Part shown: one piece after another, positions 1 through 64,000 of the stretch
Layout: each line of letters begins with the position of its first letter
Numbering within the stretch: position 1 is the stretch's first letter
Source: Pyrinomonadaceae bacterium
Lineage (GTDB): Bacteria > Acidobacteriota > Blastocatellia > Pyrinomonadales > Pyrinomonadaceae
NCBI GenBank assembly: GCA_014380365.1
Contig: JACMJZ010000012.1
Coordinates: 1 to 64,000, forward strand
Reading direction: 5' to 3'
Length of the DNA: 64,000 bases
Position numbers and translations under genes: made by a program
Notes under the pieces: model-generated
Told to the model about the DNA's origin: nothing
Database searches by the model: none
What the model saw: the letters and a program-made list of their open reading frames with translations, nothing else

Positions 1-537
1 AATCTCCAAGAAGTAGTTTCCCTTCCCCATGATCTCTTCAAACTCGATAGCAGCCTTGGCAGCGCCGTCGAAGTCGTCGCGCGCGAGGGCCGCAGAAGGT
101 ACTCCCGATAAACACGAGGAGAGCGCTATCAGTCCTTTTGAGTGTTCGGCCAGAAGCTCTTTATCGATTCGAGGTTTGTAGTAGAACCCTTCGAGGTAAG
201 CCTTCGAGGTTAGGCGCGCGAGATTACGGTAGCCTTCCAGGTCTTTCGCGAGGAGGATCAGATGGAAATTTGCTTTCTCTCCCGGTGCCGCCGCCGCCCG
301 ATCTTTTCGGCTTCCCTTAGTAATGTAGGTTTCGCAACCGATGATTGGCTTGATGCCTCGCCCTTTCATCGTGTTGTAGAAAGTGATCGCGCCAAACATA
401 TTGCCGTGATCAGTCATCGCGCACGCAGTCATTCCGAGTTCCTCGGCGCGTTTAGCTAGAGGCTTAATCTGAATGGCGCCGTCGAGCAGGCTGTAGTCGG
501 TATGCAGATGAAGATGAACGAAGTTCTGATCCGGCAT
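1..537 (-). CDS. dnaE: DNA polymerase III alpha subunit, N-terminal part (truncated by window edge)
   Basis: This is the first 179 codons of the replicative polymerase catalytic subunit; the gene continues beyond position 1, so no stop is visible. The N-terminus reads MPDQNFVHLHLHTDYSLLDG, the start of the PHP domain with its metal-binding HLH motif. Further PHP motifs follow, including TDHGNMFG and KPIIGCETY. The ATG at 537 directly precedes the conserved FVHLHLHT segment, which fixes the start. No strong Shine-Dalgarno is visible; the preceding bases are T-rich. The gene lies downstream of guaA on the same strand, separated by about 140 bases that hold a weak terminator-like hairpin. Identification is firm although only the N-terminal sixth or so of the protein can be seen. 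Confidence 0.93.
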   Translation of the reverse strand, partial: MPDQNFVHLHLHTDYSLLDGAIQIKPLAKRAEELGMTACAMTDHGNMFGAITFYNTMKGRGIKPIIGCETYITKGSRKDRAAAAPGEKANFHLILLAKDLEGYRNLARLTSKAYLEGFYYKPRIDKELLAEHSKGLIALSSCLSGVPSAALARDDFDGAAKAAIEFEEIMGKGNYFLEI

Positions 538-546
538 AGGAATGAT

Positions 547-579
547 GAAAAGAAAAAATTGGCTGTTTTGGAAGCAGCC
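547..579 (-). terminator. Weak rho-independent terminator candidate after guaA
   Basis: On the minus strand a 5-bp GGCTG/CAGCC stem with a 9-base loop (561-579) is followed by a T-rich run (547-560, AATTTTTTCTTTTC). It would end guaA transcription about 100 bases past its stop. It ends only about 10 bases before the dnaE start, so it could also act as a leader attenuator for dnaE. The stem is short, so this is tentative. Confidence 0.35.
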
Positions 580-679
580 GAAAACCAGATAAAAAGAGTG
601 ATTGAACTGACGAGTGCCACTATAACACGGGCGTTCGGTTCAGCGCGCGACGGCTGATTTTACTCGAGAGGACTGTAGG

Positions 680-2245
680 TTATTCCCACTCAATCGTGCT
701 GGGCGGCTTGGAACTGATATCGTAGACAACTCGGTTGATTCCTCTAATCTCAGAAATTATTCGCGATGAAGTTCGCGCCAGCAACTCGTGAGGAAGCCTT
801 GCCCAGTCTGCGGTCATCCCGTCAACGCTGGTGACCGCGCGAATAGCGACGACTTTTTCATAGGTGCGTTCGTCGCCCATCACACCCACCGTTGAAATTG
901 GCAGCAACACTGGGAAGGCCTGCCATACGGAATTGTAAAGTTCGGCTAACCGCAGTTCCTCGTCAAAAATTCGATCCGCCGCCTGAAGCAGCAGCACACG
1001 CTCTTCCGTTACCTCGCCGATTATCCGTACGGCGAGTCCAGGCCCTGGAAATGGATGCCGGGTTAGTATTTCTTCGGGAACTCCCAATTCCCTGCCGATG
1101 AGTCGCACTTCATCCTTAAACAATTCCCTGAGCGGTTCGATCAACTTCAACTGCATCTTCTCCGGCAGGCCACCCACATTGTGATGGCTCTTGATCACCG
1201 CTGACGGACCCAGCACTGACACGGACTCAATCACGTCCGGATACAATGTGCCCTGCATCAGGAACGCCACGTCGCCCAGTCTCCTGGCCTCCTGCTCGAA
1301 AACATCAATGAAGACCTTGCCGATTCGCTTTCGTTTTTCCTCAGGATCAGTAATCCCCTTCAATGCTGTCAAAAACAAATCGCCTTCGCGCACGCCGACG
1401 ATGTTCAGTTTCATTCGCTGTTGCAAAAGGGTCAGGGTGGATTCGAATTCTCCTTCACGCAAGACGCCGTTGTCCACGAAAATGCACGTCTGGCGATCAC
1501 CGATCGCCTGATGAACAAGCGCGGCTGCTACCGTCGAGTCGACTCCGCCTGAGAGCCCGGACACGACGCGACCGTTGTCCCCCACGGCTTCGCGAATTCG
1601 AACTATCTGCTCCTCGATGACGGCCGCCGGCGACCAGTCGCCACGGCATTTACAGATTGCAAACAGGAAATTGCGCAAGACCTGGGCGCCAAACGGTGTG
1701 TGGGCGACTTCAGGGTGAAACTGGACGCCGAAAATTCCGCGACCGGGATCCTCAATCGCATTAAGTGCGTCATCCGTGAGCGCGGTGACGCGAAACCCCT
1801 GCGGCACAGACGTTACCTGATCGCCATGGCTCATCCACACATCCATCTCCGCAGGCAAACCACTGAACAGTAAACTCGTCACGTCGGTCACCTTCAACCG
1901 CGCGTAACCAAACTCACGGTTCGGAGATGACTCGACTTCGCCACCCAAGTCGAAGGCCAGAACCTGCAAGCCATAGCAGATTCCCAGCACCGGACATTCG
2001 ACAGTCTCGAGTAGCTTTGAATCGGGACGCGGTGCTCCATTCTGATAAACGGAAGACGGACTGCCGGAGAGAATCAGTCCTTTCGGCTGCCGGGCGGCAA
2101 TTCTCTCGGCGGGTGTGTTGAAAGGAATAATTTCACAGTAGACACCTGCCTCGCGCACCCGGCGCGCGATCAGCTGCGTGTATTGCGATCCAAAATCAAG
2201 TACTATGATGGTTTCGTGCTGCGTGTCCCCGTTCAAAAAAGGCAC
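680..2245 (-). CDS. guaA: GMP synthase, glutamine-hydrolysing
   Basis: This enzyme converts XMP, glutamine and ATP to GMP, the last step of guanine nucleotide synthesis in the cytosol. The 521 residues match the usual length. The class I amidotransferase domain spans residues 1-200, with the nucleophile Cys90 in LGICYGLQ and the His/Glu pair in FHPEV near 177-179. The ATP pyrophosphatase domain carries the PP-loop SGGVDST near 232-238. The C-terminal dimerisation domain contains [12 protein letters not shown] and ends IEWE, as is typical. The start codon is GTG, and no better in-frame ATG lies upstream. It is transcribed away from the PQQ-repeat gene across a 249-base intergenic region that holds an inverted repeat. 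No frameshift or missing catalytic residue is seen. Confidence 0.97.
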
Positions 2246-2384
2246 CTCTCATGACGCTTTGAGCGTCTTACACTGTCAAGGTTCAAATTAACGAACCGTG
2301 AATTATACTTTCGGATTTGAATAACTCAAGAATGGAGACAATTGCGACGGTGTGCTAGGTTGAGACTCTGGGCGTCCTCCGCTT

Positions 2385-2463
2385 TCTCTGTGCCTCCGTG
2401 GTGAACCCTTCCTTAACGATTCTTCACCACAGAGATACAGAGGACACGGAGGTTACACAGAGA
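2385..2463. repeat. Inverted pair of CACAGAG-type 9-bp repeats
   Basis: Left arm 2385-2405 (TCTCTGTGCCTCCGTGGTGAA) is the imperfect reverse complement of the start of the right arm (2423-2463, TTCACCACAGAG...). About 17 bases separate them. The right arm shows the roughly 9-bp spacing of the CACAGAG core. Similar inverted pairs occur at 16506-16655 and 60405-60546. This one lies in the divergent intergenic region between guaA and the PQQ-repeat gene; the rest of the intergenic region shows nothing recognisable. Confidence 0.75.
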
Positions 2464-2494
2464 AGACTGGACACTTCGCAATTGGGAATCGATT

Positions 2495-3670
2495 TTGTTA
2501 ATACTCACATCGAACCTGGGTCGGACGGCGACAGCCGGAAAGATAGTTTTATTAATGCTGACGCTGGTCATGTTGGTCGGGCTTGAGCCCAGTTTTGCCC
2601 AAACCAACACTAAGTCCAATCTCAACCACGCACTAGAGCTTTCCAAACCGCTGACCATCGCCTGGCGTTACAACTCCAACCTGACGCTCAATCTGACTCC
2701 GGCATTTGATAAAGAGCGCGTATACCTTCCGCTCGCGGGAGGAACGATCGTCTCGCTCAAAGCAGCTGATGGAAAACTTAACTGGAGATCGGAGATGGGC
2801 GGCGAACTATCTGCATCTCCCACAGCCGACGATCGCGCGGTCTACGTAGCCTCGGAGACAGGCAAACCCGAAACCGGCGCCCGCCGTGCCACCGGAGCCT
2901 TGCGAGCGCTCGGTCGAGAAGGTGGTGTGACGCAGTGGATGCGCACTCTGGCCATGCCGCTTCGAGGATCATTAACGCTTACCAATGGGAACCTTTTTGC
3001 GGGCAGCGACGATGGAAAGATTTATGCCCTTGACAGCAAAAACGGCGAATTGATCTGGACTTACGACTACGGCGCTCCTTTCAAAGGTCAGCCAGTTGTC
3101 TCCAACGGTCGCGTGTATATCGGGAGTGACGACGGAAACCTGCTTGCTCTGGATGAAAGCTCGGGAAAACTCCTCTGGCGTTACAAGACCAAGGGTCCCG
3201 TGCTGGGCCCGGTTGCGATTGGACGCGAAACCATCTATTTCGGTTCCGGGGACGCCTACGTGTATGCAGTCAATGTCCCAACTGGAAGATTGATTTGGCG
3301 CAAGCGCACGGGTGCGGGGGTTCAGTCGGTTGTAAGCGCTGCAGAAGAGCTGCTGGTGTCATCGCTGGACAATTTTGTTTACAAGTTTTCTTCGGCCGGC
3401 GCGCGGGTATGGAAACGACAACTTCCCGGACGAATCTCTGCGCAACCCCTGGTCGCAGGCGACGGAGCGCTATTCACTCCGCGTTCAAGCGCGATCGGCG
3501 TTGTCCTTGAAATTCGCGATGGACGTCAGGTTAACTCGCTTCCGGTAGGCGAGGAGATTACTACCTCAGCCTCCGCGATCGCAGTGGGAGATACAGTGTT
3601 CCTAACCTCGGAACACGGTCTACTTGCTTTCAGGCAGCCGCGCGAAGGGCAACCTTTAAAAAAGGAATGA
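2495..3670 (+). CDS. Secreted PQQ-binding-like beta-propeller protein (BamB-like)
   Basis: This 391-residue exported protein has a hydrophobic signal segment ending near PSFAQ (about residue 35). It is followed by repeated propeller blades of the PQQ-like type, for example VYLPLAGGTIVSLKAADGKL, IYALDSKNGELIWTYDYG, LLALDESSGKLLWRYK and VYAVNVPTGRLIWRKR. Each blade pairs a display strand with a G-(K/R)-L-x-W motif, typical of BamB and of PQQ-repeat proteins. There is no catalytic dehydrogenase signature, so a scaffold role in the periplasm or outer-membrane assembly is more likely than alcohol oxidation. The start is uncertain: 2495 is TTG, and an ATG at 2555 would still leave a short signal peptide. 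It stands alone on the plus strand among minus-strand genes. Confidence 0.8.
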   Translation: MLILTSNLGRTATAGKIVLLMLTLVMLVGLEPSFAQTNTKSNLNHALELSKPLTIAWRYNSNLTLNLTPAFDKERVYLPLAGGTIVSLKAADGKLNWRSEMGGELSASPTADDRAVYVASETGKPETGARRATGALRALGREGGVTQWMRTLAMPLRGSLTLTNGNLFAGSDDGKIYALDSKNGELIWTYDYGAPFKGQPVVSNGRVYIGSDDGNLLALDESSGKLLWRYKTKGPVLGPVAIGRETIYFGSGDAYVYAVNVPTGRLIWRKRTGAGVQSVVSAAEELLVSSLDNFVYKFSSAGARVWKRQLPGRISAQPLVAGDGALFTPRSSAIGVVLEIRDGRQVNSLPVGEEITTSASAIAVGDTVFLTSEHGLLAFRQPREGQPLKKE

Positions 3671-3729
3671 GTCGGGGTTCCAGCCCAGGCACGGGTGAGA
3701 ATCGGGGTGTCTTCGCGGCTCGGATAGCC

Positions 3730-4641
3730 TTAGAGGAGTTTGACTTCGGCGCTGGTTTCACCTGGGTCATCAACGTTGGGTCGCCGGCGAAACATCAATA
3801 CTAACCGGGATAACAGCCCGTTGAGAATGTACCCGACCACAATTGCCAGCAGGACATAGCGAGAGTAGAGAAAGACTAGCATCCCCACACCAACGGCAAG
3901 GATGATTGTGCGCATGCTTCGGCTACGGGTTCCGACAGTTTTGAAACTCGAGAATCTCAGCGTGCTTACCATCAACACACCGAGAAGTCCCACCAACGTC
4001 ATTAGCAGGAAGGAATAGATTTCCGCGCGGGCAGGTCCATAGGTGATTAGCGGCACGGGAGCGAAATGGATAATTGCCGCAATCAAACCGCCGGCCACTG
4101 GAATCGGTAAACCGACGAAGCTTTTTTTATCCATCTTGATGGTGCCTTCAGCCAGAATGCGCGGCCGTGAAGACTGAACATTGAAGCGCGCCAGCCGGAA
4201 GGCTCCACACATCAGGTACATGAAGGATAGGAACCAGCCCAAACTGTGAAGGTCGCTTCCCTCCTTCAGAGTCGCACCGTAACCCCACACGTAAGCCAGC
4301 ACTGCCGGGGCCAGGCCAAAGGTTACGACGTCAGCTATCGAATCGAGTTGCACACCAATCTCAGTGGTAGTTTTCGTCATGCGGGCGATCCGGCCGTCGA
4401 GCATGTCAAACAAGAGAGCCCAACCGATCGCCTTCGCCGCGTTATCGAAATACGAAGCCGCTTTGAGCTGATCATCGTCGACAAACTGAAACCCACGCGC
4501 CGCAGCCATCACTGCGTAAAAACCCATGCCGATATTCGCCGCCGTGAAAACGGAGGGGAGAAGATACACGCCCTTGCGAAGTCCCCGGCGGTCCGGGTTT
4601 TTGGGCTCCACCTCGTATCCAGTCTGGGAGTCGTCCGTCAT
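3730..4641 (-). CDS. pssA: CDP-diacylglycerol-serine O-phosphatidyltransferase
   Basis: This integral-membrane enzyme makes phosphatidylserine from CDP-diacylglycerol and serine. The CDP-alcohol phosphatidyltransferase signature D-G-x2-A-R-x8-G-x3-D-x3-D is complete in the segment DGRIARM...GVQLDSIAD. Several hydrophobic segments follow (for example VVTFGLAPAVLAYVWGYG and TLVGLLGVLMVS), and the protein has a charged C-terminal tail. The ATG overlaps the psd stop by four bases (ATGA), so the two genes are translationally coupled and form the two-step phosphatidylethanolamine pathway. At 303 residues it is slightly longer than the short bacterial type II-like enzymes. No defect is visible. Confidence 0.93.
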   Translation of the reverse strand: MTDDSQTGYEVEPKNPDRRGLRKGVYLLPSVFTAANIGMGFYAVMAAARGFQFVDDDQLKAASYFDNAAKAIGWALLFDMLDGRIARMTKTTTEIGVQLDSIADVVTFGLAPAVLAYVWGYGATLKEGSDLHSLGWFLSFMYLMCGAFRLARFNVQSSRPRILAEGTIKMDKKSFVGLPIPVAGGLIAAIIHFAPVPLITYGPARAEIYSFLLMTLVGLLGVLMVSTLRFSSFKTVGTRSRSMRTIILAVGVGMLVFLYSRYVLLAIVVGYILNGLLSRLVLMFRRRPNVDDPGETSAEVKLL

Positions 4642-5258
4642 CTGATTCTCCCGATGATCGTCGTTCCGCCCTGCACTCTACTGCCTTCCGTAACCAATAC
4701 TTCAACACTTGCGGGCACCAGAATATCTGTTCTTGAGCTGAACTTTATTAATCCAAATCGCTCACCCAGCGCAACGCGCTCGCCCGCGCGCTTCCAGCAA
4801 ATGATTCGCCGTGCCAGGATCCCGGCGATTTGCTTGCACACAACGGTAATCTTCTCACCTTCGATCGTCAGAACGTTTTGTTCGTTAACCAAACTCGCCC
4901 TTTCGTCCATTGCAACCAGGAACTTGCCTTTTGTGTAGGAGACGTTTGTGATTTGGCCGGCGATTGGCGCCCGGTTGATATGCACATCAAGCGGTGACAA
5001 GAAAATGCTAACCAGAGTTGTTGAATGCTCAGTGTTGTCTTCGATCTTCTTTACCCGCGTTACCCGGCCATCCGCAGGTGCGACTACGACGTCGGGGTCC
5101 GTGGGCGACACGCGTTTAGGATCCCGAAAGAAGTAGGCCATGAACGCAGCGACGACCCCAAACACAATGGCCACAGGCCAGAAGCCCAGGACCGCCAGAG
5201 CAATCATTATGACAGCCGGCACGACGACATATAGAATTCCTTCGCGAGCTATGATCAC
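4638..5258 (-). CDS. psd: Phosphatidylserine decarboxylase proenzyme
   Basis: This enzyme decarboxylates phosphatidylserine to phosphatidylethanolamine using a pyruvoyl group generated by self-cleavage. It is the short form (206 residues). Two N-terminal membrane segments (VVVPAVIMIALAVLGF and IVFGVVAAFMAYFF) are followed by the conserved region DVHINRAPIAG. Near the C-terminus the motif EGSRVQGG contains the Gly-Ser cleavage pair that gives the pyruvoyl alpha chain. The start is GTG at 5258; an AAGGA lies immediately upstream, unusually close to the start codon, so the start is somewhat uncertain. It is coupled to pssA by a four-base overlap. Confidence 0.93.
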   Translation of the reverse strand: MIIAREGILYVVVPAVIMIALAVLGFWPVAIVFGVVAAFMAYFFRDPKRVSPTDPDVVVAPADGRVTRVKKIEDNTEHSTTLVSIFLSPLDVHINRAPIAGQITNVSYTKGKFLVAMDERASLVNEQNVLTIEGEKITVVCKQIAGILARRIICWKRAGERVALGERFGLIKFSSRTDILVPASVEVLVTEGSRVQGGTTIIGRIR

Positions 5259-5318
5259 TCCTTAACTATCTCGGTAAGGCGACAACTTTTTATTAGGCTA
5301 AACTAGTACTGTAAGAAA

Positions 5319-5344
5319 GGGGACGTGTAACGTTACACGTCCCC
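5319..5344. repeat. Perfect 26-bp palindrome
   Basis: GGGGACGTGTAAC is followed immediately by its exact reverse complement, so the 26 bases form a perfect palindrome with no loop. It lies between the DUF465 gene and psd. A T-rich flank is absent, so it is a poor terminator. It looks like a REP-type or transposon-derived repeat, or a dimeric operator. Confidence 0.85.
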
Positions 5345-5381
5345 CCACCAATTAATCTGCAAAACACTTTGACCAGTGCTG

Positions 5382-5624
5382 TTAATGGCTCACGCTTTCA
5401 CTCTTCTGGTGCTGCGTCATAATCGAATACATTTGATCTTTTAGTGCCAACTTCTTTTTCTTGAGGGTAATCTCTTCCAGTTGTTCTTCGTCGCTCGGAT
5501 ACGCCAGGGCGGAAAGTTCACTTAAGCGTTGTTCGTATCGAGTGTGTTCCCTGGCTAGTTCACGAAACTCAGGGTCTCGATTCATCAGCTCTTCCTTAAG
5601 CACATCCGCGGTTGTAATCTCCAT
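5382..5624 (-). CDS. DUF465 (YdcH-like) small coiled protein
   Basis: This 80-residue, highly charged protein matches the DUF465/YdcH family in size and pattern: a DPEFRELAREHTRYEQRLSEL segment with a short break, then EEQLEEITLKKKKLALKDQMYSIM. The family forms a helical hairpin of unknown function. An AAAGGAG Shine-Dalgarno sits about ten bases before the ATG, giving a confident start. It lies between rimI and psd on the same strand, about 100 bases from each, and could be part of the same transcript. Confidence 0.85.
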   Translation of the reverse strand: MEITTADVLKEELMNRDPEFRELAREHTRYEQRLSELSALAYPSDEEQLEEITLKKKKLALKDQMYSIMTQHQKSESVSH

Positions 5625-5730
5625 TTTGTGCAGGTCTCCTTTCAGACGATTGGAACGGGACGAGATTGGTTTGAGGAAGTTCTAGACAAAACCTCCCGGA
5701 ATGTTTGGGCACGAAAAAATGGTAGCCCAA

Positions 5731-6249
5731 TTAGGGCGACGGATCAAGCCTTTGCATGAGCTCAGCGGTCATCACCAGGGCGTCTTCAACGGGTTCAGAA
5801 TAGTAATTTTTGCGGCGCGCCGTAACCTTGAAGCCACACTTCTCATAAAGTGTAAGCGCCGCCTGGTTTCCAGCCCGCAACTCCAAAAAAGCCACTGGGG
5901 TTCTCAGTCGCCGCCCCTGCTCCATTATCTCCTTCAGCAAGTCCTGCCCAATTCCGCGCCTCCGATACTCATCTCGGACCGCGACATTGTTTATGTGAAG
6001 TTCGTCTGCGCCCATCCGGGCGACGATATATCCCGCCAGAGTGCTAACACCGCGGCGCCGCTCCGGGTTGCTAATTCGGGCCACGAACATCAAGTTGCGG
6101 TGACGGCCTTGCAACTCGGCGTAGTAGGCCGCCCAGCCCCAACGACTCAAACCCGAGTTCTCCTCGATTTCGACGACTTCCAGCAGATCGTGCTCGGTCA
6201 TCCTGGCGATAGAAACATCGTCTCTCACCGCTGCAAAGGGCTGGCTCAT
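5731..6249 (-). CDS. rimI: Ribosomal protein S18 alanine N-acetyltransferase (GNAT)
   Basis: This 172-residue GNAT acetyltransferase has the acetyl-CoA binding motif A, YRRRGIGQDLL (R-x-x-G-x-G/A). Around it are the beta-strand ELHINNVAV and the terminal LELRAGNQAALTLYEKCGFKVTARRKNYY, which is characteristic of RimI. It starts eight bases after the tsaB stop. The tsaB-rimI arrangement is widespread in bacteria and supports the assignment. The substrate (S18 or other N-termini) is inferred from the family. Confidence 0.9.
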   Translation of the reverse strand: MSQPFAAVRDDVSIARMTEHDLLEVVEIEENSGLSRWGWAAYYAELQGRHRNLMFVARISNPERRRGVSTLAGYIVARMGADELHINNVAVRDEYRRRGIGQDLLKEIMEQGRRLRTPVAFLELRAGNQAALTLYEKCGFKVTARRKNYYSEPVEDALVMTAELMQRLDPSP

Positions 6250-6257
6250 TCCTTTCT

Positions 6258-7013
6258 CTATTTCGTCAACTCAGCATCGGACGGCCTGACATAAATGGCG
6301 TGGAGGGCCTCCGGGCGTTGCAACATACCTTTGCTATAGGACTGCAACGCCAGAGCTGCGACATGCGCCGCGAGATTTTCTTCGTTCGCAGCCAGGTTCC
6401 AGCTCGGCGTTCCGTTAGCTGAAGGCGACTCAGGCGAGTTCGGCCCAAATACGATGCCGCGCTCCCACGCCGCACTTTCGATGGTTTCACGCTGGAGATG
6501 CGCACCGCTGCCGGCCCACATAAGCTGCGGTAACATTCCATATCTATCAATTAACTTTTGCGGTGATAAGTGGGCGGCCGTATCAATTGGGTTGACGATG
6601 ACGTCCCCTGAAACGGACGAAACCGAAAACATTTGCGTGAAGACTTCTCCCCGTCCAGCCGGCAAAAGAGCCACTGTCGCCATCGAAGGTCCGGCTGAAT
6701 GCGCGACGGCAGCCAGCGTGGGAATGCCGACGCAGGGACGGTTCAGGCTGGCAGCCAATCCCTTCAAGGTTGCGATTCCGATTCTTAATCCGGTGAAACT
6801 GCCCGGCCCGGAAGCGCAAGCGAAGAAATCGACGTCGTCTAACGCCAAGCCAGCGTCTTTCAGACAGGCATTGATGTCACTCAGCAGACTGTTTGACTGC
6901 GAAACCTGCGGATCGCCGTTTCGGGCAGCTAAATGACAGCTTCCTCGGCCCAACCACACACTGCCCCCAAGCGTAGCAGTTTCCAAACTCAGGATAAGAG
7001 GAGCATCACTCAT
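6258..7013 (-). CDS. tsaB: tRNA threonylcarbamoyladenosine biosynthesis protein TsaB
   Basis: TsaB partners TsaD in making the t6A modification at position 37 of ANN-decoding tRNAs. The 251-residue protein starts with LILSLETATLGGSV and carries the conserved block FACASGPGSFTGLRIGIATLKGLA, diagnostic of the ASKHA-fold TsaB family. The C-terminal region is variable, as expected. It sits 20 bases after the nucleotidyltransferase gene and 8 bases before rimI, so all three may be co-transcribed. The start at ATG 7013 places the ASKHA phosphate-1-like strand at the usual distance. Confidence 0.93.
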   Translation of the reverse strand: MSDAPLILSLETATLGGSVWLGRGSCHLAARNGDPQVSQSNSLLSDINACLKDAGLALDDVDFFACASGPGSFTGLRIGIATLKGLAASLNRPCVGIPTLAAVAHSAGPSMATVALLPAGRGEVFTQMFSVSSVSGDVIVNPIDTAAHLSPQKLIDRYGMLPQLMWAGSGAHLQRETIESAAWERGIVFGPNSPESPSANGTPSWNLAANEENLAAHVAALALQSYSKGMLQRPEALHAIYVRPSDAELTK

Positions 7014-7033
7014 TTAATTAAAACGCCGCCTGG

Positions 7034-8104
7034 TCATTGAGCCGTACCGGGAGAGCGGATCACCAGGCGCACAACCCGCGACATACAATTTGCCAACTGA
7101 TATGGCCAACGGGGAAAACTGTTGAATCGTCCGTTAACACTCACTGTCGCCAGAATCGGATCTGGCCAACGTTCGCGCAGGCCTTTAGCCATGCCGCGTG
7201 GGCTCTTCCACTGGGACATCATCGGCACCGGATGACTCATCGGCGGCTGGTTAATCGCAAAAGGGTTAGCCCATTGCTTAAGTACATTTTCCACTAACCA
7301 GGCCGGCAGTTCCCTCGGTTGTGCAGCACTCGGCAGCGCTTCGATATTTGCCTCGAGCAGTTGATCCGCGAGGCCGATGGCCGAAACTATCCAGCCGGCG
7401 CGCTTATCATTACGCCCCAAACAAACGTCCCAATCAAAGTCTGCCGGCAGAGACTCGATCGCAGCGCCAATGTCGCAAAGCCACAGAGGTCGCCAGGCCC
7501 CATGTTTCAAAAGATGAATAGATAAAAGTGCCAGGTGGTCCTCGGGACCGAGTATGCGAATCGTCTCGGCGCCGAGGGTGATCAGGCGTGATCGGTCGAA
7601 GAGATCCTTAATTCGCCGCTCACCGATTTCGGCGAAGTGCCTGTGCAAGTCCAGCCAGCAGTCGCTTAGCTCCGGAGCCGCCAGTATCTCTTCCGCCAAC
7701 TCGAAGTGCTGGGGACGAATGCAAATATCTATGTCCCCGTAGGGTCGCAACGTCCGCTCCGGGTAGAGGCCGGCCGCCGCCCATCCCTTGGCGAGGATTG
7801 CGTCTACCGATGCCTCGCGGAGCGCCCGAAAAACCCTTTCTATTTTCTGCTCGTGAATTTCGGATTGCAGCGACAGGAGCCGATAGGCCTGATGAAGTAG
7901 TTCCGCCGCGGGCGAATTACTAAGTTCTGTCTTACTAAGGCGACGCCAGCCAAGAGCCGCCGCTCCCGACCCATAAAGTAAGGGAGCTACCTCGTCCAAC
8001 TCCAACTCAGACAACTCCAGAGCGGGAAGGGGCTCACGACGCCAAGCTCCAGCGAGCACTCTCGCGACCAAGCCACCCTTACGAAGACCGAGTTTTGATT
8101 TCAT
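7034..8104 (-). CDS. Nucleotidyltransferase-fold family protein (NTP_transf_5 type)
   Basis: This roughly 356-residue protein resembles the putative nucleotidyltransferases that pair with HprK-like kinases. Its recognisable core is ILAKGWAAAGLYPERTLRPYGDIDICI, where the D-x-D pair is the expected metal-binding motif of the polymerase-beta fold. It is followed by WLDLHRHFAEIG and ILGPEDHLALLSIHLLKHG. The ATG at 8104 is preferred; a GTG at 8131 lies inside an inverted-repeat element and would add only repeat-derived residues. The gene follows the HprK-like kinase by about 100 bases on the same strand. In lasso-peptide clusters such as paeninodin, this kinase/nucleotidyltransferase pair modifies the peptide; here the substrate is unknown. 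Confidence 0.75.
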   Translation of the reverse strand: MKSKLGLRKGGLVARVLAGAWRREPLPALELSELELDEVAPLLYGSGAAALGWRRLSKTELSNSPAAELLHQAYRLLSLQSEIHEQKIERVFRALREASVDAILAKGWAAAGLYPERTLRPYGDIDICIRPQHFELAEEILAAPELSDCWLDLHRHFAEIGERRIKDLFDRSRLITLGAETIRILGPEDHLALLSIHLLKHGAWRPLWLCDIGAAIESLPADFDWDVCLGRNDKRAGWIVSAIGLADQLLEANIEALPSAAQPRELPAWLVENVLKQWANPFAINQPPMSHPVPMMSQWKSPRGMAKGLRERWPDPILATVSVNGRFNSFPRWPYQLANCMSRVVRLVIRSPGTAQ

Positions 8105-8118
8105 AAAATCTACTGAGT

Positions 8119-8167
8119 GTGGCACGCGCACCCTGCGCGTGATTCACGGGCGGGACGCCCGTGCCAC
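8119..8167. repeat. Nested inverted repeat (GTGGCACG ... CGTGCCAC)
   Basis: Outer arms GTGGCACG and CGTGCCAC enclose two smaller hairpins, CGCGCACCCTGCGCG and GGGCGGGACGCCC. The element occupies most of the gap between the HprK-like gene and the nucleotidyltransferase gene. Similar three-way structures appear at 48039-48088. There is no T-tract, so it is not a standard terminator. Confidence 0.75.
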
Positions 8168-8203
8168 TTTTGAACCCGCTTCGCTGCCGACGGCCGTTCC
8201 GAT

Positions 8204-9028
8204 TTATTCTTCAACTCTCTCGAGTATCGCCGTCACTAATTCGGTTGCGTTACCTCTGACTCCCTTGAGCACAGCTGCCTTAGCGGCCACCCGATGAAGA
8301 GTGGCCATTGCCCTTTCCGGATTGCGTCGTGCGGAGACAGTGTTGAAGAGAAGTTCCAACACTCCTTTGCCCGCAGTTAGTTTACGTGGCCGCCAGCGCG
8401 ACCCACGCTTAAACTGCGTCATCAAGACAAGCCCCACGGGCAGGGGCTTTGTTCCGCAGTGGCCACCGAGCTCGCCGACGGAGACTTTGGTTTGCGCATA
8501 CTCGCCTTCTTCACGCAGCTCCAGCGGTTTCGCGAAGGGATGCACACGGCCGCGAGAATCAAAAACAGCATACTCGTCAGAATAGTAAGTGGCGCCGGCC
8601 CGAACCAACGCTGCTACCAGAGTTGACTTGCCGCTGTAGCTGCGGCCGGGAATAACAATCGCCTTCCCTTTCCAACCCACCACGCCGGCGTGAACAAAAA
8701 CGCGGTGCCGGGCCAGCTCGGCGACAAAGAGCCGGAGGTCCGACTCGAATCTGTCAAGCACGTCATCGAGTTCAACCGAGCGCGCGAGTTGCAGGTGGTC
8801 ACCGTAGAGAAGGTTAAATCGCCGCACGTTGGCACGGGGCCCCGCACCTCCAACCAGTATCGAGTAGACACGTTCCACGATGGGTGACGGCGTTTTCTCC
8901 CAGTCATGCGGCAAGTGCTGGCAAACTCGATGGAGCACAGCGGGGTCATTCGAACGAATGCCGATTCGTACGCCATAAGACTTTAATGAGAAACCTACCG
9001 CCCATCCAAGGCGGTCAACTTTCTTCAT
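8204..9028 (-). CDS. HprK-related serine kinase-like protein
   Basis: This 274-residue protein has the HPr kinase C-terminal fold. The Walker A loop is GRSYSGKST (about residues 128-136), and downstream is YSDEYAVFD (about 149-157), the position of the catalytic Asp in HprK. The N-terminal HprK domain is absent, and about 100 unrelated residues precede the kinase core. This architecture fits the HprK-related kinases found next to nucleotidyltransferases, PqqD-like proteins or RiPP genes rather than true HPr kinase. No PTS genes are nearby. The ATG directly follows the TGA of an 18-codon mini-ORF (9029-9085). The substrate is unknown. Confidence 0.8.
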   Translation of the reverse strand: MKKVDRLGWAVGFSLKSYGVRIGIRSNDPAVLHRVCQHLPHDWEKTPSPIVERVYSILVGGAGPRANVRRFNLLYGDHLQLARSVELDDVLDRFESDLRLFVAELARHRVFVHAGVVGWKGKAIVIPGRSYSGKSTLVAALVRAGATYYSDEYAVFDSRGRVHPFAKPLELREEGEYAQTKVSVGELGGHCGTKPLPVGLVLMTQFKRGSRWRPRKLTAGKGVLELLFNTVSARRNPERAMATLHRVAAKAAVLKGVRGNATELVTAILERVEE

Positions 9029-9085
9029 TCAAGCCGAAGTCAGCTTGAGTCTTGGTAGTTTGGATTCTGAGATGTTCATGTTCAC
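9029..9085 (-). CDS. Possible 18-residue leader mini-ORF before the HprK-like gene
   Basis: The frame from GTG 9085 (or ATG 9079) encodes VNMNISESKLPRLKLTSA and its TGA stop abuts the ATG of the HprK-like gene. The direct stop/start junction would allow translational coupling. No strong Shine-Dalgarno is visible. It could equally be chance. It is listed because kinases of this type can act on small peptides encoded next to them. Confidence 0.2.
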   Translation of the reverse strand: MNMNISESKLPRLKLTSA

Positions 9086-9145
9086 TGTGCTATTTCTTTG
9101 CGAATCTATTCACTTGAATCGTAAACTTTGATCCTGACGTGCCGA

Positions 9146-9220
9146 TCATTTGCAGAACCGCGAGCGGTAGCCAGCGGATGCTGAACTCAACCCACTGAAA
9201 AACGGATTATTGATACACAT
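9146..9220 (-). CDS. Possible 24-residue peptide ORF with strong ribosome-binding site
   Basis: ATG 9220 is preceded at nine bases by AAGGAG. The frame encodes MCINNPFFSGLSSASAGYRS followed by RFCK and a stop. The last third is encoded by the left arm of an inverted repeat (9153-9183), which argues that the 3' end is not conserved coding sequence. It may be a truncated peptide gene or a chance ORF upstream of the HprK-like kinase. Confidence 0.2.
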   Translation of the reverse strand: MCINNPFFSGLSSASAGYRSRFCK

Positions 9221-9271
9221 CTGACTAATCTCCTTGAATCCAGCACCTGCTCGCTACCGTTCGCGGTTCTG
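9153..9271. repeat. 31-bp inverted repeat pair (CAGAACCGCGA...)
   Basis: Arm 9153-9183 (CAGAACCGCGAGCGGTAGC...) and arm 9241-9271 are reverse complements at 27 of 31 positions, with 57 bases between. The right arm encodes the last residues of the TPR protein at 9254. It is one of several gene-free inverted pairs in this window. Confidence 0.8.
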
Positions 9272-10537
9272 TTTCATCTGTTCCATGGAAAAGCTATCCA
9301 GCCAGATCGCACCAAAGGCCGGACATGGCGAAGTCGCGCAGCTTTCTCTCTGCACACCCACGAGTACCGCCGTAGTCTCTGCTGGAACGTCGAACTCAAA
9401 ACTCGAAACCTGCCAGTCGCGACTTCCTTTTGACAGCGGGGCTGAACGCCCCAGTTGCAACTTAATGCCGGCGGCAGCCCTGACTACGACAACTGGTAGC
9501 CCACCCGAAACGACGTCCTCAGAGCGAGCAGCAAAACTAACTCTGTAGCGCCGGGAAGACTCCGCCAACATCAACTGTGAAACGAACGGCGGCTCGGTGC
9601 TTGAGTCTCCGCTAAACTCTACCCTCAAACTCTTCGAGCCACTGTGCGCTTTACTTGAATCCATCGCCAGCGCGACTGCCGGCAGCGAGCGTGTTACTCG
9701 CCAGCCGAACCCGCCTTGATCGAAAGTCAAAGGCGCTTCGAAACCACCGTCGTAAATCAAGGTCGCTGCTTCTATTGTTTGCTCGCCTTTCCATATCTCG
9801 AATGCTTCTTTGAACGCGTCTTTCGCGAGCAGTTGCTCAACCAACTCACGTCTGATGCCGCCGGGCACGACTCGTATGGCGTGAAACTGCGTAAGAGTCT
9901 CCGTTGCATTCCCTTGCCTGGCCAGAAACCTGGCAAAGGCGATTCCCATTTGCTCCGTATTTATCTGTGCCAGTTGTTCGGTTAACTTAGAATCACCCTT
10001 GGAAACTGCCCAGGCAAGATCAATCAAGTTCGGAATGAGTTCGGGCTCGCTGCGGGCGGCCTGATTCAGATCCGTAAAGGCAGCCTCGTATTGCCCGGTT
10101 CTTAGAAGAAGATTCCCTCGTTGCCAGCGCGGCTGTGAATAAAAAGGCGCTCGCTTGACAGCTTCATCAAACGCGGCGAGCGCGGCGGAGGGATCTCCCA
10201 GCTGATCGCGTAGCAGGCCCAGACTCAACCAGAGGGTGTAGTCAGATGGCCTCAGCGCTACCGCGCGCTCGAGTTCCGTTATTGCTTCAAGGTGCTGCCC
10301 GGTGATGCTCAAACCCTCAGCGTTAGCAAGATGAGATTCAGGGTCCATCGGGGTTAACCGAACGGCTTGTTTGCCGGCGGCTGGGTCCCCCATCCCAATG
10401 GCATACCTCACAAACAGGCGCGAGAGCCCCAAGGTTGCCGCAGCCTGAATAGTCCAGATACTGAACGCGATCGCCACCAGGACGCCGGATAGTCGGACGG
10501 CCGGATGAGAAGCGAATCGATGTAGTGTGGTTTGCAA
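9254..10537 (-). CDS. TPR protein with C-terminal carbohydrate-binding-like domain
   Basis: This 427-residue protein probably sits in the inner membrane or periplasm. An N-terminal membrane anchor (VLVAIAFSIWTIQAAATL) is followed by TPR helices, for example LEAITELERAVALRPSDYTLW, LGDPSAALAAFDEAVKRAPF and TGQYEAAFTDLNQAARSEP. From about residue 268 there is a beta-rich module beginning YDGGFEAPLTF, with SGSKSLRVEF and ending IWLDSFSM. It resembles the CBM4/9-like galactose-binding domains seen at the ends of such TPR proteins. It opens the polysaccharide locus and is likely an assembly or polymer-binding factor. The stop codon falls inside an inverted repeat arm. Confidence 0.7.
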   Translation of the reverse strand: MQTTLHRFASHPAVRLSGVLVAIAFSIWTIQAAATLGLSRLFVRYAIGMGDPAAGKQAVRLTPMDPESHLANAEGLSITGQHLEAITELERAVALRPSDYTLWLSLGLLRDQLGDPSAALAAFDEAVKRAPFYSQPRWQRGNLLLRTGQYEAAFTDLNQAARSEPELIPNLIDLAWAVSKGDSKLTEQLAQINTEQMGIAFARFLARQGNATETLTQFHAIRVVPGGIRRELVEQLLAKDAFKEAFEIWKGEQTIEAATLIYDGGFEAPLTFDQGGFGWRVTRSLPAVALAMDSSKAHSGSKSLRVEFSGDSSTEPPFVSQLMLAESSRRYRVSFAARSEDVVSGGLPVVVVRAAAGIKLQLGRSAPLSKGSRDWQVSSFEFDVPAETTAVLVGVQRESCATSPCPAFGAIWLDSFSMEQMKQNRER

Positions 10538-10597
10538 AATCAGGGAAAGGCAGCGACGAAGGGGTAAAGCTGTTGCCGGAATGACTGAATTAAAGAT

Positions 10598-10635
10598 AAA
10601 GGGCGTGTCAGCTCCGTTAGGAGGACACGCCCTTT
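10598..10635 (-). terminator. Strong hairpin terminator after the FecR-like gene
   Basis: AAAGGGCGTGTC (10598-10609) pairs perfectly with GACACGCCCTTT (10624-10635). The stem is extended by an inner CTCC/GGAG pair around a GTTA loop. On the minus strand it is followed by a moderately T-rich stretch (ATCTTTAATT). It lies 22 bases after the stop of the gene ending at 10657. Confidence 0.8.
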
Positions 10636-10656
10636 CCGATAGGTTGATTGCTTGCG

Positions 10657-11310
10657 TTAGATAGAGCTGGGGCTCGGGTTTCTGCCGCCACCCCGGCTTC
10701 GAAATGCTGCGAAGAGGGTTGCGGGAACCACGATAGCCGCGATGACGAGCGCCGCCGTGGTACCGCCACCAAGACCTCCAGCACCGGCTCCGCCACCGCC
10801 GGCGGCCGCGCTACTGCTGCCTTGGGTGAAGCCGCTTGGCCCCATGCAACCACTGATCATGCCAGCCGCCGCGCGATCTTTCTCCGCCGCTTTCTCCTGC
10901 TGTTCGGTATCGACTTGACCCTGTGTACCCTTCGTTGTGTTCAGCACGAAGCAGCCTTTGAATACCGTAACCTTGACGGCTTTACCGTTTTCATCGAAGT
11001 CCAACCTCACATCCGAATCCGGCTGCAGCGTTAGGCTGCCGAGCGGTCCGAGATCGACAGTTGCCGATACGGCCGCTGGGGTTTGGATTCTCGCTCCCGT
11101 AACCAGACTGGCTCCAGTTGCTGCGCTGAGCCCGTTGACGATAATCGCCCCACCGGAAGTAGATAGTCTGGCAATAAACTGTTGTGGCAAAGCGGCGGTC
11201 GTTGCGGAAGAGGTCGGCTCGGCAAAACTCATTTGGATATAAACCTGGGCCGTAGCAAAAGCGAGAAACAAGGCAATTGCCCTAAAACCCTTCCGTCGTT
11301 GTGTGCTCAT
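10657..11310 (-). CDS. Secreted FecR-like protein with glycine-rich membrane tail
   Basis: This 217-residue protein has a signal peptide (AIALFLAFATAQVYIQMSFA). Next is a FecR-like beta region with VTGARIQTPAAVSATVDLG, GSLTLQPDSDVRLDF and VTVFKGCFVL, where one repeat-like hairpin contains the usual L-x-P-(D/G)-S-x-V pattern. A Gly/Ala/Ser linker is followed by a single hydrophobic helix (TAALVIAAIVVPATLFAAF) and a basic tail RSRGGGRNPS. The tripartite end (linker, helix, Arg-rich tail) resembles a sorting or anchoring signal but lacks PEP-CTERM or LPXTG motifs. It is single-cistron, with its own terminator, between two TPR genes. The function is unknown. Confidence 0.55.
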   Translation of the reverse strand: MSTQRRKGFRAIALFLAFATAQVYIQMSFAEPTSSATTAALPQQFIARLSTSGGAIIVNGLSAATGASLVTGARIQTPAAVSATVDLGPLGSLTLQPDSDVRLDFDENGKAVKVTVFKGCFVLNTTKGTQGQVDTEQQEKAAEKDRAAAGMISGCMGPSGFTQGSSSAAAGGGGAGAGGLGGGTTAALVIAAIVVPATLFAAFRSRGGGRNPSPSSI

Positions 11311-11471
11311 GATGTTTTTCCTTCGATTGGTGACACGTATTAAGACTTTGAATCCAGAGGTCTTGGATGTGCGGAAGTTTACTTGGCTTCCGGCGGAACG
11401 TCAATGACTATCGCGTGGAGCTCCGTTCAGCGAAAGTCAATACTCCTGCTTCTTTACTCCGTCTGAAGCAC

Positions 11472-13403
11472 TCACTTCTTGAGATAGCGTTGATAAAACT
11501 CATCGGCCAATTTCGGATCGAGAGTCTTGAGAATCTTGTGCTCTTCCAGCGCGCCCTTCTTGTCCCCGAGCGCTACATATGTCAGCGCCAGATTATGGTG
11601 GGCTTCGACGTAGCCCGAATTCAGCTTTACGGCGTTTTTGAACGAGGATGCAGCGTCCTGGTAGCGTTTGGTTCCGAAGTAAACTTTACCGAGATTGTTG
11701 TGCGTTTCGGCGCTTCCCGGTTTCAGCACCAGCGTCTTCTTGTAAGCCTCAATCGCCTGGTCAAACTGGCGCGTCTGAAACAAAGCTGAACCAAGGCTGT
11801 TGTGAGCCTCCGCAAAATCACTCTTCAGCCGAACCGCTTGTTGCAGCGCGGCAACCGCTTCATTGAATTGGCTGAGTTTGTAGTAGGCCGTGCCGAGATT
11901 GTACTGGGCTTCGGCAAACTCCGGTTCGAATGCGAGGGCTTTCTTGAGAACCGCCGCAGCTTCATGATAGTTTCCCAGATTGTTGTATGCGGATCCAAGA
12001 TTGTTGAGCGCTTTCGCATAGTCAGGTTTCAGGCGGATCGCTTCTTTGTAAGAGTCGATTGCTTTCTGGTAGTGAACTGTTGCGTCAGCTTGATCGAGCC
12101 CTTCGGCAATCCGGGCGTAAGCGTAACCGAGGTTATTATGTGAAACAGAATTGTCAGGTTTGAGCTTGATTGCTTGCAGTAGTTCGTTCACTGCCTGGGG
12201 ATGTTCGTTAAGCACGATCAGCAGACTTCCAAGGTTGGTACGCGCCTCGGCATACTCAGGCTTGAGTCGGATTGCTTCGCGATAAGCCTGAGTGGCCTCC
12301 GGATATTTGCCTGCCATGTAAAAGGCGTTTCCCAGATTGTAATGGGCGTCCGCAAACGCCGGATTTATGCTGATGGACTTGCTGAACGTTTCGATAGCCT
12401 TCGGGTATTGCTCAGTTACGTAATAGGTAGCGCCCAGATTATTGAGCGCGTCAGCGTCACCCGGCTTCAAACGAATAGAATCACTGAAGGCGCTGATCGC
12501 TTCGGGGTAGCGACCCGTCTTGTAGTAGGTTGCGCCCAGATTGTTGTAGGCGACCGCGTCGTTAGGCGTGAGCTTGACGGTCCTTTGCAGCGCTTCAAAC
12601 GACTGGGCCTGCATGCCTAACTTGTCATAGACAAACCCGAGGTTGCTGAAAGCCGTAGCATTGTCAGGTTGCAAACGAACCGCCTGCTCATAGGCCTTCG
12701 CGGCTTCGGCATAACGATTCAAACTGAGATAGCTGTCGCCAAGGGCGTTGTGGGCCTCCGGCCAGTCGGGTTTGACCCTGACTGCATCTTTGAATGCACC
12801 AACTGCCTCGTCATGCTTTTCCAACGAACTATACGCAATCCCTAAATTGAAAAAGGCATCTGCATCGTTTGGCTTGAGCACCAGCGACTGCTTGAAGGCC
12901 TCAGCCGCTTCTTTGTTCTTACCGCTGCTGAAATACGCCGCGCCAAGGTTGTTGTAGATGACGGGATCTTTGGGCGTGTGCTTCAACGCATTGAGGTAAG
13001 CCTCGATCGCGTGAGCAAAGTCCCCCAGGTCGTAGAAACTGTTTCCCTGGTTCTTGAAGGCCTCGCCCTTGTCTGCTTCCGAAAGTCTCGCGGCCACCAC
13101 CTCGCTACCCGCTGTCGTCACGGGGCGCGGCCGGCGTCGATCAGTCGATGAGTTTCTGGCAATTTCGGTGGGTCTGGTAACCGGCTTGCTCGCGCGTTTC
13201 ACCACCAGCATTGCTGCGCCACCGGAGATATCGCGCACACGCTGCGGACGCTTAAATATGATTGCCGCGCCGCCCATCATGTCCTGGCCCCGGAACGCGC
13301 TGGCGCCGCCGCCTTGTGGAAGCATGGTAACCGCCGTCGCCTGACTCAAAGAGGTGACGACTAACAGCGCGATGGCGCGATGAAGATGCATTGACTTAGG
13401 CAT
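11472..13403 (-). CDS. Large exported TPR-repeat protein
   Basis: About 643 residues, starting with a signal-like segment (LHRAIALLVVTSLSQATA). After a low-complexity region there are roughly 15 consecutive 34-residue TPRs from about residue 120 to the end. Each has the form LGxAYxxxGxYxEAxxAxxxAxxLxPxxAxA, for example NNLGATYYKTGRYPEAISAF. Similar proteins serve as assembly or secretion scaffolds for exopolysaccharide machines such as PelB, AlgK and BcsC. The ATG at 13403 overlaps the upstream ligase gene by eight bases and has AGGAG just upstream; a longer GTG-type start at 13448 is less likely. The regular repeats make neighbour-strand ORFs numerous here. Confidence 0.8.
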   Translation of the reverse strand: MPKSMHLHRAIALLVVTSLSQATAVTMLPQGGGASAFRGQDMMGGAAIIFKRPQRVRDISGGAAMLVVKRASKPVTRPTEIARNSSTDRRRPRPVTTAGSEVVAARLSEADKGEAFKNQGNSFYDLGDFAHAIEAYLNALKHTPKDPVIYNNLGAAYFSSGKNKEAAEAFKQSLVLKPNDADAFFNLGIAYSSLEKHDEAVGAFKDAVRVKPDWPEAHNALGDSYLSLNRYAEAAKAYEQAVRLQPDNATAFSNLGFVYDKLGMQAQSFEALQRTVKLTPNDAVAYNNLGATYYKTGRYPEAISAFSDSIRLKPGDADALNNLGATYYVTEQYPKAIETFSKSISINPAFADAHYNLGNAFYMAGKYPEATQAYREAIRLKPEYAEARTNLGSLLIVLNEHPQAVNELLQAIKLKPDNSVSHNNLGYAYARIAEGLDQADATVHYQKAIDSYKEAIRLKPDYAKALNNLGSAYNNLGNYHEAAAVLKKALAFEPEFAEAQYNLGTAYYKLSQFNEAVAALQQAVRLKSDFAEAHNSLGSALFQTRQFDQAIEAYKKTLVLKPGSAETHNNLGKVYFGTKRYQDAASSFKNAVKLNSGYVEAHHNLALTYVALGDKKGALEEHKILKTLDPKLADEFYQRYLKK

Positions 13404-14865
13404 GACTCCTGGCCGGCTCGTCGGCCCCGCGCGGCTTGGACGCGGCAATCACTACCAGCGTTGTAAACACCAGGGCGTTAGCGATCATGTGCAAACCAAA
13501 ATCCACCAGGCTGTGAACGGCGACACCCGCGATAGCGATGGAAGCGCCGAAGCACGCGGCTCGACGAAAGCGATGCGCCGACCGCAGGTTCTCTCGCGTT
13601 GCTCGAAACAGGGCGATCGCGAACCAAACACCGATGGCAACTCCAACCAGGCCACCGCTGGCAAGCAACTCCAAATAATCATTGTGAGCCTCCTGCGGAG
13701 TCATCGATCCGGAAGCATCGTGAAATTCAGGTACGCTGGCCCAATAGGCGCCCATGCCCACGCCCAGGATCGGATGGGCCGCAAACATTCTCCAGGTAGT
13801 CGACCATACTTCGTTTCTTCTTACTCCCTCGCGCGACTCGCGGCTCGTTTCAAACTCGCTGCTGGTGGATGCGATCCTGGTGGCCAGTTGATCTCCTCCC
13901 ATCCACAACGTGCCCAATAAGACACCGCAGATGAGAGTCACTAACATCCCCCATCGCGCCGGCCTGGACCTGATAAAGTTCAGCGCCTTCGAGTTTGTTG
14001 GTTTAGAACTTTCGATCCGCGCGACGCTACCGAAGAGCAGTACCGCGGTGATCAGCTGCGCCAGCATCGCAATCAGACCGCCTCGCGAGCCACAAAGGAC
14101 TAGCGCCGTCCAGAGCGGCAGCAGGGCCGCAAAATAGATCAACGCCTGTTCGCGTCTCACTCCGCCAGCGAGGATAAGGCCAAACGCCAAGCCGAAAGCC
14201 ATCTCCATCAGAAAGGCAAAATGGTTTCGATTCACAAACTGTCCATAGCCCTGCTCCGGGGCGATCAGCGGCAACCCGAACCCGGGGCTGTGCTGAGTTG
14301 TTTGCCGCAGAATGCCGAAGACTGCGCTCGCGACAGCCACGGCAATGACGACATTAATCACAGTGCGCAGTCGTCGTTCCGAGGAGGCGTAGCGAAGCAG
14401 TAGCACTCCGGCCAGGGCGAGACCAAGAAGTTGCAGGACAAAGAAGCGAGTTTGGTAGGGATCGGCGCTGATCGCATTCCAGGTCGGTTGCGCTATTGCC
14501 CTTGCAATCGTTTCCGGGGTTGCATCGCGTCCCAGGTGAACCGTTTGCAAAAACGAGAACAGGGCGAGAATCAGCACCGGAAGAACAATGCGCCATGAGT
14601 CGCCGATGCCCTGGAACCAAGCCCGGCTTAGCAGTCCTTCGATTAGCCAAAGAATGCATAGGGTAAAAACGGAACACACGAAAAACGCTTTCCACCAGGC
14701 TTCGGCGGTGCCATAAGGAATCGCGGTGAAGGCGATCAGGCAAAGCAGTGATACGAAAACGATCTTACCCAGCAGATCGGCGGCTCGGAGCCTGGGCGAG
14801 GAGATAAGGGACGCGGGCGACCGATAATCTTCAATCGATTCCACCCTGGTTGGCTGCGACATCAA
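13396..14865 (-). CDS. O-antigen ligase / polymerase family membrane protein (Wzy_C type)
   Basis: This 489-residue polytopic membrane protein has about 12 hydrophobic segments. A large periplasmic loop ends in the signature HPILGVGMGAYWASVPEFHD...AHNDYLELLASGGLVG, the Wzy_C/WaaL motif. Such enzymes transfer or polymerise undecaprenyl-linked glycans on the periplasmic side. It overlaps its neighbours on both sides (four bases with the WecA-like gene, eight with the TPR gene), so a tight operon is likely. A second polymerase-like gene (26978-28498) exists in the locus, so this copy may be the ligase and the other the polymerase. Which is which is inference. Confidence 0.85.
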   Translation of the reverse strand: MMSQPTRVESIEDYRSPASLISSPRLRAADLLGKIVFVSLLCLIAFTAIPYGTAEAWWKAFFVCSVFTLCILWLIEGLLSRAWFQGIGDSWRIVLPVLILALFSFLQTVHLGRDATPETIARAIAQPTWNAISADPYQTRFFVLQLLGLALAGVLLLRYASSERRLRTVINVVIAVAVASAVFGILRQTTQHSPGFGLPLIAPEQGYGQFVNRNHFAFLMEMAFGLAFGLILAGGVRREQALIYFAALLPLWTALVLCGSRGGLIAMLAQLITAVLLFGSVARIESSKPTNSKALNFIRSRPARWGMLVTLICGVLLGTLWMGGDQLATRIASTSSEFETSRESREGVRRNEVWSTTWRMFAAHPILGVGMGAYWASVPEFHDASGSMTPQEAHNDYLELLASGGLVGVAIGVWFAIALFRATRENLRSAHRFRRAACFGASIAIAGVAVHSLVDFGLHMIANALVFTTLVVIAASKPRGADEPARSHA

Positions 14866-16469
14866 CCTGCTATTTTCCCGGCGGTCACGCTTAAAGGAAT
14901 GTGCGTTTCGTTGACACGATCCGCAAAGGGTTTGAGCGCCCTTTCAGTAGCGTCGGTAAGTTCGACTCTAAATGAGCTGGTCAAATAGTTCATATTCAAC
15001 AGCAGCGGCGGGCCATCGATGGGGCGGTAAAAATTCATCCAGCCCCACTCGCCGCTCTCGGAGGTGAGCGGCAACTGAAAACACCAGAAGCTGCTCGATC
15101 CCGTCACCATCTTCTCGGTCACGCCTGCTCGCTGCCATGACCAGAAGATTCGTCCATTGCGAAAATCGAGCTTCCCGTCGCCGCCACGCTGCGGGGCTGT
15201 CTGAAAGGCACGTTCGTTTATCTCCGCGCGGCCCTCTTGTCCCAAGTGCAGGTTGGCATAGGCAAACTCTTCAAATTCGAGCAGCAGGCTTATGGCCTCA
15301 AAGAGTTCATTCAGGGTTGACGCCTGCGACAGCGAGAGGCTGGCGCGCCGCAGGCGAATGTTGTTAGCCACGCGAATCCGACGGTCACCGACGGTGCGCA
15401 TCATGCCCGCGCGCAACTCATCAACTTCGTGATAGCGAAGATGGCCGACAGCGATGATTACCGCCACCGCGATCACGAATAATACAAATCCAGTTTGCGG
15501 CGACGACGTCTTGGTAAAGAGCGCGGCCAGTAGTCCGAACACTGCGCAGACCGCGTAGAGAATTAGAACCACGCGCCGCTGGGACCACCCACGGGCGAGC
15601 AGCATGTGATGAATGTGTTCGCTGTCGCCCTGAAAAATGGGACGCCGGCCAACGAGCCGGCGAGCCATGGTCACGCCCGTGTCGACTACCGGCAGACCGA
15701 ACGCGAGAATCGGCGTCAGCACCGCGACTGCGGTGGTTGCTTTTTGCGTGCCGAGTACTGCCAGCGCGGCGAGTAGGAATCCGACGAACAGAGCACCGGA
15801 GTCACCAAGGAAGATCGAGGCGGGGTTGAAGTTGTAACGGAGGAAGCCGGCCAGTGCACCGCAGAGAACCAATGACACCACGATCATTAGTGGGTTCTCC
15901 TGAGCCAGTGAAATCACCAAAATCACGATCGACGAAAACAACGCCGCTCCAGGGGCAAGCCCGTCCATCCCGTCAATTAGGTTGAAGGCGTTGGCGATGC
16001 CGACCAGCCAGAACACCGTAACAAAAAAACCAACCGTCGCCGGCAAGTGAACGGCGCCCACAAAGGGAATCGCCAGGACTTCGATTCTTCCGCCCATCCA
16101 GTAGAACAACGCGGCAATTAAGCCCAGGCAGAGAAACTTGACCGTCGCATTTGTGCCGCGCAGGTCGTCGTAAATACCCAACAGAAGGACCAGGGTGGCC
16201 GGTACCAGCGCAATGAGAAGATCGGTGGTGTAGTAGGTCCGAAGCGACTGAGTAAGGAGATTCGAAATTAGCGGGAGGGTGGCCAGGGCCAGTCCCATCG
16301 ATATGTAAATTGCGACGCCGCCCAGCCGCGGTATTCCAAACTTGTGGACTCTCCGGTCGTCTGCCGGGACATCCAACAGTTTGAACCGCTCGCACATCCG
16401 CCTAACCAGCGGTGTAATGAGCAAGGCCGCGCTGGTCGCGATTAGAAAAAGTGCGAAATAGGACTTCAA
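14862..16469 (-). CDS. WecA/MraY-like undecaprenyl-phosphate sugar-1-phosphate transferase with extra C-terminal domain
   Basis: This enzyme starts glycan synthesis by moving a HexNAc-1-phosphate to undecaprenyl phosphate. The membrane part (about residues 1-345) holds the family motifs DDLRG, NAFNLIDGMDGLA, FLGDSGALFVGF and HIHHMLLARGWSQRR. The last is the WecA-type HIHH loop rather than the MraY one. After the final helix about 190 soluble residues follow (RIRVANNIRLRRASLSLSQA onward). They have a mixed alpha/beta look reminiscent of a GAF or sensory domain but are not identified. Typical WecA proteins are about 350 residues, so the extension is unusual. It overlaps the ligase gene by four bases. 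Confidence 0.88.
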   Translation of the reverse strand: MKSYFALFLIATSAALLITPLVRRMCERFKLLDVPADDRRVHKFGIPRLGGVAIYISMGLALATLPLISNLLTQSLRTYYTTDLLIALVPATLVLLLGIYDDLRGTNATVKFLCLGLIAALFYWMGGRIEVLAIPFVGAVHLPATVGFFVTVFWLVGIANAFNLIDGMDGLAPGAALFSSIVILVISLAQENPLMIVVSLVLCGALAGFLRYNFNPASIFLGDSGALFVGFLLAALAVLGTQKATTAVAVLTPILAFGLPVVDTGVTMARRLVGRRPIFQGDSEHIHHMLLARGWSQRRVVLILYAVCAVFGLLAALFTKTSSPQTGFVLFVIAVAVIIAVGHLRYHEVDELRAGMMRTVGDRRIRVANNIRLRRASLSLSQASTLNELFEAISLLLEFEEFAYANLHLGQEGRAEINERAFQTAPQRGGDGKLDFRNGRIFWSWQRAGVTEKMVTGSSSFWCFQLPLTSESGEWGWMNFYRPIDGPPLLLNMNYLTSSFRVELTDATERALKPFADRVNETHIPLSVTAGKIAG

Positions 16470-16505
16470 GCTGGACTACCTCTCTCTCGATTCTCGTAAC
16501 ACTAT

Positions 16506-16655
16506 TTCACCACAGAGGATGTAGAGGAACACAGAGTTCAAAGCAATAATCATTTCACATCCTTCAATTGCCAAAGCGCCAAATTCATCAAGAGGCCGAC
16601 TGACCTATTTCCTTCTTGTTCATCTCAGTGTTCCTCCTTGCCCTCTGTGGTGAAG
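16506..16655. repeat. Inverted pair of CACAGAG-type repeats overlapping a gene end
   Basis: Left arm 16506-16537 (TTCACCACAGAGGA...AACACAGAG) and right arm 16624-16654 are reverse complements with mismatches. About 85 bases lie between. The right arm lies inside the C-terminal codons of the glycosyltransferase at 16588, giving it the tail SPQRARRNTEM. It is the same family as 2385-2463 and 60405-60546. Confidence 0.75.
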
Positions 16656-17889
16656 TCTGACTTTCAGTCACAGCCGGCATTTGAATCAGAGAGATCAGGC
16701 GCGGCAGTAAGGTCGTTCTGGAAAACGCATTCGCGATTTCCGAAACTGGAAGACGCGCTCGGCGCGGCGTTCGGGTCGCCTCGTCCAGAATATGATTGAC
16801 TACTGCGTCTACATCTCCAGTCTTTGCGGAGTAAGCACCGTAACTGTCTTTCGTGCGCCCGGCAATCTCGCTGATGTGGCTTTCGGCGGGACCGATGTAT
16901 AAGAAGGGACTGCCGATAGCCAAAATGTTGTAGAGCTTACATGGGTGGACAATCCCTACGAAATTATCTCCCATCACGATCGTGTGCAAGTCCGCAGCCG
17001 AGAGCGAAGCAGCCAACATATCAAAGGGCTGATAAGGCAGACAGCGGATGTTTTCCAGGTTATGTCGCGCAGCAAATTCCCTGACCTTCTTTTGTTCACT
17101 TCCTCCGCCGACAAAACAGAAAACGATATCTGTTCGTCTCGCCGCTCCCTCCGAAAGCCGACGGGCAGCTTCAAGCAAAGTGTCGAGCGGGTGGCAAGGG
17201 CTGTGATTGCCCGCGTACATAACTACGAACTTTTCCGCGAGGTTGTGACGGGCTCGAAATGCTGTCCGTCCGCCTTCGTCATAACTCACCGTATCGTCGT
17301 AAGCCCAGGGAGGCAACACAACCACCCGCTCCGGATCCACTCCTTTGGCGACGATGCGCTGCTTCATGAAGTGGTCAAGCGCGATAACCTTCTCGGCTCT
17401 CAGCAAGCTGTAGCGCAAGAGCCGCCTCAGCACCCTCGCTGGCACTGAGTGCTCCTTCAACCAACCTGCGGCTATGGCCTCGTCAGGATTCAGATCCATC
17501 ACCCAGAAGAAGAATTTGCCACCCTTGCGGCGCACGAAGAGTGAACCCAGGAGGGAGATGAGCGGCGGCGATGTTAAGGCAACAACGGTGTCAAAGCGTG
17601 GCAGGGTCCGTAGCTTCAAGGCGCAGTTAATGAGAAAGCTGCCGAAGTTTGCCGCCCGGCGCCATCTGGTCTCCTTGCCCAACGACAGCGAGGATAGACG
17701 AATAATCTCGATGCCATTCCAGGTCTCGCGTCGCGGGAACGACTGACCGGGATCATCGTAACCGCGGTCACTCGTCAAAACAGTTACACGGTGTCCTTCT
17801 TTGGCAAGCCCCAGCGCCAGATCGGTCAACTGCTGGGCCGTCGCCATCACGTCAGGGTAGAAACATTGATTCAGGAGGAGGACGTTCAT
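16588..17889 (-). CDS. Glycosyltransferase family 4 protein (WbuB-like)
   Basis: This 433-residue GT-B glycosyltransferase transfers a nucleotide-sugar residue to the growing lipid-linked glycan at the inner membrane. The N-terminal domain starts MNVLLLNQCFYPDVMATAQQ with the GT4 donor-side pattern AxGHxVTVLTSDRGY. The acceptor loop reads FWVMDLNPDEAIAAGW, as in WbuB-like enzymes. The C-terminal domain contains MYAGNHSPCHPLDTLLEAA and the short terminal region LYNILAIGSPFLYIGP in place of a canonical E-x7-E. About 25 C-terminal residues are encoded by a repeat arm and are probably not part of the fold. No frameshift is seen. Confidence 0.85.
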   Translation of the reverse strand: MNVLLLNQCFYPDVMATAQQLTDLALGLAKEGHRVTVLTSDRGYDDPGQSFPRRETWNGIEIIRLSSLSLGKETRWRRAANFGSFLINCALKLRTLPRFDTVVALTSPPLISLLGSLFVRRKGGKFFFWVMDLNPDEAIAAGWLKEHSVPARVLRRLLRYSLLRAEKVIALDHFMKQRIVAKGVDPERVVVLPPWAYDDTVSYDEGGRTAFRARHNLAEKFVVMYAGNHSPCHPLDTLLEAARRLSEGAARRTDIVFCFVGGGSEQKKVREFAARHNLENIRCLPYQPFDMLAASLSAADLHTIVMGDNFVGIVHPCKLYNILAIGSPFLYIGPAESHISEIAGRTKDSYGAYSAKTGDVDAVVNHILDEATRTPRRARLPVSEIANAFSRTTLLPRLISLIQMPAVTESQTSPQRARRNTEMNKKEIGQSAS

Positions 17890-17899
17890 TAAGTGATAG

Positions 17900-18179
17900 T
17901 GATGAGTAATGAGTGATGAGTCATGAGCGGTGTTTAGAGAGATTTCTGATCCCGGCGGAACGCATCACGCCTGCGCTCCACTGAAAGCCGTAGTCCCCCG
18001 AGTATTTTTCCAACCTCCGTAGCTTGTGACCTGAGTGCCTCGAAGGTTGGCGCGTTTAGATATCCAACGTCAAGAGCCACGTACAACTGCGTTCGGTCTG
18101 ATTTGATCTTTCAGGCTAAAGTCTCGAGCAAAGTTTCCCTGGCTGATAATTTGCACTCATTACTCATCACTCATCACTC
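17900..18179. repeat. Inverted heptamer arrays flanking a four-helix-bundle relic
   Basis: Four consecutive 7-bp units TGATGAG, TAATGAG, TGATGAG and TCATGAG (17900-17927) are mirrored by CTCATTA, CTCATCA and CTCATCA (18156-18176) on the other side. Between them lies the decayed four-helix-bundle gene. The right array also encodes the final residues VMSDE and stop of the UDP-xylose synthase homologue. Confidence 0.8.
17934..18156 (-). pseudogene. Decayed four-helix-bundle (S23/IVS-type) protein
   Basis: Reading the minus strand from 18156 gives VQIISQGNFARDFSLKDQIR, the start of helix 2 of this family. After a one-base frame shift it continues RTQLYVALDVGYLNAPTFEA, then LRSQATEVGKILGGLR, and reaches a TAA at 17934. 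The expected middle part (the SIxxNIAEG region) is missing between DQIR and RTQLYVAL, so an internal deletion with frameshift is the simplest explanation. The first helix is also missing. An intact relative lies at 45981-46391. Family assignment comes from the characteristic QGNFARDF and RTQLYVALDVGYL segments. Confidence 0.7.
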
Positions 18180-19098
18180 GCTTCTTGAAATCCGCCACAG
18201 TCTTCACCAGTCCCTCGCTGAGCGGTATGGTTGGATTCCAGTCGAGCAGTGTCTGTGCGCGTGAGATGTCAGGCTTTCGTTGTTTTGGATCGTCCTCGGG
18301 CAATGGCAAATATTTGACTCCGGAATCGGAGCCGCACGTTTTCACGACCTGCTCCGCCAACTCCTTAATCGTAAACTCACCCGGGTTGCCGAGATTGACA
18401 GGATCGTGCACGTCCTCGACGTTCATCAGTCGAATCAAAGCTTCCACCAGGTCGTCGACATAACAGAAGGAACGTGTCTGATCGCCGGCGCCATAAAGTG
18501 TCAACGGCTCACCGCGCAATGCCTGAACAATGAAATTAGAAACCACGCGGCCATCGTCCTCCAGCATGCGCGGGCCGTAGGTATTGAAGATTCGCGCGAT
18601 CCGAGTGTCCACGTGGTTTTGCCGGTGGTAGTCCATCATCAATGTTTCGGCGATTCGTTTTCCTTCGTCGTAGCACGAACGCAGACCGATTGGGTTAACG
18701 TTGCCCCAGTACGCTTCGGGCTGGGGATGCACCAACGGGTCGCCGTACACTTCAGACGTCGAGGCCTGGAGGATACGCGCGCGAACGCGTTTCGCGAGTC
18801 CAAGCATATTTATCATCCCCATCACGCTCGTTTTCACCGTCTTCACCGGATTGTATTGATAGTGAATGGGCGAAGCGGGACACGCGAGGTTATAAATCTG
18901 ATCGACTTCGAGAAGAATAGGTTCGATCACGTCGTGACGAATCAGCTCGAAGCGATGGTTGTCCATCAGCTTCACGATGTTCACGCGTCGACCGGTAAAG
19001 AAATTGTCGAGACACAAAACGTCGTGCCCCTCATTTAAGAGCCGTTCACAAAGATGTGAACCAATAAAACCAGCCCCGCCAGTTACAAGTATTCGCAT
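18160..19098 (-). CDS. UDP-glucuronate decarboxylase (UDP-xylose synthase) homologue
   Basis: This 312-residue short-chain dehydrogenase/epimerase makes UDP-xylose from UDP-glucuronate in the UXS family. The Rossmann GxxGxxG motif is [20 protein letters not shown], the STSEVYGDP block and the catalytic RSCYDEGKR (Tyr-x3-Lys) follow, with the family-typical [10 protein letters not shown] and [13 protein letters not shown]. The sequence is closer to UXS than to generic epimerases because of [16 protein letters not shown]. It supplies a nucleotide sugar to the glycosyltransferases of the locus. The last codons (VMSDE) are contributed by a heptamer repeat array. Confidence 0.9.
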
Positions 19099-19119
19099 TC
19101 AAACTCCAATGTTTAGTTA

Positions 19120-19222
19120 TCCGCAGATTACGCAGATTTCGCAGATCCGACAGGAAGAAACGAATGACAGACTTCTTAACATTCTTAGTCGCATTATCTG
19201 TGTAATCTGCGAAATCTGTGGA
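19120..19222. repeat. Inverted pair of CGCAGATTN nonamers
   Basis: Three 9-bp units CGCAGATTA, CGCAGATTT and CGCAGATCC (19122-19148) face the reverse-complement copy TGTAATCTGCGAAATCTGTGG (about 19196-19222). About 47 bases lie between. The element fills the gap between the UXS-like gene and the carbamoyltransferase gene. Confidence 0.78.
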
Positions 19223-19227
19223 CAGTC

Positions 19228-21117
19228 CTAATTCCGCAGCCTTCGAACTGCGAGATTTCCCATGTAAAGCACATCCATCCTGGTCTTCAGGAAGCAGTCG
19301 ATAGCGTGTCTTGGTGTGCAGACGATTGGTTCGTTTTCATTAAACGACGTATTCAGCACAACCGGGACGCCGGTTAACTCATTAAAGTCAGAAATCAATT
19401 GGTAGTAGCGCGGGTTGAGCTCGCGCGAAACGGTTTGCAAACGGCCCGAGCCATCGACGTGAGTGACCGCCGGAATTTCCGCGCGCCGCTCCTCGCGCAC
19501 CTGGTACACCATCAACATTGTGGGCGCTGGATGCTCCTGTTCAAAATAGTCCGCCGTGCGTTCCTCCAGGATCGAGGGCGCGAAGGGACGGAACGGCTCA
19601 CGCTTCTTAATTCTCTCGTTCAATATTTCCTTCATGTCAGCGCGCCGCGGATCGACAACGATCGAACGATTGCCAAGTGCGCGTGGCCCAAACTCCATCC
19701 GTCCCTGAAACCATCCAACCACGAGTCCATCAGCAATGTCCTGCGCCGCCCGTTTTGTAACACCGTCGTCGTCGAACGTTTCAAAAGTCAGGTCGCTGGC
19801 GACGAGTTCAGCGCGAATCTCCTGGTCAGTAAACTCCGGACCAGTGTAGGCGCCGAGCATCACTTCGTGGCGCGGCCGCTTCAGCTTTCCGTTGTAAATC
19901 TCATAACAAACCCCCAACGCGGTGCCGCTGTCCCCGGCTGCCGGCTGTATGAAGACCCGGCGAAACGGTGTGTTGAGCAAAATCTTGCCATTCATCACCG
20001 AGTTGTAGGCCACGCCGCCTGATAGTCCCAAGTCGGTGAGGCCAGTCTGCTCGTGTAGATGATTGAGAATGTGGAACCCAACCTCTTCCAGACGAAGTTG
20101 CAAGCTGGCGGCAATATCGCGCTCGCGATCGCCGATTGCAGACCCGGGTTGACGCGCCGGGCCAAACGTGTCGGCGTAACTGTCGGAATAAATCCTGCCA
20201 ATCACCGGTGAGCCCTGGTCCCAGGTCATGTCAACGCCTTCAGCGTGGTGGCGAAAATAGTCGAGGTTGAGTCGAAAGTGACCGTGCGCCTCGGTGCGAA
20301 TAATGGAGCGAAACTCTTCGATGAAACGCGGCTGCCCATAAGGCGCGAGGCCCATTATCTTTCCTTCATCGCCGTAGTAAGGAAAGCCCAGGAACTGCGT
20401 CGTCGCGGTGTAGACAATGCCGGTCGAATGGGGATACTCCACCTCGCCCAGCACGTCGATTGAGTTCTCTTCCCCCGCCGCCCACATGGTGGAGACGAAA
20501 TCGCCGAAGCCGTCAATGGAGAGAAGCGCGGCCCGTTCAAACGGCGAAACGAAAAACGAGCTCGCAAGGTGCGCGCGATGATGTTCGACGTTGTGAAACT
20601 GCGCCCGCAGACTCTTTGGTGAAACACCGAGCGCCGTCGCTATGGCATCTTTCAGATCGCGCACCTTGGCCGCGTTGCCCAAACGATCCTTGACCTGCCG
20701 AAATATACCGAGCCCCTGGCCATTGCCTTCGCCGTTACCTGGGACCGCGGGCAGCTTGCCCACTTCTGCTTCATCAACGACATCTAATCCTAAATCATTG
20801 ACCCTATCCGCTTGCCTGCCGCCCGCCGTCTGCCGTCTGCCGCTGCCCCCTGCCAACTGCCTCGCCGCGCGACCCGCTGCAAACAAAACCTTCTTATGCA
20901 GGTGCGCGGACGGATCGCGAGAAATGCCGATGTGTTCAACTTCTTCAATGCCGATGCCGGCAGTTTTCAGGCAGTAACGGATTGACTCCGCGGGAAAGCC
21001 GGCGCAATGCTTCACGCGATTGAACCGCTCCTCCTCAACCGCCGCGATTAGTTTGCCGTCTTTGATGATCGCCGCCGCAGCGTCACCGTGATAGGCGTTT
21101 ATTCCAAGGACGTACAT
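19228..21117 (-). CDS. NodU/CmcH-family carbamoyltransferase
   Basis: This enzyme O-carbamoylates a sugar using carbamoyl phosphate and ATP; here the likely substrate is a sugar of the surface polymer. The N-terminal ASKHA domain starts MYVLGINAYHGDAAAAI and continues EEERFNRVKH. HHRAHLASSFFVSPFE, LSIDGFGDF and GLSGGVAYNSVMNG follow. The C-terminal part carries GWFQGRMEFGPRALGNRSI and KREPFRPFAPS. The 629 residues exceed the usual 570-610 because residues about 83-150 contain an insertion. Part of it (GGSGRRQTAGGRQA) is encoded by a heptamer array at 20825-20866. The enzyme core is intact on both sides of the insertion. Confidence 0.92.
   Translation of the reverse strand: MYVLGINAYHGDAAAAIIKDGKLIAAVEEERFNRVKHCAGFPAESIRYCLKTAGIGIEEVEHIGISRDPSAHLHKKVLFAAGRAARQLAGGSGRRQTAGGRQADRVNDLGLDVVDEAEVGKLPAVPGNGEGNGQGLGIFRQVKDRLGNAAKVRDLKDAIATALGVSPKSLRAQFHNVEHHRAHLASSFFVSPFERAALLSIDGFGDFVSTMWAAGEENSIDVLGEVEYPHSTGIVYTATTQFLGFPYYGDEGKIMGLAPYGQPRFIEEFRSIIRTEAHGHFRLNLDYFRHHAEGVDMTWDQGSPVIGRIYSDSYADTFGPARQPGSAIGDRERDIAASLQLRLEEVGFHILNHLHEQTGLTDLGLSGGVAYNSVMNGKILLNTPFRRVFIQPAAGDSGTALGVCYEIYNGKLKRPRHEVMLGAYTGPEFTDQEIRAELVASDLTFETFDDDGVTKRAAQDIADGLVVGWFQGRMEFGPRALGNRSIVVDPRRADMKEILNERIKKREPFRPFAPSILEERTADYFEQEHPAPTMLMVYQVREERRAEIPAVTHVDGSGRLQTVSRELNPRYYQLISDFNELTGVPVVLNTSFNENEPIVCTPRHAIDCFLKTRMDVLYMGNLAVRRLRN
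20825..20866. repeat. In-frame heptamer array inside the carbamoyltransferase gene
   Basis: Six units in 7-bp phase: GCCGTCT, GCCGTCT, GCCGCTG, CCCCCTG, CCAACTG and CCTCGCC. The 42 bases are divisible by three and keep the frame. They encode a Gly/Arg/Gln-rich loop not expected in the family. Confidence 0.7.
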
Positions 21118-21149
21118 TCAGATTGCGAGCTCGGTGAATCCGTTTAATC

Positions 21150-21206
21150 GGGGCAGTAGCCCGCGCGCAAGCAAGGGCGCCCTCCTAACGGTCGGGCTAC
21201 CACCCC
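21150..21206. repeat. Inverted repeat GGGGCAGTAGCCCG ... CGGGCTACCACCCC
   Basis: The two ends are near-perfect reverse complements. The interior holds GGGCGCCCTCCTAACGGT, which resembles GACCGTCAGGGAGGGCG at 43459-43475. It sits in the 104-base gap between the carbamoyltransferase and asparagine-synthase-like genes. Confidence 0.7.
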
Positions 21207-21221
21207 GCGGAGCACAAGGCT

Positions 21222-23288
21222 TTAGTTGTCCAAATGCTTTCTGGCCCATTCATTCAAGACGTAAAGGCTCCACGGCCGCGACCAGCTCGTCTTGCCGTCC
21301 AGATAGTCCTGCCAGATTTTTCGCACGCTCTCCGCATCCATCGCCTCCTGCAATGCCGGAGAGAGTTCGGCCAGCCCGCCTTGAATGCGGTCGCGCAGAG
21401 GGCCGCGCAACCACTCGGCCCAGGGGAAAGTGAACCCGCGCTTTGTTTGGTTCACAACCTCCGCAGGCAAGAGGTCGCCGAGCGCGGCAACCAGCAAAGC
21501 TTTCGGCACGCCCTTGCGTAACTTCATTGCCTGCGGCAGAGAAGTCACAAACTCGACCAGTCGGTGATCCAGGAAAGGCACGCGGACTTCGAGCGAATGC
21601 GCCATGCTCATCGAATCCGTGTCCCGCAATAGCGTGTTTACCAGATACGACTGAATCTCCATGCACGACACCGCCGCGAAAGAGTCCAGTTCCCTTGCCT
21701 GCTCCACACTAGCCCCAAGCCACTCCCACCAGAGAGGGGGAACAGCAGGCTTCTGGCCGGTCATCAACCCTGAAACTTGCGCCGGAGTGAAAAGCGCCCG
21801 GCCGAAGTAAAACGGATCCGGCAAGGCGTCCGGCGCATTCCACAGGGCCGAAAGCTTTCGCGTTGCATCACCATGCAAAAAACGACCACCGGTGGCCGCA
21901 ATTGAAGATGCCATCGCTGATCTCACCGCGCCCGGAACGTGCGCACCCGCCGTCGCCAACCGCTGATATTTCGGCGTTCGTGGAAACGTGCTGTAGCCGC
22001 CAAATACTTCATCGCCGCCCAGCCCGGAAAGCGTCACCTTGAGTCCTGCCTGCCTTGCGCTCATTGAAACAAAATAAGTGTTAATGCCATCCATCGACGG
22101 TTGGTCGAGCGCGCCGACGGCCTCGTCCAAACGCCTGACCATATCATCACCGCTTAGCGTCACTTCCTGATGCGTCGTCCCCAAATCTATGGCTGTTCGG
22201 CGTGCGATTGCCGCTTCGCTAAACTCTTTCTCCGCAAACGCCACTGTGAACGTGTGAATGCCGGAGTCCTCGCGACTCGCAAGCGCGGCGAGGGAGGTGG
22301 AGTCGATCCCGCCGCTCAGAAACACTCCCACCGGCACATCGGAAACAAGGTGACTGCGAACACTCTCCTCCAGCAAGCTGCGCACGCGCGCGGCGGTGTC
22401 GCGTGCATTATCTTTACCGTGACCGTTACTTGAGCGACTGGCCGTCGGTCCATTATTAGACGCCGCTTGTCGGTCCCTGGACATCTGGGAGATGCGAGCT
22501 CCTATCCTCCAAAAGGGTTTGGGCTCGACAGCGCTTCTCGCACCCAGCGGGACCGTCATCGTATGACCGGGTGGCAGCGACAGCACCCCCGCAACCAGCG
22601 TCATCGGCTCGCCTACCGATCCAAACAGGAGATAACTCTCGAGCGCAGCCCGCGAGAGGAGCTTGGGCACGATCCGACTCGCCAGCAACGTCCGAACTTC
22701 CGAAGCGAAAACGAATTTTCCAGTTCCCGACCGCTGATTGCTGACTGCTGATTGCTGACCTCCGACCTCCGACCTCTGATCTCTGACCTCTGCGTAATAC
22801 AGCGGCTTGATTCCCATCCGGTCGCGCGCCAGAAACAAGATCCCCTCCTGACCTGCCGACCGCTCCTGCCGACTGCTCCTCTCTTCCCGCCGCCGATCAT
22901 AAACCGCAAACGCGAACATTCCCTGCAAACGCTCCACGCACTCAACTCCCCACTCCTCAAAAGCGTGGGCTACGACTTCCGAATCAGATCGTGTTTGGAA
23001 AGCGTGGCCCAGCGTCGCCAGCTCCTCGCGTAACTCTCGGAAGTTATAAATCTCCCCATTGAGCACCGCCCCTACTGTTCCAGCCTCGTTGAAGATCGGC
23101 TGGTGTCCACCCTCCACGTCGATGATGCTCAGGCGTCGCATTCCCAGTGCGAGACGCCCGGGGCCATCGCTGGCGAGATACCCCTCGTCGTCAGGCCCGC
23201 GATGCAGCATCGTCGGCGTCATCCGCCGCACCAACGCCTCCGCATCCGGAGCATCACTCCAATCAACTACTCCACAAATGCCGCACAT
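21222..23288 (-). CDS. asnB: Asparagine synthase-like glutamine amidotransferase
   Basis: This 688-residue AsnB-family protein has an N-terminal nucleophile glutaminase domain (MCGICGVVDW with Cys2; LHRGPDDEG; LNGEIYNFRELR). Its synthase domain has the PP-loop LSGGIDST near residue 326 and LSGLGGDEVFGGY. It either makes asparagine or amidates a glycan; in polysaccharide loci the latter is common, and that is an inference. Two stretches of the glutaminase domain are foreign-looking. RREERSSRQERSAGQEG (coded near 22845-22900) and RDQRSEVGGQQSAVSNQRSG (coded around 22733-22788) lie between conserved segments and derive from heptamer arrays. Typical length is about 630, so these inserts explain the excess. 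Confidence 0.9.
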   Translation of the reverse strand: MCGICGVVDWSDAPDAEALVRRMTPTMLHRGPDDEGYLASDGPGRLALGMRRLSIIDVEGGHQPIFNEAGTVGAVLNGEIYNFRELREELATLGHAFQTRSDSEVVAHAFEEWGVECVERLQGMFAFAVYDRRREERSSRQERSAGQEGILFLARDRMGIKPLYYAEVRDQRSEVGGQQSAVSNQRSGTGKFVFASEVRTLLASRIVPKLLSRAALESYLLFGSVGEPMTLVAGVLSLPPGHTMTVPLGARSAVEPKPFWRIGARISQMSRDRQAASNNGPTASRSSNGHGKDNARDTAARVRSLLEESVRSHLVSDVPVGVFLSGGIDSTSLAALASREDSGIHTFTVAFAEKEFSEAAIARRTAIDLGTTHQEVTLSGDDMVRRLDEAVGALDQPSMDGINTYFVSMSARQAGLKVTLSGLGGDEVFGGYSTFPRTPKYQRLATAGAHVPGAVRSAMASSIAATGGRFLHGDATRKLSALWNAPDALPDPFYFGRALFTPAQVSGLMTGQKPAVPPLWWEWLGASVEQARELDSFAAVSCMEIQSYLVNTLLRDTDSMSMAHSLEVRVPFLDHRLVEFVTSLPQAMKLRKGVPKALLVAALGDLLPAEVVNQTKRGFTFPWAEWLRGPLRDRIQGGLAELSPALQEAMDAESVRKIWQDYLDGKTSWSRPWSLYVLNEWARKHLDN
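22733..22788. repeat. Eight-unit heptamer array inside asnB
   Basis: Eight contiguous units in perfect 7-bp phase: GCTGATT, GCTGACT, GCTGATT, GCTGACC, TCCGACC, TCCGACC, TCTGATC and TCTGACC. It is translated as part of a Ser/Gln/Arg-rich loop in the glutaminase domain. Confidence 0.85.
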
Positions 23289-23293
23289 AAGAT

Positions 23294-23410
23294 CAGTCGC
23301 CAGTCGGCAGCCGCCAGTTTCCAGTCATCGCTCTAATGCCTCAGGTCCGGTCTCCGGTCGCCAGCGCCAAAACTGGAAACCGCCGACTGCCGACTGCCGA
23401 CTGCCGACTG
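23294..23410. repeat. Inverted heptamer arrays at the asnB / glycosyltransferase junction
   Basis: Left: CAGTCGC, CAGTCGG, CAGCCGC, CAGTTTC, CAGTCAT (23294-23328). Right: four exact CCGACTG units (23383-23410), opposite orientation, preceded by AACTGGAAACCG, which mirrors CAGTTTCCAG. The right arm encodes SAVGSRQSAVSS at the C-terminus of the glycosyltransferase ending at 23333. Confidence 0.8.
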
Positions 23411-24595
23411 AAGACTCGCATACAGCGTCTCCATCGCCGCGACCGGTTCTTCCCATGAAAGACCCCCCGCTACCTCGGCGCAACCAGCGCGCAGTTGGAC
23501 CGAAAGCACTTCATCTTCAAGAAGTCGTTTCATCCCTCTGTGCAATGCCTCAACGTCATACGGAACGACGAGGCCGGCTTTGCCTTCAACGAGGGGAGCG
23601 ATCCCACATTGATCCGTCACCAGCACAGGGGTGCCGCAGGCAATCGACTCCGCCGCAGCATTGCCAAAACTTTCATACCGCGACGGCAAGACAAAAAGGT
23701 CGGCATCCACCAGAGCCTCAAGTTTTGCCTTCCCATAGAGAGGACCGGTTAAGGTCACTCGGTTGCCGACACCAAACTCCTCGATCAATTTGCGAACGGT
23801 CTGGGCACAGCCGTCGAAGTCGTCAGGGCCGGCTATCACCAGGTGTGTTTCCGCATCAAGCCTCGCAAACGCTTTCACCAGGAGGTCCAAACCTTTGATG
23901 AATGAGAGGCGACCGAGAAACAATATCAGCGGCGTCTGCTCCCTGATCCCAAGCTTGGCCCGGAACGCCCCGCGCGCGGGTAACGATTCAAACTCACTAA
24001 GGTCGATTCCGTTGCGTCGCAGGACAATCTTCGCTGCCGCAATTCCGCCCTCGATCAATTCGTCGCGTTCAGTCTCGGAAGTTGCAATGATCGCGTTGGC
24101 GCCCTTAAACAGTGAATCGCCAACGAGCTTTCGGTAAAGACGCTTCTTCTGGCGACTGCGAACTTTCGACCCGAACATGCCGAGTGGCTCAAGCACATAA
24201 GGAATTCCGTAACGACGGCAAAACCATCCTGCTGTGGAACCGATTAGATCATAGAGCCCGTAGATATGTACGACGTCATACTCGCGCAAGCGTCGCGTGC
24301 AGAAACGCAGGATGCGAGGATTGACCGTGGTCGCCCGGTAGTTTCGCATGGTCGGCAGGTAGACCGTCTCAACGCCATGATCCTGCGCTTCCCATCCCCA
24401 GGCGCTCGGGCTTCGCGACCAATCGGTTAAATCCGCCAGTTTAGTTTCGCCATCCGTCTCGCCTCTGTCCGCCGTCAACACCGTCACCTCGTGCCCTCGA
24501 CCCGCCAGCGCCTTAGCGATCGCACGCACCTTCGCCGGCGGCCCCCCCTTGCTGAGATAAGGGTAGTAAGTCTGCGTAATCTTCAGGATGCGCAT
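23333..24595 (-). CDS. Glycosyltransferase family 4 protein
   Basis: This 420-residue GT-B enzyme starts MRILKITQTYYPYLSKGGPP with the donor-proximal GHEVTVLTADRGE. The C-terminal domain carries PLILFLGRLSFIKGLDLLVKA and the E-x7-E element in ESFGNAAAESIACGTPVLVTD, so it is a retaining GT4. The substrate is unknown. The last 25 residues or so (QSAVGSRQSAVSSFGAGDRR) come from a heptamer repeat and are unlike any glycosyltransferase tail. It follows the next GT4 gene on the same strand with a 21-base gap. Confidence 0.88.
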   Translation of the reverse strand: MRILKITQTYYPYLSKGGPPAKVRAIAKALAGRGHEVTVLTADRGETDGETKLADLTDWSRSPSAWGWEAQDHGVETVYLPTMRNYRATTVNPRILRFCTRRLREYDVVHIYGLYDLIGSTAGWFCRRYGIPYVLEPLGMFGSKVRSRQKKRLYRKLVGDSLFKGANAIIATSETERDELIEGGIAAAKIVLRRNGIDLSEFESLPARGAFRAKLGIREQTPLILFLGRLSFIKGLDLLVKAFARLDAETHLVIAGPDDFDGCAQTVRKLIEEFGVGNRVTLTGPLYGKAKLEALVDADLFVLPSRYESFGNAAAESIACGTPVLVTDQCGIAPLVEGKAGLVVPYDVEALHRGMKRLLEDEVLSVQLRAGCAEVAGGLSWEEPVAAMETLYASLQSAVGSRQSAVSSFGAGDRRPDLRH

Positions 24596-24616
24596 GAATG
24601 ATATAGACGCGTTTTG

Positions 24617-25870
24617 CTATTCGGGCAGAGCTGCTGGCATACCTGGGAGAGAGTTGTTTACGATAGAGGCTGATTGGAACTCGCTATTGAGCACTTGGTC
24701 ATATGTATCGAGAAAAATCTTTCCGGCGGCGGCCAGCGAAAATCTCTGCTCTGCTACGTTTCTTCCTTCTGCACCCATCTGTTTGCGGAGCAACGGGTTC
24801 CGGAGCAACTTTGCCATGGCATCGGCAAGTGCGCCGACGTCGCCAACAGGCGTGAGCAAACCTGTCCTCCCCTCGGTTATCGCTGTCACGGGGCCGCCAG
24901 AACTCGTACTGATCACGGGTAAGCCGCTCGCCATTGCTTCAAGAATTACAATTCCCAATCCCTCTTCGTTTGATGAAAGAACCAGGAACTGGGCATTTCT
25001 GTAAAGCTTCGCCAGGTCCTCAAGTCCCCTCCGCTCGATTAGTCGAACCTTGTCTTCGAGTTGGTGGCTTCTCAAAAAAGCGACATCGGGTTTAGTGAGA
25101 TAATCTCCTACCAGATAAAGATCGGGGACGTCCTCCATGGCTTTCCGAAGCATGACGTAGGCCTCAAGAGCAAGACGCACGTTCTTTCGCGGATCAGATA
25201 GTCTGCCAACCCAAAGTATGTAATTGCCCGGAGGTCTCGCCGTGGGTCGAAACAGTGCCGTATCTACACCGCAGGGGGCCAGCAGAACTTTGCCAGCCCC
25301 AACGATCGGTTCGATGGCAGCACGCGTGTACTCGCTGAGGGCAAAAACAGCGGCTGCCGCTTTCAGGGCACGTGACTCGTAACGCTCAGCAATTGAAACC
25401 ATCCACGATGACCAGGCGCGCCGTGCAATTGAACCATTGCGCATTTGGCTAGCTCGATCAGCCCGAGTCGTGGTAGCTGTCCAAACGAGAATAGGGCGAT
25501 CGACGTTTTTGGCAACGCGAACCCATGGGGAGCTGCCGACAACAAACTGGAGCAGATCGTATCGCTGCAGCAATTCAGTCAAGCCCCGACGAGGCCGGTA
25601 CCGTTGAAATTCCAGTTCGCTTGCCCACGCGCCCACATGTGTGAAGGTCAGGTTGCGCCACGCGACTGACTCAATTTGGGGTGGTTGCAGCCAGGTGGTG
25701 GGCGACTTTAGCTGAACGCTGGTGGCGTCCGCCGCTGAGGTAGCAAGCGATATTAATTCCGGCTCATATCGCCCTGACTCAACCAGGGTTCGATGTAAAA
25801 AACTAGTGAGCGTCGGCAGACCACCGACGAGCGACGTCTCATGAGTTATTAGGGCGACGCGCTTTTTCAT
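24617..25870 (-). CDS. Glycosyltransferase family 4 protein
   Basis: A 417-residue GT-B enzyme. The N-terminus is KKRVALITHETSLVGGLPTL. The C-terminal half has YILWVGRLSDPRKNVRLALEA and the nucleotide-sugar motif EGLGIVILEAMASGLPVIST (E-x7-E). It is probably a retaining hexosyltransferase acting on the cytosolic side of the inner membrane. It is part of the co-oriented glycosyltransferase/methyltransferase series. Donor and acceptor cannot be told from sequence. Confidence 0.88.
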   Translation of the reverse strand: MKKRVALITHETSLVGGLPTLTSFLHRTLVESGRYEPELISLATSAADATSVQLKSPTTWLQPPQIESVAWRNLTFTHVGAWASELEFQRYRPRRGLTELLQRYDLLQFVVGSSPWVRVAKNVDRPILVWTATTTRADRASQMRNGSIARRAWSSWMVSIAERYESRALKAAAAVFALSEYTRAAIEPIVGAGKVLLAPCGVDTALFRPTARPPGNYILWVGRLSDPRKNVRLALEAYVMLRKAMEDVPDLYLVGDYLTKPDVAFLRSHQLEDKVRLIERRGLEDLAKLYRNAQFLVLSSNEEGLGIVILEAMASGLPVISTSSGGPVTAITEGRTGLLTPVGDVGALADAMAKLLRNPLLRKQMGAEGRNVAEQRFSLAAAGKIFLDTYDQVLNSEFQSASIVNNSLPGMPAALPE

Positions 25871-25898
25871 CGAACTTCTTTCTCGAGACGGAAGGCGC

Positions 25899-26858
25899 TC
25901 AAAATCTATCCCTCAGTTCCGGTTTCTTCAGCGTGGAAACCAGGAACATACCCATTCGGCAGCGATTGGTTAGGAAACGACTGACACTGTTAGGAATGAA
26001 CGATTTGATAGTTGCTTTTAGTTTGCCGTTAGGCAGCGGGAGAAGTTCTGCTTTGCTGCCATAGATTTTTATCTCTACTTCTGAGAAGAGGTCTGATGTA
26101 AGCGCGCGCCATTCACGAATGGAATAGTAACGGGCAATGGCGCCGTCAATCATTTTTTGCCGGGCTCGATGAAATGAACGTGTCTTGAGTAGGGTTCTCT
26201 GGGCAAGGCCGCCGAAGAGCCCGGCAAAGATGTAGTAGCTCCAAAAGCTGCGATGATAGACCATCGTGATGGCTACGCCGCCGGGCCGCAGGACGCGCTG
26301 GATCTCTTCGAGAATCTTTCGGGTATTGGCGGAATGATGTATAACGCCCCAGCTCCAAACAAGGTCAAACGAGCGATCTGGAAAGTCCATGCTCTCCGCA
26401 TCCATACGGATTACTTTGGCGCTTCCTTTCCCGCCGTTAGTATCAATCTGCTGCAACCGTTTCGTCGTGCTATTAACTGCGTAGTCTGTCAGGTCGATTC
26501 CGGTGTATGACCCAGCACGTGAGGAGATGAGTTGCGCGTGGCTTCCATTGCCAACCCCAATCTCCAGCACGTCTTTGTCCTGCAAAGAACTAAAATTGAG
26601 CAGCGCATCAAATGGAAGATCCTGCCACGGCATGAATTCGCGGACATCCGAGTAAAACCGCTCGTCGATCTCCCGGTAGAATTCCTTGCTGAATTCGTCA
26701 GCCTGAATTTCGTCGCTAAAGTCGTAGCGCATGGGATGACTTTCCCACCACGACCGATTCGCGTCTTGCCAGGCTTGCCGTTGCTCAGGTGTACGAGGCA
26801 GATCCGTAGGCCCATCAAAGCCCTCGGGAATGCTTCGTTTTAGATCGGATACAGTCAT
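25899..26858 (-). CDS. Class I SAM-dependent methyltransferase
   Basis: This 319-residue protein has motif I DVLEIGVGNGSHAQL, the acidic strand-2 end YTGIDLTDYA, motif II/III FDLVWSWGVIHHSANTRKIL and the LRPGGVAI loop. A 90-residue N-terminal extension (TDLPRTPEQRQAWQDANRSWW) and a C-terminal region without known motif suggest a sugar O- or N-methyltransferase of the locus. It lies 28 bases before the GT4 at 25870 and 119 bases after the polymerase-like gene. Confidence 0.85.
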   Translation of the reverse strand: MTVSDLKRSIPEGFDGPTDLPRTPEQRQAWQDANRSWWESHPMRYDFSDEIQADEFSKEFYREIDERFYSDVREFMPWQDLPFDALLNFSSLQDKDVLEIGVGNGSHAQLISSRAGSYTGIDLTDYAVNSTTKRLQQIDTNGGKGSAKVIRMDAESMDFPDRSFDLVWSWGVIHHSANTRKILEEIQRVLRPGGVAITMVYHRSFWSYYIFAGLFGGLAQRTLLKTRSFHRARQKMIDGAIARYYSIREWRALTSDLFSEVEIKIYGSKAELLPLPNGKLKATIKSFIPNSVSRFLTNRCRMGMFLVSTLKKPELRDRF

Positions 26859-26977
26859 TGAAACAGGATCGCTATTGGATTGAACCTGAAAACCGGCTTA
26901 CTCACGAACCATCTTTGATGTCAGGATTCACGTTTTCATCAACCGCGTTAGGAAGGTCCGGATTGCCGCTCTCAGTG

Positions 26978-28498
26978 CTATGCTGCGGGACTTAGGGTTC
27001 GTGTCCTTGTGACAGTTGATTTTGAGGGTTTCTGGCGCGCCCACAGTAGCAGGAGGTAGCCGAGAATCAGATTTTGTAATATTCCGCCAAACATGATTTC
27101 AGCGCTGGAGCCGATGCCGTTAAGAAAGTAAACAAAGAAGCAGAGGAAAACAGCCTGCCCCCCCGGCCCGGAGACTTTTCCGCCAAACGAATGTTGCATG
27201 GCGCCGATCAGGATTCCCTGGAGCAGCATTATCAGTACCACTCCGGCCCACCCAAAGTTCATAAAAGCTTCACCGAGAATGCTTACGCCGAAGGTGGTGG
27301 TTTTCGCGCCTTCCTCGGAGGTTACGCCGTAGGTGACCGCATAGAAGCTGTTTGCACTTCCTGATGTTGGCTTATCAGGCCAGACAATTCGCGGAATGAA
27401 AGAAACCAGAAAGAATGAGTAGGTCTTCCCGTACTGATATGGGACTACTGACGGGGTCATGGAATAGATATAAGCCACCTGGTGAATGAAGTCGGCTCGG
27501 CTGGCAGCGCTCGATGTGGCTTCAGCCAAATTGCGGTTTCCCGCCAGTGTGTCAGCCCAGTACTCCGTTGCCTGTTCGATCCAAAGCCTGCCTCGGGTGA
27601 GTGACGACTGCTCCGCAAGATCCGGGTCTTCCCCAAGCCATGCACGTTGACGATAGTCAGACTTAACCGGAGAAAGAAAAACTACGAGCGCTGCTGTAGC
27701 CAAAATTGGAGCAATGGGAACCCGGCCCGTGTAGAGCCATTTGACGACGAAGAATACGCCCACCGGCACTACCGCTTCCTCAAGGCTCCCGCTGGAAATC
27801 CCGCGCATCGCAGCCACGAGCAGCAGCCCATATAACCAAACGCCATAGATTCTCGATTCTTTACGGCCGTAGTAAAGCCAGCCAAGTATGGCAATGACCA
27901 CCAGCACCTGGTTCTGCAGCACCCGCAAGATCGCAGCGAGCGGTTGCTGAAACTCCTCTGGGATAATCCCCTGGAAGGTGAATAGCAGCGGTAAGAAGAT
28001 TCCGACAAGAACACAATAAGCCAGCGCCTTCGACTTTTTCAGCGGTAAATGCGCAACGGGAACGACCTTGCGATAACTGCTCCTCTGAAACCAGTAATAT
28101 CCCAATTGTAGAGAACAGATGCCGGCGATGGCCAGGAGGAGCGCGATGACTACATCCCTTTCATCCAGGAATCTAATTTCGCCCCCCATAAGAAGGAATG
28201 TGTTCTCCTGGATAAAAACTGGAAACGCAAATTGCAACGCATAAGCCAAGCAGAACACCGGCATCGTCGGCAAGCCTGTTTCGGCTCGGGCGAAATAACG
28301 CGCCGACGGGTACATACAGATTGCAAGCAGGGCCATACCCAGAAATGTTTCCAGCCACGAAAACCCGTAACCACTTAGCACTAACGGAACGAGAGCGAGA
28401 GCACCCACGGACGCTCCAAAATAGACTGGCATTCCTACTCCAGCGCGCCGGCGCATCTGATCGAATACCTTCTCTCCAGTAGCGTTCATTGCAATCAC
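26978..28498 (-). CDS. Wzy-like oligosaccharide repeat-unit polymerase (membrane)
   Basis: A 506-residue polytopic protein with about 12 hydrophobic helices and long hydrophilic loops. One loop contains TRGRLWIEQATEYWADTLAG and another YGKTYSFFLVSFIPRIVWPDKP, patterns seen in O-antigen polymerases of low sequence conservation. Sequence identity in this class is poor, so the assignment rests on topology and on location among glycosyltransferases. It follows the GT4 at 28504 by five bases, which implies cotranscription. Alternative: another multispan glycan-processing protein. Confidence 0.7.
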   Translation of the reverse strand: MIAMNATGEKVFDQMRRRAGVGMPVYFGASVGALALVPLVLSGYGFSWLETFLGMALLAICMYPSARYFARAETGLPTMPVFCLAYALQFAFPVFIQENTFLLMGGEIRFLDERDVVIALLLAIAGICSLQLGYYWFQRSSYRKVVPVAHLPLKKSKALAYCVLVGIFLPLLFTFQGIIPEEFQQPLAAILRVLQNQVLVVIAILGWLYYGRKESRIYGVWLYGLLLVAAMRGISSGSLEEAVVPVGVFFVVKWLYTGRVPIAPILATAALVVFLSPVKSDYRQRAWLGEDPDLAEQSSLTRGRLWIEQATEYWADTLAGNRNLAEATSSAASRADFIHQVAYIYSMTPSVVPYQYGKTYSFFLVSFIPRIVWPDKPTSGSANSFYAVTYGVTSEEGAKTTTFGVSILGEAFMNFGWAGVVLIMLLQGILIGAMQHSFGGKVSGPGGQAVFLCFFVYFLNGIGSSAEIMFGGILQNLILGYLLLLWARQKPSKSTVTRTRTLSPAA

Positions 28499-28503
28499 TT
28501 CGA

Positions 28504-29679
28504 CTATTTGATCTTCAACGTGGCCAACGCCGCCACTGTGTTATCTGCGGCTGCAACTATGCTATATCCTTCTATCGCTTCTTTGGCGTTGGCCCCGTGT
28601 TCCGAAATTAGCGAAACATTACCTGCGTATTGGGACACAGCTTCCGCAAATAGCGCGATGTTTCCAACCGGGAAAATTGAGCCGGTCTTCCCTTGCTTCA
28701 CTAGATCGGGGCCACAACCGACGCGATCGGAAACAATGGCAGGCAAGCCACACGACATAGCCTCATTTACAACCAACCCCCACGTTTCGGCGTAACCGGA
28801 CGGCAAAACCAGCACGTGAGAAGAAGCATAAGCTTGAGCCATCTCGACTTGGTTGAGGAATCCGGTAAACGTCACTGGCAGGTCTTTCTCCAACACGCAT
28901 TTCTGCAAAACCCCTCGCAGGTTTCCGTCGCCCACCATTAGAAGGTGCACTTTCCTGCCGGTCGCATACACGCGTTCGATTGCATGGACAGCATCCATCG
29001 GGCGCTTTTTATCGATGAACTTGCCCGCAAACAGGAATACTACTGCATCGTCTGCAATCCTCCATTTAGCCAGCCACTCCAGCTTCCGAGGCTTCGCGTC
29101 CTTTGCCGCTGATGCAAATCGCTCATTGTCTACAAAATGACGTACTGGAAAGAATCTTGAAGGATCCGCTCCATAGAACTTATAGAAATCCTCATTTAGG
29201 CTTCCCACGGTCAGGTACCTGGTGAATCGCGGAATCCAGCGCCCAAGAACCACTCGCTTGGCAATTCGGAGATGCCATGGCTTTGGATCCAGCAGATTGG
29301 AATCGCCGCGAATCAGCATGGGGATTTCATTTTTCCAACAGCTGGTCATTGCTTGCCAATCGCTCTTCACTTTCCAACCATTTATGATCCAGACGTCAAA
29401 CTGTCGGGAAGATATGATGTCCCTTATCTCCGGGGTATCGCAGCCCGAAAAGTGGAAACCGGCCCTGAGCGCGACGTTCTTAAGGAAAGCATTTGGGTAG
29501 CCTTCCAGGAGCGGAATGTCCCACTGAAAGGGAACGTTGAAATCGACTCCTTGCTGATCGACGTCAGGTTGAAAGCAATAGAAAACCTTAATATCCAATC
29601 CGGGACGCTTGGCAAGTTCCTTAAACCATGGCGAATGGTACTGAGTGGGATGGGTGAGAAGAATTCCGACGCGCAACAT
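28504..29679 (-). CDS. Glycosyltransferase family 4 protein
   Basis: A 391-residue GT-B enzyme. The start LRVGILLTHPTQYHSPWFKE resembles enzymes of the WbnH/WsaF type. The C-terminal part has VVFLFAGKFIDKKRPMDAVHA, VTFTGFLNQVEMAQAYASS and AETWGLVVNEAMSCGLPAIV (E-x7-E). It ends in ALATLKIK. The preceding gene (CgeB-like) ends within ten bases upstream, so the genes are probably in one operon. Specificity is unknown. Confidence 0.87.
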   Translation of the reverse strand: MLRVGILLTHPTQYHSPWFKELAKRPGLDIKVFYCFQPDVDQQGVDFNVPFQWDIPLLEGYPNAFLKNVALRAGFHFSGCDTPEIRDIISSRQFDVWIINGWKVKSDWQAMTSCWKNEIPMLIRGDSNLLDPKPWHLRIAKRVVLGRWIPRFTRYLTVGSLNEDFYKFYGADPSRFFPVRHFVDNERFASAAKDAKPRKLEWLAKWRIADDAVVFLFAGKFIDKKRPMDAVHAIERVYATGRKVHLLMVGDGNLRGVLQKCVLEKDLPVTFTGFLNQVEMAQAYASSHVLVLPSGYAETWGLVVNEAMSCGLPAIVSDRVGCGPDLVKQGKTGSIFPVGNIALFAEAVSQYAGNVSLISEHGANAKEAIEGYSIVAAADNTVAALATLKIK

Positions 29680-29685
29680 GAGTCG

Positions 29686-30750
29686 CTAATTACCGTTGGA
29701 TCCTTCTGTGTGATGATCTAACCATCGCAAAACTACTTTCATCCGACCATCGATTGCATAATCATCACGCACTGAGCGGTCCCTCCCGTTCGTCGCAATC
29801 CGTTCGCGCTCGTTGTCGTTTTCCAGATAATATTGAACCTTCTCGACTAACTCCTTCGGTGTACCGAAGAAGGCCGCATCTATTCCTTCCGCAAAGTAGC
29901 GGAGAACCTCCGGGTTGCGCTCATGGAGCATGAGTGTAGCGCACGCGGGAATCTGAAACGTGCGAGCCGTTATTAAGTCGCCCGAGCTTGAACCCCTACC
30001 TTCCTCGCTGAGTAGACCGAGACAGATCGAAGCCCCGCAAATAGCCTTTGTGTATTCATCTCCAATGACCCCGTGACCTACGATGCACGTCTTCAATGCT
30101 GGCGATTGTGCCTTGTGCCATTGGCATCCCCAGATTTTGAGGTTGATGTTAGGCAGCTTCTCACGAAGAGAAGACAGGAGTGATTCCTTTTTGGGAGACC
30201 ATGTCCCTATGAAGGCAACGTCACACTGATACGTGTGGCGTTCCTCGTCACTTATATCGACCGGTCTATGTAATTCGGGATCGAACCCAGGCGGTAAAAA
30301 ACTAGCGCGGGTGATACCCAACTGCTGGTTCATATCGTCCACACCATAGCTTTTTGTCGTAAAAACATGATCGTAAAGCGGTAGCGCTCGGGGCAAGTAC
30401 GATCCGTGGGAAAGGAAACTCACATCTGGATAGTAGTTAACTGTCGGGATGGTTTGCCTGTGACAATACTCAATCAAACTGGGATGTACCCAGTTGCCCT
30501 TAAAGACGAAGAGGCAGTGTGGCTTGAACTGCGTTACCACGTTCAACGCTTCTAGCTTCAGTTCGTTTACAAACAAGGGTTTAAAAATTCTTCGCAGCCC
30601 CTTAGAGAGTTTCGTTTGCCAGTGCGTGGGAACGTAGTTATTCTCATCAAGGACATGCACCGAATGGCCGAGCCGACGTAGAGCTGCAAACGAAGACCGG
30701 GCATCCGAACCAAACCAAGTCTCACCAATGCACAAGATTCGATAACGCAA
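29686..30750 (-). CDS. CgeB-like glycosyltransferase
   Basis: A 354-residue protein with the CgeB/spore-maturation-type architecture. The N-terminal part has RILCIGETWFGSDARSSF and FKPHCLFVFKGNWV, then VNYYPDVSFLSHG. The C-terminal domain has VAFIGTWSPKKESLL and the motif SGDLITARTFQIPACATLML (an acidic residue in the sugar-nucleotide loop). HERNPEVLRYFAEG near the end is typical of the family. These are GT-B enzymes of unclear specificity. It sits between a GT4 and an FkbM methyltransferase. Confidence 0.78.
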   Translation of the reverse strand: MRYRILCIGETWFGSDARSSFAALRRLGHSVHVLDENNYVPTHWQTKLSKGLRRIFKPLFVNELKLEALNVVTQFKPHCLFVFKGNWVHPSLIEYCHRQTIPTVNYYPDVSFLSHGSYLPRALPLYDHVFTTKSYGVDDMNQQLGITRASFLPPGFDPELHRPVDISDEERHTYQCDVAFIGTWSPKKESLLSSLREKLPNINLKIWGCQWHKAQSPALKTCIVGHGVIGDEYTKAICGASICLGLLSEEGRGSSSGDLITARTFQIPACATLMLHERNPEVLRYFAEGIDAAFFGTPKELVEKVQYYLENDNERERIATNGRDRSVRDDYAIDGRMKVVLRWLDHHTEGSNGN

Positions 30751-30768
30751 TCAATTACCCACAAACCT

Positions 30769-31560
30769 TCAAAGGACTAACGGCTTCGCGACGAAATGCT
30801 CTGGGAGCGTCTTATTCGACGGCAGCCTAATCTCATTTAGATCAAAGAACTCGTATCGCGCGGACGACATGATCTTGTGGACCGTCTTTTCACACTCTTC
30901 GCCATGTAACTCAACTAACCAGATGGGGCGAATCTCACGCAACACGTTGGCGGCCGCACTGAGAGCCAGACCCTCGGCGCCTTCAATGTCTACCTTGATA
31001 AAACTCGGCGAACCGAAGCGCTCGGCCGCGCGGTCAAGCGTGGTTACCTGAACCTTGATGCTCTGCTCACCCTTCGTAGATTCACCCAGGTGGCCCATTG
31101 GCGACCCTGGGGTTTCAAAAGAGAAGTTCGCCATTCCCTCGACATCTGCAACAGCTTCGTTCACAACGGTGCATTGACGAAAAGCGTTTAATTCAATTTG
31201 TTCACTGATGCTAAGAACGTTGTCGGGCGAAGGATCAAAAGCAATACATTTACCTTGCTCTCCCACCAACCGCCCGACTAGCAGCGTAAAGAAGCCGGCG
31301 TTAGCGCCAACGTCAAAAACAGTGTCACCCGGTTTTATCAATCTCTTAAGAGCGTTTTGAATTGGAAATTCGTAGTGACCAATCCAGTAACCATTGACAT
31401 ATCGATGGTGACGCTTCCATAGCAGATTAGCCGCGTGGCCCTGTCTAATCTTGATCACTGAACCTTCGTGATATTGGTTTGCGTACCAACGTAGTGCCGT
31501 TCCTCCCAAGGGGACCCTACCCAGTACCGCTGTGATTCTCTCTTTCAGCATGCTCGCCAT
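30769..31560 (-). CDS. FkbM family methyltransferase
   Basis: A 263-residue SAM-dependent O-methyltransferase. The signature motif I is GDTVFDVGANAGFFTLLVG and the second signature is PSFIKVDIEGAEGLALSAA, both diagnostic of the FkbM family. It probably methylates a sugar hydroxyl of the surface polymer. Its start is 17 bases after the stop of the methyltransferase gene at 31578. An N-terminal ~60-residue segment precedes motif I. Confidence 0.9.
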   Translation of the reverse strand: MASMLKERITAVLGRVPLGGTALRWYANQYHEGSVIKIRQGHAANLLWKRHHRYVNGYWIGHYEFPIQNALKRLIKPGDTVFDVGANAGFFTLLVGRLVGEQGKCIAFDPSPDNVLSISEQIELNAFRQCTVVNEAVADVEGMANFSFETPGSPMGHLGESTKGEQSIKVQVTTLDRAAERFGSPSFIKVDIEGAEGLALSAAANVLREIRPIWLVELHGEECEKTVHKIMSSARYEFFDLNEIRLPSNKTLPEHFVAKPLVL

Positions 31561-31577
31561 TGTCGCTAATTAGAAAC

Positions 31578-32348
31578 TCATTGTGATTTCATGCTGCTGA
31601 CTCGCTCATCTCCTTGGGCGCGCAATCTAACCAGCATGTCCATGGTGTAGATGCCGTCTTTGACTGTGCCGACTTCGATCAGAAACCGCAGGGCAATTCC
31701 CAGGCGCAGAAACTGCCAGAGGATGGAACGAATCAGGCTGATTATCCCGTGGGCTACTGGACGCGCCTCGCGGAATTGAACGTCCTGGTCGAATTCAGCC
31801 AGAGCCGCGAGCTGTCTAAAATTATTGGTCGTGAAAGCCCACTCATGGGTGATATCCCAATGGCGTGTCAGGCTGCCAAATGGCGAGACAGCGTTTGGAA
31901 CAATAGCCACCAACGTGCCACCCGGATGGAGCACGCGCTGAGCCTCCTTCAAAACTTCCTGTAACTGATCCTTCGGCAGATGCTCGAGTATGTTCAATGC
32001 TGAAATGAAATCTACCGAAGATGAGGGACGGGCCTGAAGAAATGTGAGGATGTCGTCATTAACCAATTCGCCTTTAACAAACCTGCCGGCTTGCTGAAGT
32101 TCCTCCTGGCAGAGATCGACTCCAGTTGTATTGCTGTATCCTTCCCTCTCCAACAGGTACTGCATCTCTCCGCAGCCACAAGCCAGGTCCAGGCATCTCG
32201 CATTCTTGTCCGCGGGAAGCCAGTCACGCAGCCAGCGTAGTAATCCATTGGCGCAAGTTTCGTAATAGTCCCTGGTGGCGGTATGACTGCGTCCGGCGGT
32301 CGTCTGGTAGTAATCCACAGTGACCGCGTGGTGTAGAGAGTTGGTCAT
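31578..32348 (-). CDS. Class I SAM-dependent methyltransferase
   Basis: A 256-residue protein with motif I RCLDLACGCGEMQYLLE, the strand-2 acidic turn TGVDLCQEEL, and motif SVDFISALNILEHLPKDQL followed by RVLHPGGTLVAIVPN. The C-terminal part has two basic/hydrophobic segments (ISLIRSILWQFLRLGI). Similar genes often modify glycans or lipid-linked intermediates. It lies 12 bases from the GT gene at 32361. The substrate is not predictable. Confidence 0.87.
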   Translation of the reverse strand: MTNSLHHAVTVDYYQTTAGRSHTATRDYYETCANGLLRWLRDWLPADKNARCLDLACGCGEMQYLLEREGYSNTTGVDLCQEELQQAGRFVKGELVNDDILTFLQARPSSSVDFISALNILEHLPKDQLQEVLKEAQRVLHPGGTLVAIVPNAVSPFGSLTRHWDITHEWAFTTNNFRQLAALAEFDQDVQFREARPVAHGIISLIRSILWQFLRLGIALRFLIEVGTVKDGIYTMDMLVRLRAQGDERVSSMKSQ

Positions 32349-32360
32349 TACGGTTGTTAG

Positions 32361-33593
32361 CTAAATCAAATAACCCGTTGGATCGGTTTGCCGGTCAGTC
32401 TCCAAATCGTCGTAGAGCGCCATCAGGTTGGCAACTCCCGCCTTCATCGAGAACGACGAGGCTTCAACTCGCTCGTGAGATTCAGTCCGCGCGGGATGCT
32501 GTCGATTTAGAATCTCAATAGCTTGCCGCGCCCACGCCTGCGGCCCGGCGGCTAGGGGCAGCACCGTAACCAGCTCCGGCACGACAATCGCTTCCTCAGG
32601 CACGCTGCGTGACATCAGAACCGGCAACCCGGCGGCCTGCGCCTCCACGATTCCTAGTCCCAGACCTTCCATCGGTTCTTCCCAACTCGGCCACACGAGA
32701 ATGTCCGCAGCTGCCATCAACTCCGGGACGTCATCGCGAAATCCAATCAGCTTAACGCGGTGTTCCAGGCCATTGTGTACTGCCAGGTTCCGGACGGCGG
32801 TTTCCTGATCCCCGGCGCCGGCAAAAACAACGACCGCGTCGGGAGCCTCAACCATGTGTTCGAGCGTGTTCACCAGGAAAGAAGGATTTTTGTATTCCAC
32901 CATTCTGCCGACGAAGAGTAAGAGCTTCGCTGTTTTCGTGATTCCCAGGCTCTTGCGGAATTCTGCATTCTCCGTCGAGACCTTTCCGAAACTGGCTGTG
33001 TCCACTGAACAGTGGACTACTCGATGGCGTCGAGGGTCAAAAGCTAGATCGCCAAGCAAGGATTCCAGCGCGGCCTTCGATATCCCGACGATCTCATTGG
33101 CCATGCCAAAGCACATCTGTCTCATGGGTTCTCGCGCGAGGTTAGCTTTTATTCGACTTGAGGTTGGCAAGCTTAGGGATGTGTTGTGAACGTGGACGAT
33201 TCGCTTCTGAAACGGGAGGCCTTTGGACGCCAGCAAGTAAATGGCGCTGACTACATCGTGGTGGCAATGAAGAATGTCGTAGCGTCCGCGCTTCATCACT
33301 TGTCGCAACGAGCGCACGAACCGGATCTTTTCGCCCATCTCGTATTGAGAATGGATTACCTCAGCGCCCAACCCTCGTGCAGTCTCATCGAACAAACCTT
33401 TGCCACGCTGAGTCGTGAAGAAGGTCCACTTGATATGCGGATAATCGCTGGAAGCCGCCCGTAAAACTCGCAGGAGCCATGACTCTACGGCCTGATTGTC
33501 CAGGCTCTCCACAATATGCAGGATGCGCAAAGGTTGATGCGGAGACTGAACTGAACCAGCCAAGGTCGCAGATTGAAATTCGGTTAGCATCAT
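32361..33593 (-). CDS. Glycosyltransferase family 4 protein
   Basis: A 410-residue GT-B enzyme. N-terminal PLRILHIVESLDNQAVESW and ILHCHHDVVSAIYLLA match the glycosyltransferase N-domain with its H-x-H-x-D segment. The C-terminal domain has KLLLFVGRMVEYKNPSFLV, VVVFAGAG and MEGLGLGIVEAQAAGLPVL (E-x7-E). It resembles the enzyme at 35087-36403 (shared IVEAQAAGLPV and VEAQAAGLHV), so the two may be paralogues. It is the last gene before methyltransferase 33597. Confidence 0.88.
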   Translation of the reverse strand: MMLTEFQSATLAGSVQSPHQPLRILHIVESLDNQAVESWLLRVLRAASSDYPHIKWTFFTTQRGKGLFDETARGLGAEVIHSQYEMGEKIRFVRSLRQVMKRGRYDILHCHHDVVSAIYLLASKGLPFQKRIVHVHNTSLSLPTSSRIKANLAREPMRQMCFGMANEIVGISKAALESLLGDLAFDPRRHRVVHCSVDTASFGKVSTENAEFRKSLGITKTAKLLLFVGRMVEYKNPSFLVNTLEHMVEAPDAVVVFAGAGDQETAVRNLAVHNGLEHRVKLIGFRDDVPELMAAADILVWPSWEEPMEGLGLGIVEAQAAGLPVLMSRSVPEEAIVVPELVTVLPLAAGPQAWARQAIEILNRQHPARTESHERVEASSFSMKAGVANLMALYDDLETDRQTDPTGYLI

Positions 33594-33596
33594 TCG

Positions 33597-34328
33597 TTAT
33601 CCGCGTGTCCCCCCGTCAGGTAAAGGCTTGACAGCTTCGATGTAGAGGCTTTCCCACTCATACCTGGCATCATCGAGAATGATCGCACTTGACGCATTAC
33701 CCTTAGCGAACCCCACTCGTGTGATTCGATCGAACCCTGCCGCCGCTAATTGATGCCTAAGCAACTCCGAATCGTAAATGAATTGGTGCTCATATCCTTG
33801 TCTGAAGTATGAGTTAACCGCTTCCATGGCACGTCCTGTTTCAGTCTCTCGGTGCGCGGACAGTTCGGAAGCATTCTCACAGTAAGAACGCAGAATCTTC
33901 TCCCCGTCAGGAACGATTATTCTTATGGCTCGTCCAGGCTGCAGCACGCGGAGAGATTCGCGCAGAACTTTCTGACCCTGTTCGAAATCGAAATGCTCAA
34001 AGACATGTTCACAAAAAATCCCGTCAAAACAGTTGTCTGGAAAAGGCCAGCTGCGGGCGAAATCCATTAGGTGTTGCACGTTTGTGTCCGCATAACCATC
34101 CACGTTAATCCAGTTCCCGTCCTTTAGCCCTCGTGGCCCGCTTCCCAAATTCAGAAAAGCTGGCCGTTCCCCATCTGCAATGTTTTTCAAGAGCCGTCGG
34201 TCTTTCTGAAGAATAAGATTGTTCAGTCGAATCGAAAGAAAATGTAAGTCCCATCTCAGTAATGCAAGTGTGCGATGACTAAATAGGAAGAGGAGTATGC
34301 GTCGCACTAACCCAGACTTAGCTATCAT
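33597..34328 (-). CDS. Class I SAM-dependent methyltransferase (predicted SAM domain)
   Basis: A 243-residue protein with an N-terminal hydrophobic/basic segment, then AFLNLGSGPRGLKDGNWINVD. The motifs CFDGIFCEHVFEHFDFEQG and LRESLRVLQPGRAIRIIVPDG correspond to SAM-dependent methyltransferase motifs II-III, although motif I is degenerate (LNLGSG). It is related to predicted SAM-dependent methyltransferases near polysaccharide loci. Activity is not certain from sequence alone. Confidence 0.78.
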   Translation of the reverse strand: MIAKSGLVRRILLFLFSHRTLALLRWDLHFLSIRLNNLILQKDRRLLKNIADGERPAFLNLGSGPRGLKDGNWINVDGYADTNVQHLMDFARSWPFPDNCFDGIFCEHVFEHFDFEQGQKVLRESLRVLQPGRAIRIIVPDGEKILRSYCENASELSAHRETETGRAMEAVNSYFRQGYEHQFIYDSELLRHQLAAAGFDRITRVGFAKGNASSAIILDDARYEWESLYIEAVKPLPDGGTRG

Positions 34329-34349
34329 CTATTATTCAGAACGCGTTCG

Positions 34350-35090
34350 TTATGCGTCCGGCCAAGGTGGATTAGGTTGGGCGACACTCGGGTGCGGCTG
34401 AACGCCATCTAAGGGTTGAAAAGAATATGCCCGATGAAAGAATATTGACGTCGTGTGTGGGTAGCCCACGCCGGGGACAAATCCGGTGAAGTCCACTTGA
34501 ATCAGGTCAGCATTTCTCAAGATCTGAGCAGTTATCAGACTCTGATCTGAGTTGTCCAAAATAATGATGCCGCCGTGCTTCAGGTGCTTAATAGCTGCAT
34601 GAGCGCACGCTGGTCGGAAGTCACCGGGGCCGTCGATGCTGACCACATCAAACTCATCCTTAGACTCTTCGATGACGCCGACATAGCTCTGCAGCTCCCG
34701 AGGCGTAAGGCGTACTTCGCAATTCGATGGCGCAGTGCGTTTCACTATCTCATACCAGGACGGATCAGCCTCCACACTAACGATCCTCTTGGCTTTTTCT
34801 GACCAGAACAGAGTTGAATAACCAGCGCCCCACTCGAAAACTGCTCTGTCGGTGAAATCAAGTTGTCTCAGGAAATCTATGCATGGATAGGTAATCCAAG
34901 GTAAAGGGTTCCCCTGCGCGTCAATGGGCTTCCCCTCCCGGCGAGATCGCAGCCACCCATACTGGAGGAGCAAAGCATTTCCCAGTTGTAAGACGCCCCT
35001 GGCTTTCGTAGTTAGAATCCAATCAGGAAGGATCCGCGAGAAGTTCTTCAGGGCCCTGATCCGCCTTGAATCCGAGTTAGCTTTGCTCAT
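34350..35090 (-). CDS. SAM-dependent methyltransferase-like protein
   Basis: A 246-residue protein with a Rossmann-like core: AVFEWGAGYSTLFWSEKAKR is motif I, IVSVEADPSWYEIVKR is the strand-2 acidic turn, and FDVVSIDGPGDFRPACAHAA and GGIIILDNSDQS complete the fold. The ATG of this gene lies 4 bases inside the stop of the GT gene at 35087 (overlap ATGA), so the two are coupled. A sugar or lipid-linked substrate is assumed from context. Confidence 0.78.
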   Translation of the reverse strand: MSKANSDSRRIRALKNFSRILPDWILTTKARGVLQLGNALLLQYGWLRSRREGKPIDAQGNPLPWITYPCIDFLRQLDFTDRAVFEWGAGYSTLFWSEKAKRIVSVEADPSWYEIVKRTAPSNCEVRLTPRELQSYVGVIEESKDEFDVVSIDGPGDFRPACAHAAIKHLKHGGIIILDNSDQSLITAQILRNADLIQVDFTGFVPGVGYPHTTSIFFHRAYSFQPLDGVQPHPSVAQPNPPWPDA

Positions 35091-36403
35091 ATTGCGGCAG
35101 GATGTTCACTGATTCCTCCGTCAGTCAGATTAAGGTTCAGCGATGATTTGGCGGAATACAAGGCAGCCAGTTTGCGTGCAGAGTTCTCGATCGAAAACGC
35201 AGACTCTTCGACAGACCTGTTACATACCAACGGGTCAGGTTTCGGTAATTTGAGTAACCGCAATGCTTCGCTCGCCCAACTAGCTGCAGGAGTGTTCAGC
35301 GACTGAAAACAAACTATCTCTGGGAGAACGACGCATTCATGTGGGACAACGTCCGCTGCCAGTACATGTAATCCAGCAGCTTGAGCTTCAACCGCAACCA
35401 TCCCCAAGCCTTCTTCCAATGAAGGAAAGAGCAGAAGATCCGACCCCATCATTAGTCTTGGGATATCACGGCGTACTCCAATCAAGCGTATCTTCGCTTC
35501 CAACCCCCAACTTTTCACCCGGTCTTTCAGTGCGTTTCCAACGTCCTCACCTCCACCGGCGATCAACATGCGGATGTCCAGATCCAAAGCCATGGCAGCC
35601 CTGGCGACCTCTAACGCAAAAAACGGATTCTTTTGATTACTACCCTCACCGAAAGTCGTGTCCAACCTGCCAACGAATAGGAGGATTTTGGACGACTCAT
35701 TCCAGCCAAACTCATCACAGACATCGCGATGATTCTCCTGGTAGCTTCCCCGGTATCGTGATACGTCGAATCCGCAATGCGTAGCTCCGATGTCGAGCTG
35801 CTTGAAGGAAGGATCGTCGAAGCCATACTTGCCGAGAATCTCGCGCGATGTGCCTGCAATGTGAGTTGCCAGCGAAGAAAGCAACCGCTTGCCGGCAGAG
35901 AGAGTTAACCGGCGCGCGGTATTAGCATCGTGCGCCGCGATACAAAAGAACGGGTTGTGCACATGAGCTATCCGTACAGGTGGAAGGCATCCCCAACCAA
36001 AGAGGAAGTGCCAACCGGAGCTATAATCCTGATGATCGTGGATCGCGTCGTATTGACCGTTTTTTAGAATCTTGCGGAAGGCGCGGGTAAACTGAATAAG
36101 GGTCTTTCTCGTGTAGTGAATGTAGAAGACCTGCGCGCCGAGCGCCCTGGCCTCCTGATCAAACACGGCTGCGCTGCCGCCGGTGAGGCATATATCCATA
36201 CGGACTCGAAAAGGAAGGCTGTGCTCATTCTCATGAAAATACTTTAAGAGTGCCATCAGCCAGGTTTCTGCGCCGCCCATTCCCAATACTGAGAACACTT
36301 GTAAGACTCGCAGTTCGGGCTTGCCGGCAACTGCCGCGTCAAGACTGGCAACGGCCGGATCTAATCGATGCGCCGCGAGAGTTTCTGAAGTTACCGTTAC
36401 CAC
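35087..36403 (-). CDS. Glycosyltransferase family 4 protein
   Basis: A GT-B glycosyltransferase of about 438 residues. LRVLQVFSVLGMGGAETWLM is the GT4 N-terminal signature. AIHDHQDYSSGWHFLFGWG, KILLFVGRLDTTFGEGSNQK, LLFPSLEEGLGMVAVEAQAA (E-x7-E) and GLHVLAADVVPHE follow. I chose the GTG at 36403, which is just after the upstream stop with a GAGGGTGAG element before it. The longer GTG start at 36451 would overlap the upstream gene by 41 bases. It is similar to the GT at 32361. Confidence 0.85.
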   Translation of the reverse strand: MVTVTSETLAAHRLDPAVASLDAAVAGKPELRVLQVFSVLGMGGAETWLMALLKYFHENEHSLPFRVRMDICLTGGSAAVFDQEARALGAQVFYIHYTRKTLIQFTRAFRKILKNGQYDAIHDHQDYSSGWHFLFGWGCLPPVRIAHVHNPFFCIAAHDANTARRLTLSAGKRLLSSLATHIAGTSREILGKYGFDDPSFKQLDIGATHCGFDVSRYRGSYQENHRDVCDEFGWNESSKILLFVGRLDTTFGEGSNQKNPFFALEVARAAMALDLDIRMLIAGGGEDVGNALKDRVKSWGLEAKIRLIGVRRDIPRLMMGSDLLLFPSLEEGLGMVAVEAQAAGLHVLAADVVPHECVVLPEIVCFQSLNTPAASWASEALRLLKLPKPDPLVCNRSVEESAFSIENSARKLAALYSAKSSLNLNLTDGGISEHPAAI

Positions 36404-36410
36404 TGTGAAC

Positions 36411-37328
36411 TCACCCTCGCCTCGCCAGTAACTCCGCTGCCTTGCGTTCACCTTTCCTAACAGCGCGGAAGAAGCGACGCTCGCGTCGATCCCGAATCAA
36501 GAGTCGGGCGAAATCTGCTGCCGAAGTGGCCCAGTTGCGCGGGGGTGTACTCCCGTTGCTTGGACGAAAGGAGTTGAGTACGAGAGTGGAATACGCCAGA
36601 CCCTCTACCAGTCGCACCAGATACTCCTCCGTCAACCTGTCGGCAGGAATCAGGTGAGTCAATTTCAAAGAGGTGAACAAACCCATTCCGAGGCCAAGGT
36701 CGCATGCACAGATGGCGATGTCTGAGTCGCCGCCGGACACGAGAGAATTGCCGACGCGATCCATCAGAACCTCTCTTTGTCCACTGGCATGTGCTTCAGC
36801 ATAATATTCTCCGACGACCTTTCTAACACAAAGGCCTGCTCCGTTGGGCATCGTTTCGTGTGCTGTAGGAAGATTAGACCAACGATCCTGATCAAACTCA
36901 CGAAGCGCCAGGCGGCTCCAGTACTGGCGGGTCCAATCAGGCGGCGGCTCTTCAAAACCCGCGCGCGTCTGCCCACCCCACACACCCAGACGAGGCCACT
37001 CATCAGCCACTCGTGCTACCTGCTCGAGAAAGTCAGCATCCAGCACGTTGTCATCATCTACAAAGACGAGAACTTCGCCGGTGCTTTCGCTTATTCCGCG
37101 TAGGCGCGCATGGGTCAATCCGAGTTTCTCTTCCCTAACGTGCCGAGCGTTTGGGTGCCAGGAAAGGTCCACGCCGGATTCGAGCGGTGAGTCGCTCGCG
37201 TTATCGATGAGCAGATACTCCCAATGCTGCTGGTCGAGTGTTTGCCTCTTGAGGGCATCTAGCACCTGCCTCAAATAGTCCGGTCGCGGATTGTGCGAAC
37301 ACGTGATGACCGAAAGTTCAGGGCTCAT
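36411..37328 (-). CDS. Glycosyltransferase family 2 protein
   Basis: A 305-residue GT-A enzyme. LSVITCSHNPRPDYLRQVLD is the N-terminal nucleotide-binding strand. YLLIDNASDSPLE and GEVLVFVDDDNVLDADFLEQ contain the D-x-D-like metal motif (VDDDN). VWGGQTRAGFEEPPPDW follows. It is probably an inverting transferase of the locus. Its ATG overlaps the stop of the methyltransferase gene at 37328 by one base (TAATG), which indicates translational coupling. Confidence 0.88.
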   Translation of the reverse strand: MSPELSVITCSHNPRPDYLRQVLDALKRQTLDQQHWEYLLIDNASDSPLESGVDLSWHPNARHVREEKLGLTHARLRGISESTGEVLVFVDDDNVLDADFLEQVARVADEWPRLGVWGGQTRAGFEEPPPDWTRQYWSRLALREFDQDRWSNLPTAHETMPNGAGLCVRKVVGEYYAEAHASGQREVLMDRVGNSLVSGGDSDIAICACDLGLGMGLFTSLKLTHLIPADRLTEEYLVRLVEGLAYSTLVLNSFRPSNGSTPPRNWATSAADFARLLIRDRRERRFFRAVRKGERKAAELLARRG

Positions 37329-38008
37329 TAACTCGGTGACGCTCGTTGTTTAGTTGCGACCAATTGAAAGCCGCTAGCCAAGGTGTCTGAATACGTTTTC
37401 GATCGGCGCGCAGACCAAAGCAACGGACGCAAAAGAAGCACACGCAATATCAGATAGGTTATCGTTTTCTTTAAGTGTAGCCAGAGATAGACCTGCCAAT
37501 AGAGCGTGTGATAAACGGTGAAGAGCCCTTTGATCTGCTGGACTGAAAAGCCGTGATGCGAAACGAGCCGGACCAGGCCGTCTTTGGTGTAACGCTGAAA
37601 ATCAGTCGGCACTTTGTGCTCCGGCTGAAGAAATGGGACTTCGAGAATCAAATGGCCGCCGGGTTTTAGCGCGCGATACAACTCCGGCACTACCTCTTCA
37701 GGATTCTCGACGTGCTCCAGGACCGCGATGCAAAGAATCGCGTCGAAATAGTTTGAGGGAACCGGGATTCGATGGAGGGGGGAATAGATTTGAATGTTAG
37801 TGCGTTCGTCGCCGGGCCAGCTGATGTCCTGGTTAATCAGTTCACCGTCTACTAAGTGAGAAACATCGCGCCAGCCGGCGCCGGCATTGAGCACTTTGCC
37901 CTTGAGCAGTGACTTGAATTGGTCGAGGTCAACGTCGATCTCGGGGAAAACTGCGAGTTCCGATGGAACTATCCGCGAGTAGAGATGTTTCAACAACTTC
38001 TTGATCAA
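37328..38008 (-). CDS. Class I SAM-dependent methyltransferase
   Basis: A methyltransferase of about 226 residues. Motif I is VLNAGAGWRDVSHLV, FDAILCIAVLEHVENPEEVV is the motif II/III region, and ALKPGGHLILEVPFLQPEHK is the post-III loop. A longer open frame extends to 38380. Its first 120 residues are antisense/out-of-frame to the upstream GT gene and are rich in Cys and Ser, so I regard them as not coding. A TTG at 38008 (LIKKLLKHLY) lies 29 bases after the GT stop; it lacks a clear Shine-Dalgarno and the start remains uncertain. Confidence 0.8.
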   Translation of the reverse strand: MIKKLLKHLYSRIVPSELAVFPEIDVDLDQFKSLLKGKVLNAGAGWRDVSHLVDGELINQDISWPGDERTNIQIYSPLHRIPVPSNYFDAILCIAVLEHVENPEEVVPELYRALKPGGHLILEVPFLQPEHKVPTDFQRYTKDGLVRLVSHHGFSVQQIKGLFTVYHTLYWQVYLWLHLKKTITYLILRVLLLRPLLWSARRSKTYSDTLASGFQLVATKQRASPS

Positions 38009-38037
38009 GCGGGGCTGCCAGGCGCCGCAGGCGTTTG

Positions 38038-39429
38038 TCAGTGTGCTACGAGTTCTGGCTCGGAGCGCGAACGGTTCTTGAGTTTTACAAGTCGCGCGAC
38101 CATCGGGACCGGAAGCAGCCGGCGGAGCAACACGCGCAGAGGCAAAGGCGAAAACGGATTTGCGCGCCACTCCCGCATAATCATTCTTAGAGCGACCGAA
38201 CGCTGCTTGTGATAGAGAATCAGATGCTCGCCAAACGCTAAGGACTCTAACATTCTCACACGCCGGTGAATCGCGCTCGGAAATCCTTTTAAAGGAATCT
38301 CGTTCTTCATCTCCGCAGCAGATAAGGGCTGCGCAGCTACAGCCCCGGCTATCGCATGGACGTTTAGGGGCACTGAGCATTGCCGCCGGGCTGCAAAGTT
38401 CTCAAACGCCTTTGCATAGACATCGACTACGCCGGTGGCGGTCACGCCCACGTGCATTGTTTCCAGAATCGTCTTGCGCGCATTGCTCCCGAGCCGTCTC
38501 CGCTCTGACGTGTCGGCCGCGAGCGAGACGGTACGTTCAGCGAAAGCTTCCGGGTCATTAAACGGGAGCAGTGCAGCATTTTCCCCGTCCGTCACAATCT
38601 CGCGCGCGATGCCTACCGCGGTAGTCAGGCAACAAACCTCCGTACTCATGGCCTCGAGCAGGGTTACCGGCCCGCCTTCGACGCGGGCGGTTACCCAGTA
38701 GAAGTCCAGAGCCTGATACATCTCGGCCAAGCCCTTGAGTTCTGCGACAAACGGAATCCAGACACACTTCACGCCTGAGGCATTCAATCCACTCGTAAGC
38801 TCTTGCCAGCCCGGACCGACTACAAGGACTGCCAACTCCGGAATACGCTTGCTGAGACTAACCACGCCGCGGGTGAAAACATCGATCCCTTTGCGATCGT
38901 CGTCGTTACTGCTGTTCTTTCCAAAGAATCCGACGACTGTCGTGGAATCCAGGAAATTCAATCTTCGCCGAATTGCTTTTCGTTGATCTTCCGTTGCCGG
39001 CTGAAAGAAATCGGCATCGACTCCATAAGGGACGCAGAACACGCGAGCAATATCAACACCCCGCGCGCGAAGGTCTTCCGACCATTCAGTCGACCCGACG
39101 ATGATGGCGTCGCCTTCCACGTTATGTTTGATCAACTCCCAATCCGTCACATGATGATGACTGGTCACGCAGGGGACCAGGTCTCGGAATCGTGGCAACC
39201 ATTGCCTGGAGGAATACGGACAAGTGAAGTGGACCAGGTCGAAGTTCCGCATCAATTCGGGATTCTCATTAAGAACCGTATCGATCACTGGGCCAGACGC
39301 AATCGTCGCTTCAATCCATGGGTTGAAGCGAGCAATCGATTTGGCAATCGTGCCTGTCACCCAATGCACAGAGTCCGGAACGAAGAGCACTCGTAAACGT
39401 TTTGTGTCTGAATTCAACTTACTCGACAA
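38038..39429 (-). CDS. Glycosyltransferase family 4 protein
   Basis: A GT-B enzyme of about 463 residues. LRVLFVPDSVHWVTGTIAKS starts the N-domain, FDLVHFTCPY and CVTSHHHVTDWELIKHNVEG follow, and VEGGPVTLLEAMSTEVCCL contains the E-x7-E motif. The tail (PLRVLLRRLLPVPMVARLV) is a basic amphipathic stretch, perhaps for membrane association. The GTG at 39498 overlaps the upstream methyltransferase by about 60 bases, so a TTG at 39429, immediately after the upstream stop with a preceding TTAGGT, is preferred. This choice is uncertain. Confidence 0.83.
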   Translation of the reverse strand: MSSKLNSDTKRLRVLFVPDSVHWVTGTIAKSIARFNPWIEATIASGPVIDTVLNENPELMRNFDLVHFTCPYSSRQWLPRFRDLVPCVTSHHHVTDWELIKHNVEGDAIIVGSTEWSEDLRARGVDIARVFCVPYGVDADFFQPATEDQRKAIRRRLNFLDSTTVVGFFGKNSSNDDDRKGIDVFTRGVVSLSKRIPELAVLVVGPGWQELTSGLNASGVKCVWIPFVAELKGLAEMYQALDFYWVTARVEGGPVTLLEAMSTEVCCLTTAVGIAREIVTDGENAALLPFNDPEAFAERTVSLAADTSERRRLGSNARKTILETMHVGVTATGVVDVYAKAFENFAARRQCSVPLNVHAIAGAVAAQPLSAAEMKNEIPLKGFPSAIHRRVRMLESLAFGEHLILYHKQRSVALRMIMREWRANPFSPLPLRVLLRRLLPVPMVARLVKLKNRSRSEPELVAH

Positions 39430-39436
39430 AAAAGAC

Positions 39437-40156
39437 CTAACCAACAGCGGTCTCAGCCGAACCAAAGCTTGATTCTCTTCCCGGGCGCAGTCGCACACCG
39501 TTTCGAATCGGCTGCACCATACTTACGCCGAAATCCTGATCGAGCGTGATCACTGGGTAACCCTGCTCTCGCAACTCATCGACCAGGCGTGGCACGCCCA
39601 TGTCCGGTCGTGCGTATTTCGGATCGGGCTTGAGGTCCCAGAGCGTGTCGTGAAATACCACGCTACCAAAGGGCTTTACGAAGGGTGAAAAGAGCTCCCA
39701 GTCGCGTTTCGCTCCTTCATAGCTGTGGTCACCATCGATGAAGAGAATGTCGATACTTGACTTCCAACTTCTTGCCACCTCAATCGAAGTGTTCCGGCAA
39801 ATCTCAACGAAACCTTCGAGTCCAAGAGACGCTACGTTGCTCTTCAGAATCTCAAAAGTGTTAACCGACTCCGCGTCGTTCCAATCCGTTTGCGTGTGCG
39901 GGTCGATCGCATAGAGTTTGCCGGAACCATTCTCCTTGAGCGCCATCGCCATGAAACAGGTAGAGCGACCGCGAGCTGAACCTATCTCGACAACCACCGT
40001 AGGTTTCGACGATTTGACCAACGCATAAAGCAAGTAAGCGGAGTCGCCCAACCCGGATTGTGCTGTTAACCGTTGCAGCCTCGACGCCAACAGTCCCTTT
40101 TGCGCAGACCTGAAGTTGTTTCGCACCGCGCGAGCGAGACTCTTAATTGATGGCAT
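39437..40156 (-). CDS. Class I SAM-dependent methyltransferase (Methyltransf_24 type)
   Basis: A 239-residue protein. VVVEIGSARGRSTCFMAMAL is motif I, LYAIDPHTQTDW the strand-2 end, SIDILFIDGDHSYEGAKRDW the diagnostic D-G-D-H-S-Y segment of this family, and SVVFHDT the final strand. It fits cephalosporin-hydroxylase-like/Methyltransf_24 proteins often found with glycan genes. It overlaps the ABC ATPase stop by 14 bases (ATG at 40156), so the genes are coupled. Confidence 0.85.
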   Translation of the reverse strand: MPSIKSLARAVRNNFRSAQKGLLASRLQRLTAQSGLGDSAYLLYALVKSSKPTVVVEIGSARGRSTCFMAMALKENGSGKLYAIDPHTQTDWNDAESVNTFEILKSNVASLGLEGFVEICRNTSIEVARSWKSSIDILFIDGDHSYEGAKRDWELFSPFVKPFGSVVFHDTLWDLKPDPKYARPDMGVPRLVDELREQGYPVITLDQDFGVSMVQPIRNGVRLRPGRESSFGSAETAVG

Positions 40157-41495
40157 GACGTTCGAATTTCGCCCGGTTGGCGTCTGGGTCGGCAGTCTTT
40201 GGAGCGCTGGACCATGCCCAGTTAGCAGGAATGCGCATTCCTCCGGTCTCTCGAATGATTAGCGGTGGAGTGGTGGGTCCGGGCAGCACCTCGATCTGCG
40301 CGCAACCGGAGAGATAATCCAAACCGCTGTTATTTCCTGAGCGCGCTCCGACGTCCAGCGAGTAGCGGCCAGGCTGAATTTGTAACTCGGGGATATTAGC
40401 CTCGAGTATTCCTACATGATCTTTGGGCAAGTCTGTCTGGTCCTCCAGCAGGTCGCTATCAACAGACATCACTCGAATTCCTTCGACTGACGAAAAACCA
40501 AATCCAAACCCCACCTTCTCTACAGTCGCGGTTGTCTCAAACTCGATCCTCACCCTTAGCGGCTCACCATGAAAGACGGGAGTGCCTCCGTTGAATTCGA
40601 CGCTTCTAATTTTCAATCGTGCTCCGCCATCCCCATGCCGGGGTACATCTACAAGATCTATCGATGAGCCGGATTGTTCGGTGGTGGTTCTGAGGTAGCT
40701 ATCGACAATAGAGGCCGACGCACCGCGATCAACGATCTTCCCTTCGTTGAGCCAAATCACTTCGGTGCAGAGACTTCGGATAGCGCCCATGTTGTGGCTC
40801 ACGAAGAGGACGGTTCGGCCACCGTGGGCTACCTCGCCTATTTTGCCAAGGCACTTCTTTTGAAACGCGGCGTCGCCAACGGCCAGCACTTCGTCGATTA
40901 TCAGAATCTCGGGCTCGAGGTGCGCGGCGACGGCGAAGGCCAGGCGCACGTACATCCCACTTGAATAACGCTTCACCGGTGTGTCGATAAATTTCTCAAC
41001 TTCGGCGAAGGCGACGATTTCGTCAAACTTTGTTTCCACCTCGGCTTTGCGCATGCCGAGTATGGCGGCGTTCAAATAGATATTTTCCCTGCCGGTTAAC
41101 TCAGGGTGGAAGCCGGTGCCGACTTCGAGCAGCGAACCTACGCGGCCATGAATCCTGGCGTGACCGCGCGTGGGTTTGGTGATGCGCGAAAGTATTTTGA
41201 GCAGGGTGCTCTTCCCTGCCCCGTTGCGCCCAATGATGCCGACCACTTCACCGCGCTTCACTTCAAAGGAGACATCGTCGAGGGCCCAGAAAGTCGACGG
41301 ACCGACGACGGACGACGGATGACCGTTGTTGCGACCGTCAGCGGTCAACGGTCTTCGGTCGATGGCCGACCGTAGTCGGCGGAATGGTGCTGCTGCCGCG
41401 TCGGTGATGACGTCGCGCAAGGCCTTATACGACTCGCGCTCGCCGATACGGTATTGCTTGCTCAGCCCTTCGCAGCGAATGGCGATTTCAGACAT
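40143..41495 (-). CDS. wzt: ABC transporter ATP-binding protein with Wzt-type C-terminal domain
   Basis: The ATPase of the polysaccharide exporter, about 450 residues. Walker A is GRNGAGKST, the signature is RYSSGMYVRLAFA, Walker B EILIIDEVLAVGD, and the switch His is in FVSHNMGAIRSLC. After the ATPase a beta-rich C-terminal domain (LKIRSVEFNGGTPVF onward) resembles the Wzt carbohydrate-binding domain, which recognises the finished polymer. Start ATG 41495 (MSEIAIRCEGLSKQYRIG). Between residues about 44 and 70 an insertion (AIDRRPLTADGRNNGHPSSV) interrupts the usual region before WALDDVSFEV; it derives from an inverted heptamer array. It is 521 bases from wzm, unusually far. Confidence 0.92.
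   Translation of the reverse strand: MSEIAIRCEGLSKQYRIGERESYKALRDVITDAAAAPFRRLRSAIDRRPLTADGRNNGHPSSVVGPSTFWALDDVSFEVKRGEVVGIIGRNGAGKSTLLKILSRITKPTRGHARIHGRVGSLLEVGTGFHPELTGRENIYLNAAILGMRKAEVETKFDEIVAFAEVEKFIDTPVKRYSSGMYVRLAFAVAAHLEPEILIIDEVLAVGDAAFQKKCLGKIGEVAHGGRTVLFVSHNMGAIRSLCTEVIWLNEGKIVDRGASASIVDSYLRTTTEQSGSSIDLVDVPRHGDGGARLKIRSVEFNGGTPVFHGEPLRVRIEFETTATVEKVGFGFGFSSVEGIRVMSVDSDLLEDQTDLPKDHVGILEANIPELQIQPGRYSLDVGARSGNNSGLDYLSGCAQIEVLPGPTTPPLIIRETGGMRIPANWAWSSAPKTADPDANRAKFERHAIN
41294..41378. repeat. Inverted heptamer arrays inserted in wzt
   Basis: Left units (in 7-bp phase: CGACGGA, CCGACGA, CGGACGA, CGGATGA) face right units (CGGTCAA, CGGTCTT, CGGTCGA, TGGCCGA and flanks) across a short TTGTTG centre. 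The right set reads CCGNNGA on the opposite strand, the same motif as the left. It is translated in frame as a 25-residue loop. Confidence 0.75.
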
Positions 41496-41693
41496 GAAAT
41501 ATCTCGAATTCAGGGCGAATGTGCTCGTGGGGGGACACAATCCTGTGCCAACCAGTTGGGTAGAGGGGTCTCCCATGTTGGTACAGAGCCATTCTTATAG
41601 GAATAGTTGGTACTTCCACTCGAATTCCCCTAAACATTGATGGTATTGCTCCTGGTTTGATAGGGAATTCCTTGAATCTTATCTGACATAGCT

Positions 41694-41971
41694 TTGATGT
41701 TGACTTACATTGCCCCAATGTCATCTCACACGACTCGGGTGCTGACTTACATTGGACTGGTGCTGACTTAGATCGGTCTGGTGCTGACTTACATTGCTCT
41801 GGTGCTGACTTGCATTGCCCTGGTGTCGATTAGCACCGCTCTAATGTTGACTTACATTGCCCTGGTGTCGATTAGCACCGCTCTAATGTTGACTTACATT
41901 GCCCTGGTGTCGATTAGCACCGCTCTAATGTTGACCGACACTGCTCTCGCGTCGGCTTAACTTGCCCTGGG
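41694..41971. repeat. 13-unit 21-bp tandem array between wzm and wzt
   Basis: Thirteen 21-bp units from 41694 to 41966 plus a partial unit, consensus CTGGTGCTGACTTACATTGCT. The middle six alternate as a 42-bp double unit (CTAATGTTGACTTACATTGCC / CTGGTGTCGATTAGCACCGC) repeated almost exactly three times. The outer units are more diverged. Read on the plus strand it encodes a seven-residue hydrophobic repeat (LVLTYIA, LVLTCIA, LVSISTA, LMLTYIA), interrupted upstream by a stop and ended by TAA. There are no spacers, so it is not a CRISPR. The remaining part of the 521-base gap (41496-41693) shows no recognisable gene. Confidence 0.9.
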
Positions 41972-42016
41972 ATTGAGAGGCGATGAGCCGCATCGCTGAT
42001 CCTCAGTCCACGCTCG

Positions 42017-42877
42017 TCAAACCACGTCGGCAAATTGCTGTTCCATGCGTCGGAAGTAATAAAGCCCGCCCACCAGAAGCAGAATTACTACGGCGATGGA
42101 AACCCAAAGCATCGCGCCCGGCGGGTTTGAGCCCAGGAGCGCCCAACGAAATCCTTCAACCACGCCGGCCATCGGATTCAATCCGTACAGGGCGCGCCAA
42201 GGTTCTGGAACCAGCGAACTGGGATAGGCGATGGGCGTGGCAAACAGCCAGAACTGAATCAGAAAGTTTATCGTGTAACGCACGTCGCGATATTTCACGT
42301 TGAGTGCCGACAACCAAAGTCCCACGGCCAGGGCCGTCATGATTGCGAGAACAATGAAGCCCGGCAGGGCGACGATGGCCACGGTCGGTACGATGCTGTA
42401 GTAAGCCATCATCGCCAGCAGGATGACGAAGGCCACGCCAAAATCCACCAGCCCACCGAGCACTGCGGCTATCGGCACTACCAAACGCGGAAAGTAGACT
42501 TTTGTGATCAGCCGCTCATTTGCGACCAGACTGTTGCTCGACTCCGTTAGCGCATGCGCGAAAAGCTGCCACGGCAGCAGCGCGCAAAAAGTAAAGATCG
42601 GATAAGGAATTCCATCCGAAGGCATCTTTGCCAGCCGTCCAAAAAACAAACTGAAGACCAGCATCATGAACACGGGCTGGATGATGGCCCAGGCGGCTCC
42701 CAGTGCAGTTTGCTTGTAACGGACTTTTACATCGCGCCACGTCAGGAAGTAGAGCAACTCGCGATAGTCCCACAGCTCACGCAGACCCAAAGACGTCCAG
42801 CCGCTAGGCGGATCAATCGAGAAGGTCGGCAGTGAACCGAGTTGGGATTGCTGATTGAGGATTTCAGACTTCAACAC
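42017..42877 (-). CDS. wzm: ABC-2 type polysaccharide exporter permease
   Basis: A 286-residue integral membrane protein with about six hydrophobic helices. The N-terminal segment contains DYRELLYFLTWRDVKVRYKQ, the conserved start of Wzm/TagG permeases. ALGAAWAIIQPVFMMLVFSL, LPWQLFAHALTESSNSLVAN and YRDVRYTINFLIQFWLFATP follow. It forms the channel for ATP-driven export of undecaprenyl-linked polymer with the Wzt ATPase. The GTG start at 42877 carries a Gln/Ser-rich leader (LKSEILNQQSQLGS). It is separated from wzt by the 21-bp tandem array and from the frameshifted toxin gene by about 17 bases. Confidence 0.93.
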   Translation of the reverse strand: MLKSEILNQQSQLGSLPTFSIDPPSGWTSLGLRELWDYRELLYFLTWRDVKVRYKQTALGAAWAIIQPVFMMLVFSLFFGRLAKMPSDGIPYPIFTFCALLPWQLFAHALTESSNSLVANERLITKVYFPRLVVPIAAVLGGLVDFGVAFVILLAMMAYYSIVPTVAIVALPGFIVLAIMTALAVGLWLSALNVKYRDVRYTINFLIQFWLFATPIAYPSSLVPEPWRALYGLNPMAGVVEGFRWALLGSNPPGAMLWVSIAVVILLLVGGLYYFRRMEQQFADVV

Positions 42878-42894
42878 TAAGTAGTTTATGGGAC

Positions 42895-43237
42895 CTATTT
42901 CAACAGCAACGCTGTTTTCAAGGCCTCGTGCGCTCTCGTTATCAAATCGGCAGGTAAAACTCCCAGGTGTCTCTGAAAGACTGACTCGTGAACCACGGCA
43001 ATCTTTTCGGCCTTCAATAATGAAACTTTGCTGAGACCGCTCATCCCAAATTGGGGATGTCGATCTTCGATGAGTACCCAGGTTGGGCGTAACTTGTCAG
43101 GTATCCGAGAAAAGACCTAGCACAATAACATCTTCGCCATGAACTGCCAGCACTAGCGCCGGCCTGAGTTTTGTTGTTGTGAGATCCGTGAAGGGAAATC
43201 GAACCAGCCATACCTCGCCGCTCTTAGGTTTCGGCAT
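42895..43237 (-). pseudogene. Frameshifted PemK/MazF-family toxin
   Basis: The minus strand from ATG 43237 reads MPKPKSGEVWLVRFPFTDLT, continues LRPALVLAVHGEDVIVLGLF, then hits TGA in frame. Dropping one base near 43105-43114, beside a run of four A (plus strand), restores RIPDKLRPTWVLIEDRHPQF, then GMSGLSKVSLLKAEKIAVVH and a TAG at 42895. The total of 343 bases equals 114 codons plus one, as expected for a single-base insertion. The restored sequence has the PemK/MazF fold pattern (GEVWLVRFP, RPALVL, SKVSLLKAEKI). Sequencing error or true inactivation cannot be told apart here. It overlaps its antitoxin by 14 bases. Confidence 0.75.
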
Positions 43238-43418
43238 CGTAGATGTCTTCCCCGGCTTCGTTCCATTCTTCGAAGCCCGTTTCGGCGAGTTGCATCATGC
43301 CGACCGTTTCGGCCCGCTGCTCAATCTCTTCTGCGATTTTCAAGAAGTCTTTTGCCGGCAGTTGAAAGATAAGGTCCTTAATCTCTTCTGGACTCATCTC
43401 TAACGTTACCTGTGGCAT
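43224..43418 (-). CDS. Antitoxin-like protein of the PemK/MazF pair
   Basis: A 64-residue acidic protein (MPQVTLEMSPEEIKDLIFQL onward, ending WNEAGEDIYDAET) directly upstream of the toxin pseudogene and overlapping it, the usual order of antitoxin then toxin. I do not recognise a DNA-binding fold by eye, so the function rests on context. ATG 43418 is preceded by GAGGAG at about ten bases; a longer ATG start at 43442 is possible but lies before the ribosome-binding site. With the toxin broken, the antitoxin may be a relic. Confidence 0.6.
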   Translation of the reverse strand: MPQVTLEMSPEEIKDLIFQLPAKDFLKIAEEIEQRAETVGMMQLAETGFEEWNEAGEDIYDAET

Positions 43419-43445
43419 AACACTCTTCTCCTCGTCTTTCATATG

Positions 43446-43500
43446 CGGGGCAGTAGCCCGACCGTCAGGGAGGGCGTTGAGTTTCGCAAGTACGCCCCGG
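43446..43500. repeat. Second copy of the GGGGCAGTAGCCCG repeat
   Basis: GGGGCAGTAGCCCGACCGTC at 43447-43466 shares its first 14 bases with the left arm at 21150. It is followed by AGGGAGGGCG, and the far end reads TACGCCCCGG, an inverted partner of CCGGGGC. It lies between the antitoxin and Wzc genes. Confidence 0.65.
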
Positions 43501-43517
43501 AGTCCAAGCTCTGAACC

Positions 43518-45953
43518 TCACGCTGACGCGCGCTCAGTCTCTTCTTCAACATCGCTCTTGTAGTACTGCGAGCCGTAGTAACGCTGGTAGTAGTAATAAT
43601 CGTGCGACTGTAGATTCACGTTGTTGAGCACGACACCAAAAATCTTGGCGCCCACATCGTTCAGGAGTTGCCGCGCGCGCTTCACCACGTGGCGCGAACT
43701 CTTGCCGCCGTGCACAACCAACAATACGCCGTCGACTATCGATGCGATCAAAACACCATCAGTGAATGAGGTGACCGGCGGCGAATCCACCACCACGTGA
43801 TTAAAATTCGCCTGCAAGGCTGCCATCAACCGGCGCATCTGATCTGACCCCAACAACTCAGCGGGATTAGGAGGAATAGGACCGGAAGTCAGCACTGATA
43901 ATCCAGAGACTTCGTCCTTCGAGACCAAAGCCAGCATGTCGGCCTCTGACATGTCACTGGACAAAATCGAACTCAGTCCAGCGCGATCCGACAGTCCGAA
44001 GATTGAACGGAGACGCGGTCGCCGCATATCCGCGTCGATGATTACGACGCTGGCGCCCGTCTGTCCCAAACTGACGGCCGTATTCACCGCCGTCGTCGTC
44101 TTCCCTTCTCCCGGCAAGCTCGAAGTGATCAGCAACGATCTAGGCGCCCGGCCGGCAGTGGATAACAAAACTGAAGTGCGGAGGTGTCGATACGCTTCAG
44201 CCAGCGGCGAACGGCCGTCGACATTCATCAACAACTCCGCGTTGTCCGAATGGTACCCATTACGCTTTTGTAATCCGCCCGGCGCGGCCAACAGCCTGCG
44301 ACGACCTGAGGCAGCGGCGGAAGGTATCACAGCCAACGCGGGTAGATGCAGCAGCCGTTCAACTTCATCGGTAGAGTGAACTGTGTCATCGAGGTACTCG
44401 AGGAAAAGCGCAAACCCAACTCCGAGTCCGAGCGACAGAAACAGCGCCATGAAAACTGTTCTCGTGCGATTAGGCCCAATCGGACCCTCGGGCGCCATGG
44501 CGTAATCGATAATCGAAATATTGTTTGGCTTGCTGGCCATGATCACATCGTTCTCTTTGGAACGCTGTAGCAGGTTGTCGAGCAACGTCTTATTAGTCTG
44601 AATCTCCTGTTGAATGATTCGGTAGTTAATCGCCGCTTCGTTTTGCGACCCTGTTTCGCCACGCTGTTGTTCAAACAACTTCCGCAATGCCTGCTCGCGC
44701 GCGAACGACTGGCGGTAATTCGTTTCCAGATTCATTAAAAGCGTGTTGCTCTTACGACTGCGAACCTCTTTCACTTGCCGATCGAGTTCAGCAATCTGCG
44801 TGTCAATCTCTTTCACTTCCGGCGCTTCCTCAGTCGCATCCACCATTAATTGCGCCCGTTTTTGGCGAAGGTCGGCCAGTTTCGTCTCAGACTCATTTGC
44901 CTTCAGCTGGTCTGCCTCGGTAAGGGCCGTGGCGGCGCCGGGTCGTTTCGCCTCATTGAACCTGGCTTCCGCTTCGATGCGCGCGCCCTCAGCTTCTCCC
45001 AGCTGTTTGTTAAGCGAGCCCAGACGCTCCACTACTGTGTTCTGGCTGGCGTCGAGAGTGAGAATGCGGTTGTTCTTTGCGTAGTTGACCAGCCGCTCTT
45101 CGTCGGTCCGAATTGTTTGCTGTAGTTCGGCAATGCGTTTCTGAAGGACGGTGCCGGTGTTCGTGTTGGTTTCCGTCTTTCTTTCAAGATTATTAAAGAC
45201 GTAGGTTTCCGCAATTGCGTTGACGACTTTCGCGGCAACTTCGGGGTCCGTGTGGGTGTAACTGATATCGATTAGCCGTGTCTCCTTGTATAACCCGCGC
45301 GTTTCCTTAACCGGATCAACTTTCAAGCCGCCGAGAATAGCTCCCACATAAGGCTGAAGGCGTTTGGCTTCGGCGCGATCGTCGTGGGAAGTTGCCGCCG
45401 GCACTGTCGCACCAAGTGGTAGATCGTCAGGTAGTTTGTCTGCGACAGTGGGCGGTTCGGCTTTTCCGAAACCCGCCATCTGCTTAATGGTCTGCCATGT
45501 CGACCGCTTCTGCGCCGAGCTTCCCTTAAAAAAGTTGGGATTGTGCTCGAGGTCAAGTGTCTTTACGACTCGGCGCATAAGGCCTGGGCTCACGAGTATT
45601 TGCAGTTGGGTATTGAAATAGACGGGGTCGTTTGCAGGACCGAAGACGTAGGGCGTCTTTCCGACGAGCGCGGCATTGTTTTCCAGATCAACCTGGACGC
45701 GCGCGCCAGCCTGATAAATGTCCGGCTTGCGGGCCACGTAAATAATCGACAGCATCGTGATGAGCGCCATAATGCTGATCACCAGCCATAGACGCTTCCG
45801 CACGGCGCGCCAGTAGTCGAGTAGGTTGACTTCGGTTTCCGCATTTGGGTCAACGCCATAGTTGTAGCTATGCGGGGTGCTCGAGGAGTCGCTCGATCTT
45901 TCGATTGAGGTCAGATCAGAGTCGCTCTTAACTAATTCACGCGATGCTTTCAT
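43518..45953 (-). CDS. wzc: Polysaccharide chain-length regulator and tyrosine autokinase (Wzc-like)
   Basis: An 811-residue inner-membrane protein with a Wzz domain flanked by two membrane segments (LWLVISIMALITMLSIIYVA near residue 60; TVFMALFLSLGLGVGFALFL near 500), joined by a coiled-coil region. The cytoplasmic kinase domain holds Walker A SSLPGEGKTTTAVNTA near residue 610, Walker A' VVIIDADMRRPRL, Walker B VVVDSPP and the Tyr-rich tail HDYYYYQRYYGSQYY used for autophosphorylation. It controls export and chain length with Wza. GAAGGAAGAG precedes the ATG. This is Wzy/Wzc-type machinery alongside an ABC exporter. Confidence 0.94.
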   Translation of the reverse strand: MKASRELVKSDSDLTSIERSSDSSSTPHSYNYGVDPNAETEVNLLDYWRAVRKRLWLVISIMALITMLSIIYVARKPDIYQAGARVQVDLENNAALVGKTPYVFGPANDPVYFNTQLQILVSPGLMRRVVKTLDLEHNPNFFKGSSAQKRSTWQTIKQMAGFGKAEPPTVADKLPDDLPLGATVPAATSHDDRAEAKRLQPYVGAILGGLKVDPVKETRGLYKETRLIDISYTHTDPEVAAKVVNAIAETYVFNNLERKTETNTNTGTVLQKRIAELQQTIRTDEERLVNYAKNNRILTLDASQNTVVERLGSLNKQLGEAEGARIEAEARFNEAKRPGAATALTEADQLKANESETKLADLRQKRAQLMVDATEEAPEVKEIDTQIAELDRQVKEVRSRKSNTLLMNLETNYRQSFAREQALRKLFEQQRGETGSQNEAAINYRIIQQEIQTNKTLLDNLLQRSKENDVIMASKPNNISIIDYAMAPEGPIGPNRTRTVFMALFLSLGLGVGFALFLEYLDDTVHSTDEVERLLHLPALAVIPSAAASGRRRLLAAPGGLQKRNGYHSDNAELLMNVDGRSPLAEAYRHLRTSVLLSTAGRAPRSLLITSSLPGEGKTTTAVNTAVSLGQTGASVVIIDADMRRPRLRSIFGLSDRAGLSSILSSDMSEADMLALVSKDEVSGLSVLTSGPIPPNPAELLGSDQMRRLMAALQANFNHVVVDSPPVTSFTDGVLIASIVDGVLLVVHGGKSSRHVVKRARQLLNDVGAKIFGVVLNNVNLQSHDYYYYQRYYGSQYYKSDVEEETERASA

Positions 45954-45980
45954 AACTCTTCCTTCAAATGAAATTGATAA

Positions 45981-46391
45981 CTACGACGGACGGACGACCG
46001 GCGACCGTCGGGCAGACAGATCCTCGCTAGCGTTGGGGTGACTCAGGAAACGTTTCATAGCCTGAACTTTAGCAAACAGTTTTGAGCCAAGTTCACGAGC
46101 GGCCCGCAGATCTTCCACCGTGACGTATTTTCTGCGCTCAATAACGTCCTGACACGCAACCGTTTCGATTAGAGACCGCAAAGCCATGCCCAGGAACCTC
46201 GATTGTTCCGCATCGCTTTGACTAGTTGAACCTTCAGCGATGTTTAGCACGATCGAGGTTCCGGCTCGAGTAATTTGCGACTTCAGATTGAAATCTTCGC
46301 TCCTGGGCAGCTTTTCAGCGAGCGAATAGATCAGATCGATATACTCGAGCGCGAGTTTGTAAATCTCGAGGTTCTGAAATTTGTAAGTCAT
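45981..46391 (-). CDS. Four-helix-bundle protein (S23/23S rRNA IVS family)
   Basis: A 136-residue helical protein starting MTYKFQNLEIYKLALEYIDL. The family signature appears as SQITRAGTSIVLNIAEGSTS followed by SRFLGMALRSLIETVACQDV. The last residues (ARRSPVVRPS) and 14 possible residues before the chosen ATG are encoded by the flanking inverted repeats, which is why the start was set at 46391 rather than 46433. Members are known from intervening sequences of 23S rRNA, as stand-alone genes and as diversity-generating retroelement accessory proteins; their function is unclear. It interrupts the wza-wzc pair. Confidence 0.87.
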   Translation of the reverse strand: MTYKFQNLEIYKLALEYIDLIYSLAEKLPRSEDFNLKSQITRAGTSIVLNIAEGSTSQSDAEQSRFLGMALRSLIETVACQDVIERRKYVTVEDLRAARELGSKLFAKVQAMKRFLSHPNASEDLSARRSPVVRPS

Positions 46392-46445
46392 TATGACGAT
46401 AACCGACGATGGTAGCCCGCGGTCGCCGGTCATCCGTCGACGGTC
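45984..46445. mobile_element. IVS-like element: inverted heptamer repeats around a four-helix-bundle gene
   Basis: Left arm 45984-46013 contains GACGGACGACCGGCGACCG; right arm 46415-46445 on the opposite strand has GACGGATGACCGGCGACCG. Thus about 25 bases at each end are reverse complements with a few differences. They are built of 7-bp-spaced units. The only gene inside is the four-helix-bundle gene, so the unit could be an IVS-like insertion between wza and wzc. No transposase is present; mobility is inferred. Confidence 0.5.
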
Positions 46446-46450
46446 AGTCC

Positions 46451-47518
46451 TTAAGGAATGATCCTTATGGGCAGGTTTGAAATGCTCTGCCCCGCGCCTC
46501 CAATCAAAGTGCGCAAAAGAGCCTTGCCGGATGATGTTTGTACCTCAATGATGTCGTTTGCCACGAGTGCAACATCCTCGGCGCGCTTCTTTTCGATCGC
46601 CGACAAGTCAACGAGAATTTCCGTTCTTGCCGAAGAACCCGGCTCCTGCCTGACGATTCTGATCTTGTCTTTCTTGCTGTCCTGCTTAACGCCTCCCGCC
46701 ATTGCCACCGCGCGCGATAGCGTGATTGGCTCTTTGAGCGGGATCGTCAAAGGCGTGTACACATTCCCTACGACATATACCTGATCGGCGTCAGGCAGCG
46801 TGATGACATCACCCGCTTCAAGATATGGATTGGCTTTCGGATCGCCGCGCAACGTATCGCTCAATCGGTAGCTGGAAAAGGCCTCGGATGAGTCGCGGCC
46901 GGCAGTCCGGCAAACTGAACCCTGCGCCGAATGGACTATGTTGATAGTCTGTCCCGCCTTGGCAGTCGGACCTTTTGCGTAGCTCAACAAGTCGAGCAGA
47001 CGAACCCGCCTTTGTAGCTCAAAGCGGCTTTGGTCGTTGACTGCACCGATGATCGCTACCTGCTTCGAACGATACTCCTTAATAAATACGTCCACCTGCG
47101 GATTGCGGTAAAACTTGGTGTATTTACCGGCGATCTCTTTAGCAAGCTCTCCTTCAGTTTTGCATGCTGCCTGGATCTCCGTATCGATTAACGGCATGCG
47201 AATCATCCCGTTGCCTTCAACGCGAACGGCGTCGCGCGAAAGGTTGGCGCGGTTGAAGATGCGGATATCAAGCACATCGCCTGGCCCGATGCGGTAACGA
47301 TCGTCGGAATCACCTGATTCGACTGGGCCGGTGCTTTTCGCAACGGGCTGCCCGCCGGTTTGCCCAATGCCATTGTGGCCGGGCGCCTTGTCGACGGGCG
47401 TTTGAGCAGAGACTGCAATTGCGGCTGCGCAACAAACGGTTACTAATCTCAACAGCGCAGCGGGCCAACAACTCAATGCCTTCGTCGCCGCCTGATTGCC
47501 AAGTTTAATTCTTCTCAT
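46451..47518 (-). CDS. wza: Polysaccharide export outer-membrane protein (Wza-like)
   Basis: A 355-residue exported protein with a signal peptide (LLRLVTVCCAAAIAVSAQ). The Poly_export domain starts YRIGPGDVLDIRIFNRANL and continues RMPLIDTEIQAACKTEGELA. Two SLBB-type segments follow (KQVAIIGAVNDQSRFELQRR and VYVVGNVYTPLTIPLKEPIT, then AVAMAGGVKQ). No lipobox Cys is obvious at the cleavage site, unlike enteric Wza. It forms the outer-membrane exit channel with Wzc. AAGGAG precedes the ATG by about seven bases. Confidence 0.93.
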   Translation of the reverse strand: MRRIKLGNQAATKALSCWPAALLRLVTVCCAAAIAVSAQTPVDKAPGHNGIGQTGGQPVAKSTGPVESGDSDDRYRIGPGDVLDIRIFNRANLSRDAVRVEGNGMIRMPLIDTEIQAACKTEGELAKEIAGKYTKFYRNPQVDVFIKEYRSKQVAIIGAVNDQSRFELQRRVRLLDLLSYAKGPTAKAGQTINIVHSAQGSVCRTAGRDSSEAFSSYRLSDTLRGDPKANPYLEAGDVITLPDADQVYVVGNVYTPLTIPLKEPITLSRAVAMAGGVKQDSKKDKIRIVRQEPGSSARTEILVDLSAIEKKRAEDVALVANDIIEVQTSSGKALLRTLIGGAGQSISNLPIRIIP

Positions 47519-47544
47519 AGAAAACTCCTTAATTACTTTCGTGC

Positions 47545-47835
47545 TTATTTTCTCGCCAGGCCAACTCTGCGGGACAGCAACGCCTCACGCATGTGATTAG
47601 GGTGCGCCAGGTTCAAGACTGTGTTGCTCAACAGCACCAAAAGCTCCTCATGCTCGCGCTTGAAGGTTCCCGTCAGAGGGTTATCGTCCGTCTTCGTTAC
47701 GATGCCCTCCCTCACCCACTGCCAAAATTGGCTCTGTGTGGTCCAGAATTCCTTCCGGTCGCGGCAGATCACGAGGGCCGTCTTCTTCTTTTTCTTCTTC
47801 TTCTTGTCTTTCGACTTTTCCTTGACCGTACTCAT
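47545..47835 (-). CDS. Lysine-rich small hypothetical protein
   Basis: A 96-residue protein with a poly-Lys stretch (KEKSKDKKKKKKKKTAL) followed by VICRDRKEFWTTQSQFWQWV and FKREHEELLVLLSNTVLNLA. The second half is predicted to be helical with several aromatic residues. I do not recognise a family. It is the first gene upstream of wza on the same strand, 26 bases away, so it may be part of the export operon. The N-terminal lysines could bind nucleic acid or polyanion, but this is speculation. Confidence 0.5.
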   Translation of the reverse strand: MSTVKEKSKDKKKKKKKKTALVICRDRKEFWTTQSQFWQWVREGIVTKTDDNPLTGTFKREHEELLVLLSNTVLNLAHPNHMREALLSRRVGLARK

Positions 47836-48038
47836 CTCAAGCCTCTTGGCATTCTCGCGAACCGTGCCCGACTCCAGTCTCGATCCCTGGCGCTAACCCG
47901 ACTCGTCGTGGTTCTGACCAGTAGAGACACTTCCGTCCTGGTCTGCTTTTCCGCTTCGTCGTCGGGAACGAAATGGGAAAACACACGGTACCCAGAAGGG
48001 AAACCTCTATGCGAGGCGGCATTAGGTTTTCAAACCCC

Positions 48039-48088
48039 GGGAGCGCGAGCACCCGGCTCGCACCACAGCGGGCAGCAAGCCCGCTCCC
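48039..48088. repeat. Cruciform-like repeat with two internal hairpins
   Basis: GGGAGC and GCTCCC at the ends enclose GCGAGC/GCTCGC and GCGGGC/GCCCGC hairpins with 5-base loops. Architecture matches 8119-8167. It lies 5 bases downstream of the LuxR-type gene stop at 48093, where it could act as an mRNA 3' stem. The remaining ~200 bases to the hypothetical gene show nothing. Confidence 0.75.
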
Positions 48089-48092
48089 TGGT

Positions 48093-48833
48093 CTACAACA
48101 GCAATCGCGAAATCAACTCGGCACGACGCTTCACTCCAAACTTCAGAAAAACATGTCGCAGGTGAAACTTCACAGTTTGTTCTTTAACCAGCAGACGAGA
48201 CCCGATCTCCGCGTTTGTCAGTCCTTCAACGCAACAAAGCGCCACCTGCGCCTCGCGCCGGCTCAGGTTTTTAGTTGCCACTATTCGCTGAATGACTCGG
48301 TCAAATGAGCGACTGCTGGCCCCGCGAGTAAACCCGTGGGTAAAGGCATGGGCCCCGCTTTCATCGCCGCTCGCGATAACGTCCTCCGGCAGGCGAACGC
48401 GATAGGCCACTCCATGATCGCGCCCGCCGTTTCCGCCGTCACCAGTAGCCGCTCCATTCCCCGTACCCTGCCCGTCGCCGTTTGGTCTCGTGACGCCGTT
48501 CGGCTTTCCCACCCGCTCAGCGCTGGATTTTGCCACCAGTGCTTCAAGTCCGCGCCTCACAGTGCTGAGGTTCGTGATGTCCGTCAGTTCCATCACCCGT
48601 CGCACGGTAAACACGTCCCGCGCCACATCAGATTTCGCGTTTTCGTTCAGGGATGGATTAAGTGGGGAGTCGAGCGCACCCAACATGGCTGCATAAAGCC
48701 TTCGCTCAACCGGCGTGTGGTTTAAGGCGACCAGCGCCTGCGCGGAACCATCAGAAGTGCGTTCGATCTGCTCGCCTAAAGGGTAGGTTTTTGGGTCGAC
48801 CTCCGCGATATTCTGACGCTTTTGGGGGAACAT
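48093..48833 (-). CDS. LuxR-type HTH transcriptional regulator
   Basis: A 246-residue regulator with a C-terminal LuxR/FixJ-type helix-turn-helix: LSRREAQVALCCVEGLTNAE, IGSRLLVKEQTVKFHLRHVF and LKFGVKRRAELI. The N-terminal 170 residues show no receiver Asp or known sensor domain; there is a Gly-rich linker (GDGQGTGNGAATGDGGNGG). It lies just upstream of the wza-wzc export genes on the same strand and is a plausible regulator of the locus; the signal is unknown. Confidence 0.85.
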   Translation of the reverse strand: MFPQKRQNIAEVDPKTYPLGEQIERTSDGSAQALVALNHTPVERRLYAAMLGALDSPLNPSLNENAKSDVARDVFTVRRVMELTDITNLSTVRRGLEALVAKSSAERVGKPNGVTRPNGDGQGTGNGAATGDGGNGGRDHGVAYRVRLPEDVIASGDESGAHAFTHGFTRGASSRSFDRVIQRIVATKNLSRREAQVALCCVEGLTNAEIGSRLLVKEQTVKFHLRHVFLKFGVKRRAELISRLLL

Positions 48834-49011
48834 AGATTGTTTCAGAGATTGGTCTTGCTGCGTGGCTGAGCCAGTACTCTAGAGCTTATCGGCAATCGGG
48901 TAAGTCCTGTCACCCAAATGATTCAACGCGCCCAGAGCGTAAGTGCATCGATAATTTATGTCAAGTGGTATATCAAAGCAGATGTTTGTCATTTGGGAGT
49001 CTTAACGCCAG

Positions 49012-49674
49012 CTAAACTATAAGCGCATCAACCATTTCGCACCAGAGATGACCAATGGTAATGTGCGCCTCCTGCACCCGCGACGTCCGGAGCGCCGGAA
49101 CGACGATCGTGAGGTCGCAATACGAGGCCAATGGCTCACCCGTGACTCCGGTTAATCCGATGGTTTTGCAGCCAATCGCGCGGGCGCGTTCCGCGGCTCT
49201 AATCACGTTTGGCGACTTGCCGCTGGTGCTAATCGCAATCAAAACGTCTCCAGCGGCGCCCAGGGCCTGCACCTGCCGCGCAAATACATCTTCATAGCCA
49301 TAATCGTTACTAAGCGCCGTGAGCGCCGACGTATCAGTTGTGAGGGCAATTGCTGGAAAAGCCCGCCGCGGTTGCTCGTAACGCCCCACCAACTCGGCCG
49401 CGATGTGCTGTGCATCGGCAGCACTGCCGCCGTTCCCGCAAAGGAGGACCTTGTTTCCCGACGACAGGGTGTCGCAGATGAGCTGGCCCGCCTGTTCGAT
49501 CTCGCTGAGTTTAGAGTCAAGCAGCCCCTGGATAGCCGCCAGATGTTCTGCGAGAGAACGTGTCAACAGAGATGTAATTGGATTTTCAGTAGTCAGTGGA
49601 TTGCCTTCCGTCAACGCAGCCGCTGGAGTCTGACCGGAAATTCGCTGGAACTTACCACAGTTTCCAGGGGCCAT
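49012..49674 (-). CDS. gmhA: Phosphoheptose isomerase-like SIS-domain protein
   Basis: A SIS-domain isomerase of about 220 residues, likely converting sedoheptulose-7-phosphate to D-glycero-manno-heptose-7-phosphate. LLCGNGGSAADAQHIAAELV is the substrate-binding signature. LTALSNDYGYEDVFARQ, LIAISTSGKSPNVI and LTGVTGEPLASYCDLTIVVP follow, with the C-terminal RVQEAHITIGHLWCEMVDA. The ORF could extend to 49755, but those codons are encoded by an inverted-repeat arm, so I used ATG 49674; no Shine-Dalgarno is visible and the true start may be further in. It is a heptose-synthesis enzyme at the edge of the locus. Confidence 0.85.
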   Translation of the reverse strand: MAPGNCGKFQRISGQTPAAALTEGNPLTTENPITSLLTRSLAEHLAAIQGLLDSKLSEIEQAGQLICDTLSSGNKVLLCGNGGSAADAQHIAAELVGRYEQPRRAFPAIALTTDTSALTALSNDYGYEDVFARQVQALGAAGDVLIAISTSGKSPNVIRAAERARAIGCKTIGLTGVTGEPLASYCDLTIVVPALRTSRVQEAHITIGHLWCEMVDALIV

Positions 49675-49707
49675 CAAAGCGATTGGACTACGCCAGTGAT
49701 ACGCTAG

Positions 49708-49877
49708 CGCGGCTCTGCCGCCGCACAGTGCGGAAAGGCTCTGCCTTTCCGACACCTCGCCTCATCCCTTTTGAGGCTGCGCCTCAATGCGCCTCAACTG
49801 GAGGCATAGCCTCCGGCGATTCCAAAGTTTACACGGTAAGGCAGAGCCTTACCGCACTGTGCGGCGGCAGAGCCGCG
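49708..49877. repeat. 26-bp perfect inverted repeat with six GGC/GCC mini-hairpins
   Basis: The ends 49708-49733 and 49852-49877 are exact reverse complements. Between and within them are small hairpins with 3-base loops: GGAAAGGC-TCT-GCCTTTCC, TTGAGGC-TGC-GCCTCAA, GGAGGC-ATA-GCCTCC, GGTAAGGC-AGA-GCCTTACC, plus GCGGC-TCT-GCCGC and its mirror. The element overlaps the possible 5' extension of gmhA. The rest of the stretch to mutS (49878-50107) shows no gene; it probably holds the divergent promoters. Confidence 0.9.
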
Positions 49878-50107
49878 GTCGTATTGATTGTTCTGACATT
49901 ACCGGAGCTGCTGGCCACCGTTTCTGCCAGGAACGTCGCACGCGAATTCCTTTTTGCGGGTTCTCTGGCAATGTCTCTGCCTAGGTGATATCCATAGCGC
50001 CTTGCACAACTATCATTCCCAGATGTAGGCTTCGCTTCGCCTTTTCCAGCAGTTTGCCGGATCAATAATCTCGATACTTCCCTGCTGCCTAGAGTAAACA
50101 GCGTTCT

Positions 50108-52957
50108 ATGACTACACCCACGTCGACTCCCATGCTGCGCCAGTATCAGGAACTAAAGCAGCAACACCCGGGAACTCTTCTTTTCTTCCGCCTGGGCGAC
50201 TTTTACGAACTCTTCTTCGATGATGCTGTCGTCGGATCGCGTGAGTTGCAAATAACACTGACCGCGCGTCACAAGGAAAGCGGCAACCCTGTGCCAATGT
50301 GCGGCGTTCCTCATCACTCAGCAGCAAACTATATCGCGCGCCTGGTGCGCAAGGGTTACCGCGTGGCGATCTGCGAGCAGACGGAAGACGCCTCAAAGAC
50401 AAAGAAGCTGGTCAGGCGCGAGGTGGTTAGGATCGTGACCCCGGGCACTCCGCTCGATCCGCAACTTCTCGACGCGCGTGAAGCTGTTTTCCTCGCCGCC
50501 GTTTGCGCGTCCGGCGAAACCATTGGCGTAGCCTTTCTGGATATTTCCACCGGAGAATTTCGCGCGACTCAGGAGCACGGCAACAATGCCTGGGAAAAAA
50601 TCCGTGCGGCTCTGGAATCGTATGCGCCCCGCGAGCTACTGTTCCCTGTCTCGTTGACTCCTTTAATTAAGGCGGGCTTGACCGGAAAGACCCAAACCGC
50701 TCCGCTACCTCTGGGAAAACCCGAAAGCACAGCGGAAACAATCGTCTCGGCGGAGCGCCCGAGCCCAGACAGTCAATTTATCGACGCCACGTTAACGCCG
50801 ATCGAAGACTGGCTCTGGCAAAAGAAGGACTGCGCCGAGTTGTTGCTAAACCACTTCGGCGCTCGCTCGCTGGAAGGTTATGGAATTGGACGCAAAGACG
50901 AAGCCGTGCGTGCGGCGGGCGTTTGCTTGCGTTACGCGCAGGAGACACAACGCGCCGCCGCCGCCCACATCACCGATCTCGTTTACTTTGAGCCCCAGGA
51001 TCATTTGGTACTGGATAACATAACGGTGCGCAATCTGGAGTTGGTTGAAGCAATAGGAGGGGCGAGCGGCCGAACGCTACTCAGCGTAATCGATCAGACT
51101 GTCACGGGAATGGGCGGGCGTTTGCTGCGCTCCTGGTTGCTCAGACCTTGCGTGAGGCGCGGCGAAGTTGAGGCGCGGCTGGCTGGCGTCCAGGATCTGT
51201 TTGCGTCCCAAATCGTCAGAGACAAGCTGCGTTCACTGCTCAAAGAAGTTTCCGATCTGGAACGCTTGATTGGTCGCATCAGTTTCGGCTCAGCGACGCC
51301 GCGAGACTTGAATGCAATCCTGCGTTCACTGAACCAGGTTCCCGGCATCCGGCAACAACTGGCCGCGATGGAGTCGTCGCTGCTCCAGGTGTTGTCGGAA
51401 AGCGCCGACGATGTCCCCGAGGTTTGCGCGTTACTTACCCGAGCGATAAGCGATGAGCCGCCGGCAAAGATCAGCGAGGGCGACACGATACGTCTCGGTT
51501 ATTCGGCTGAGCTCGACGAGTTGCGCTCAATCAGCCGGAATGCGAAACAGATTATCGCTACGCTGGAAGCCACCGAGCGCGCACGCAGCGGCATCGCCAC
51601 TCTGCGGATCAAGTTCAACGGCGTCTTCGGCTACTTTATCGAAGTGTCGAAAGCACAGGCTGCTCGCGTGCCCGCCGATTACGAACGCAGGCAGACGCTC
51701 ACCAACTCCGAACGCTACACCACGCCCGAGCTGCGCGACTGGGAGAAGAAAGTATTAGGCGCCGAAGAGCGCATTATCGAAATTGAAAATACACTCTTCG
51801 CCGACATATGCCGGCAAGTGGCCGCCGAAGTTAAACGCATCCAGGCAACTGCCCGCGCCCTCGCGGCGCTCGACGCGTTGGCTTCGCTGGCGGAGACGGC
51901 CGCGCGCCAACGTTACACTCGTCCGGTGATGCACGACGGTGACGAGATGGAAATAGTGCAAAGCCGGCATCCGGTGATCGAAATCTTCAGTGACGAGCCG
52001 TTTGTTCCCAACAGCGTCTATCTCAACAACTCGACCGATCGTCTGCTGATCATCACTGGGCCGAACATGGGCGGTAAGAGCACCGTGCTACGGCAAACCG
52101 CGATTGTCTGCATCCTCGCGCAAATGGGCGGATTCGTCCCTGCCGACAAAGCACGACTGCCGCTTCTCGATCGTGTGTGGACTCGGGTGGGAGCTTCGGA
52201 TGATCTGACGCGCGGGCGCTCGACCTTTATGGTGGAGATGACAGAGACGGCGGCGATCCTTCACAGCGCTACCCCGCGATCTCTCGTCCTGCTGGATGAG
52301 ATCGGCCGCGGCACCGCAACGTTTGATGGACTCTCAATCGCCTGGGCCGTCGCTGAGTATTTGCACGATTCCCCGGAGCACGCGGCGAAGACACTTTTCG
52401 CCACTCACTATCACGAACTCACTGAGCTGGCGGAGAGATTGCCCGGCGCACAGAATTACCAGATCACGGCGACGGAGCGTGAGGGCGAAGTTGTGTTTCT
52501 GCATCGACTCGAACGCGGTCGCGCTTCGAAGTCGTACGGAATTCAGGTGGCACGTCTCGCAGGTTTGCCGCCGGCGGTGTTGGCCAACGCACGCGAGGTG
52601 TTGGCGCGACTGGAGCGCTACGAGTTGGAAGTGTTTGCGGAAGAGGACCAGATTGCGGCTCAGGCAGCGGTCAGGACGGCTGAGGCGCGTGCCGCCGTTC
52701 AAGGCGCCGGCGCGGATCAGTCCGACCAGTCTGACAAACTGTCCGACAAACTTCAGTTTGTCGGAGCGCCTTCGGGAAGTACCGCCTTGGAAGTCGCCGC
52801 CCGGCGCGCCGGCCGCCGCAGAGCCGCCGCGCAGTCTTCCCTCTTCGATCTGGCAAATCAAAAAGTGGTTGACGAGATTCGAGACATCGATCCAGAAACC
52901 CTCTCGCCCGAAGATGCTAAAGAACTACTTCGCAAACTCCGCGCACGCCTGCTTTAA
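50108..52957 (+). CDS. mutS: DNA mismatch repair protein MutS
   Basis: A 949-residue mismatch-recognition ATPase. The mismatch-binding Phe-x-Glu is in GDFYELFFDDA (residues 32-34). The ATPase has TGPNMGGKSTVLRQTA near residue 655 and LVLLDEIGRGTATFDG near 728. FATHYHELTELAERL follows. After the ATPase there is a Ser/Asp/Lys-rich linker (SDQSDKLSDKLQFVG) encoded by a hairpin repeat at 52742-52765, then a conserved C-terminal end. The protein is longer than the usual 850-900 residues partly because of this. It is plus-strand and convergent with the STAND gene. Confidence 0.97.
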   Translation: MTTPTSTPMLRQYQELKQQHPGTLLFFRLGDFYELFFDDAVVGSRELQITLTARHKESGNPVPMCGVPHHSAANYIARLVRKGYRVAICEQTEDASKTKKLVRREVVRIVTPGTPLDPQLLDAREAVFLAAVCASGETIGVAFLDISTGEFRATQEHGNNAWEKIRAALESYAPRELLFPVSLTPLIKAGLTGKTQTAPLPLGKPESTAETIVSAERPSPDSQFIDATLTPIEDWLWQKKDCAELLLNHFGARSLEGYGIGRKDEAVRAAGVCLRYAQETQRAAAAHITDLVYFEPQDHLVLDNITVRNLELVEAIGGASGRTLLSVIDQTVTGMGGRLLRSWLLRPCVRRGEVEARLAGVQDLFASQIVRDKLRSLLKEVSDLERLIGRISFGSATPRDLNAILRSLNQVPGIRQQLAAMESSLLQVLSESADDVPEVCALLTRAISDEPPAKISEGDTIRLGYSAELDELRSISRNAKQIIATLEATERARSGIATLRIKFNGVFGYFIEVSKAQAARVPADYERRQTLTNSERYTTPELRDWEKKVLGAEERIIEIENTLFADICRQVAAEVKRIQATARALAALDALASLAETAARQRYTRPVMHDGDEMEIVQSRHPVIEIFSDEPFVPNSVYLNNSTDRLLIITGPNMGGKSTVLRQTAIVCILAQMGGFVPADKARLPLLDRVWTRVGASDDLTRGRSTFMVEMTETAAILHSATPRSLVLLDEIGRGTATFDGLSIAWAVAEYLHDSPEHAAKTLFATHYHELTELAERLPGAQNYQITATEREGEVVFLHRLERGRASKSYGIQVARLAGLPPAVLANAREVLARLERYELEVFAEEDQIAAQAAVRTAEARAAVQGAGADQSDQSDKLSDKLQFVGAPSGSTALEVAARRAGRRRAAAQSSLFDLANQKVVDEIRDIDPETLSPEDAKELLRKLRARLL
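52742..52765. repeat. Hairpin repeat in the mutS C-terminal linker
   Basis: TCCGACAAACT-TC-AGTTTGTCGGA is a perfect 11-bp stem with 2-base loop. Imperfect CCGACCAGTCTGACAAACT copies precede it. It adds coding sequence for a flexible linker in MutS. Confidence 0.75.
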
Positions 52958-53134
52958 ACTGTCACGTTCGTTTAGAGGCGAGCACCGCCCGCCGGTGCCT
53001 GGCGAATGCAACTATTCAAGGCCCACGACCCAAACACTTGTCACCTTACATCGTTCGAGTACCCGTGGCATTATTATTCTCCGAAGCAAAGGCGTCCGAC
53101 TTGTTCAGTGAAGCCCCGCCTGCTGTCAGTCATC

Positions 53135-56100
53135 CTATTTCGTCTTCTTCCGGTCCGCGATGACTTGCCGTATCTCCGCTTCGTAGGGCAGCGGTTCCAC
53201 AGCCCGCGGGTCGAATGCGGGTAGCTGGGGTTCAGTCTCGAACAGTAACTTCAGCACCGCCCGGGATTGCTGTAGTTCCCGCCATCGCGAATACGGTGGT
53301 CCGTCCGCCCAAGCTTCTGAGTAACCGGCCAGCGCGTGCTCCCGTGCCCGATCATGGTCACCCAATTCCAGATAAGCAGGGGCAAGTTCAATATGGGGCG
53401 GCCTATCTAGCTCGACGAGCCGCTCACAAATATCACCTGCAGCCTGCCATTGCCCGAAGCGGGCCTTCGCCAACGCGAGGCGCGCTTCAAAGCTGGCAAC
53501 CGGCAACCCTACCGCCTGACCCATTTCAATCGCACTCTCGAAAGCGGTGATTGCGACATTGGGAGAACCCCGGTCAAGAGCAAGTTCGCCCCGAAGACGG
53601 ATGAGGCTTCTCAGAGCCGTTCGGTTGCTGCCAGCCCGCGCGACAACCTCCGCGGCGTCGAGTTGGTCGTCAGTCACTCTGCCCTCATAAAAGTCTAGCC
53701 AGCATAGTTCTTCCTCGGCATCTCCTGACCTGTAGATTGCTCGATTGCTTGGTATTGGAAGTCGCCGAAAGGCGTCGTAGGCCGCTCGCGCTCTTTTGAA
53801 CTGGCCTGTGATGCGATACGTTGCCATCAGATACCATTGGCCCCTTGCGAGATCCTCCTTGTTGTTAAGAACCTCGGCGAGTTCAAGCGCGAATTTGAAG
53901 GCGGCGTGTGATTGAGCTAACCTGTTGTCATCACGAAGAGTCTCCCCCAAGTTGGTTAGGCATATGCGTAAATTCTGCCAGTCCATGTCCTCCAGATTTA
54001 GGCGGAGCTTGATGGTTAAGGCATCGCGCGCCTCAGACAATCGGCCCAGCTCAATAAGCGCGACCGCAGCATTATTTAGTAGGTACGATTCCTCGAAGGG
54101 GCCTCTCAGTCCGACCGGCGGACGGCCGAAGCCGTTTGAAAACAATGGCTTTAGCAGCGCCAGAATCTCATGGTGCGCTTCGATTGAGTACGAAAGAGCA
54201 TTTGCGAAATCGCCGCGATAAAATCGCATCGCTTGGTCAAAGCGGCCAGCTTGGACGAGTGCGCGGAAGATGCTCATGCTCTGTTGCACATCAGCCAGTG
54301 TTTTGGTGTCGCTATACCTATCCGCTGGCTTGCGCCGGAAGTGATCAGCAATGAGGTCGCAGATGTCAACCCGCTCGGGCTGATCGAGCACATCGAAAGC
54401 ATAGCCTCTCACTACTGGATGTAGATCATATGTGTTTTTCTGCCGATCCCATTGCACCAAACCTCGCTGTTCCAAATCCCGTAGCGCAGAAATCAGTCGC
54501 GGAAGCGCTACTTCTTCCGCCCTGCGATATTCTGCTAGCGCTTCCAAGCTTGTGGCTCGCTCGGCCTCAAGCTTCGCGATGGTTGTTCGCGTCTCATCGA
54601 TCTCGCGGTTAATCTCCTCTAGTCTTTCGGTTGGTGCGTCCCTCGATTCAGCTTGTAATAGCGCAAGATGAGAAGTCGAATCTTTTAACGAACTGTCGAG
54701 CCAAATCGATGATTGCGGTTGGGGAAGCAGAAAAGGATTTAGCGCCTCCACCGTTTCAAATCCCACAGCAGATCCGAGCGCTGCTATCCGGCTAAGTACT
54801 TGGCGCACTCCCCGATCCAGTCCATTGAGCGCGGCAGCCAGGATGTGAGTCTGACGCTGGACCAAGTCAAGTTTCGACAAATGGAGGGCCGCACCTGCCA
54901 GCGGGTCCTCCTCCCAACGATCAAAGTTTCCCGGATCGCGAATGTAGTCTTTGACTAAACCTCCCACAATTCCCACTATCTGCGGGTGGTTGTCGAAGTT
55001 AACAGCGAGATACCGCTTTATAGCCTTAACATCACCCCTCACTCCCACGTTTCGCATCATCATCAGGGCGTCGTCCGGATGCAAACCACCAAGGAGGCGA
55101 TGGCGTGCCCCAGGAAGGAGTTGACCTGATTTATTAAGCAGCGAGGTCGGCAACAGTCGCGACGTGATTAGAATCTTTGAAGGATTTGCACCCACCAGCT
55201 GTCGCAAGAGATCACCATCCGCCGGCTTTATGCAAGCGCGATCATCTTTGCCGGACGCCACTTCATCGTCGCGGGTCTGCGACGCATCCAGTCGATGATA
55301 TGCCACTAACACCCGCTCCAGTCCGTCTAGCACGAGCAAGAACGGCCTCTCGCGCAACGAGGCGACCAGGAAGCCAGCCAGTTCAGCGGTTTTTCGTCCC
55401 CGAAAATTTGAGAGCCGCTGCCCAGTTACATACGTAAAAGCGTTCGCAGCGAAGGCCGCCATGTCGGCCCCGCCCTCGTAGAAGCTATACCAAAGCAGTC
55501 CGGCTAAGTCTGGGCGCGTATTAGTGGCTCGCTCGTTTAGCCATTGCCATGCGAGGGTGCTCTTACCAGCACCTCCTATCGCTTCGATAACCAACAGCGA
55601 ATCGTTGCCAGTGGCCCACTCATCAAGCGCTGTTAACTCGTCTCGACGTCCGACGAACTCGTGACCAGAAATGAAATTTGGAGTGGCAAGAAGATGCGGG
55701 GCGGTGACCTCCGCCAGAGCCCTCCTATTTTGGAATCTTGTCGGCGCTGGTTCCGCTTGACCACCTATCTGCGCCTTCAATTCAAATATTGACTGAAGGG
55801 CAAGAGATCGTAGCTGCTCAACCGATGAAAACGCTGGAGAGATTGACCGTAATCGCACCTCAGCTTTTAGCGCGGCGAGTTTAACTTGGTAAGCCTCTAC
55901 AGGCTCCACGGCCTCTCGCACCACCGCATGGTCGTCGCCCATGACGAAAATGTAGACAGGTATGCCGCGTTTCACGGCTGCTTGATACTCAATTTCGGTT
56001 ATGGAGAGTTCAGCCGGATTCCGCTCGGCATCACGCGGCACTGCGCCATAGCGATGGCCGATGATCCCAATGTAGGCCTGTGCCCTGGCCACCATTTCCA

Positions 56101-56275
56101 GCGATGAGGCAATGACATCCTTTCCGGCTTTCGCAGAATCGTATTCCATACCGACCGGGAAGAAGCCTAGGCGGAGCAGTGAGTCGCAGACGGCTTCGCG
56201 ATGCGCGGTTAGGTCGGTGTAGGTGCTACTAACCATCACGTCCGGGTGATGTGAGTTATCACTTTCCTTGAACAT
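53135..56275 (-). CDS. DUF4062-STAND ATPase-TPR protein
   Basis: A 1046-residue multidomain protein. Residues 10-110 form a DUF4062 domain (VMVSSTYTDLTAHREAVCDS; AYIGIIGHRYGAVP; ITEIEYQAAVKRGIPVYIFV). Residues about 205-480 form a STAND NTPase with Walker A GGAGKST (234-240), Walker B FLLVLDGLE (312-320) and ILITSR (about 368). A coiled-coil insertion lies near 545-590, then a winged-helix-like region (ALRDLEQRGLVQWDRQKNTYDLHP), then TPR-type helices to the C-terminus. Architecture fits regulated NTPases that sense a stimulus through TPRs and trigger an N-terminal effector, including antiphage proteins of the Avs/NLR type. GGGAG precedes the ATG. No partner gene is adjacent. Confidence 0.82.
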   Translation of the reverse strand: MFKESDNSHHPDVMVSSTYTDLTAHREAVCDSLLRLGFFPVGMEYDSAKAGKDVIASSLEMVARAQAYIGIIGHRYGAVPRDAERNPAELSITEIEYQAAVKRGIPVYIFVMGDDHAVVREAVEPVEAYQVKLAALKAEVRLRSISPAFSSVEQLRSLALQSIFELKAQIGGQAEPAPTRFQNRRALAEVTAPHLLATPNFISGHEFVGRRDELTALDEWATGNDSLLVIEAIGGAGKSTLAWQWLNERATNTRPDLAGLLWYSFYEGGADMAAFAANAFTYVTGQRLSNFRGRKTAELAGFLVASLRERPFLLVLDGLERVLVAYHRLDASQTRDDEVASGKDDRACIKPADGDLLRQLVGANPSKILITSRLLPTSLLNKSGQLLPGARHRLLGGLHPDDALMMMRNVGVRGDVKAIKRYLAVNFDNHPQIVGIVGGLVKDYIRDPGNFDRWEEDPLAGAALHLSKLDLVQRQTHILAAALNGLDRGVRQVLSRIAALGSAVGFETVEALNPFLLPQPQSSIWLDSSLKDSTSHLALLQAESRDAPTERLEEINREIDETRTTIAKLEAERATSLEALAEYRRAEEVALPRLISALRDLEQRGLVQWDRQKNTYDLHPVVRGYAFDVLDQPERVDICDLIADHFRRKPADRYSDTKTLADVQQSMSIFRALVQAGRFDQAMRFYRGDFANALSYSIEAHHEILALLKPLFSNGFGRPPVGLRGPFEESYLLNNAAVALIELGRLSEARDALTIKLRLNLEDMDWQNLRICLTNLGETLRDDNRLAQSHAAFKFALELAEVLNNKEDLARGQWYLMATYRITGQFKRARAAYDAFRRLPIPSNRAIYRSGDAEEELCWLDFYEGRVTDDQLDAAEVVARAGSNRTALRSLIRLRGELALDRGSPNVAITAFESAIEMGQAVGLPVASFEARLALAKARFGQWQAAGDICERLVELDRPPHIELAPAYLELGDHDRAREHALAGYSEAWADGPPYSRWRELQQSRAVLKLLFETEPQLPAFDPRAVEPLPYEAEIRQVIADRKKTK

Positions 56276-56401
56276 AGCTGCTCCCTCTATGAATTCCTGC
56301 GAAAGCGTAAGGTTCTAACTAGGCGTTGAGCATAGAGCATTCAGTTGAAGAAACCAACAGTAATGAAAGGACTATCGAGGCGTGCTGAAATCAATTCGTG
56401 G

Positions 56402-59400
56402 CTAGTTCTTGGGCAGGTTTGGCGGCGTGTCGGTGACTGTGAACCAATCGCCTTTGCCGTCGCTCGTGCGGAGCAGGCGCATGATCTCATCGAAGTTGAA
56501 TGGACGGGCGCCGCGACGTCCAAAAACTGATATCTGGTTGCCGCTTTCATCCACCGCGCGGTCGCGGTCGAGTGGCTTGGAAACCGCCAGAGCTTCACCT
56601 TTTGTTTTGAACGTGGCAATCAACACCGGATTCGGCCGCGGACTAAACCCGGCGTACTCTGGCAGCGTTTCCGGCGACGTTAGCTGCAAAATCCGTAAGC
56701 CATTCTTCCCGTCAGCCACGTAGCCGAACAGACTCGCGTTGGTCATCGCCACCTTCACCTGATGCACGTCGTTGAGTTTGCCGTCAGCGTCGTACATCCG
56801 ATCCAGTCGCGGCTTGTCGGGCTGCTCAACATCGATGATGGCGATTCCCTCTTTCCCATTTGCCACGTAAGCATAGGTCCGGGCCACGTAAACGTCATGC
56901 GCATGGGCCAGAGGTAAAACACTCTCTTTTAGAAATCGCGGCGATCCGGGCACGCTCACGTCCAATACTTTTAAGCCAGCATCGTCAACTACAAACGCAT
57001 AGCGAAACTGTATCGATACGGCGCGCGGGTTCTTGAAATCGGGCGCGCCAATCTCTTTGACGATTTTGGGGTTTAACGGATCGTCAATGTCAACGACAAC
57101 CAAGCCGTGTCCAGTCGTGATGTAAGCGTGAGTGCCGGCAATCGTGATGTTGTTCGAGTCGGCAAGCACGCCGCCGGGATTGAATGCGCCGGCCGGATAT
57201 TTCTTCGGATCGAGCGCGCGTCTGAGATAATTGTTTAGCGGATCACCGTCAAGGAGTGTCGCCGCATTCACCAACACCAGACCTTCGTGCTTGTCGACAA
57301 CGTAAAGGTACGCATAAAGAGGATGGATGGACTGCTCTTCGTTGACAAGTTGGTGGCGCGCCTCACCCGTCAACTTGCTCGCGCTGACGGGATCGATCAT
57401 CGTGCCGTCTCGTTTCAGCCGCCATCGCGCCGGATCGACTGCCAAAGTCGTGGGTGCGGCGACCGCCGTTGCATACTTAGTCTTGACCCAAAACTTCTGG
57501 CCAAAGCGCGAGACCGGCGCAGTAGTTATCCTTTCCGAGAATCCTTTCTGATCAATTTGGGCCACGTCGTAAACGCGCAGGCCTCCTTCACCTGCGGCAA
57601 CGTAGGCATACTCACCGCGCAGTTGAACCTGCAACACGCGTGGATTGCCAGCGTGTTCGTAAGCAGTCTTCAGATCACTTCCGTCCTTAACAAACTTCTC
57701 GTAGTTATCCGGGTAGGCAATCTTTTGGAGTGTACTGCCGAAAACAGCTTGCGGCTCGGTTTGTTCAGTAACGACCACCGCCTCCAACGCATGATCAGCA
57801 GCGACGTAAACGTACCGACCCATGAAGTTGACGAAGTTGGTTCCCTGCAGCAGCAGTTGGGCGAGCCAGGCGTTGTTGTCATTCTTTGCCGACACGTGGC
57901 AGTCAGTGCACTGTTTCGTTTCCGTCGATCGCACGGTGTGCGGGATGTGTGTATTGAAAGCCTGGCCGGCGAAGCCTTCGGCTGACGTCGTCTGTTGTTG
58001 CGAATAGATCCATTCGCGATTCTGGTTCTGCGAACTGACCAGCACGGCTGACGAGGAACGCACCGGGGCTACGCGATTCCCGGTCACCGTGCCGTCGCGA
58101 CCCAGCATGAAGATATCGTCGCGCAAAACCTGGAAGTTGTATTGAGTGAAGTTGCGCGAGTCGCCGCCTTCGTTATGACGGTTGGGCATCTTGCGATTCG
58201 CCTGCATCGACAGGTGACATCCAAAACAGCTTGTCACCCAGGACGAATGACAGGCAACACAGGTCATCTCGCTATCGCGATGAGCGAGCTCGTTTGTGTT
58301 TCCCGGAATGTCGCCCCAGGCCAGATTGTCTTTGCGAATAGTTTTTGAATAGCGCGATTTCTCGTTGTAGTCGCGTGTGCCGGGGGTAACGGTGTCGAGC
58401 GTCTGGCTTACGCGCCACCAGCGACCCGGCACCACCATCGAGTTTTGCACGATGTCACCGGCTTTGAGCTCCACTTCCTTTCCAGACTCGTCTTTCTTTT
58501 TGCTATCGCGTGGCGTGCGCCTAAAGACCGGCACCTTTGAGCCGCTTTCGTCGCGCGTGGTCAACCCGCGCGTCAGATTCCTTCCGACCACCGACGGCTT
58601 ACCGGGCAGGGCCGCGGATACGGGGGCCGCTGGACCGGAAGTTGTCAGCGCGGCCCTTTTTGATATCGAGCCGTGGCAGTCTTCACAGGCAATCTCAATC
58701 GCCGCGCGCGGCTCATTGTAGAGATTTCCGTTGCCGTGCGAATCCTGTCCAAAGTGGCAATCGACGCAGTGCATCCCTTTCTCCAAATGAATGTCGTTGA
58801 GATGAACCGCCTTCTTAAATTTCTCCGGATCGGTGGCTGAAACGAGGTTGCCCCCGGCGTCGAGCAGGTTCCCCTTCCGATCGCGCTTGTACACTTTACG
58901 AAACAGCCAGCCGTGACCATTGAATTCGCCAAACTGTGTGTTCTTCAAATCAGCATTGAACGCGGCGGTCCCCGTCTGGGCCAGGAATTCGAGGTCTGAC
59001 CAAAGGCCGCGCAGGCTGGAGCCCTCAGGATTTCGATTCAGCTTTTCGCGCTCCTCATCTTGCGATGGATTGTGCTGTTGCTTGGGATACATTTTGCCGC
59101 CGTCGCTTTCGTTGTCCCACCACGTCATGCCGAGATAGCTCGCCACCATGTTGGTGCCCGGATGCATATGACAAACCATGCACTGCGACGTCGGAATGCG
59201 GGAAGTGAACTGATGCTTGATGGGATGGCCTGATTCATTTTTCGGAATGTTAACGTCGGCAGTTTCGGATCGACCCAGGTTTCCCGAAGCGCTGTAGAAC
59301 GCGGAATGCGACTGGCTGCGATCGTTGGCGTAAATTACGTGACACGCTGAACAGCCCGATGAACGATAGTCGCCCGGGTGATCGTTGGTGCCGAGAAAGT

Positions 59401-60382
59401 TTAGCGTTGGATCCATCAGGCGCGTCTTCTGTATTCCGAGGAACACCGGATCGGTGCGCTGTGCCGAACCAAAGCCGCGCGGGCTTAGTCCTTTGTCCGG
59501 TTTGCCGGGTTCTTCTTCGCGGTCAGGCAAACCAACTTCAAGCCGGCGTTTGCCCCCGCGTTCAAAGACACGCAGTACGTTGCCAGGCTGCGAAATCTCC
59601 CAGCGCGGAAGTGGATCGAGAGACTCGAGCAGGCCTTTCGTGCGTTGAGCATCTCCGGTGGGCGCCGGAGTTTGGATCAGAGTTTGAGGAGCGCCGCTTT
59701 CGCTATAGCTCTCGCCAAACCGCGAGTCCTTCAGTGGGAAGCTGCCGTTGTTGTAAAGCGCAGCGCCCCAGAGCATCGCGCCGTGGGTCATCATGCTGCG
59801 CGCAACGTTTTTGGATTCCACCTCATGACATCCACCGCCGCCGCAGGTCGTGGCTGCGACACGCAGGTCACCGGGATTTACGAAACGTACGAACTCCCAG
59901 CTCTCGCGAGCGAGCAGCGTGTTGGTGCGTTCCGGGTTCGCGCCGGTGTACTTGCCTGCGCGCTTCCACTCGTCGGGATATCCTGGTCGCACGTGTGCTT
60001 CGCGTTTGATACGTTCACTGTCTTTTGCATCAGCGCCTATCTGGCGCGGCACGGGATTGCCGCCGTGGCAGCCAGTGCAGGTAAGCCCAACCGCATCCTT
60101 GCCGTTGTTCAGTTTATCGAGAGTCTCGGTCGTGCCGTATTTGTGCATCGGCTCGATCTGACCGTGGCAGGTAACGCAGCCTTCGAGCTTGGGAGTGGTA
60201 GGAACCTGCTCTTGTCCCGAGCTTCGGAAAGACCTATCAAGAAGAGTAGCTTTCGATTGGGCTCGACTTGCCTCGTAAAGAGGTGAGCCATCCCTTGTGG
60301 CAACGGACACTGCGGCGAAGCCCAGCAGCAGCACGCTGAGCAACGCCATAGTCAGGGCAAGAAGGAATCTCCATCTACTCAT
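56402..60382 (-). CDS. Decahaem cytochrome c fused to an LVIVD-repeat propeller
   Basis: A 1326-residue exported protein (N-terminal hydrophobic segment [17 protein letters not shown]). It has nine CXXCH motifs and one CX4CH (CGGGGCH) between residues about 69 and 828, for example CVTCH, CTGCH, CSACH, CMVCH, CVDCH, CEDCH, CVACH, CFGCH and CTDCH, so ten haems are expected. From about residue 850 it carries about seven LVIVD repeats ([78 protein letters not shown]). The combination suggests a periplasmic or surface electron carrier with an interaction propeller. It follows an outer-membrane barrel gene on the same strand. Confidence 0.85.
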
Positions 60383-60404
60383 GATTCATGAAGGCAAACA
60401 GGTG

Positions 60405-60546
60405 TTCACCACAGAGGACACCGAGAACACAGAGGAAGCACACGATTAGTTACATCCCTATTCCCCGAATCCGCACTCTTAAGGTACCAGGTCATTCGCA
60501 TGTCTTTCTTCCCGACCTCTGTGTTCTCTGTGTCCTCTGTGGTAAA
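60405..60546. repeat. Inverted pair of CACAGAG-type repeats upstream of the cytochrome gene
   Basis: Left arm 60405-60436 (TTCACCACAGAGGACACCGA...) and right arm 60516-60546 are near-exact reverse complements with 9-bp internal spacing of CACAGAG. About 80 bases lie between without a gene. The arms match each other at more than 25 positions. It fills the gap between the cytochrome and barrel genes. Confidence 0.85.
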
Positions 60547-60552
60547 TCGAAT

Positions 60553-62694
60553 TTAGAATACCAGCTTCAACTGCGCGAATAACGAGTACAGCGGCTTGCG
60601 TGGACTGATGACGTCCGGCTCGCAGAAGTCGCCGACGTTAGGCGGACAGTTGCGCGAGCGATCAGTAAAAATGTCTCGAAAGCCGCGGCCAGTTTGCAGC
60701 GTTGAAGCGCCAAAAGTCATGGTCACGTTGTTAACCAGGAACGGTCGATAGGCGACGCCGAGACTGTAATCAAAGCCAATGTCATGGCGAATCCGGTTTT
60801 GAAACAGCACATACTCGAGCGGCTCTGTCCGATGAAACCGCAGATAGTTCGCGTTGAAGACGGCCTTGATTCTTTGCGTTAGCTCAACATCCACTCCCGC
60901 GTTGTAGATAAAGATGCCGGGGTTAACAAAATTTGCCTGGCCCTGCGTCTTGCTGCTTCGCAGACTCGGCAGAATACTATTTGGCTGGACCAGGCCCACG
61001 CCCGTCTGCGTCAGGCGAATACCGTTGCGATTCCAATATGAAAACTGCCCGCCCACGAAATTTGGATCGTCGAAGATCGCGTCAAAGCCGGTAGCCTTGG
61101 CATCGGTCGGGTTAGTGTCGCCTTGCGCCCAGAAGAAAGATCCCTTGAAGCGCAAGTAATCAAAATCGACCGACGTCTCCACCGCTGCCATGTGCGACTT
61201 AACTCGGACTTCGCGGCCGGCTATGGGATTTCGCTCATCCTTGCCGAAGGCGTAGTAATAGGAGTGTGACAGATTCAACCGGCCCAAGTGACCGTCGCCA
61301 CTGAGTCCCAGGTATCCCACCTTGATTGCGTGTGGACGTACATCGCCAATCAGTGCCGGGCGGACCAGAAATCCGTTGCGGTCATACTCGACCCCGCGCC
61401 GATCGTCGTTGTAATGCAGGCTCCCCTGAATCGTGTAGCCCTTGCGAATAAAGTCCTGGCGAAAAACATTCGCGACATAGACATTTTGGTGGCGCGTGTC
61501 GAACCGGTTGAGGCCGCTGTTGGTGTCCTTCTCCAGCATCGAAAACCAGACTGCATTAAACTGAAGCCGATTGTTGTCAGCGGCGCCGAACAAACGCAGG
61601 CCGAGATTGTTATCCGAGAAGATGAAACCGCGGAAGTCGGAAACAAACGGCTGAATACCCGCGCGTACGGAAACGAAATCGTAGTTTGTGTTTACGTCAA
61701 AAAGTTTGACTTCGCCAAACGCTTCTTCCAGAGAAAAATGGGTGTCGGTGCGATTCGTGCCGCGGCGGACGTCGATATTCACCACGCCGTTTTCCCTGGC
61801 GTTCAGATAATTCGGGATGCTGAAGGTTGGCGAGATCTTGATCGCCCAGTCGCGCGGCCTGAATGTGGTGTCGCCGTGAAACAGTTCAAAACTAAACTGG
61901 ACTGTTTGGTTAACGGCGAACTGTTCGGGCTGCCCGAAAAACTCCGCGCTGCCGGGCTCGTCTGTGCTTACGTCGGAAGGCGTCGGCGCGCGGCGCTGTT
62001 CAACCGTAGTCGAGCTAACGGCGGACAGAATCATGAATAGCTCGTTGCCGCGAACTGGGTAGTCGCCCTTGAGGACGCTTTGATTGTACGGGTCCCACCA
62101 GCGCCCACGTCTAAACGGAATGTCCCTGCCTCGTGCAGCGCGATCACCGTAACGATCATATTCTGGGAAGCCGACGCGCCATCGGTCACGGGCTTCGCGC
62201 CGATCCTGACTCACAGGCGGCTCGCTCTTAACCGTCTCGGCGCCGGCGTGGCCGGTTGGCTTATTTGATTGACGAGGTGCGGCGTCCTGGACCGGCTTGA
62301 GTTCAACCTGATCCAGCGGAATGTCTACCTGCGTTTCCTTCCCTGCTTCGACAATCACATTCTCGATCGCGTCACCTTTTGGAATCGCAAACGCACCGTA
62401 GTCTTTGTCTTTTTGAAAAGCAGCTACATGAGGAGCATTCACTTTCAAACGGTACGCACCTGCGGCTAGTTGAAACGAATAGGCTCCGCCGGCATTGCTC
62501 CGCGTGCGTTTCCATTTGCCGGTAACTTGATTTGTGACCGTCACGCTGACTCCGGCAACTGGCGCTCCTGAGGCAACCCGCACCGTGCCCCCGAGGCGAC
62601 CTGAGCTTTGGCCCAGCGCAGAAATGCCGACCGCATGCGCCAGGCACGCCAGCAAGATAGCGCCAACAAAGCTGGAAAACGTAGTCTTGCTCAT
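60553..62694 (-). CDS. Outer-membrane beta-barrel protein with carboxypeptidase-regulatory-like domain
   Basis: About 713 residues. The signal peptide is MSKTTFSSFVGAILLACLAH... ending near ALGQ. Residues about 30-120 form a CarboxypepD_reg-like beta-sandwich (GRLGGTVRVASGAPVAGVSV). The remainder has alternating beta strands typical of a barrel (for example FKGSFFWAQGD, IKAVFNANYLRF, HDIGFDYSLGVAYRPF) and ends LYSLFAQLKLVF with a terminal Phe, the outer-membrane insertion signal. No TonB box or plug is obvious. Start ATG 62694 is preferred over 62733, which is too far upstream of the signal sequence. It may form a pore with the adjacent decahaem protein. Confidence 0.72.
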   Translation of the reverse strand: MSKTTFSSFVGAILLACLAHAVGISALGQSSGRLGGTVRVASGAPVAGVSVTVTNQVTGKWKRTRSNAGGAYSFQLAAGAYRLKVNAPHVAAFQKDKDYGAFAIPKGDAIENVIVEAGKETQVDIPLDQVELKPVQDAAPRQSNKPTGHAGAETVKSEPPVSQDRREARDRWRVGFPEYDRYGDRAARGRDIPFRRGRWWDPYNQSVLKGDYPVRGNELFMILSAVSSTTVEQRRAPTPSDVSTDEPGSAEFFGQPEQFAVNQTVQFSFELFHGDTTFRPRDWAIKISPTFSIPNYLNARENGVVNIDVRRGTNRTDTHFSLEEAFGEVKLFDVNTNYDFVSVRAGIQPFVSDFRGFIFSDNNLGLRLFGAADNNRLQFNAVWFSMLEKDTNSGLNRFDTRHQNVYVANVFRQDFIRKGYTIQGSLHYNDDRRGVEYDRNGFLVRPALIGDVRPHAIKVGYLGLSGDGHLGRLNLSHSYYYAFGKDERNPIAGREVRVKSHMAAVETSVDFDYLRFKGSFFWAQGDTNPTDAKATGFDAIFDDPNFVGGQFSYWNRNGIRLTQTGVGLVQPNSILPSLRSSKTQGQANFVNPGIFIYNAGVDVELTQRIKAVFNANYLRFHRTEPLEYVLFQNRIRHDIGFDYSLGVAYRPFLVNNVTMTFGASTLQTGRGFRDIFTDRSRNCPPNVGDFCEPDVISPRKPLYSLFAQLKLVF

Positions 62695-62867
62695 GAAAAT
62701 TGAGACTGAAAACAGGTGCTTGCCTTGTAGCACACGAGTGGTGCTGAGGCAATCGAAATGTACACGGTGATCAATCTACAGAGCACGCAAGCTTTGTGAT
62801 ACATTGTGCCGCAGTTTGTGAAATCGGTGCGCCAATTTAGTAATTGTACTTTGGTAGATTCTTGGCG

Positions 62868-64000
62868 ATGGATTCAACTCCAAAGTTTAGCTTGCGGAAA
62901 CTGTTTCTGCTCGGCGTCGGTTTGATCTTCATTGCCGCCGCTCTGGTCCAGCTGCGACCCACCTCGGCCCAGAGCCCCGGTCCAATTCTCATTAGCCAGC
63001 CTGACTCTACCCGCGCAATCGCTTTTGATTCAGTAACGCACCACCGCGAACCATTCACTGCCATATCGCCAATCCGGTTTAGCGCAGACAGTCGCACGCG
63101 GGTGATGCTTTTTGCGATGAACCTGAATTTGCAACCCGGTGAAACGGCGAGCGTGCTCAGCGTCGATGCTGAGGATGCGTCGCACAATAGCTACCAATTG
63201 GAGGTGGAATACGCCGGGCCGGTTCCGGATCAGCCGTGGGCTACTTCCCTCGTGGTGAGGCTGAACGAAGACATGCAGGATCTGGGCGACGTTCTCATAC
63301 GCGTCAGATACAAGGGCCTTTCTTCAAACCGCGTTCGCCTGGGGCTGGGACACGTAGGTGGTGGACTACCCGATGACGAAGGAGCCGTCCCAACCCCTGG
63401 GACGCTGGTTCCAACAACTATCAACGCGACTGCCGGGAACTTAACCATCGCTGAAGTGCAAACAATAATCAGTCAGGCAGTCTCTGCCGCAGCTTCGTTG
63501 AATCGCGCCGTGACGGTGGCTGTAACCGATCGCGAGGCGAATGTGCTGGGGGTCTTCGTGATGACCGGCGCTCCGTCAAGTACGACGATCCGAAGTGTTG
63601 GCACTTTCGGGCGTGGACTCGAAGGCACGGTGGCGCCGGCGTCGTTCGCCGCCATCTCAAAGGCGGGAACCGGCGCGCTTTTCAGTACTACGGGCAATGC
63701 GTTCACGACGCGCACTGCAGGTTTCATCATTCAGGAGCACTTGCCCCCGGGTATTGACTTCCGTTCAGGTGGGCCGCTGTATGGCGTACAGTTTTCCTCG
63801 CTTCCCTGTTCAGACATCAAGAAGCCGGCGCTGCCGTTGGGACTGTCGGCCGATCCCGGTGGGTTACCGATTTACAAGGATGGCATCGCCGTGGGAGGCG
63901 TTGGGATCGAAGGCGACGGAATTTACACCGTCGATCGCGATCCGCGCGACTCGGATCAACCCGTCGAAGAGTTGATCGCCGCTGCTGCAGTGCGCGGTTT
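62868..64000 (+). CDS. Secreted GlcG/HbpS-like protein, 5' part (cut by window edge)
   Basis: The open frame from ATG 62868 runs to the window end without a stop (377 codons visible). The N-terminus MDSTPKFSLRKLFLLGVGLI is a signal peptide. A long N-terminal region (about 170 residues) of beta character follows. Then LTIAEVQTIISQAVSAAASL and VTVAVTDREANVLGVFVMTG match the GlcG/HbpS family, which binds haem or small ligands. SKAGTGALFSTTGNAFTTRT continues the fold. The gene is divergent from the barrel and cytochrome genes. Ligand and exact family limits are uncertain because the C-terminus is missing. Confidence 0.8.
   Translation, partial: MDSTPKFSLRKLFLLGVGLIFIAAALVQLRPTSAQSPGPILISQPDSTRAIAFDSVTHHREPFTAISPIRFSADSRTRVMLFAMNLNLQPGETASVLSVDAEDASHNSYQLEVEYAGPVPDQPWATSLVVRLNEDMQDLGDVLIRVRYKGLSSNRVRLGLGHVGGGLPDDEGAVPTPGTLVPTTINATAGNLTIAEVQTIISQAVSAAASLNRAVTVAVTDREANVLGVFVMTGAPSSTTIRSVGTFGRGLEGTVAPASFAAISKAGTGALFSTTGNAFTTRTAGFIIQEHLPPGIDFRSGGPLYGVQFSSLPCSDIKKPALPLGLSADPGGLPIYKDGIAVGGVGIEGDGIYTVDRDPRDSDQPVEELIAAAAVRG

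Follow-up and report, generated by a model that had tools for sequence, protein, structure and literature searches.

Genes of the S23/IVP family (PF05635) were found to be linked to inverted arrays of 7-bp words, which come in distinct dialects, both in copies that hold the gene and in gene-less copies; this link is well supported. The reading we prefer, with a probability of roughly 0.55, is a widespread two-part element in which the S23 protein recognizes its own heptamer, with a REPIN–RAYT-like layout and an Avd-fold protein in the place of the transposase. The dialects, the gene-less hairpins and the match of these hairpins to the resident S23 gene are observations that go beyond the preliminary description of this DNA.

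In the window (the whole stretch of 64,000 nt that was analysed, from genome G000), the element and its neighbours are as follows.

45981–46391, minus strand: S23/IVP (PF05635) coding sequence, 136 aa counted from the domain-fitting ATG
46420–46438, minus strand: 5′ arm, GACGGATGACCGGCGACCG in the sense of the S23 gene, from inverted-repeat search and shuffles
45989–46007, minus strand: 3′ arm, reverse complement of the 5′ arm at 18 of 19 positions, coding for C-terminal residues of the ORF
46451–47518, minus strand: wza-like polysaccharide export gene, upstream neighbour
43518–45953, minus strand: wzc-like chain-length/tyrosine-kinase gene, downstream neighbour

The gene was assigned to PF05635 (23S_rRNA_IVP) with an E value of 1.2e-25 and 90.3 bits, where the Pfam gathering score used as cut-off is 33.8. 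It is codirectional with its neighbours, in which the domains Wzz, GNVR and ATPase (wzc-like) and Poly_export and SLBB (wza-like) were recognized. The 5′ arm starts 12 nt past the wza-like stop codon, and between the arms PF05635 is the sole gene, with no transposase. The inverted arms that had been noted around the S23 gene are real: they are 19 nt long, 95% complementary and separated by 412 nt, and their alignment score of 16.5 was beaten by none of 3000 dinucleotide shuffles of both flanks (maximum 15.5). Compared with cross-locus pairs from the S23 family, this score lies above the 95th percentile (12.0) and below the 99th (17.5). The preliminary description also held that the arms code for both ends of the ORF, which is so for the longest ORF (45981–46433, minus strand), as it starts within the 5′ arm and ends 5 nt past the 3′ arm; however, the start codon consistent with the domain is the ATG at 46391, which corresponds to residue 15 of the longest ORF (the Pfam match begins at residue 20), and this probably places the 5′ arm outside the gene. 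Similarly, arms built of units spaced by 7 bp were recovered across the family, but the period is weak in the window copy, where the left arm with its margins gave a lag-7 match of 0.47 and a lag-4 match of 0.53, and only the left arm passed the period filter (run 45983–46010). The heptamer nature of the window arms is clear only through comparison with the family.

For this comparison, the dialects were named, the hairpin examples picked and genes such as carA, sdhA and nadD identified by eye. Genome G000 has nine PF05635 matches, all with arm scores above the 95th percentile of a cross-locus control (1190 pairs) and with words that differ by gene (by eye, e.g. GATGCCA, AATCAGC, AGTTTCG, GGTGCCG, GGTCAGA and GTCAGTA). 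In a set of 35 loci from G000 and relatives, from which L032 and L037 were left out as short, 22 own arm pairs exceeded the 99th percentile of the 1190 cross-locus pairs, and L022, L028, L029 and L031, with scores of about 9, are counter-examples. A scan of genome contigs was then evaluated for the best 80 of 586 confirmed relatives, a selection that leans to the query's subfamily and includes, by titles, many phyla and one archaeon. Among the 79 of these 80 that could be tested (L133 was left out before the arm test), and measured against 1975 cross-locus pairs, 44 had an own arm pair above the 99th percentile and 62 one above the 95th, which the other 17 did not exceed. In the same best 80, a lag-7 tandem run was present close to the gene (within ∼200 nt) in 54 of 79 flanks on the upstream side and in 55 of 77 on the downstream side, as opposed to 4 of 72 and 5 of 71 far flanks (1.2 kb), and lags 5, 6, 8 and 9 were seen beside the gene at 0–7 loci. 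As a dialect sometimes recurs at unrelated loci, the cross-locus controls err on the conservative side.

Inverted arms were likewise found in Gammaproteobacteria, where 21 of 27 loci (L407, L409 and L410 being left out) exceeded the 95th percentile, 11 of them also the 99th, and six did not exceed the 95th; L386 and L415 are counter-examples in this set. Heptamer runs on both sides of the gene were present at 19 of 26 loci on viral contigs, after 9 of 35 had been set aside as near-duplicates or partial matches, and at four of five loci on cyanobacterial plasmids; a single S23 query of phage records at 1e-6 gave no match. Two S23 copies on Calothrix plasmids were considered as recent transpositions, a reading that was rejected since neighbouring genes are common to both, which looks like segmental duplication. 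A loose word core, A-G-N-N-R-N-Y, was seen in the 5′ arm at 95 of 134 loci (3.39 bits versus 2.67–2.90 for permuted columns). That other S23 genes might lack inverted arms had been raised earlier; most do carry inverted heptamer arms, though not all.

Many S23 elements sit in operon junctions straight after a stop codon, such as wza–wzc and, in Rhizobium and Bosea, nuoC–nuoD; translated ends read by eye added carA–carB in Ramlibacter, sdhA–sdhB in Capnocytophaga and a site upstream of nadD in Flavobacterium. In 95 of 111 cases the gene preceding S23 has the same orientation as S23, compared with 187 of 262 other neighbouring gene pairs (crude ORF caller). For wza–wzc, 39 relatives had a wza match and 12 junctions were compared, the window's included. 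This is a comparison that the preliminary description had called for, and an S23 unit is present in some relatives and absent from others: of the 11 other genomes, six have no room for the gene, and five, all relatives within the genus, have an S23 gene at the same place and in the same orientation. These five genes belong to another PF05635 subfamily, have GAATTTCG-type arms and showed no tblastn similarity to the window protein at 1e-3. The six S23-free junctions are ∼30 to 200 nt long, and by eye one of them has a one-sided heptamer array and another a very short array. At one S23-free wza–wzc junction (L040), a ∼20-nt inverted repeat of GAGCGGTAGCG type was noticed by eye, which we take to resemble a REP-type palindrome.

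At nuoC–nuoD, 98 genomes had a nuoD match, and 90 junctions were read, to which L100 and L117 were added because they carry S23. The resulting 92 junctions comprise 21 with an S23 gene (19 when only the 90 junctions drawn regardless of S23 are counted), 45 short ones (≤120 nt) and 26 with other content, in most of which an ORF other than S23 was recognized by eye. A number of genomes, among them L229, L234, L236 and L238, have by eye another small ORF in a junction of ∼420–470 nt, and this site seems open to insertion. In L224, heptamer arms on both sides make up a 178-nt gene-less junction where relatives have the gene, and no S23 similarity was found between these arms. Empty and filled junctions are too diverged to fix exact ends or a target-site duplication. 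In Rhizobium leguminosarum (G039, L195/L145), the S23 gene has an in-frame TGA.

Across sites, 111 S23 pairs were at least 60% identical, and 29 of the 60 listed share no flank within ∼1.3 kb; eight of these 60 are one locus fetched twice. Three pairs from very distant taxa (L140/L147, L134/L207 and L102/L202) have similar genes on both flanks. Judged from these sequences, some junctions may have been colonized repeatedly, or the genes may have moved together. The earlier proposal of a gene-plus-ends unit lying between protein genes was supported, as such units were found in many phyla, present or absent at one junction, and free of transposase.

The nuoC–nuoD copies allowed arm agreement to be followed at one site. 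Words differ by species in the 21 copies (GTGAGTA, GCGAATA, GGCAATA, GGCAGTC, GTCGGTC, GTGAATG and more), and the two arms of one copy agree with a mean score of 17.8, compared with 8.7 across species (reached in 0 of 10,000 permutations); L259, with an arm score of 6.5, is a clear exception. Word distance followed S23 distance (Mantel r = 0.42, 0 of 9999) and, below this, host distance (r = 0.17, 324 of 9999), and S23 protein distance itself followed host (Nuo) distance in part (r = 0.38, 12 of 9999). Word and protein are weakly linked across 95 loci of all kinds (Spearman 0.135, 2 of 2000), and the link resides in close pairs: mean word distance was 1.3 for the 8 pairs below 30% protein distance, 2.4 for the 48 pairs at 30–40% and 3.3–3.6 beyond. 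No near-identical S23 copies were noticed at separate sites of one genome which, together with the S23 distances partly tracking those of the host, suggests that spread of the S23 gene is slow or old.

Heptamer arrays are also found away from intact S23 genes. In the window, the following were identified.

41295–41369, no strand: gene-less heptamer array and short hairpin in the dialect of the window element (CGACGGATGACCG...), inverted arms 41313–41328 and 41346–41361, 88%
23294–23420, no strand: gene-less heptamer hairpin in AGTCGGC dialect, run plus inverted arms
17894–18187, minus strand: decayed S23 element with AGTGATG arms, S23 remnants at 18153–18085 and 18095–17997

The first of these scored 14.5 against the arms of the window element, where the maximum of 1000 random pieces was 11.5. 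Further heptamer runs were seen at 20811–20855 (GCCGTCT-like) and 22726–22795 (CTGATTG/CTCTGAC-like), with no paired inverted arm of ≥14 nt in the stretches checked. The decayed element retains at best 33 residues that are 79% identical to L023, a longer S23 gene (127 residues) from the genus of the window genome, which lies at the same site between arms of the same word, with collinear flanks (90% over 305 residues and 73% over 258). One gene-poor hairpin, at least, therefore arose from an S23 element by deletion. S23 remnants were sought inside six candidate gene-less hairpins of G000 and were convincing in one, that of the window.

In 824 kb of G000, 60 strong tandem runs were counted at lag 7 and 44 at its harmonic, lag 14; other lags gave 0 or 1 (lags 4, 5, 8, 10 and 11) or 3 to 5 (lags 6, 9, 12, 13 and 15). 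Runs formed 24 inverted pairs within 2 kb, two around intact S23 genes and one around the decayed one, and the G-rich arm comes first in 20 of the 24. Among 27 listed gene-less hairpins, 25 are outside called ORFs, five being between convergent and two between divergent ORFs. Strong runs were denser in genomes with more S23 genes, as seen in a comparison of 16 genomes from several phyla (Spearman 0.76, p = 0.0006; for G230 the S23 count, at least four, came from another query): there were 22 per 100 kb at 17 S23 genes and 6.5 to 7.3 in four genomes with 8 to 13, and no strong runs were present in S23-free Escherichia coli (50 kb), G024 and G028. Off this trend are G045, G046 and G027, with four, three and two S23 genes and no strong run in 100, 100 and 135 kb, respectively, and G022, with no S23 match and one heptamer hairpin.

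In several genomes, gene-less arrays bear the word of the resident S23 gene. Ramlibacter G042 has one S23 match, with AGGGNNT arms. The triplet pattern AGGGNNTAGGGNNTAGGG gave 77+78 matches in this genome and none in five others, and the reversed pattern gave none; the matches listed fall into 22 AGGGNNT sites, one of which is the S23 gene, and 19 of which have matches on both strands, in all cases with the plus-strand matches first. Triplets of GGCARTN numbered 47+34 in Bosea G041 (one S23 match, GGCAGTC) and 4+4 in Rhizobium tropici G040 (one S23 match, GGCAATA), in the latter at two sites away from the gene, and were absent from four other genomes. A comparison of 14 genomes, which rests on the nuoC–nuoD S23 only (the total number of S23 genes is known for G039, one), gave GTGAATG triplets in G110 (45+44) and G081 (2+5), the two whose nuoC–nuoD S23 has this word; in G081, five of the seven matches are at the S23 gene itself. 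Of the 12 genomes with no GTGAATG matches, eight have an empty nuoC–nuoD junction. GYGAATA triplets, the word of the nuoC–nuoD S23 of G057, occur in that genome 3+16 times at three sites. In G110, GCGAATA is also present (7+28), although its nuoC–nuoD S23 has GTGAATG; on contig C1 of this 8.4-Mb genome both words are numerous, some in long arrays.

In G000, the dialect of the window element recurs in 3 of 82 other runs (824 kb), one of which is the array at 41295–41369, ∼4.6 kb away. GTCCAAA and AGTGATG are common in G000, yet none of its nine S23 matches is an intact gene with these words. Gene-less hairpins that match the ends of gene copies were found in G042, G041, G040 and G110/G081, and for the window copy in three arrays.

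The S23 protein of the window was modelled as a monomer (pLDDT 93.8), and the predicted four-helix bundle matched chain 2gsc_B with a TM score of 0.95 by target; 2rld also matched. Structures 2gsc (XCC0516) and 2rld (BT_0352) have five chains each. A weaker match was to Avd of diversity-generating retroelements (4dwl_D, TM 0.87 by target length, E 0.049), and PF05635 (2GSC) and Avd (4DWL) appear homologous according to PMC10053308; the domain is also listed in a CRISPR survey, in a figure legend of PMC10910872. Avd and the window S23 have this fold in common, but S23 differs in having no linked reverse transcriptase, nor is one needed genome-wide, as G017 has no reverse transcriptase match.

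In REPIN–RAYT systems, a gene with hairpin ends is accompanied by many like gene-less hairpins in the genome, and the RAYT is a Y1 transposase. An S23 gene with hairpin ends and gene-less hairpins of the same type resembles this system (PMC3116915), but the protein is a four-helix one, and the repeats are 7-bp tandem words with dialects. It also differs from an insertion sequence with its MITEs, as the full S23 copy has no transposase. In the model proposed, one part of the element would be the S23/IVP gene between inverted arrays of a 7-bp word, and the other would be gene-less inverted arrays of the same word elsewhere in the genome. The S23 protein would recognize its own heptamer as a repeated DNA site (an iteron), and arrays with the right word would be propagated or maintained, both in cis and in trans, via a host or borrowed enzyme. 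Settling in operon junctions after a stop codon would do little harm and leave the gene readable from the host promoter, and internal deletion would give gene-poor or gene-less hairpins. We infer that S23 binds the heptamer, acts at the level of DNA and drives its spread, the gene being read from the operon promoter; that S23 recognizes the word and drives its spread is our best inference.

The arms might instead act in RNA, pairing in the operon transcript to form a hairpin that serves as a substrate of RNase III or a binding site of S23, in which case gene-less hairpins in other mRNAs would constitute an S23 regulon. The RNA of the window element is predicted to close as a stem around the whole gene (z −6.07, reached in 0 of 100 shuffles), the upstream gene is mostly on the same strand, and the Avd fold is present in an RNA–protein complex (8ube). 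Furthermore, RNase III cleaves RNA of the Coxiella burnetii intervening sequence (IVS) in vitro (PMC4990558), and TAACTGA heptamers have been proposed as post-transcriptional sites (PMC4679880). If selection maintained the arms for base pairing in the RNA, however, mismatches that leave G-U pairs would be expected to be tolerated more, and among arm mismatches at 126 loci, 154 were G-U-compatible and 174 incompatible (p = 0.29, from a test run without a positive control on a known RNA stem). An RNA stem under selection and the earlier idea of a processed RNA thus gained no support. The arms also agree in word more than in unit order, as would be the case for repeated binding sites and not for an aligned stem: the score was 22.6 versus 20.0 with shuffled units (103 loci), a small excess that is biased upward because the segment is the best alignment. 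Copying between arms unit by unit, for which this excess is weak, was set aside. Also against an RNA-level role are the gene-less hairpins placed between convergent ORFs (5 of the 27 listed) or divergent ORFs (two). Neither the wobble nor the unit-order result is decisive, but both are more readily explained by repeated protein sites in DNA than by an RNA stem, and we regard an RNA-level role as unlikely.

It is also unlikely that the hairpins are a transposable family moved in trans by another enzyme, for example a Y1/RAYT-type transposase, with S23 as a passenger or modulator. We know of no catalytic activity of S23 proteins, and over 29 genomes S23 counts correlate with those of Y1_Tnp (Spearman 0.51, p = 0.005) and of reverse transcriptase (0.47, p = 0.011). 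Against this, G011 and G015 have S23 and no Y1_Tnp match, and G022 has ten Y1 matches and no S23, so that a Y1 transposase as required partner is not supported, though the counts correlate. Reverse transcriptase as a required partner was rejected, since G017, listed as 100% complete and with nine S23 genes and 6.5 runs per 100 kb, has none; the sole reverse transcriptase match of G000 is on another contig (C5). A passenger role, moreover, leaves unexplained why gene-less arrays bear the dialect of the only S23 gene.

Polymerase slippage producing ordinary heptameric repeats that lie near S23 genes by chance is very improbable: it is a published proposal for the bacterial heptamer excess (cited in PMC4692102 and PMC4679880), but inverted pairs surround one gene family in many phyla, mostly with one polarity, the 60 lag-7 runs of G000 stand against 0–5 at every other lag from 4 to 15 bar the harmonic, runs are missing from the S23-free genomes named above, and gene-less arrays match the S23 gene in dialect. 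Equally improbable is an ordinary resident operon gene of vertical descent with arms that are a plain terminator or mRNA stabilizer, for which the five genus relatives with S23 at wza–wzc and the partial correlation of S23 and Nuo distances could be cited, but those five have another subfamily and other arms, six relatives have no S23, and related S23 genes lie at unrelated sites.

The element can be set beside the IVSs of 23S rRNA. The Coxiella burnetii 23S IVS has an S23 gene between complementary ends, a patchy presence and, before the ORF, two or three tandem heptamers (GACAGAT), depending on the strain (PMC4990558); these tandem copies reinforce the tie to 23S rRNA IVSs that had been drawn from the gene family. 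Common to both are the S23 gene and complementary ends able to close the unit. The window element differs in lying between wza-like and wzc-like protein genes, and the S23 elements described here vary in word by copy and are accompanied by gene-less hairpins in the genome. No large-subunit rRNA was found in six S23 loci checked with Rfam.

Intergenic 7-nt tandem arrays like those described here have been reported as GGGAATC in Xanthomonas and GGGGAYT in Nostoc (PMC4692102, with 70 and 75 convergent heptamer pairs in two Xanthomonas genomes) and as TAACTGA in Beggiatoaceae (PMC4679880). The causes proposed there are slippage, G-quadruplex effects and regulation, and the main texts of the two papers contain neither "S23" nor "four helix". 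Among the open-access full texts searched, the Coxiella IVS study alone was found to join S23 and heptamers, in one element; an earlier report elsewhere is possible. The nearest dialect match found was L408, an S23 gene with GGGAATC arms and with 58% identity to Xanthomonas XCC0516 in an alignment of 62 residues, and two S23 genes from Nostoc plasmids carry GGGAACA, a G-rich word, in their arms.

S23-linked gene-less hairpins may explain the 7-base repeats of bacterial genomes, in most of which heptamers are the most abundant repeat category according to a survey cited by PMC4679880. A broader proposal, to which we give somewhat less than even odds, is that there is a class of transposase-free bacterial mobile repeats for which S23/IVP proteins serve as cognate factors, each specific to its dialect, with heptamer iterons recognized by an Avd-fold pentamer, spread in trans as hairpins and coevolution of protein and word; this class would then be the source of over-represented 7-bp repeats (STRR, GGGAATC and TAACTGA), and the rRNA IVSs would be the members that dwell in rRNA.

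A companion gene family makes bacterial heptamers a testable protein–repeat system, and the S23 proteins, first met in 23S IVSs, gain a candidate target. As the dialects supply a natural series of protein and word pairs, a recognition code might be readable from them. If S23 does drive the spread of its word, the element would be mobile though it lacks a transposase, and it would represent Avd-related machinery that operates independently of the Avd reverse transcriptase.
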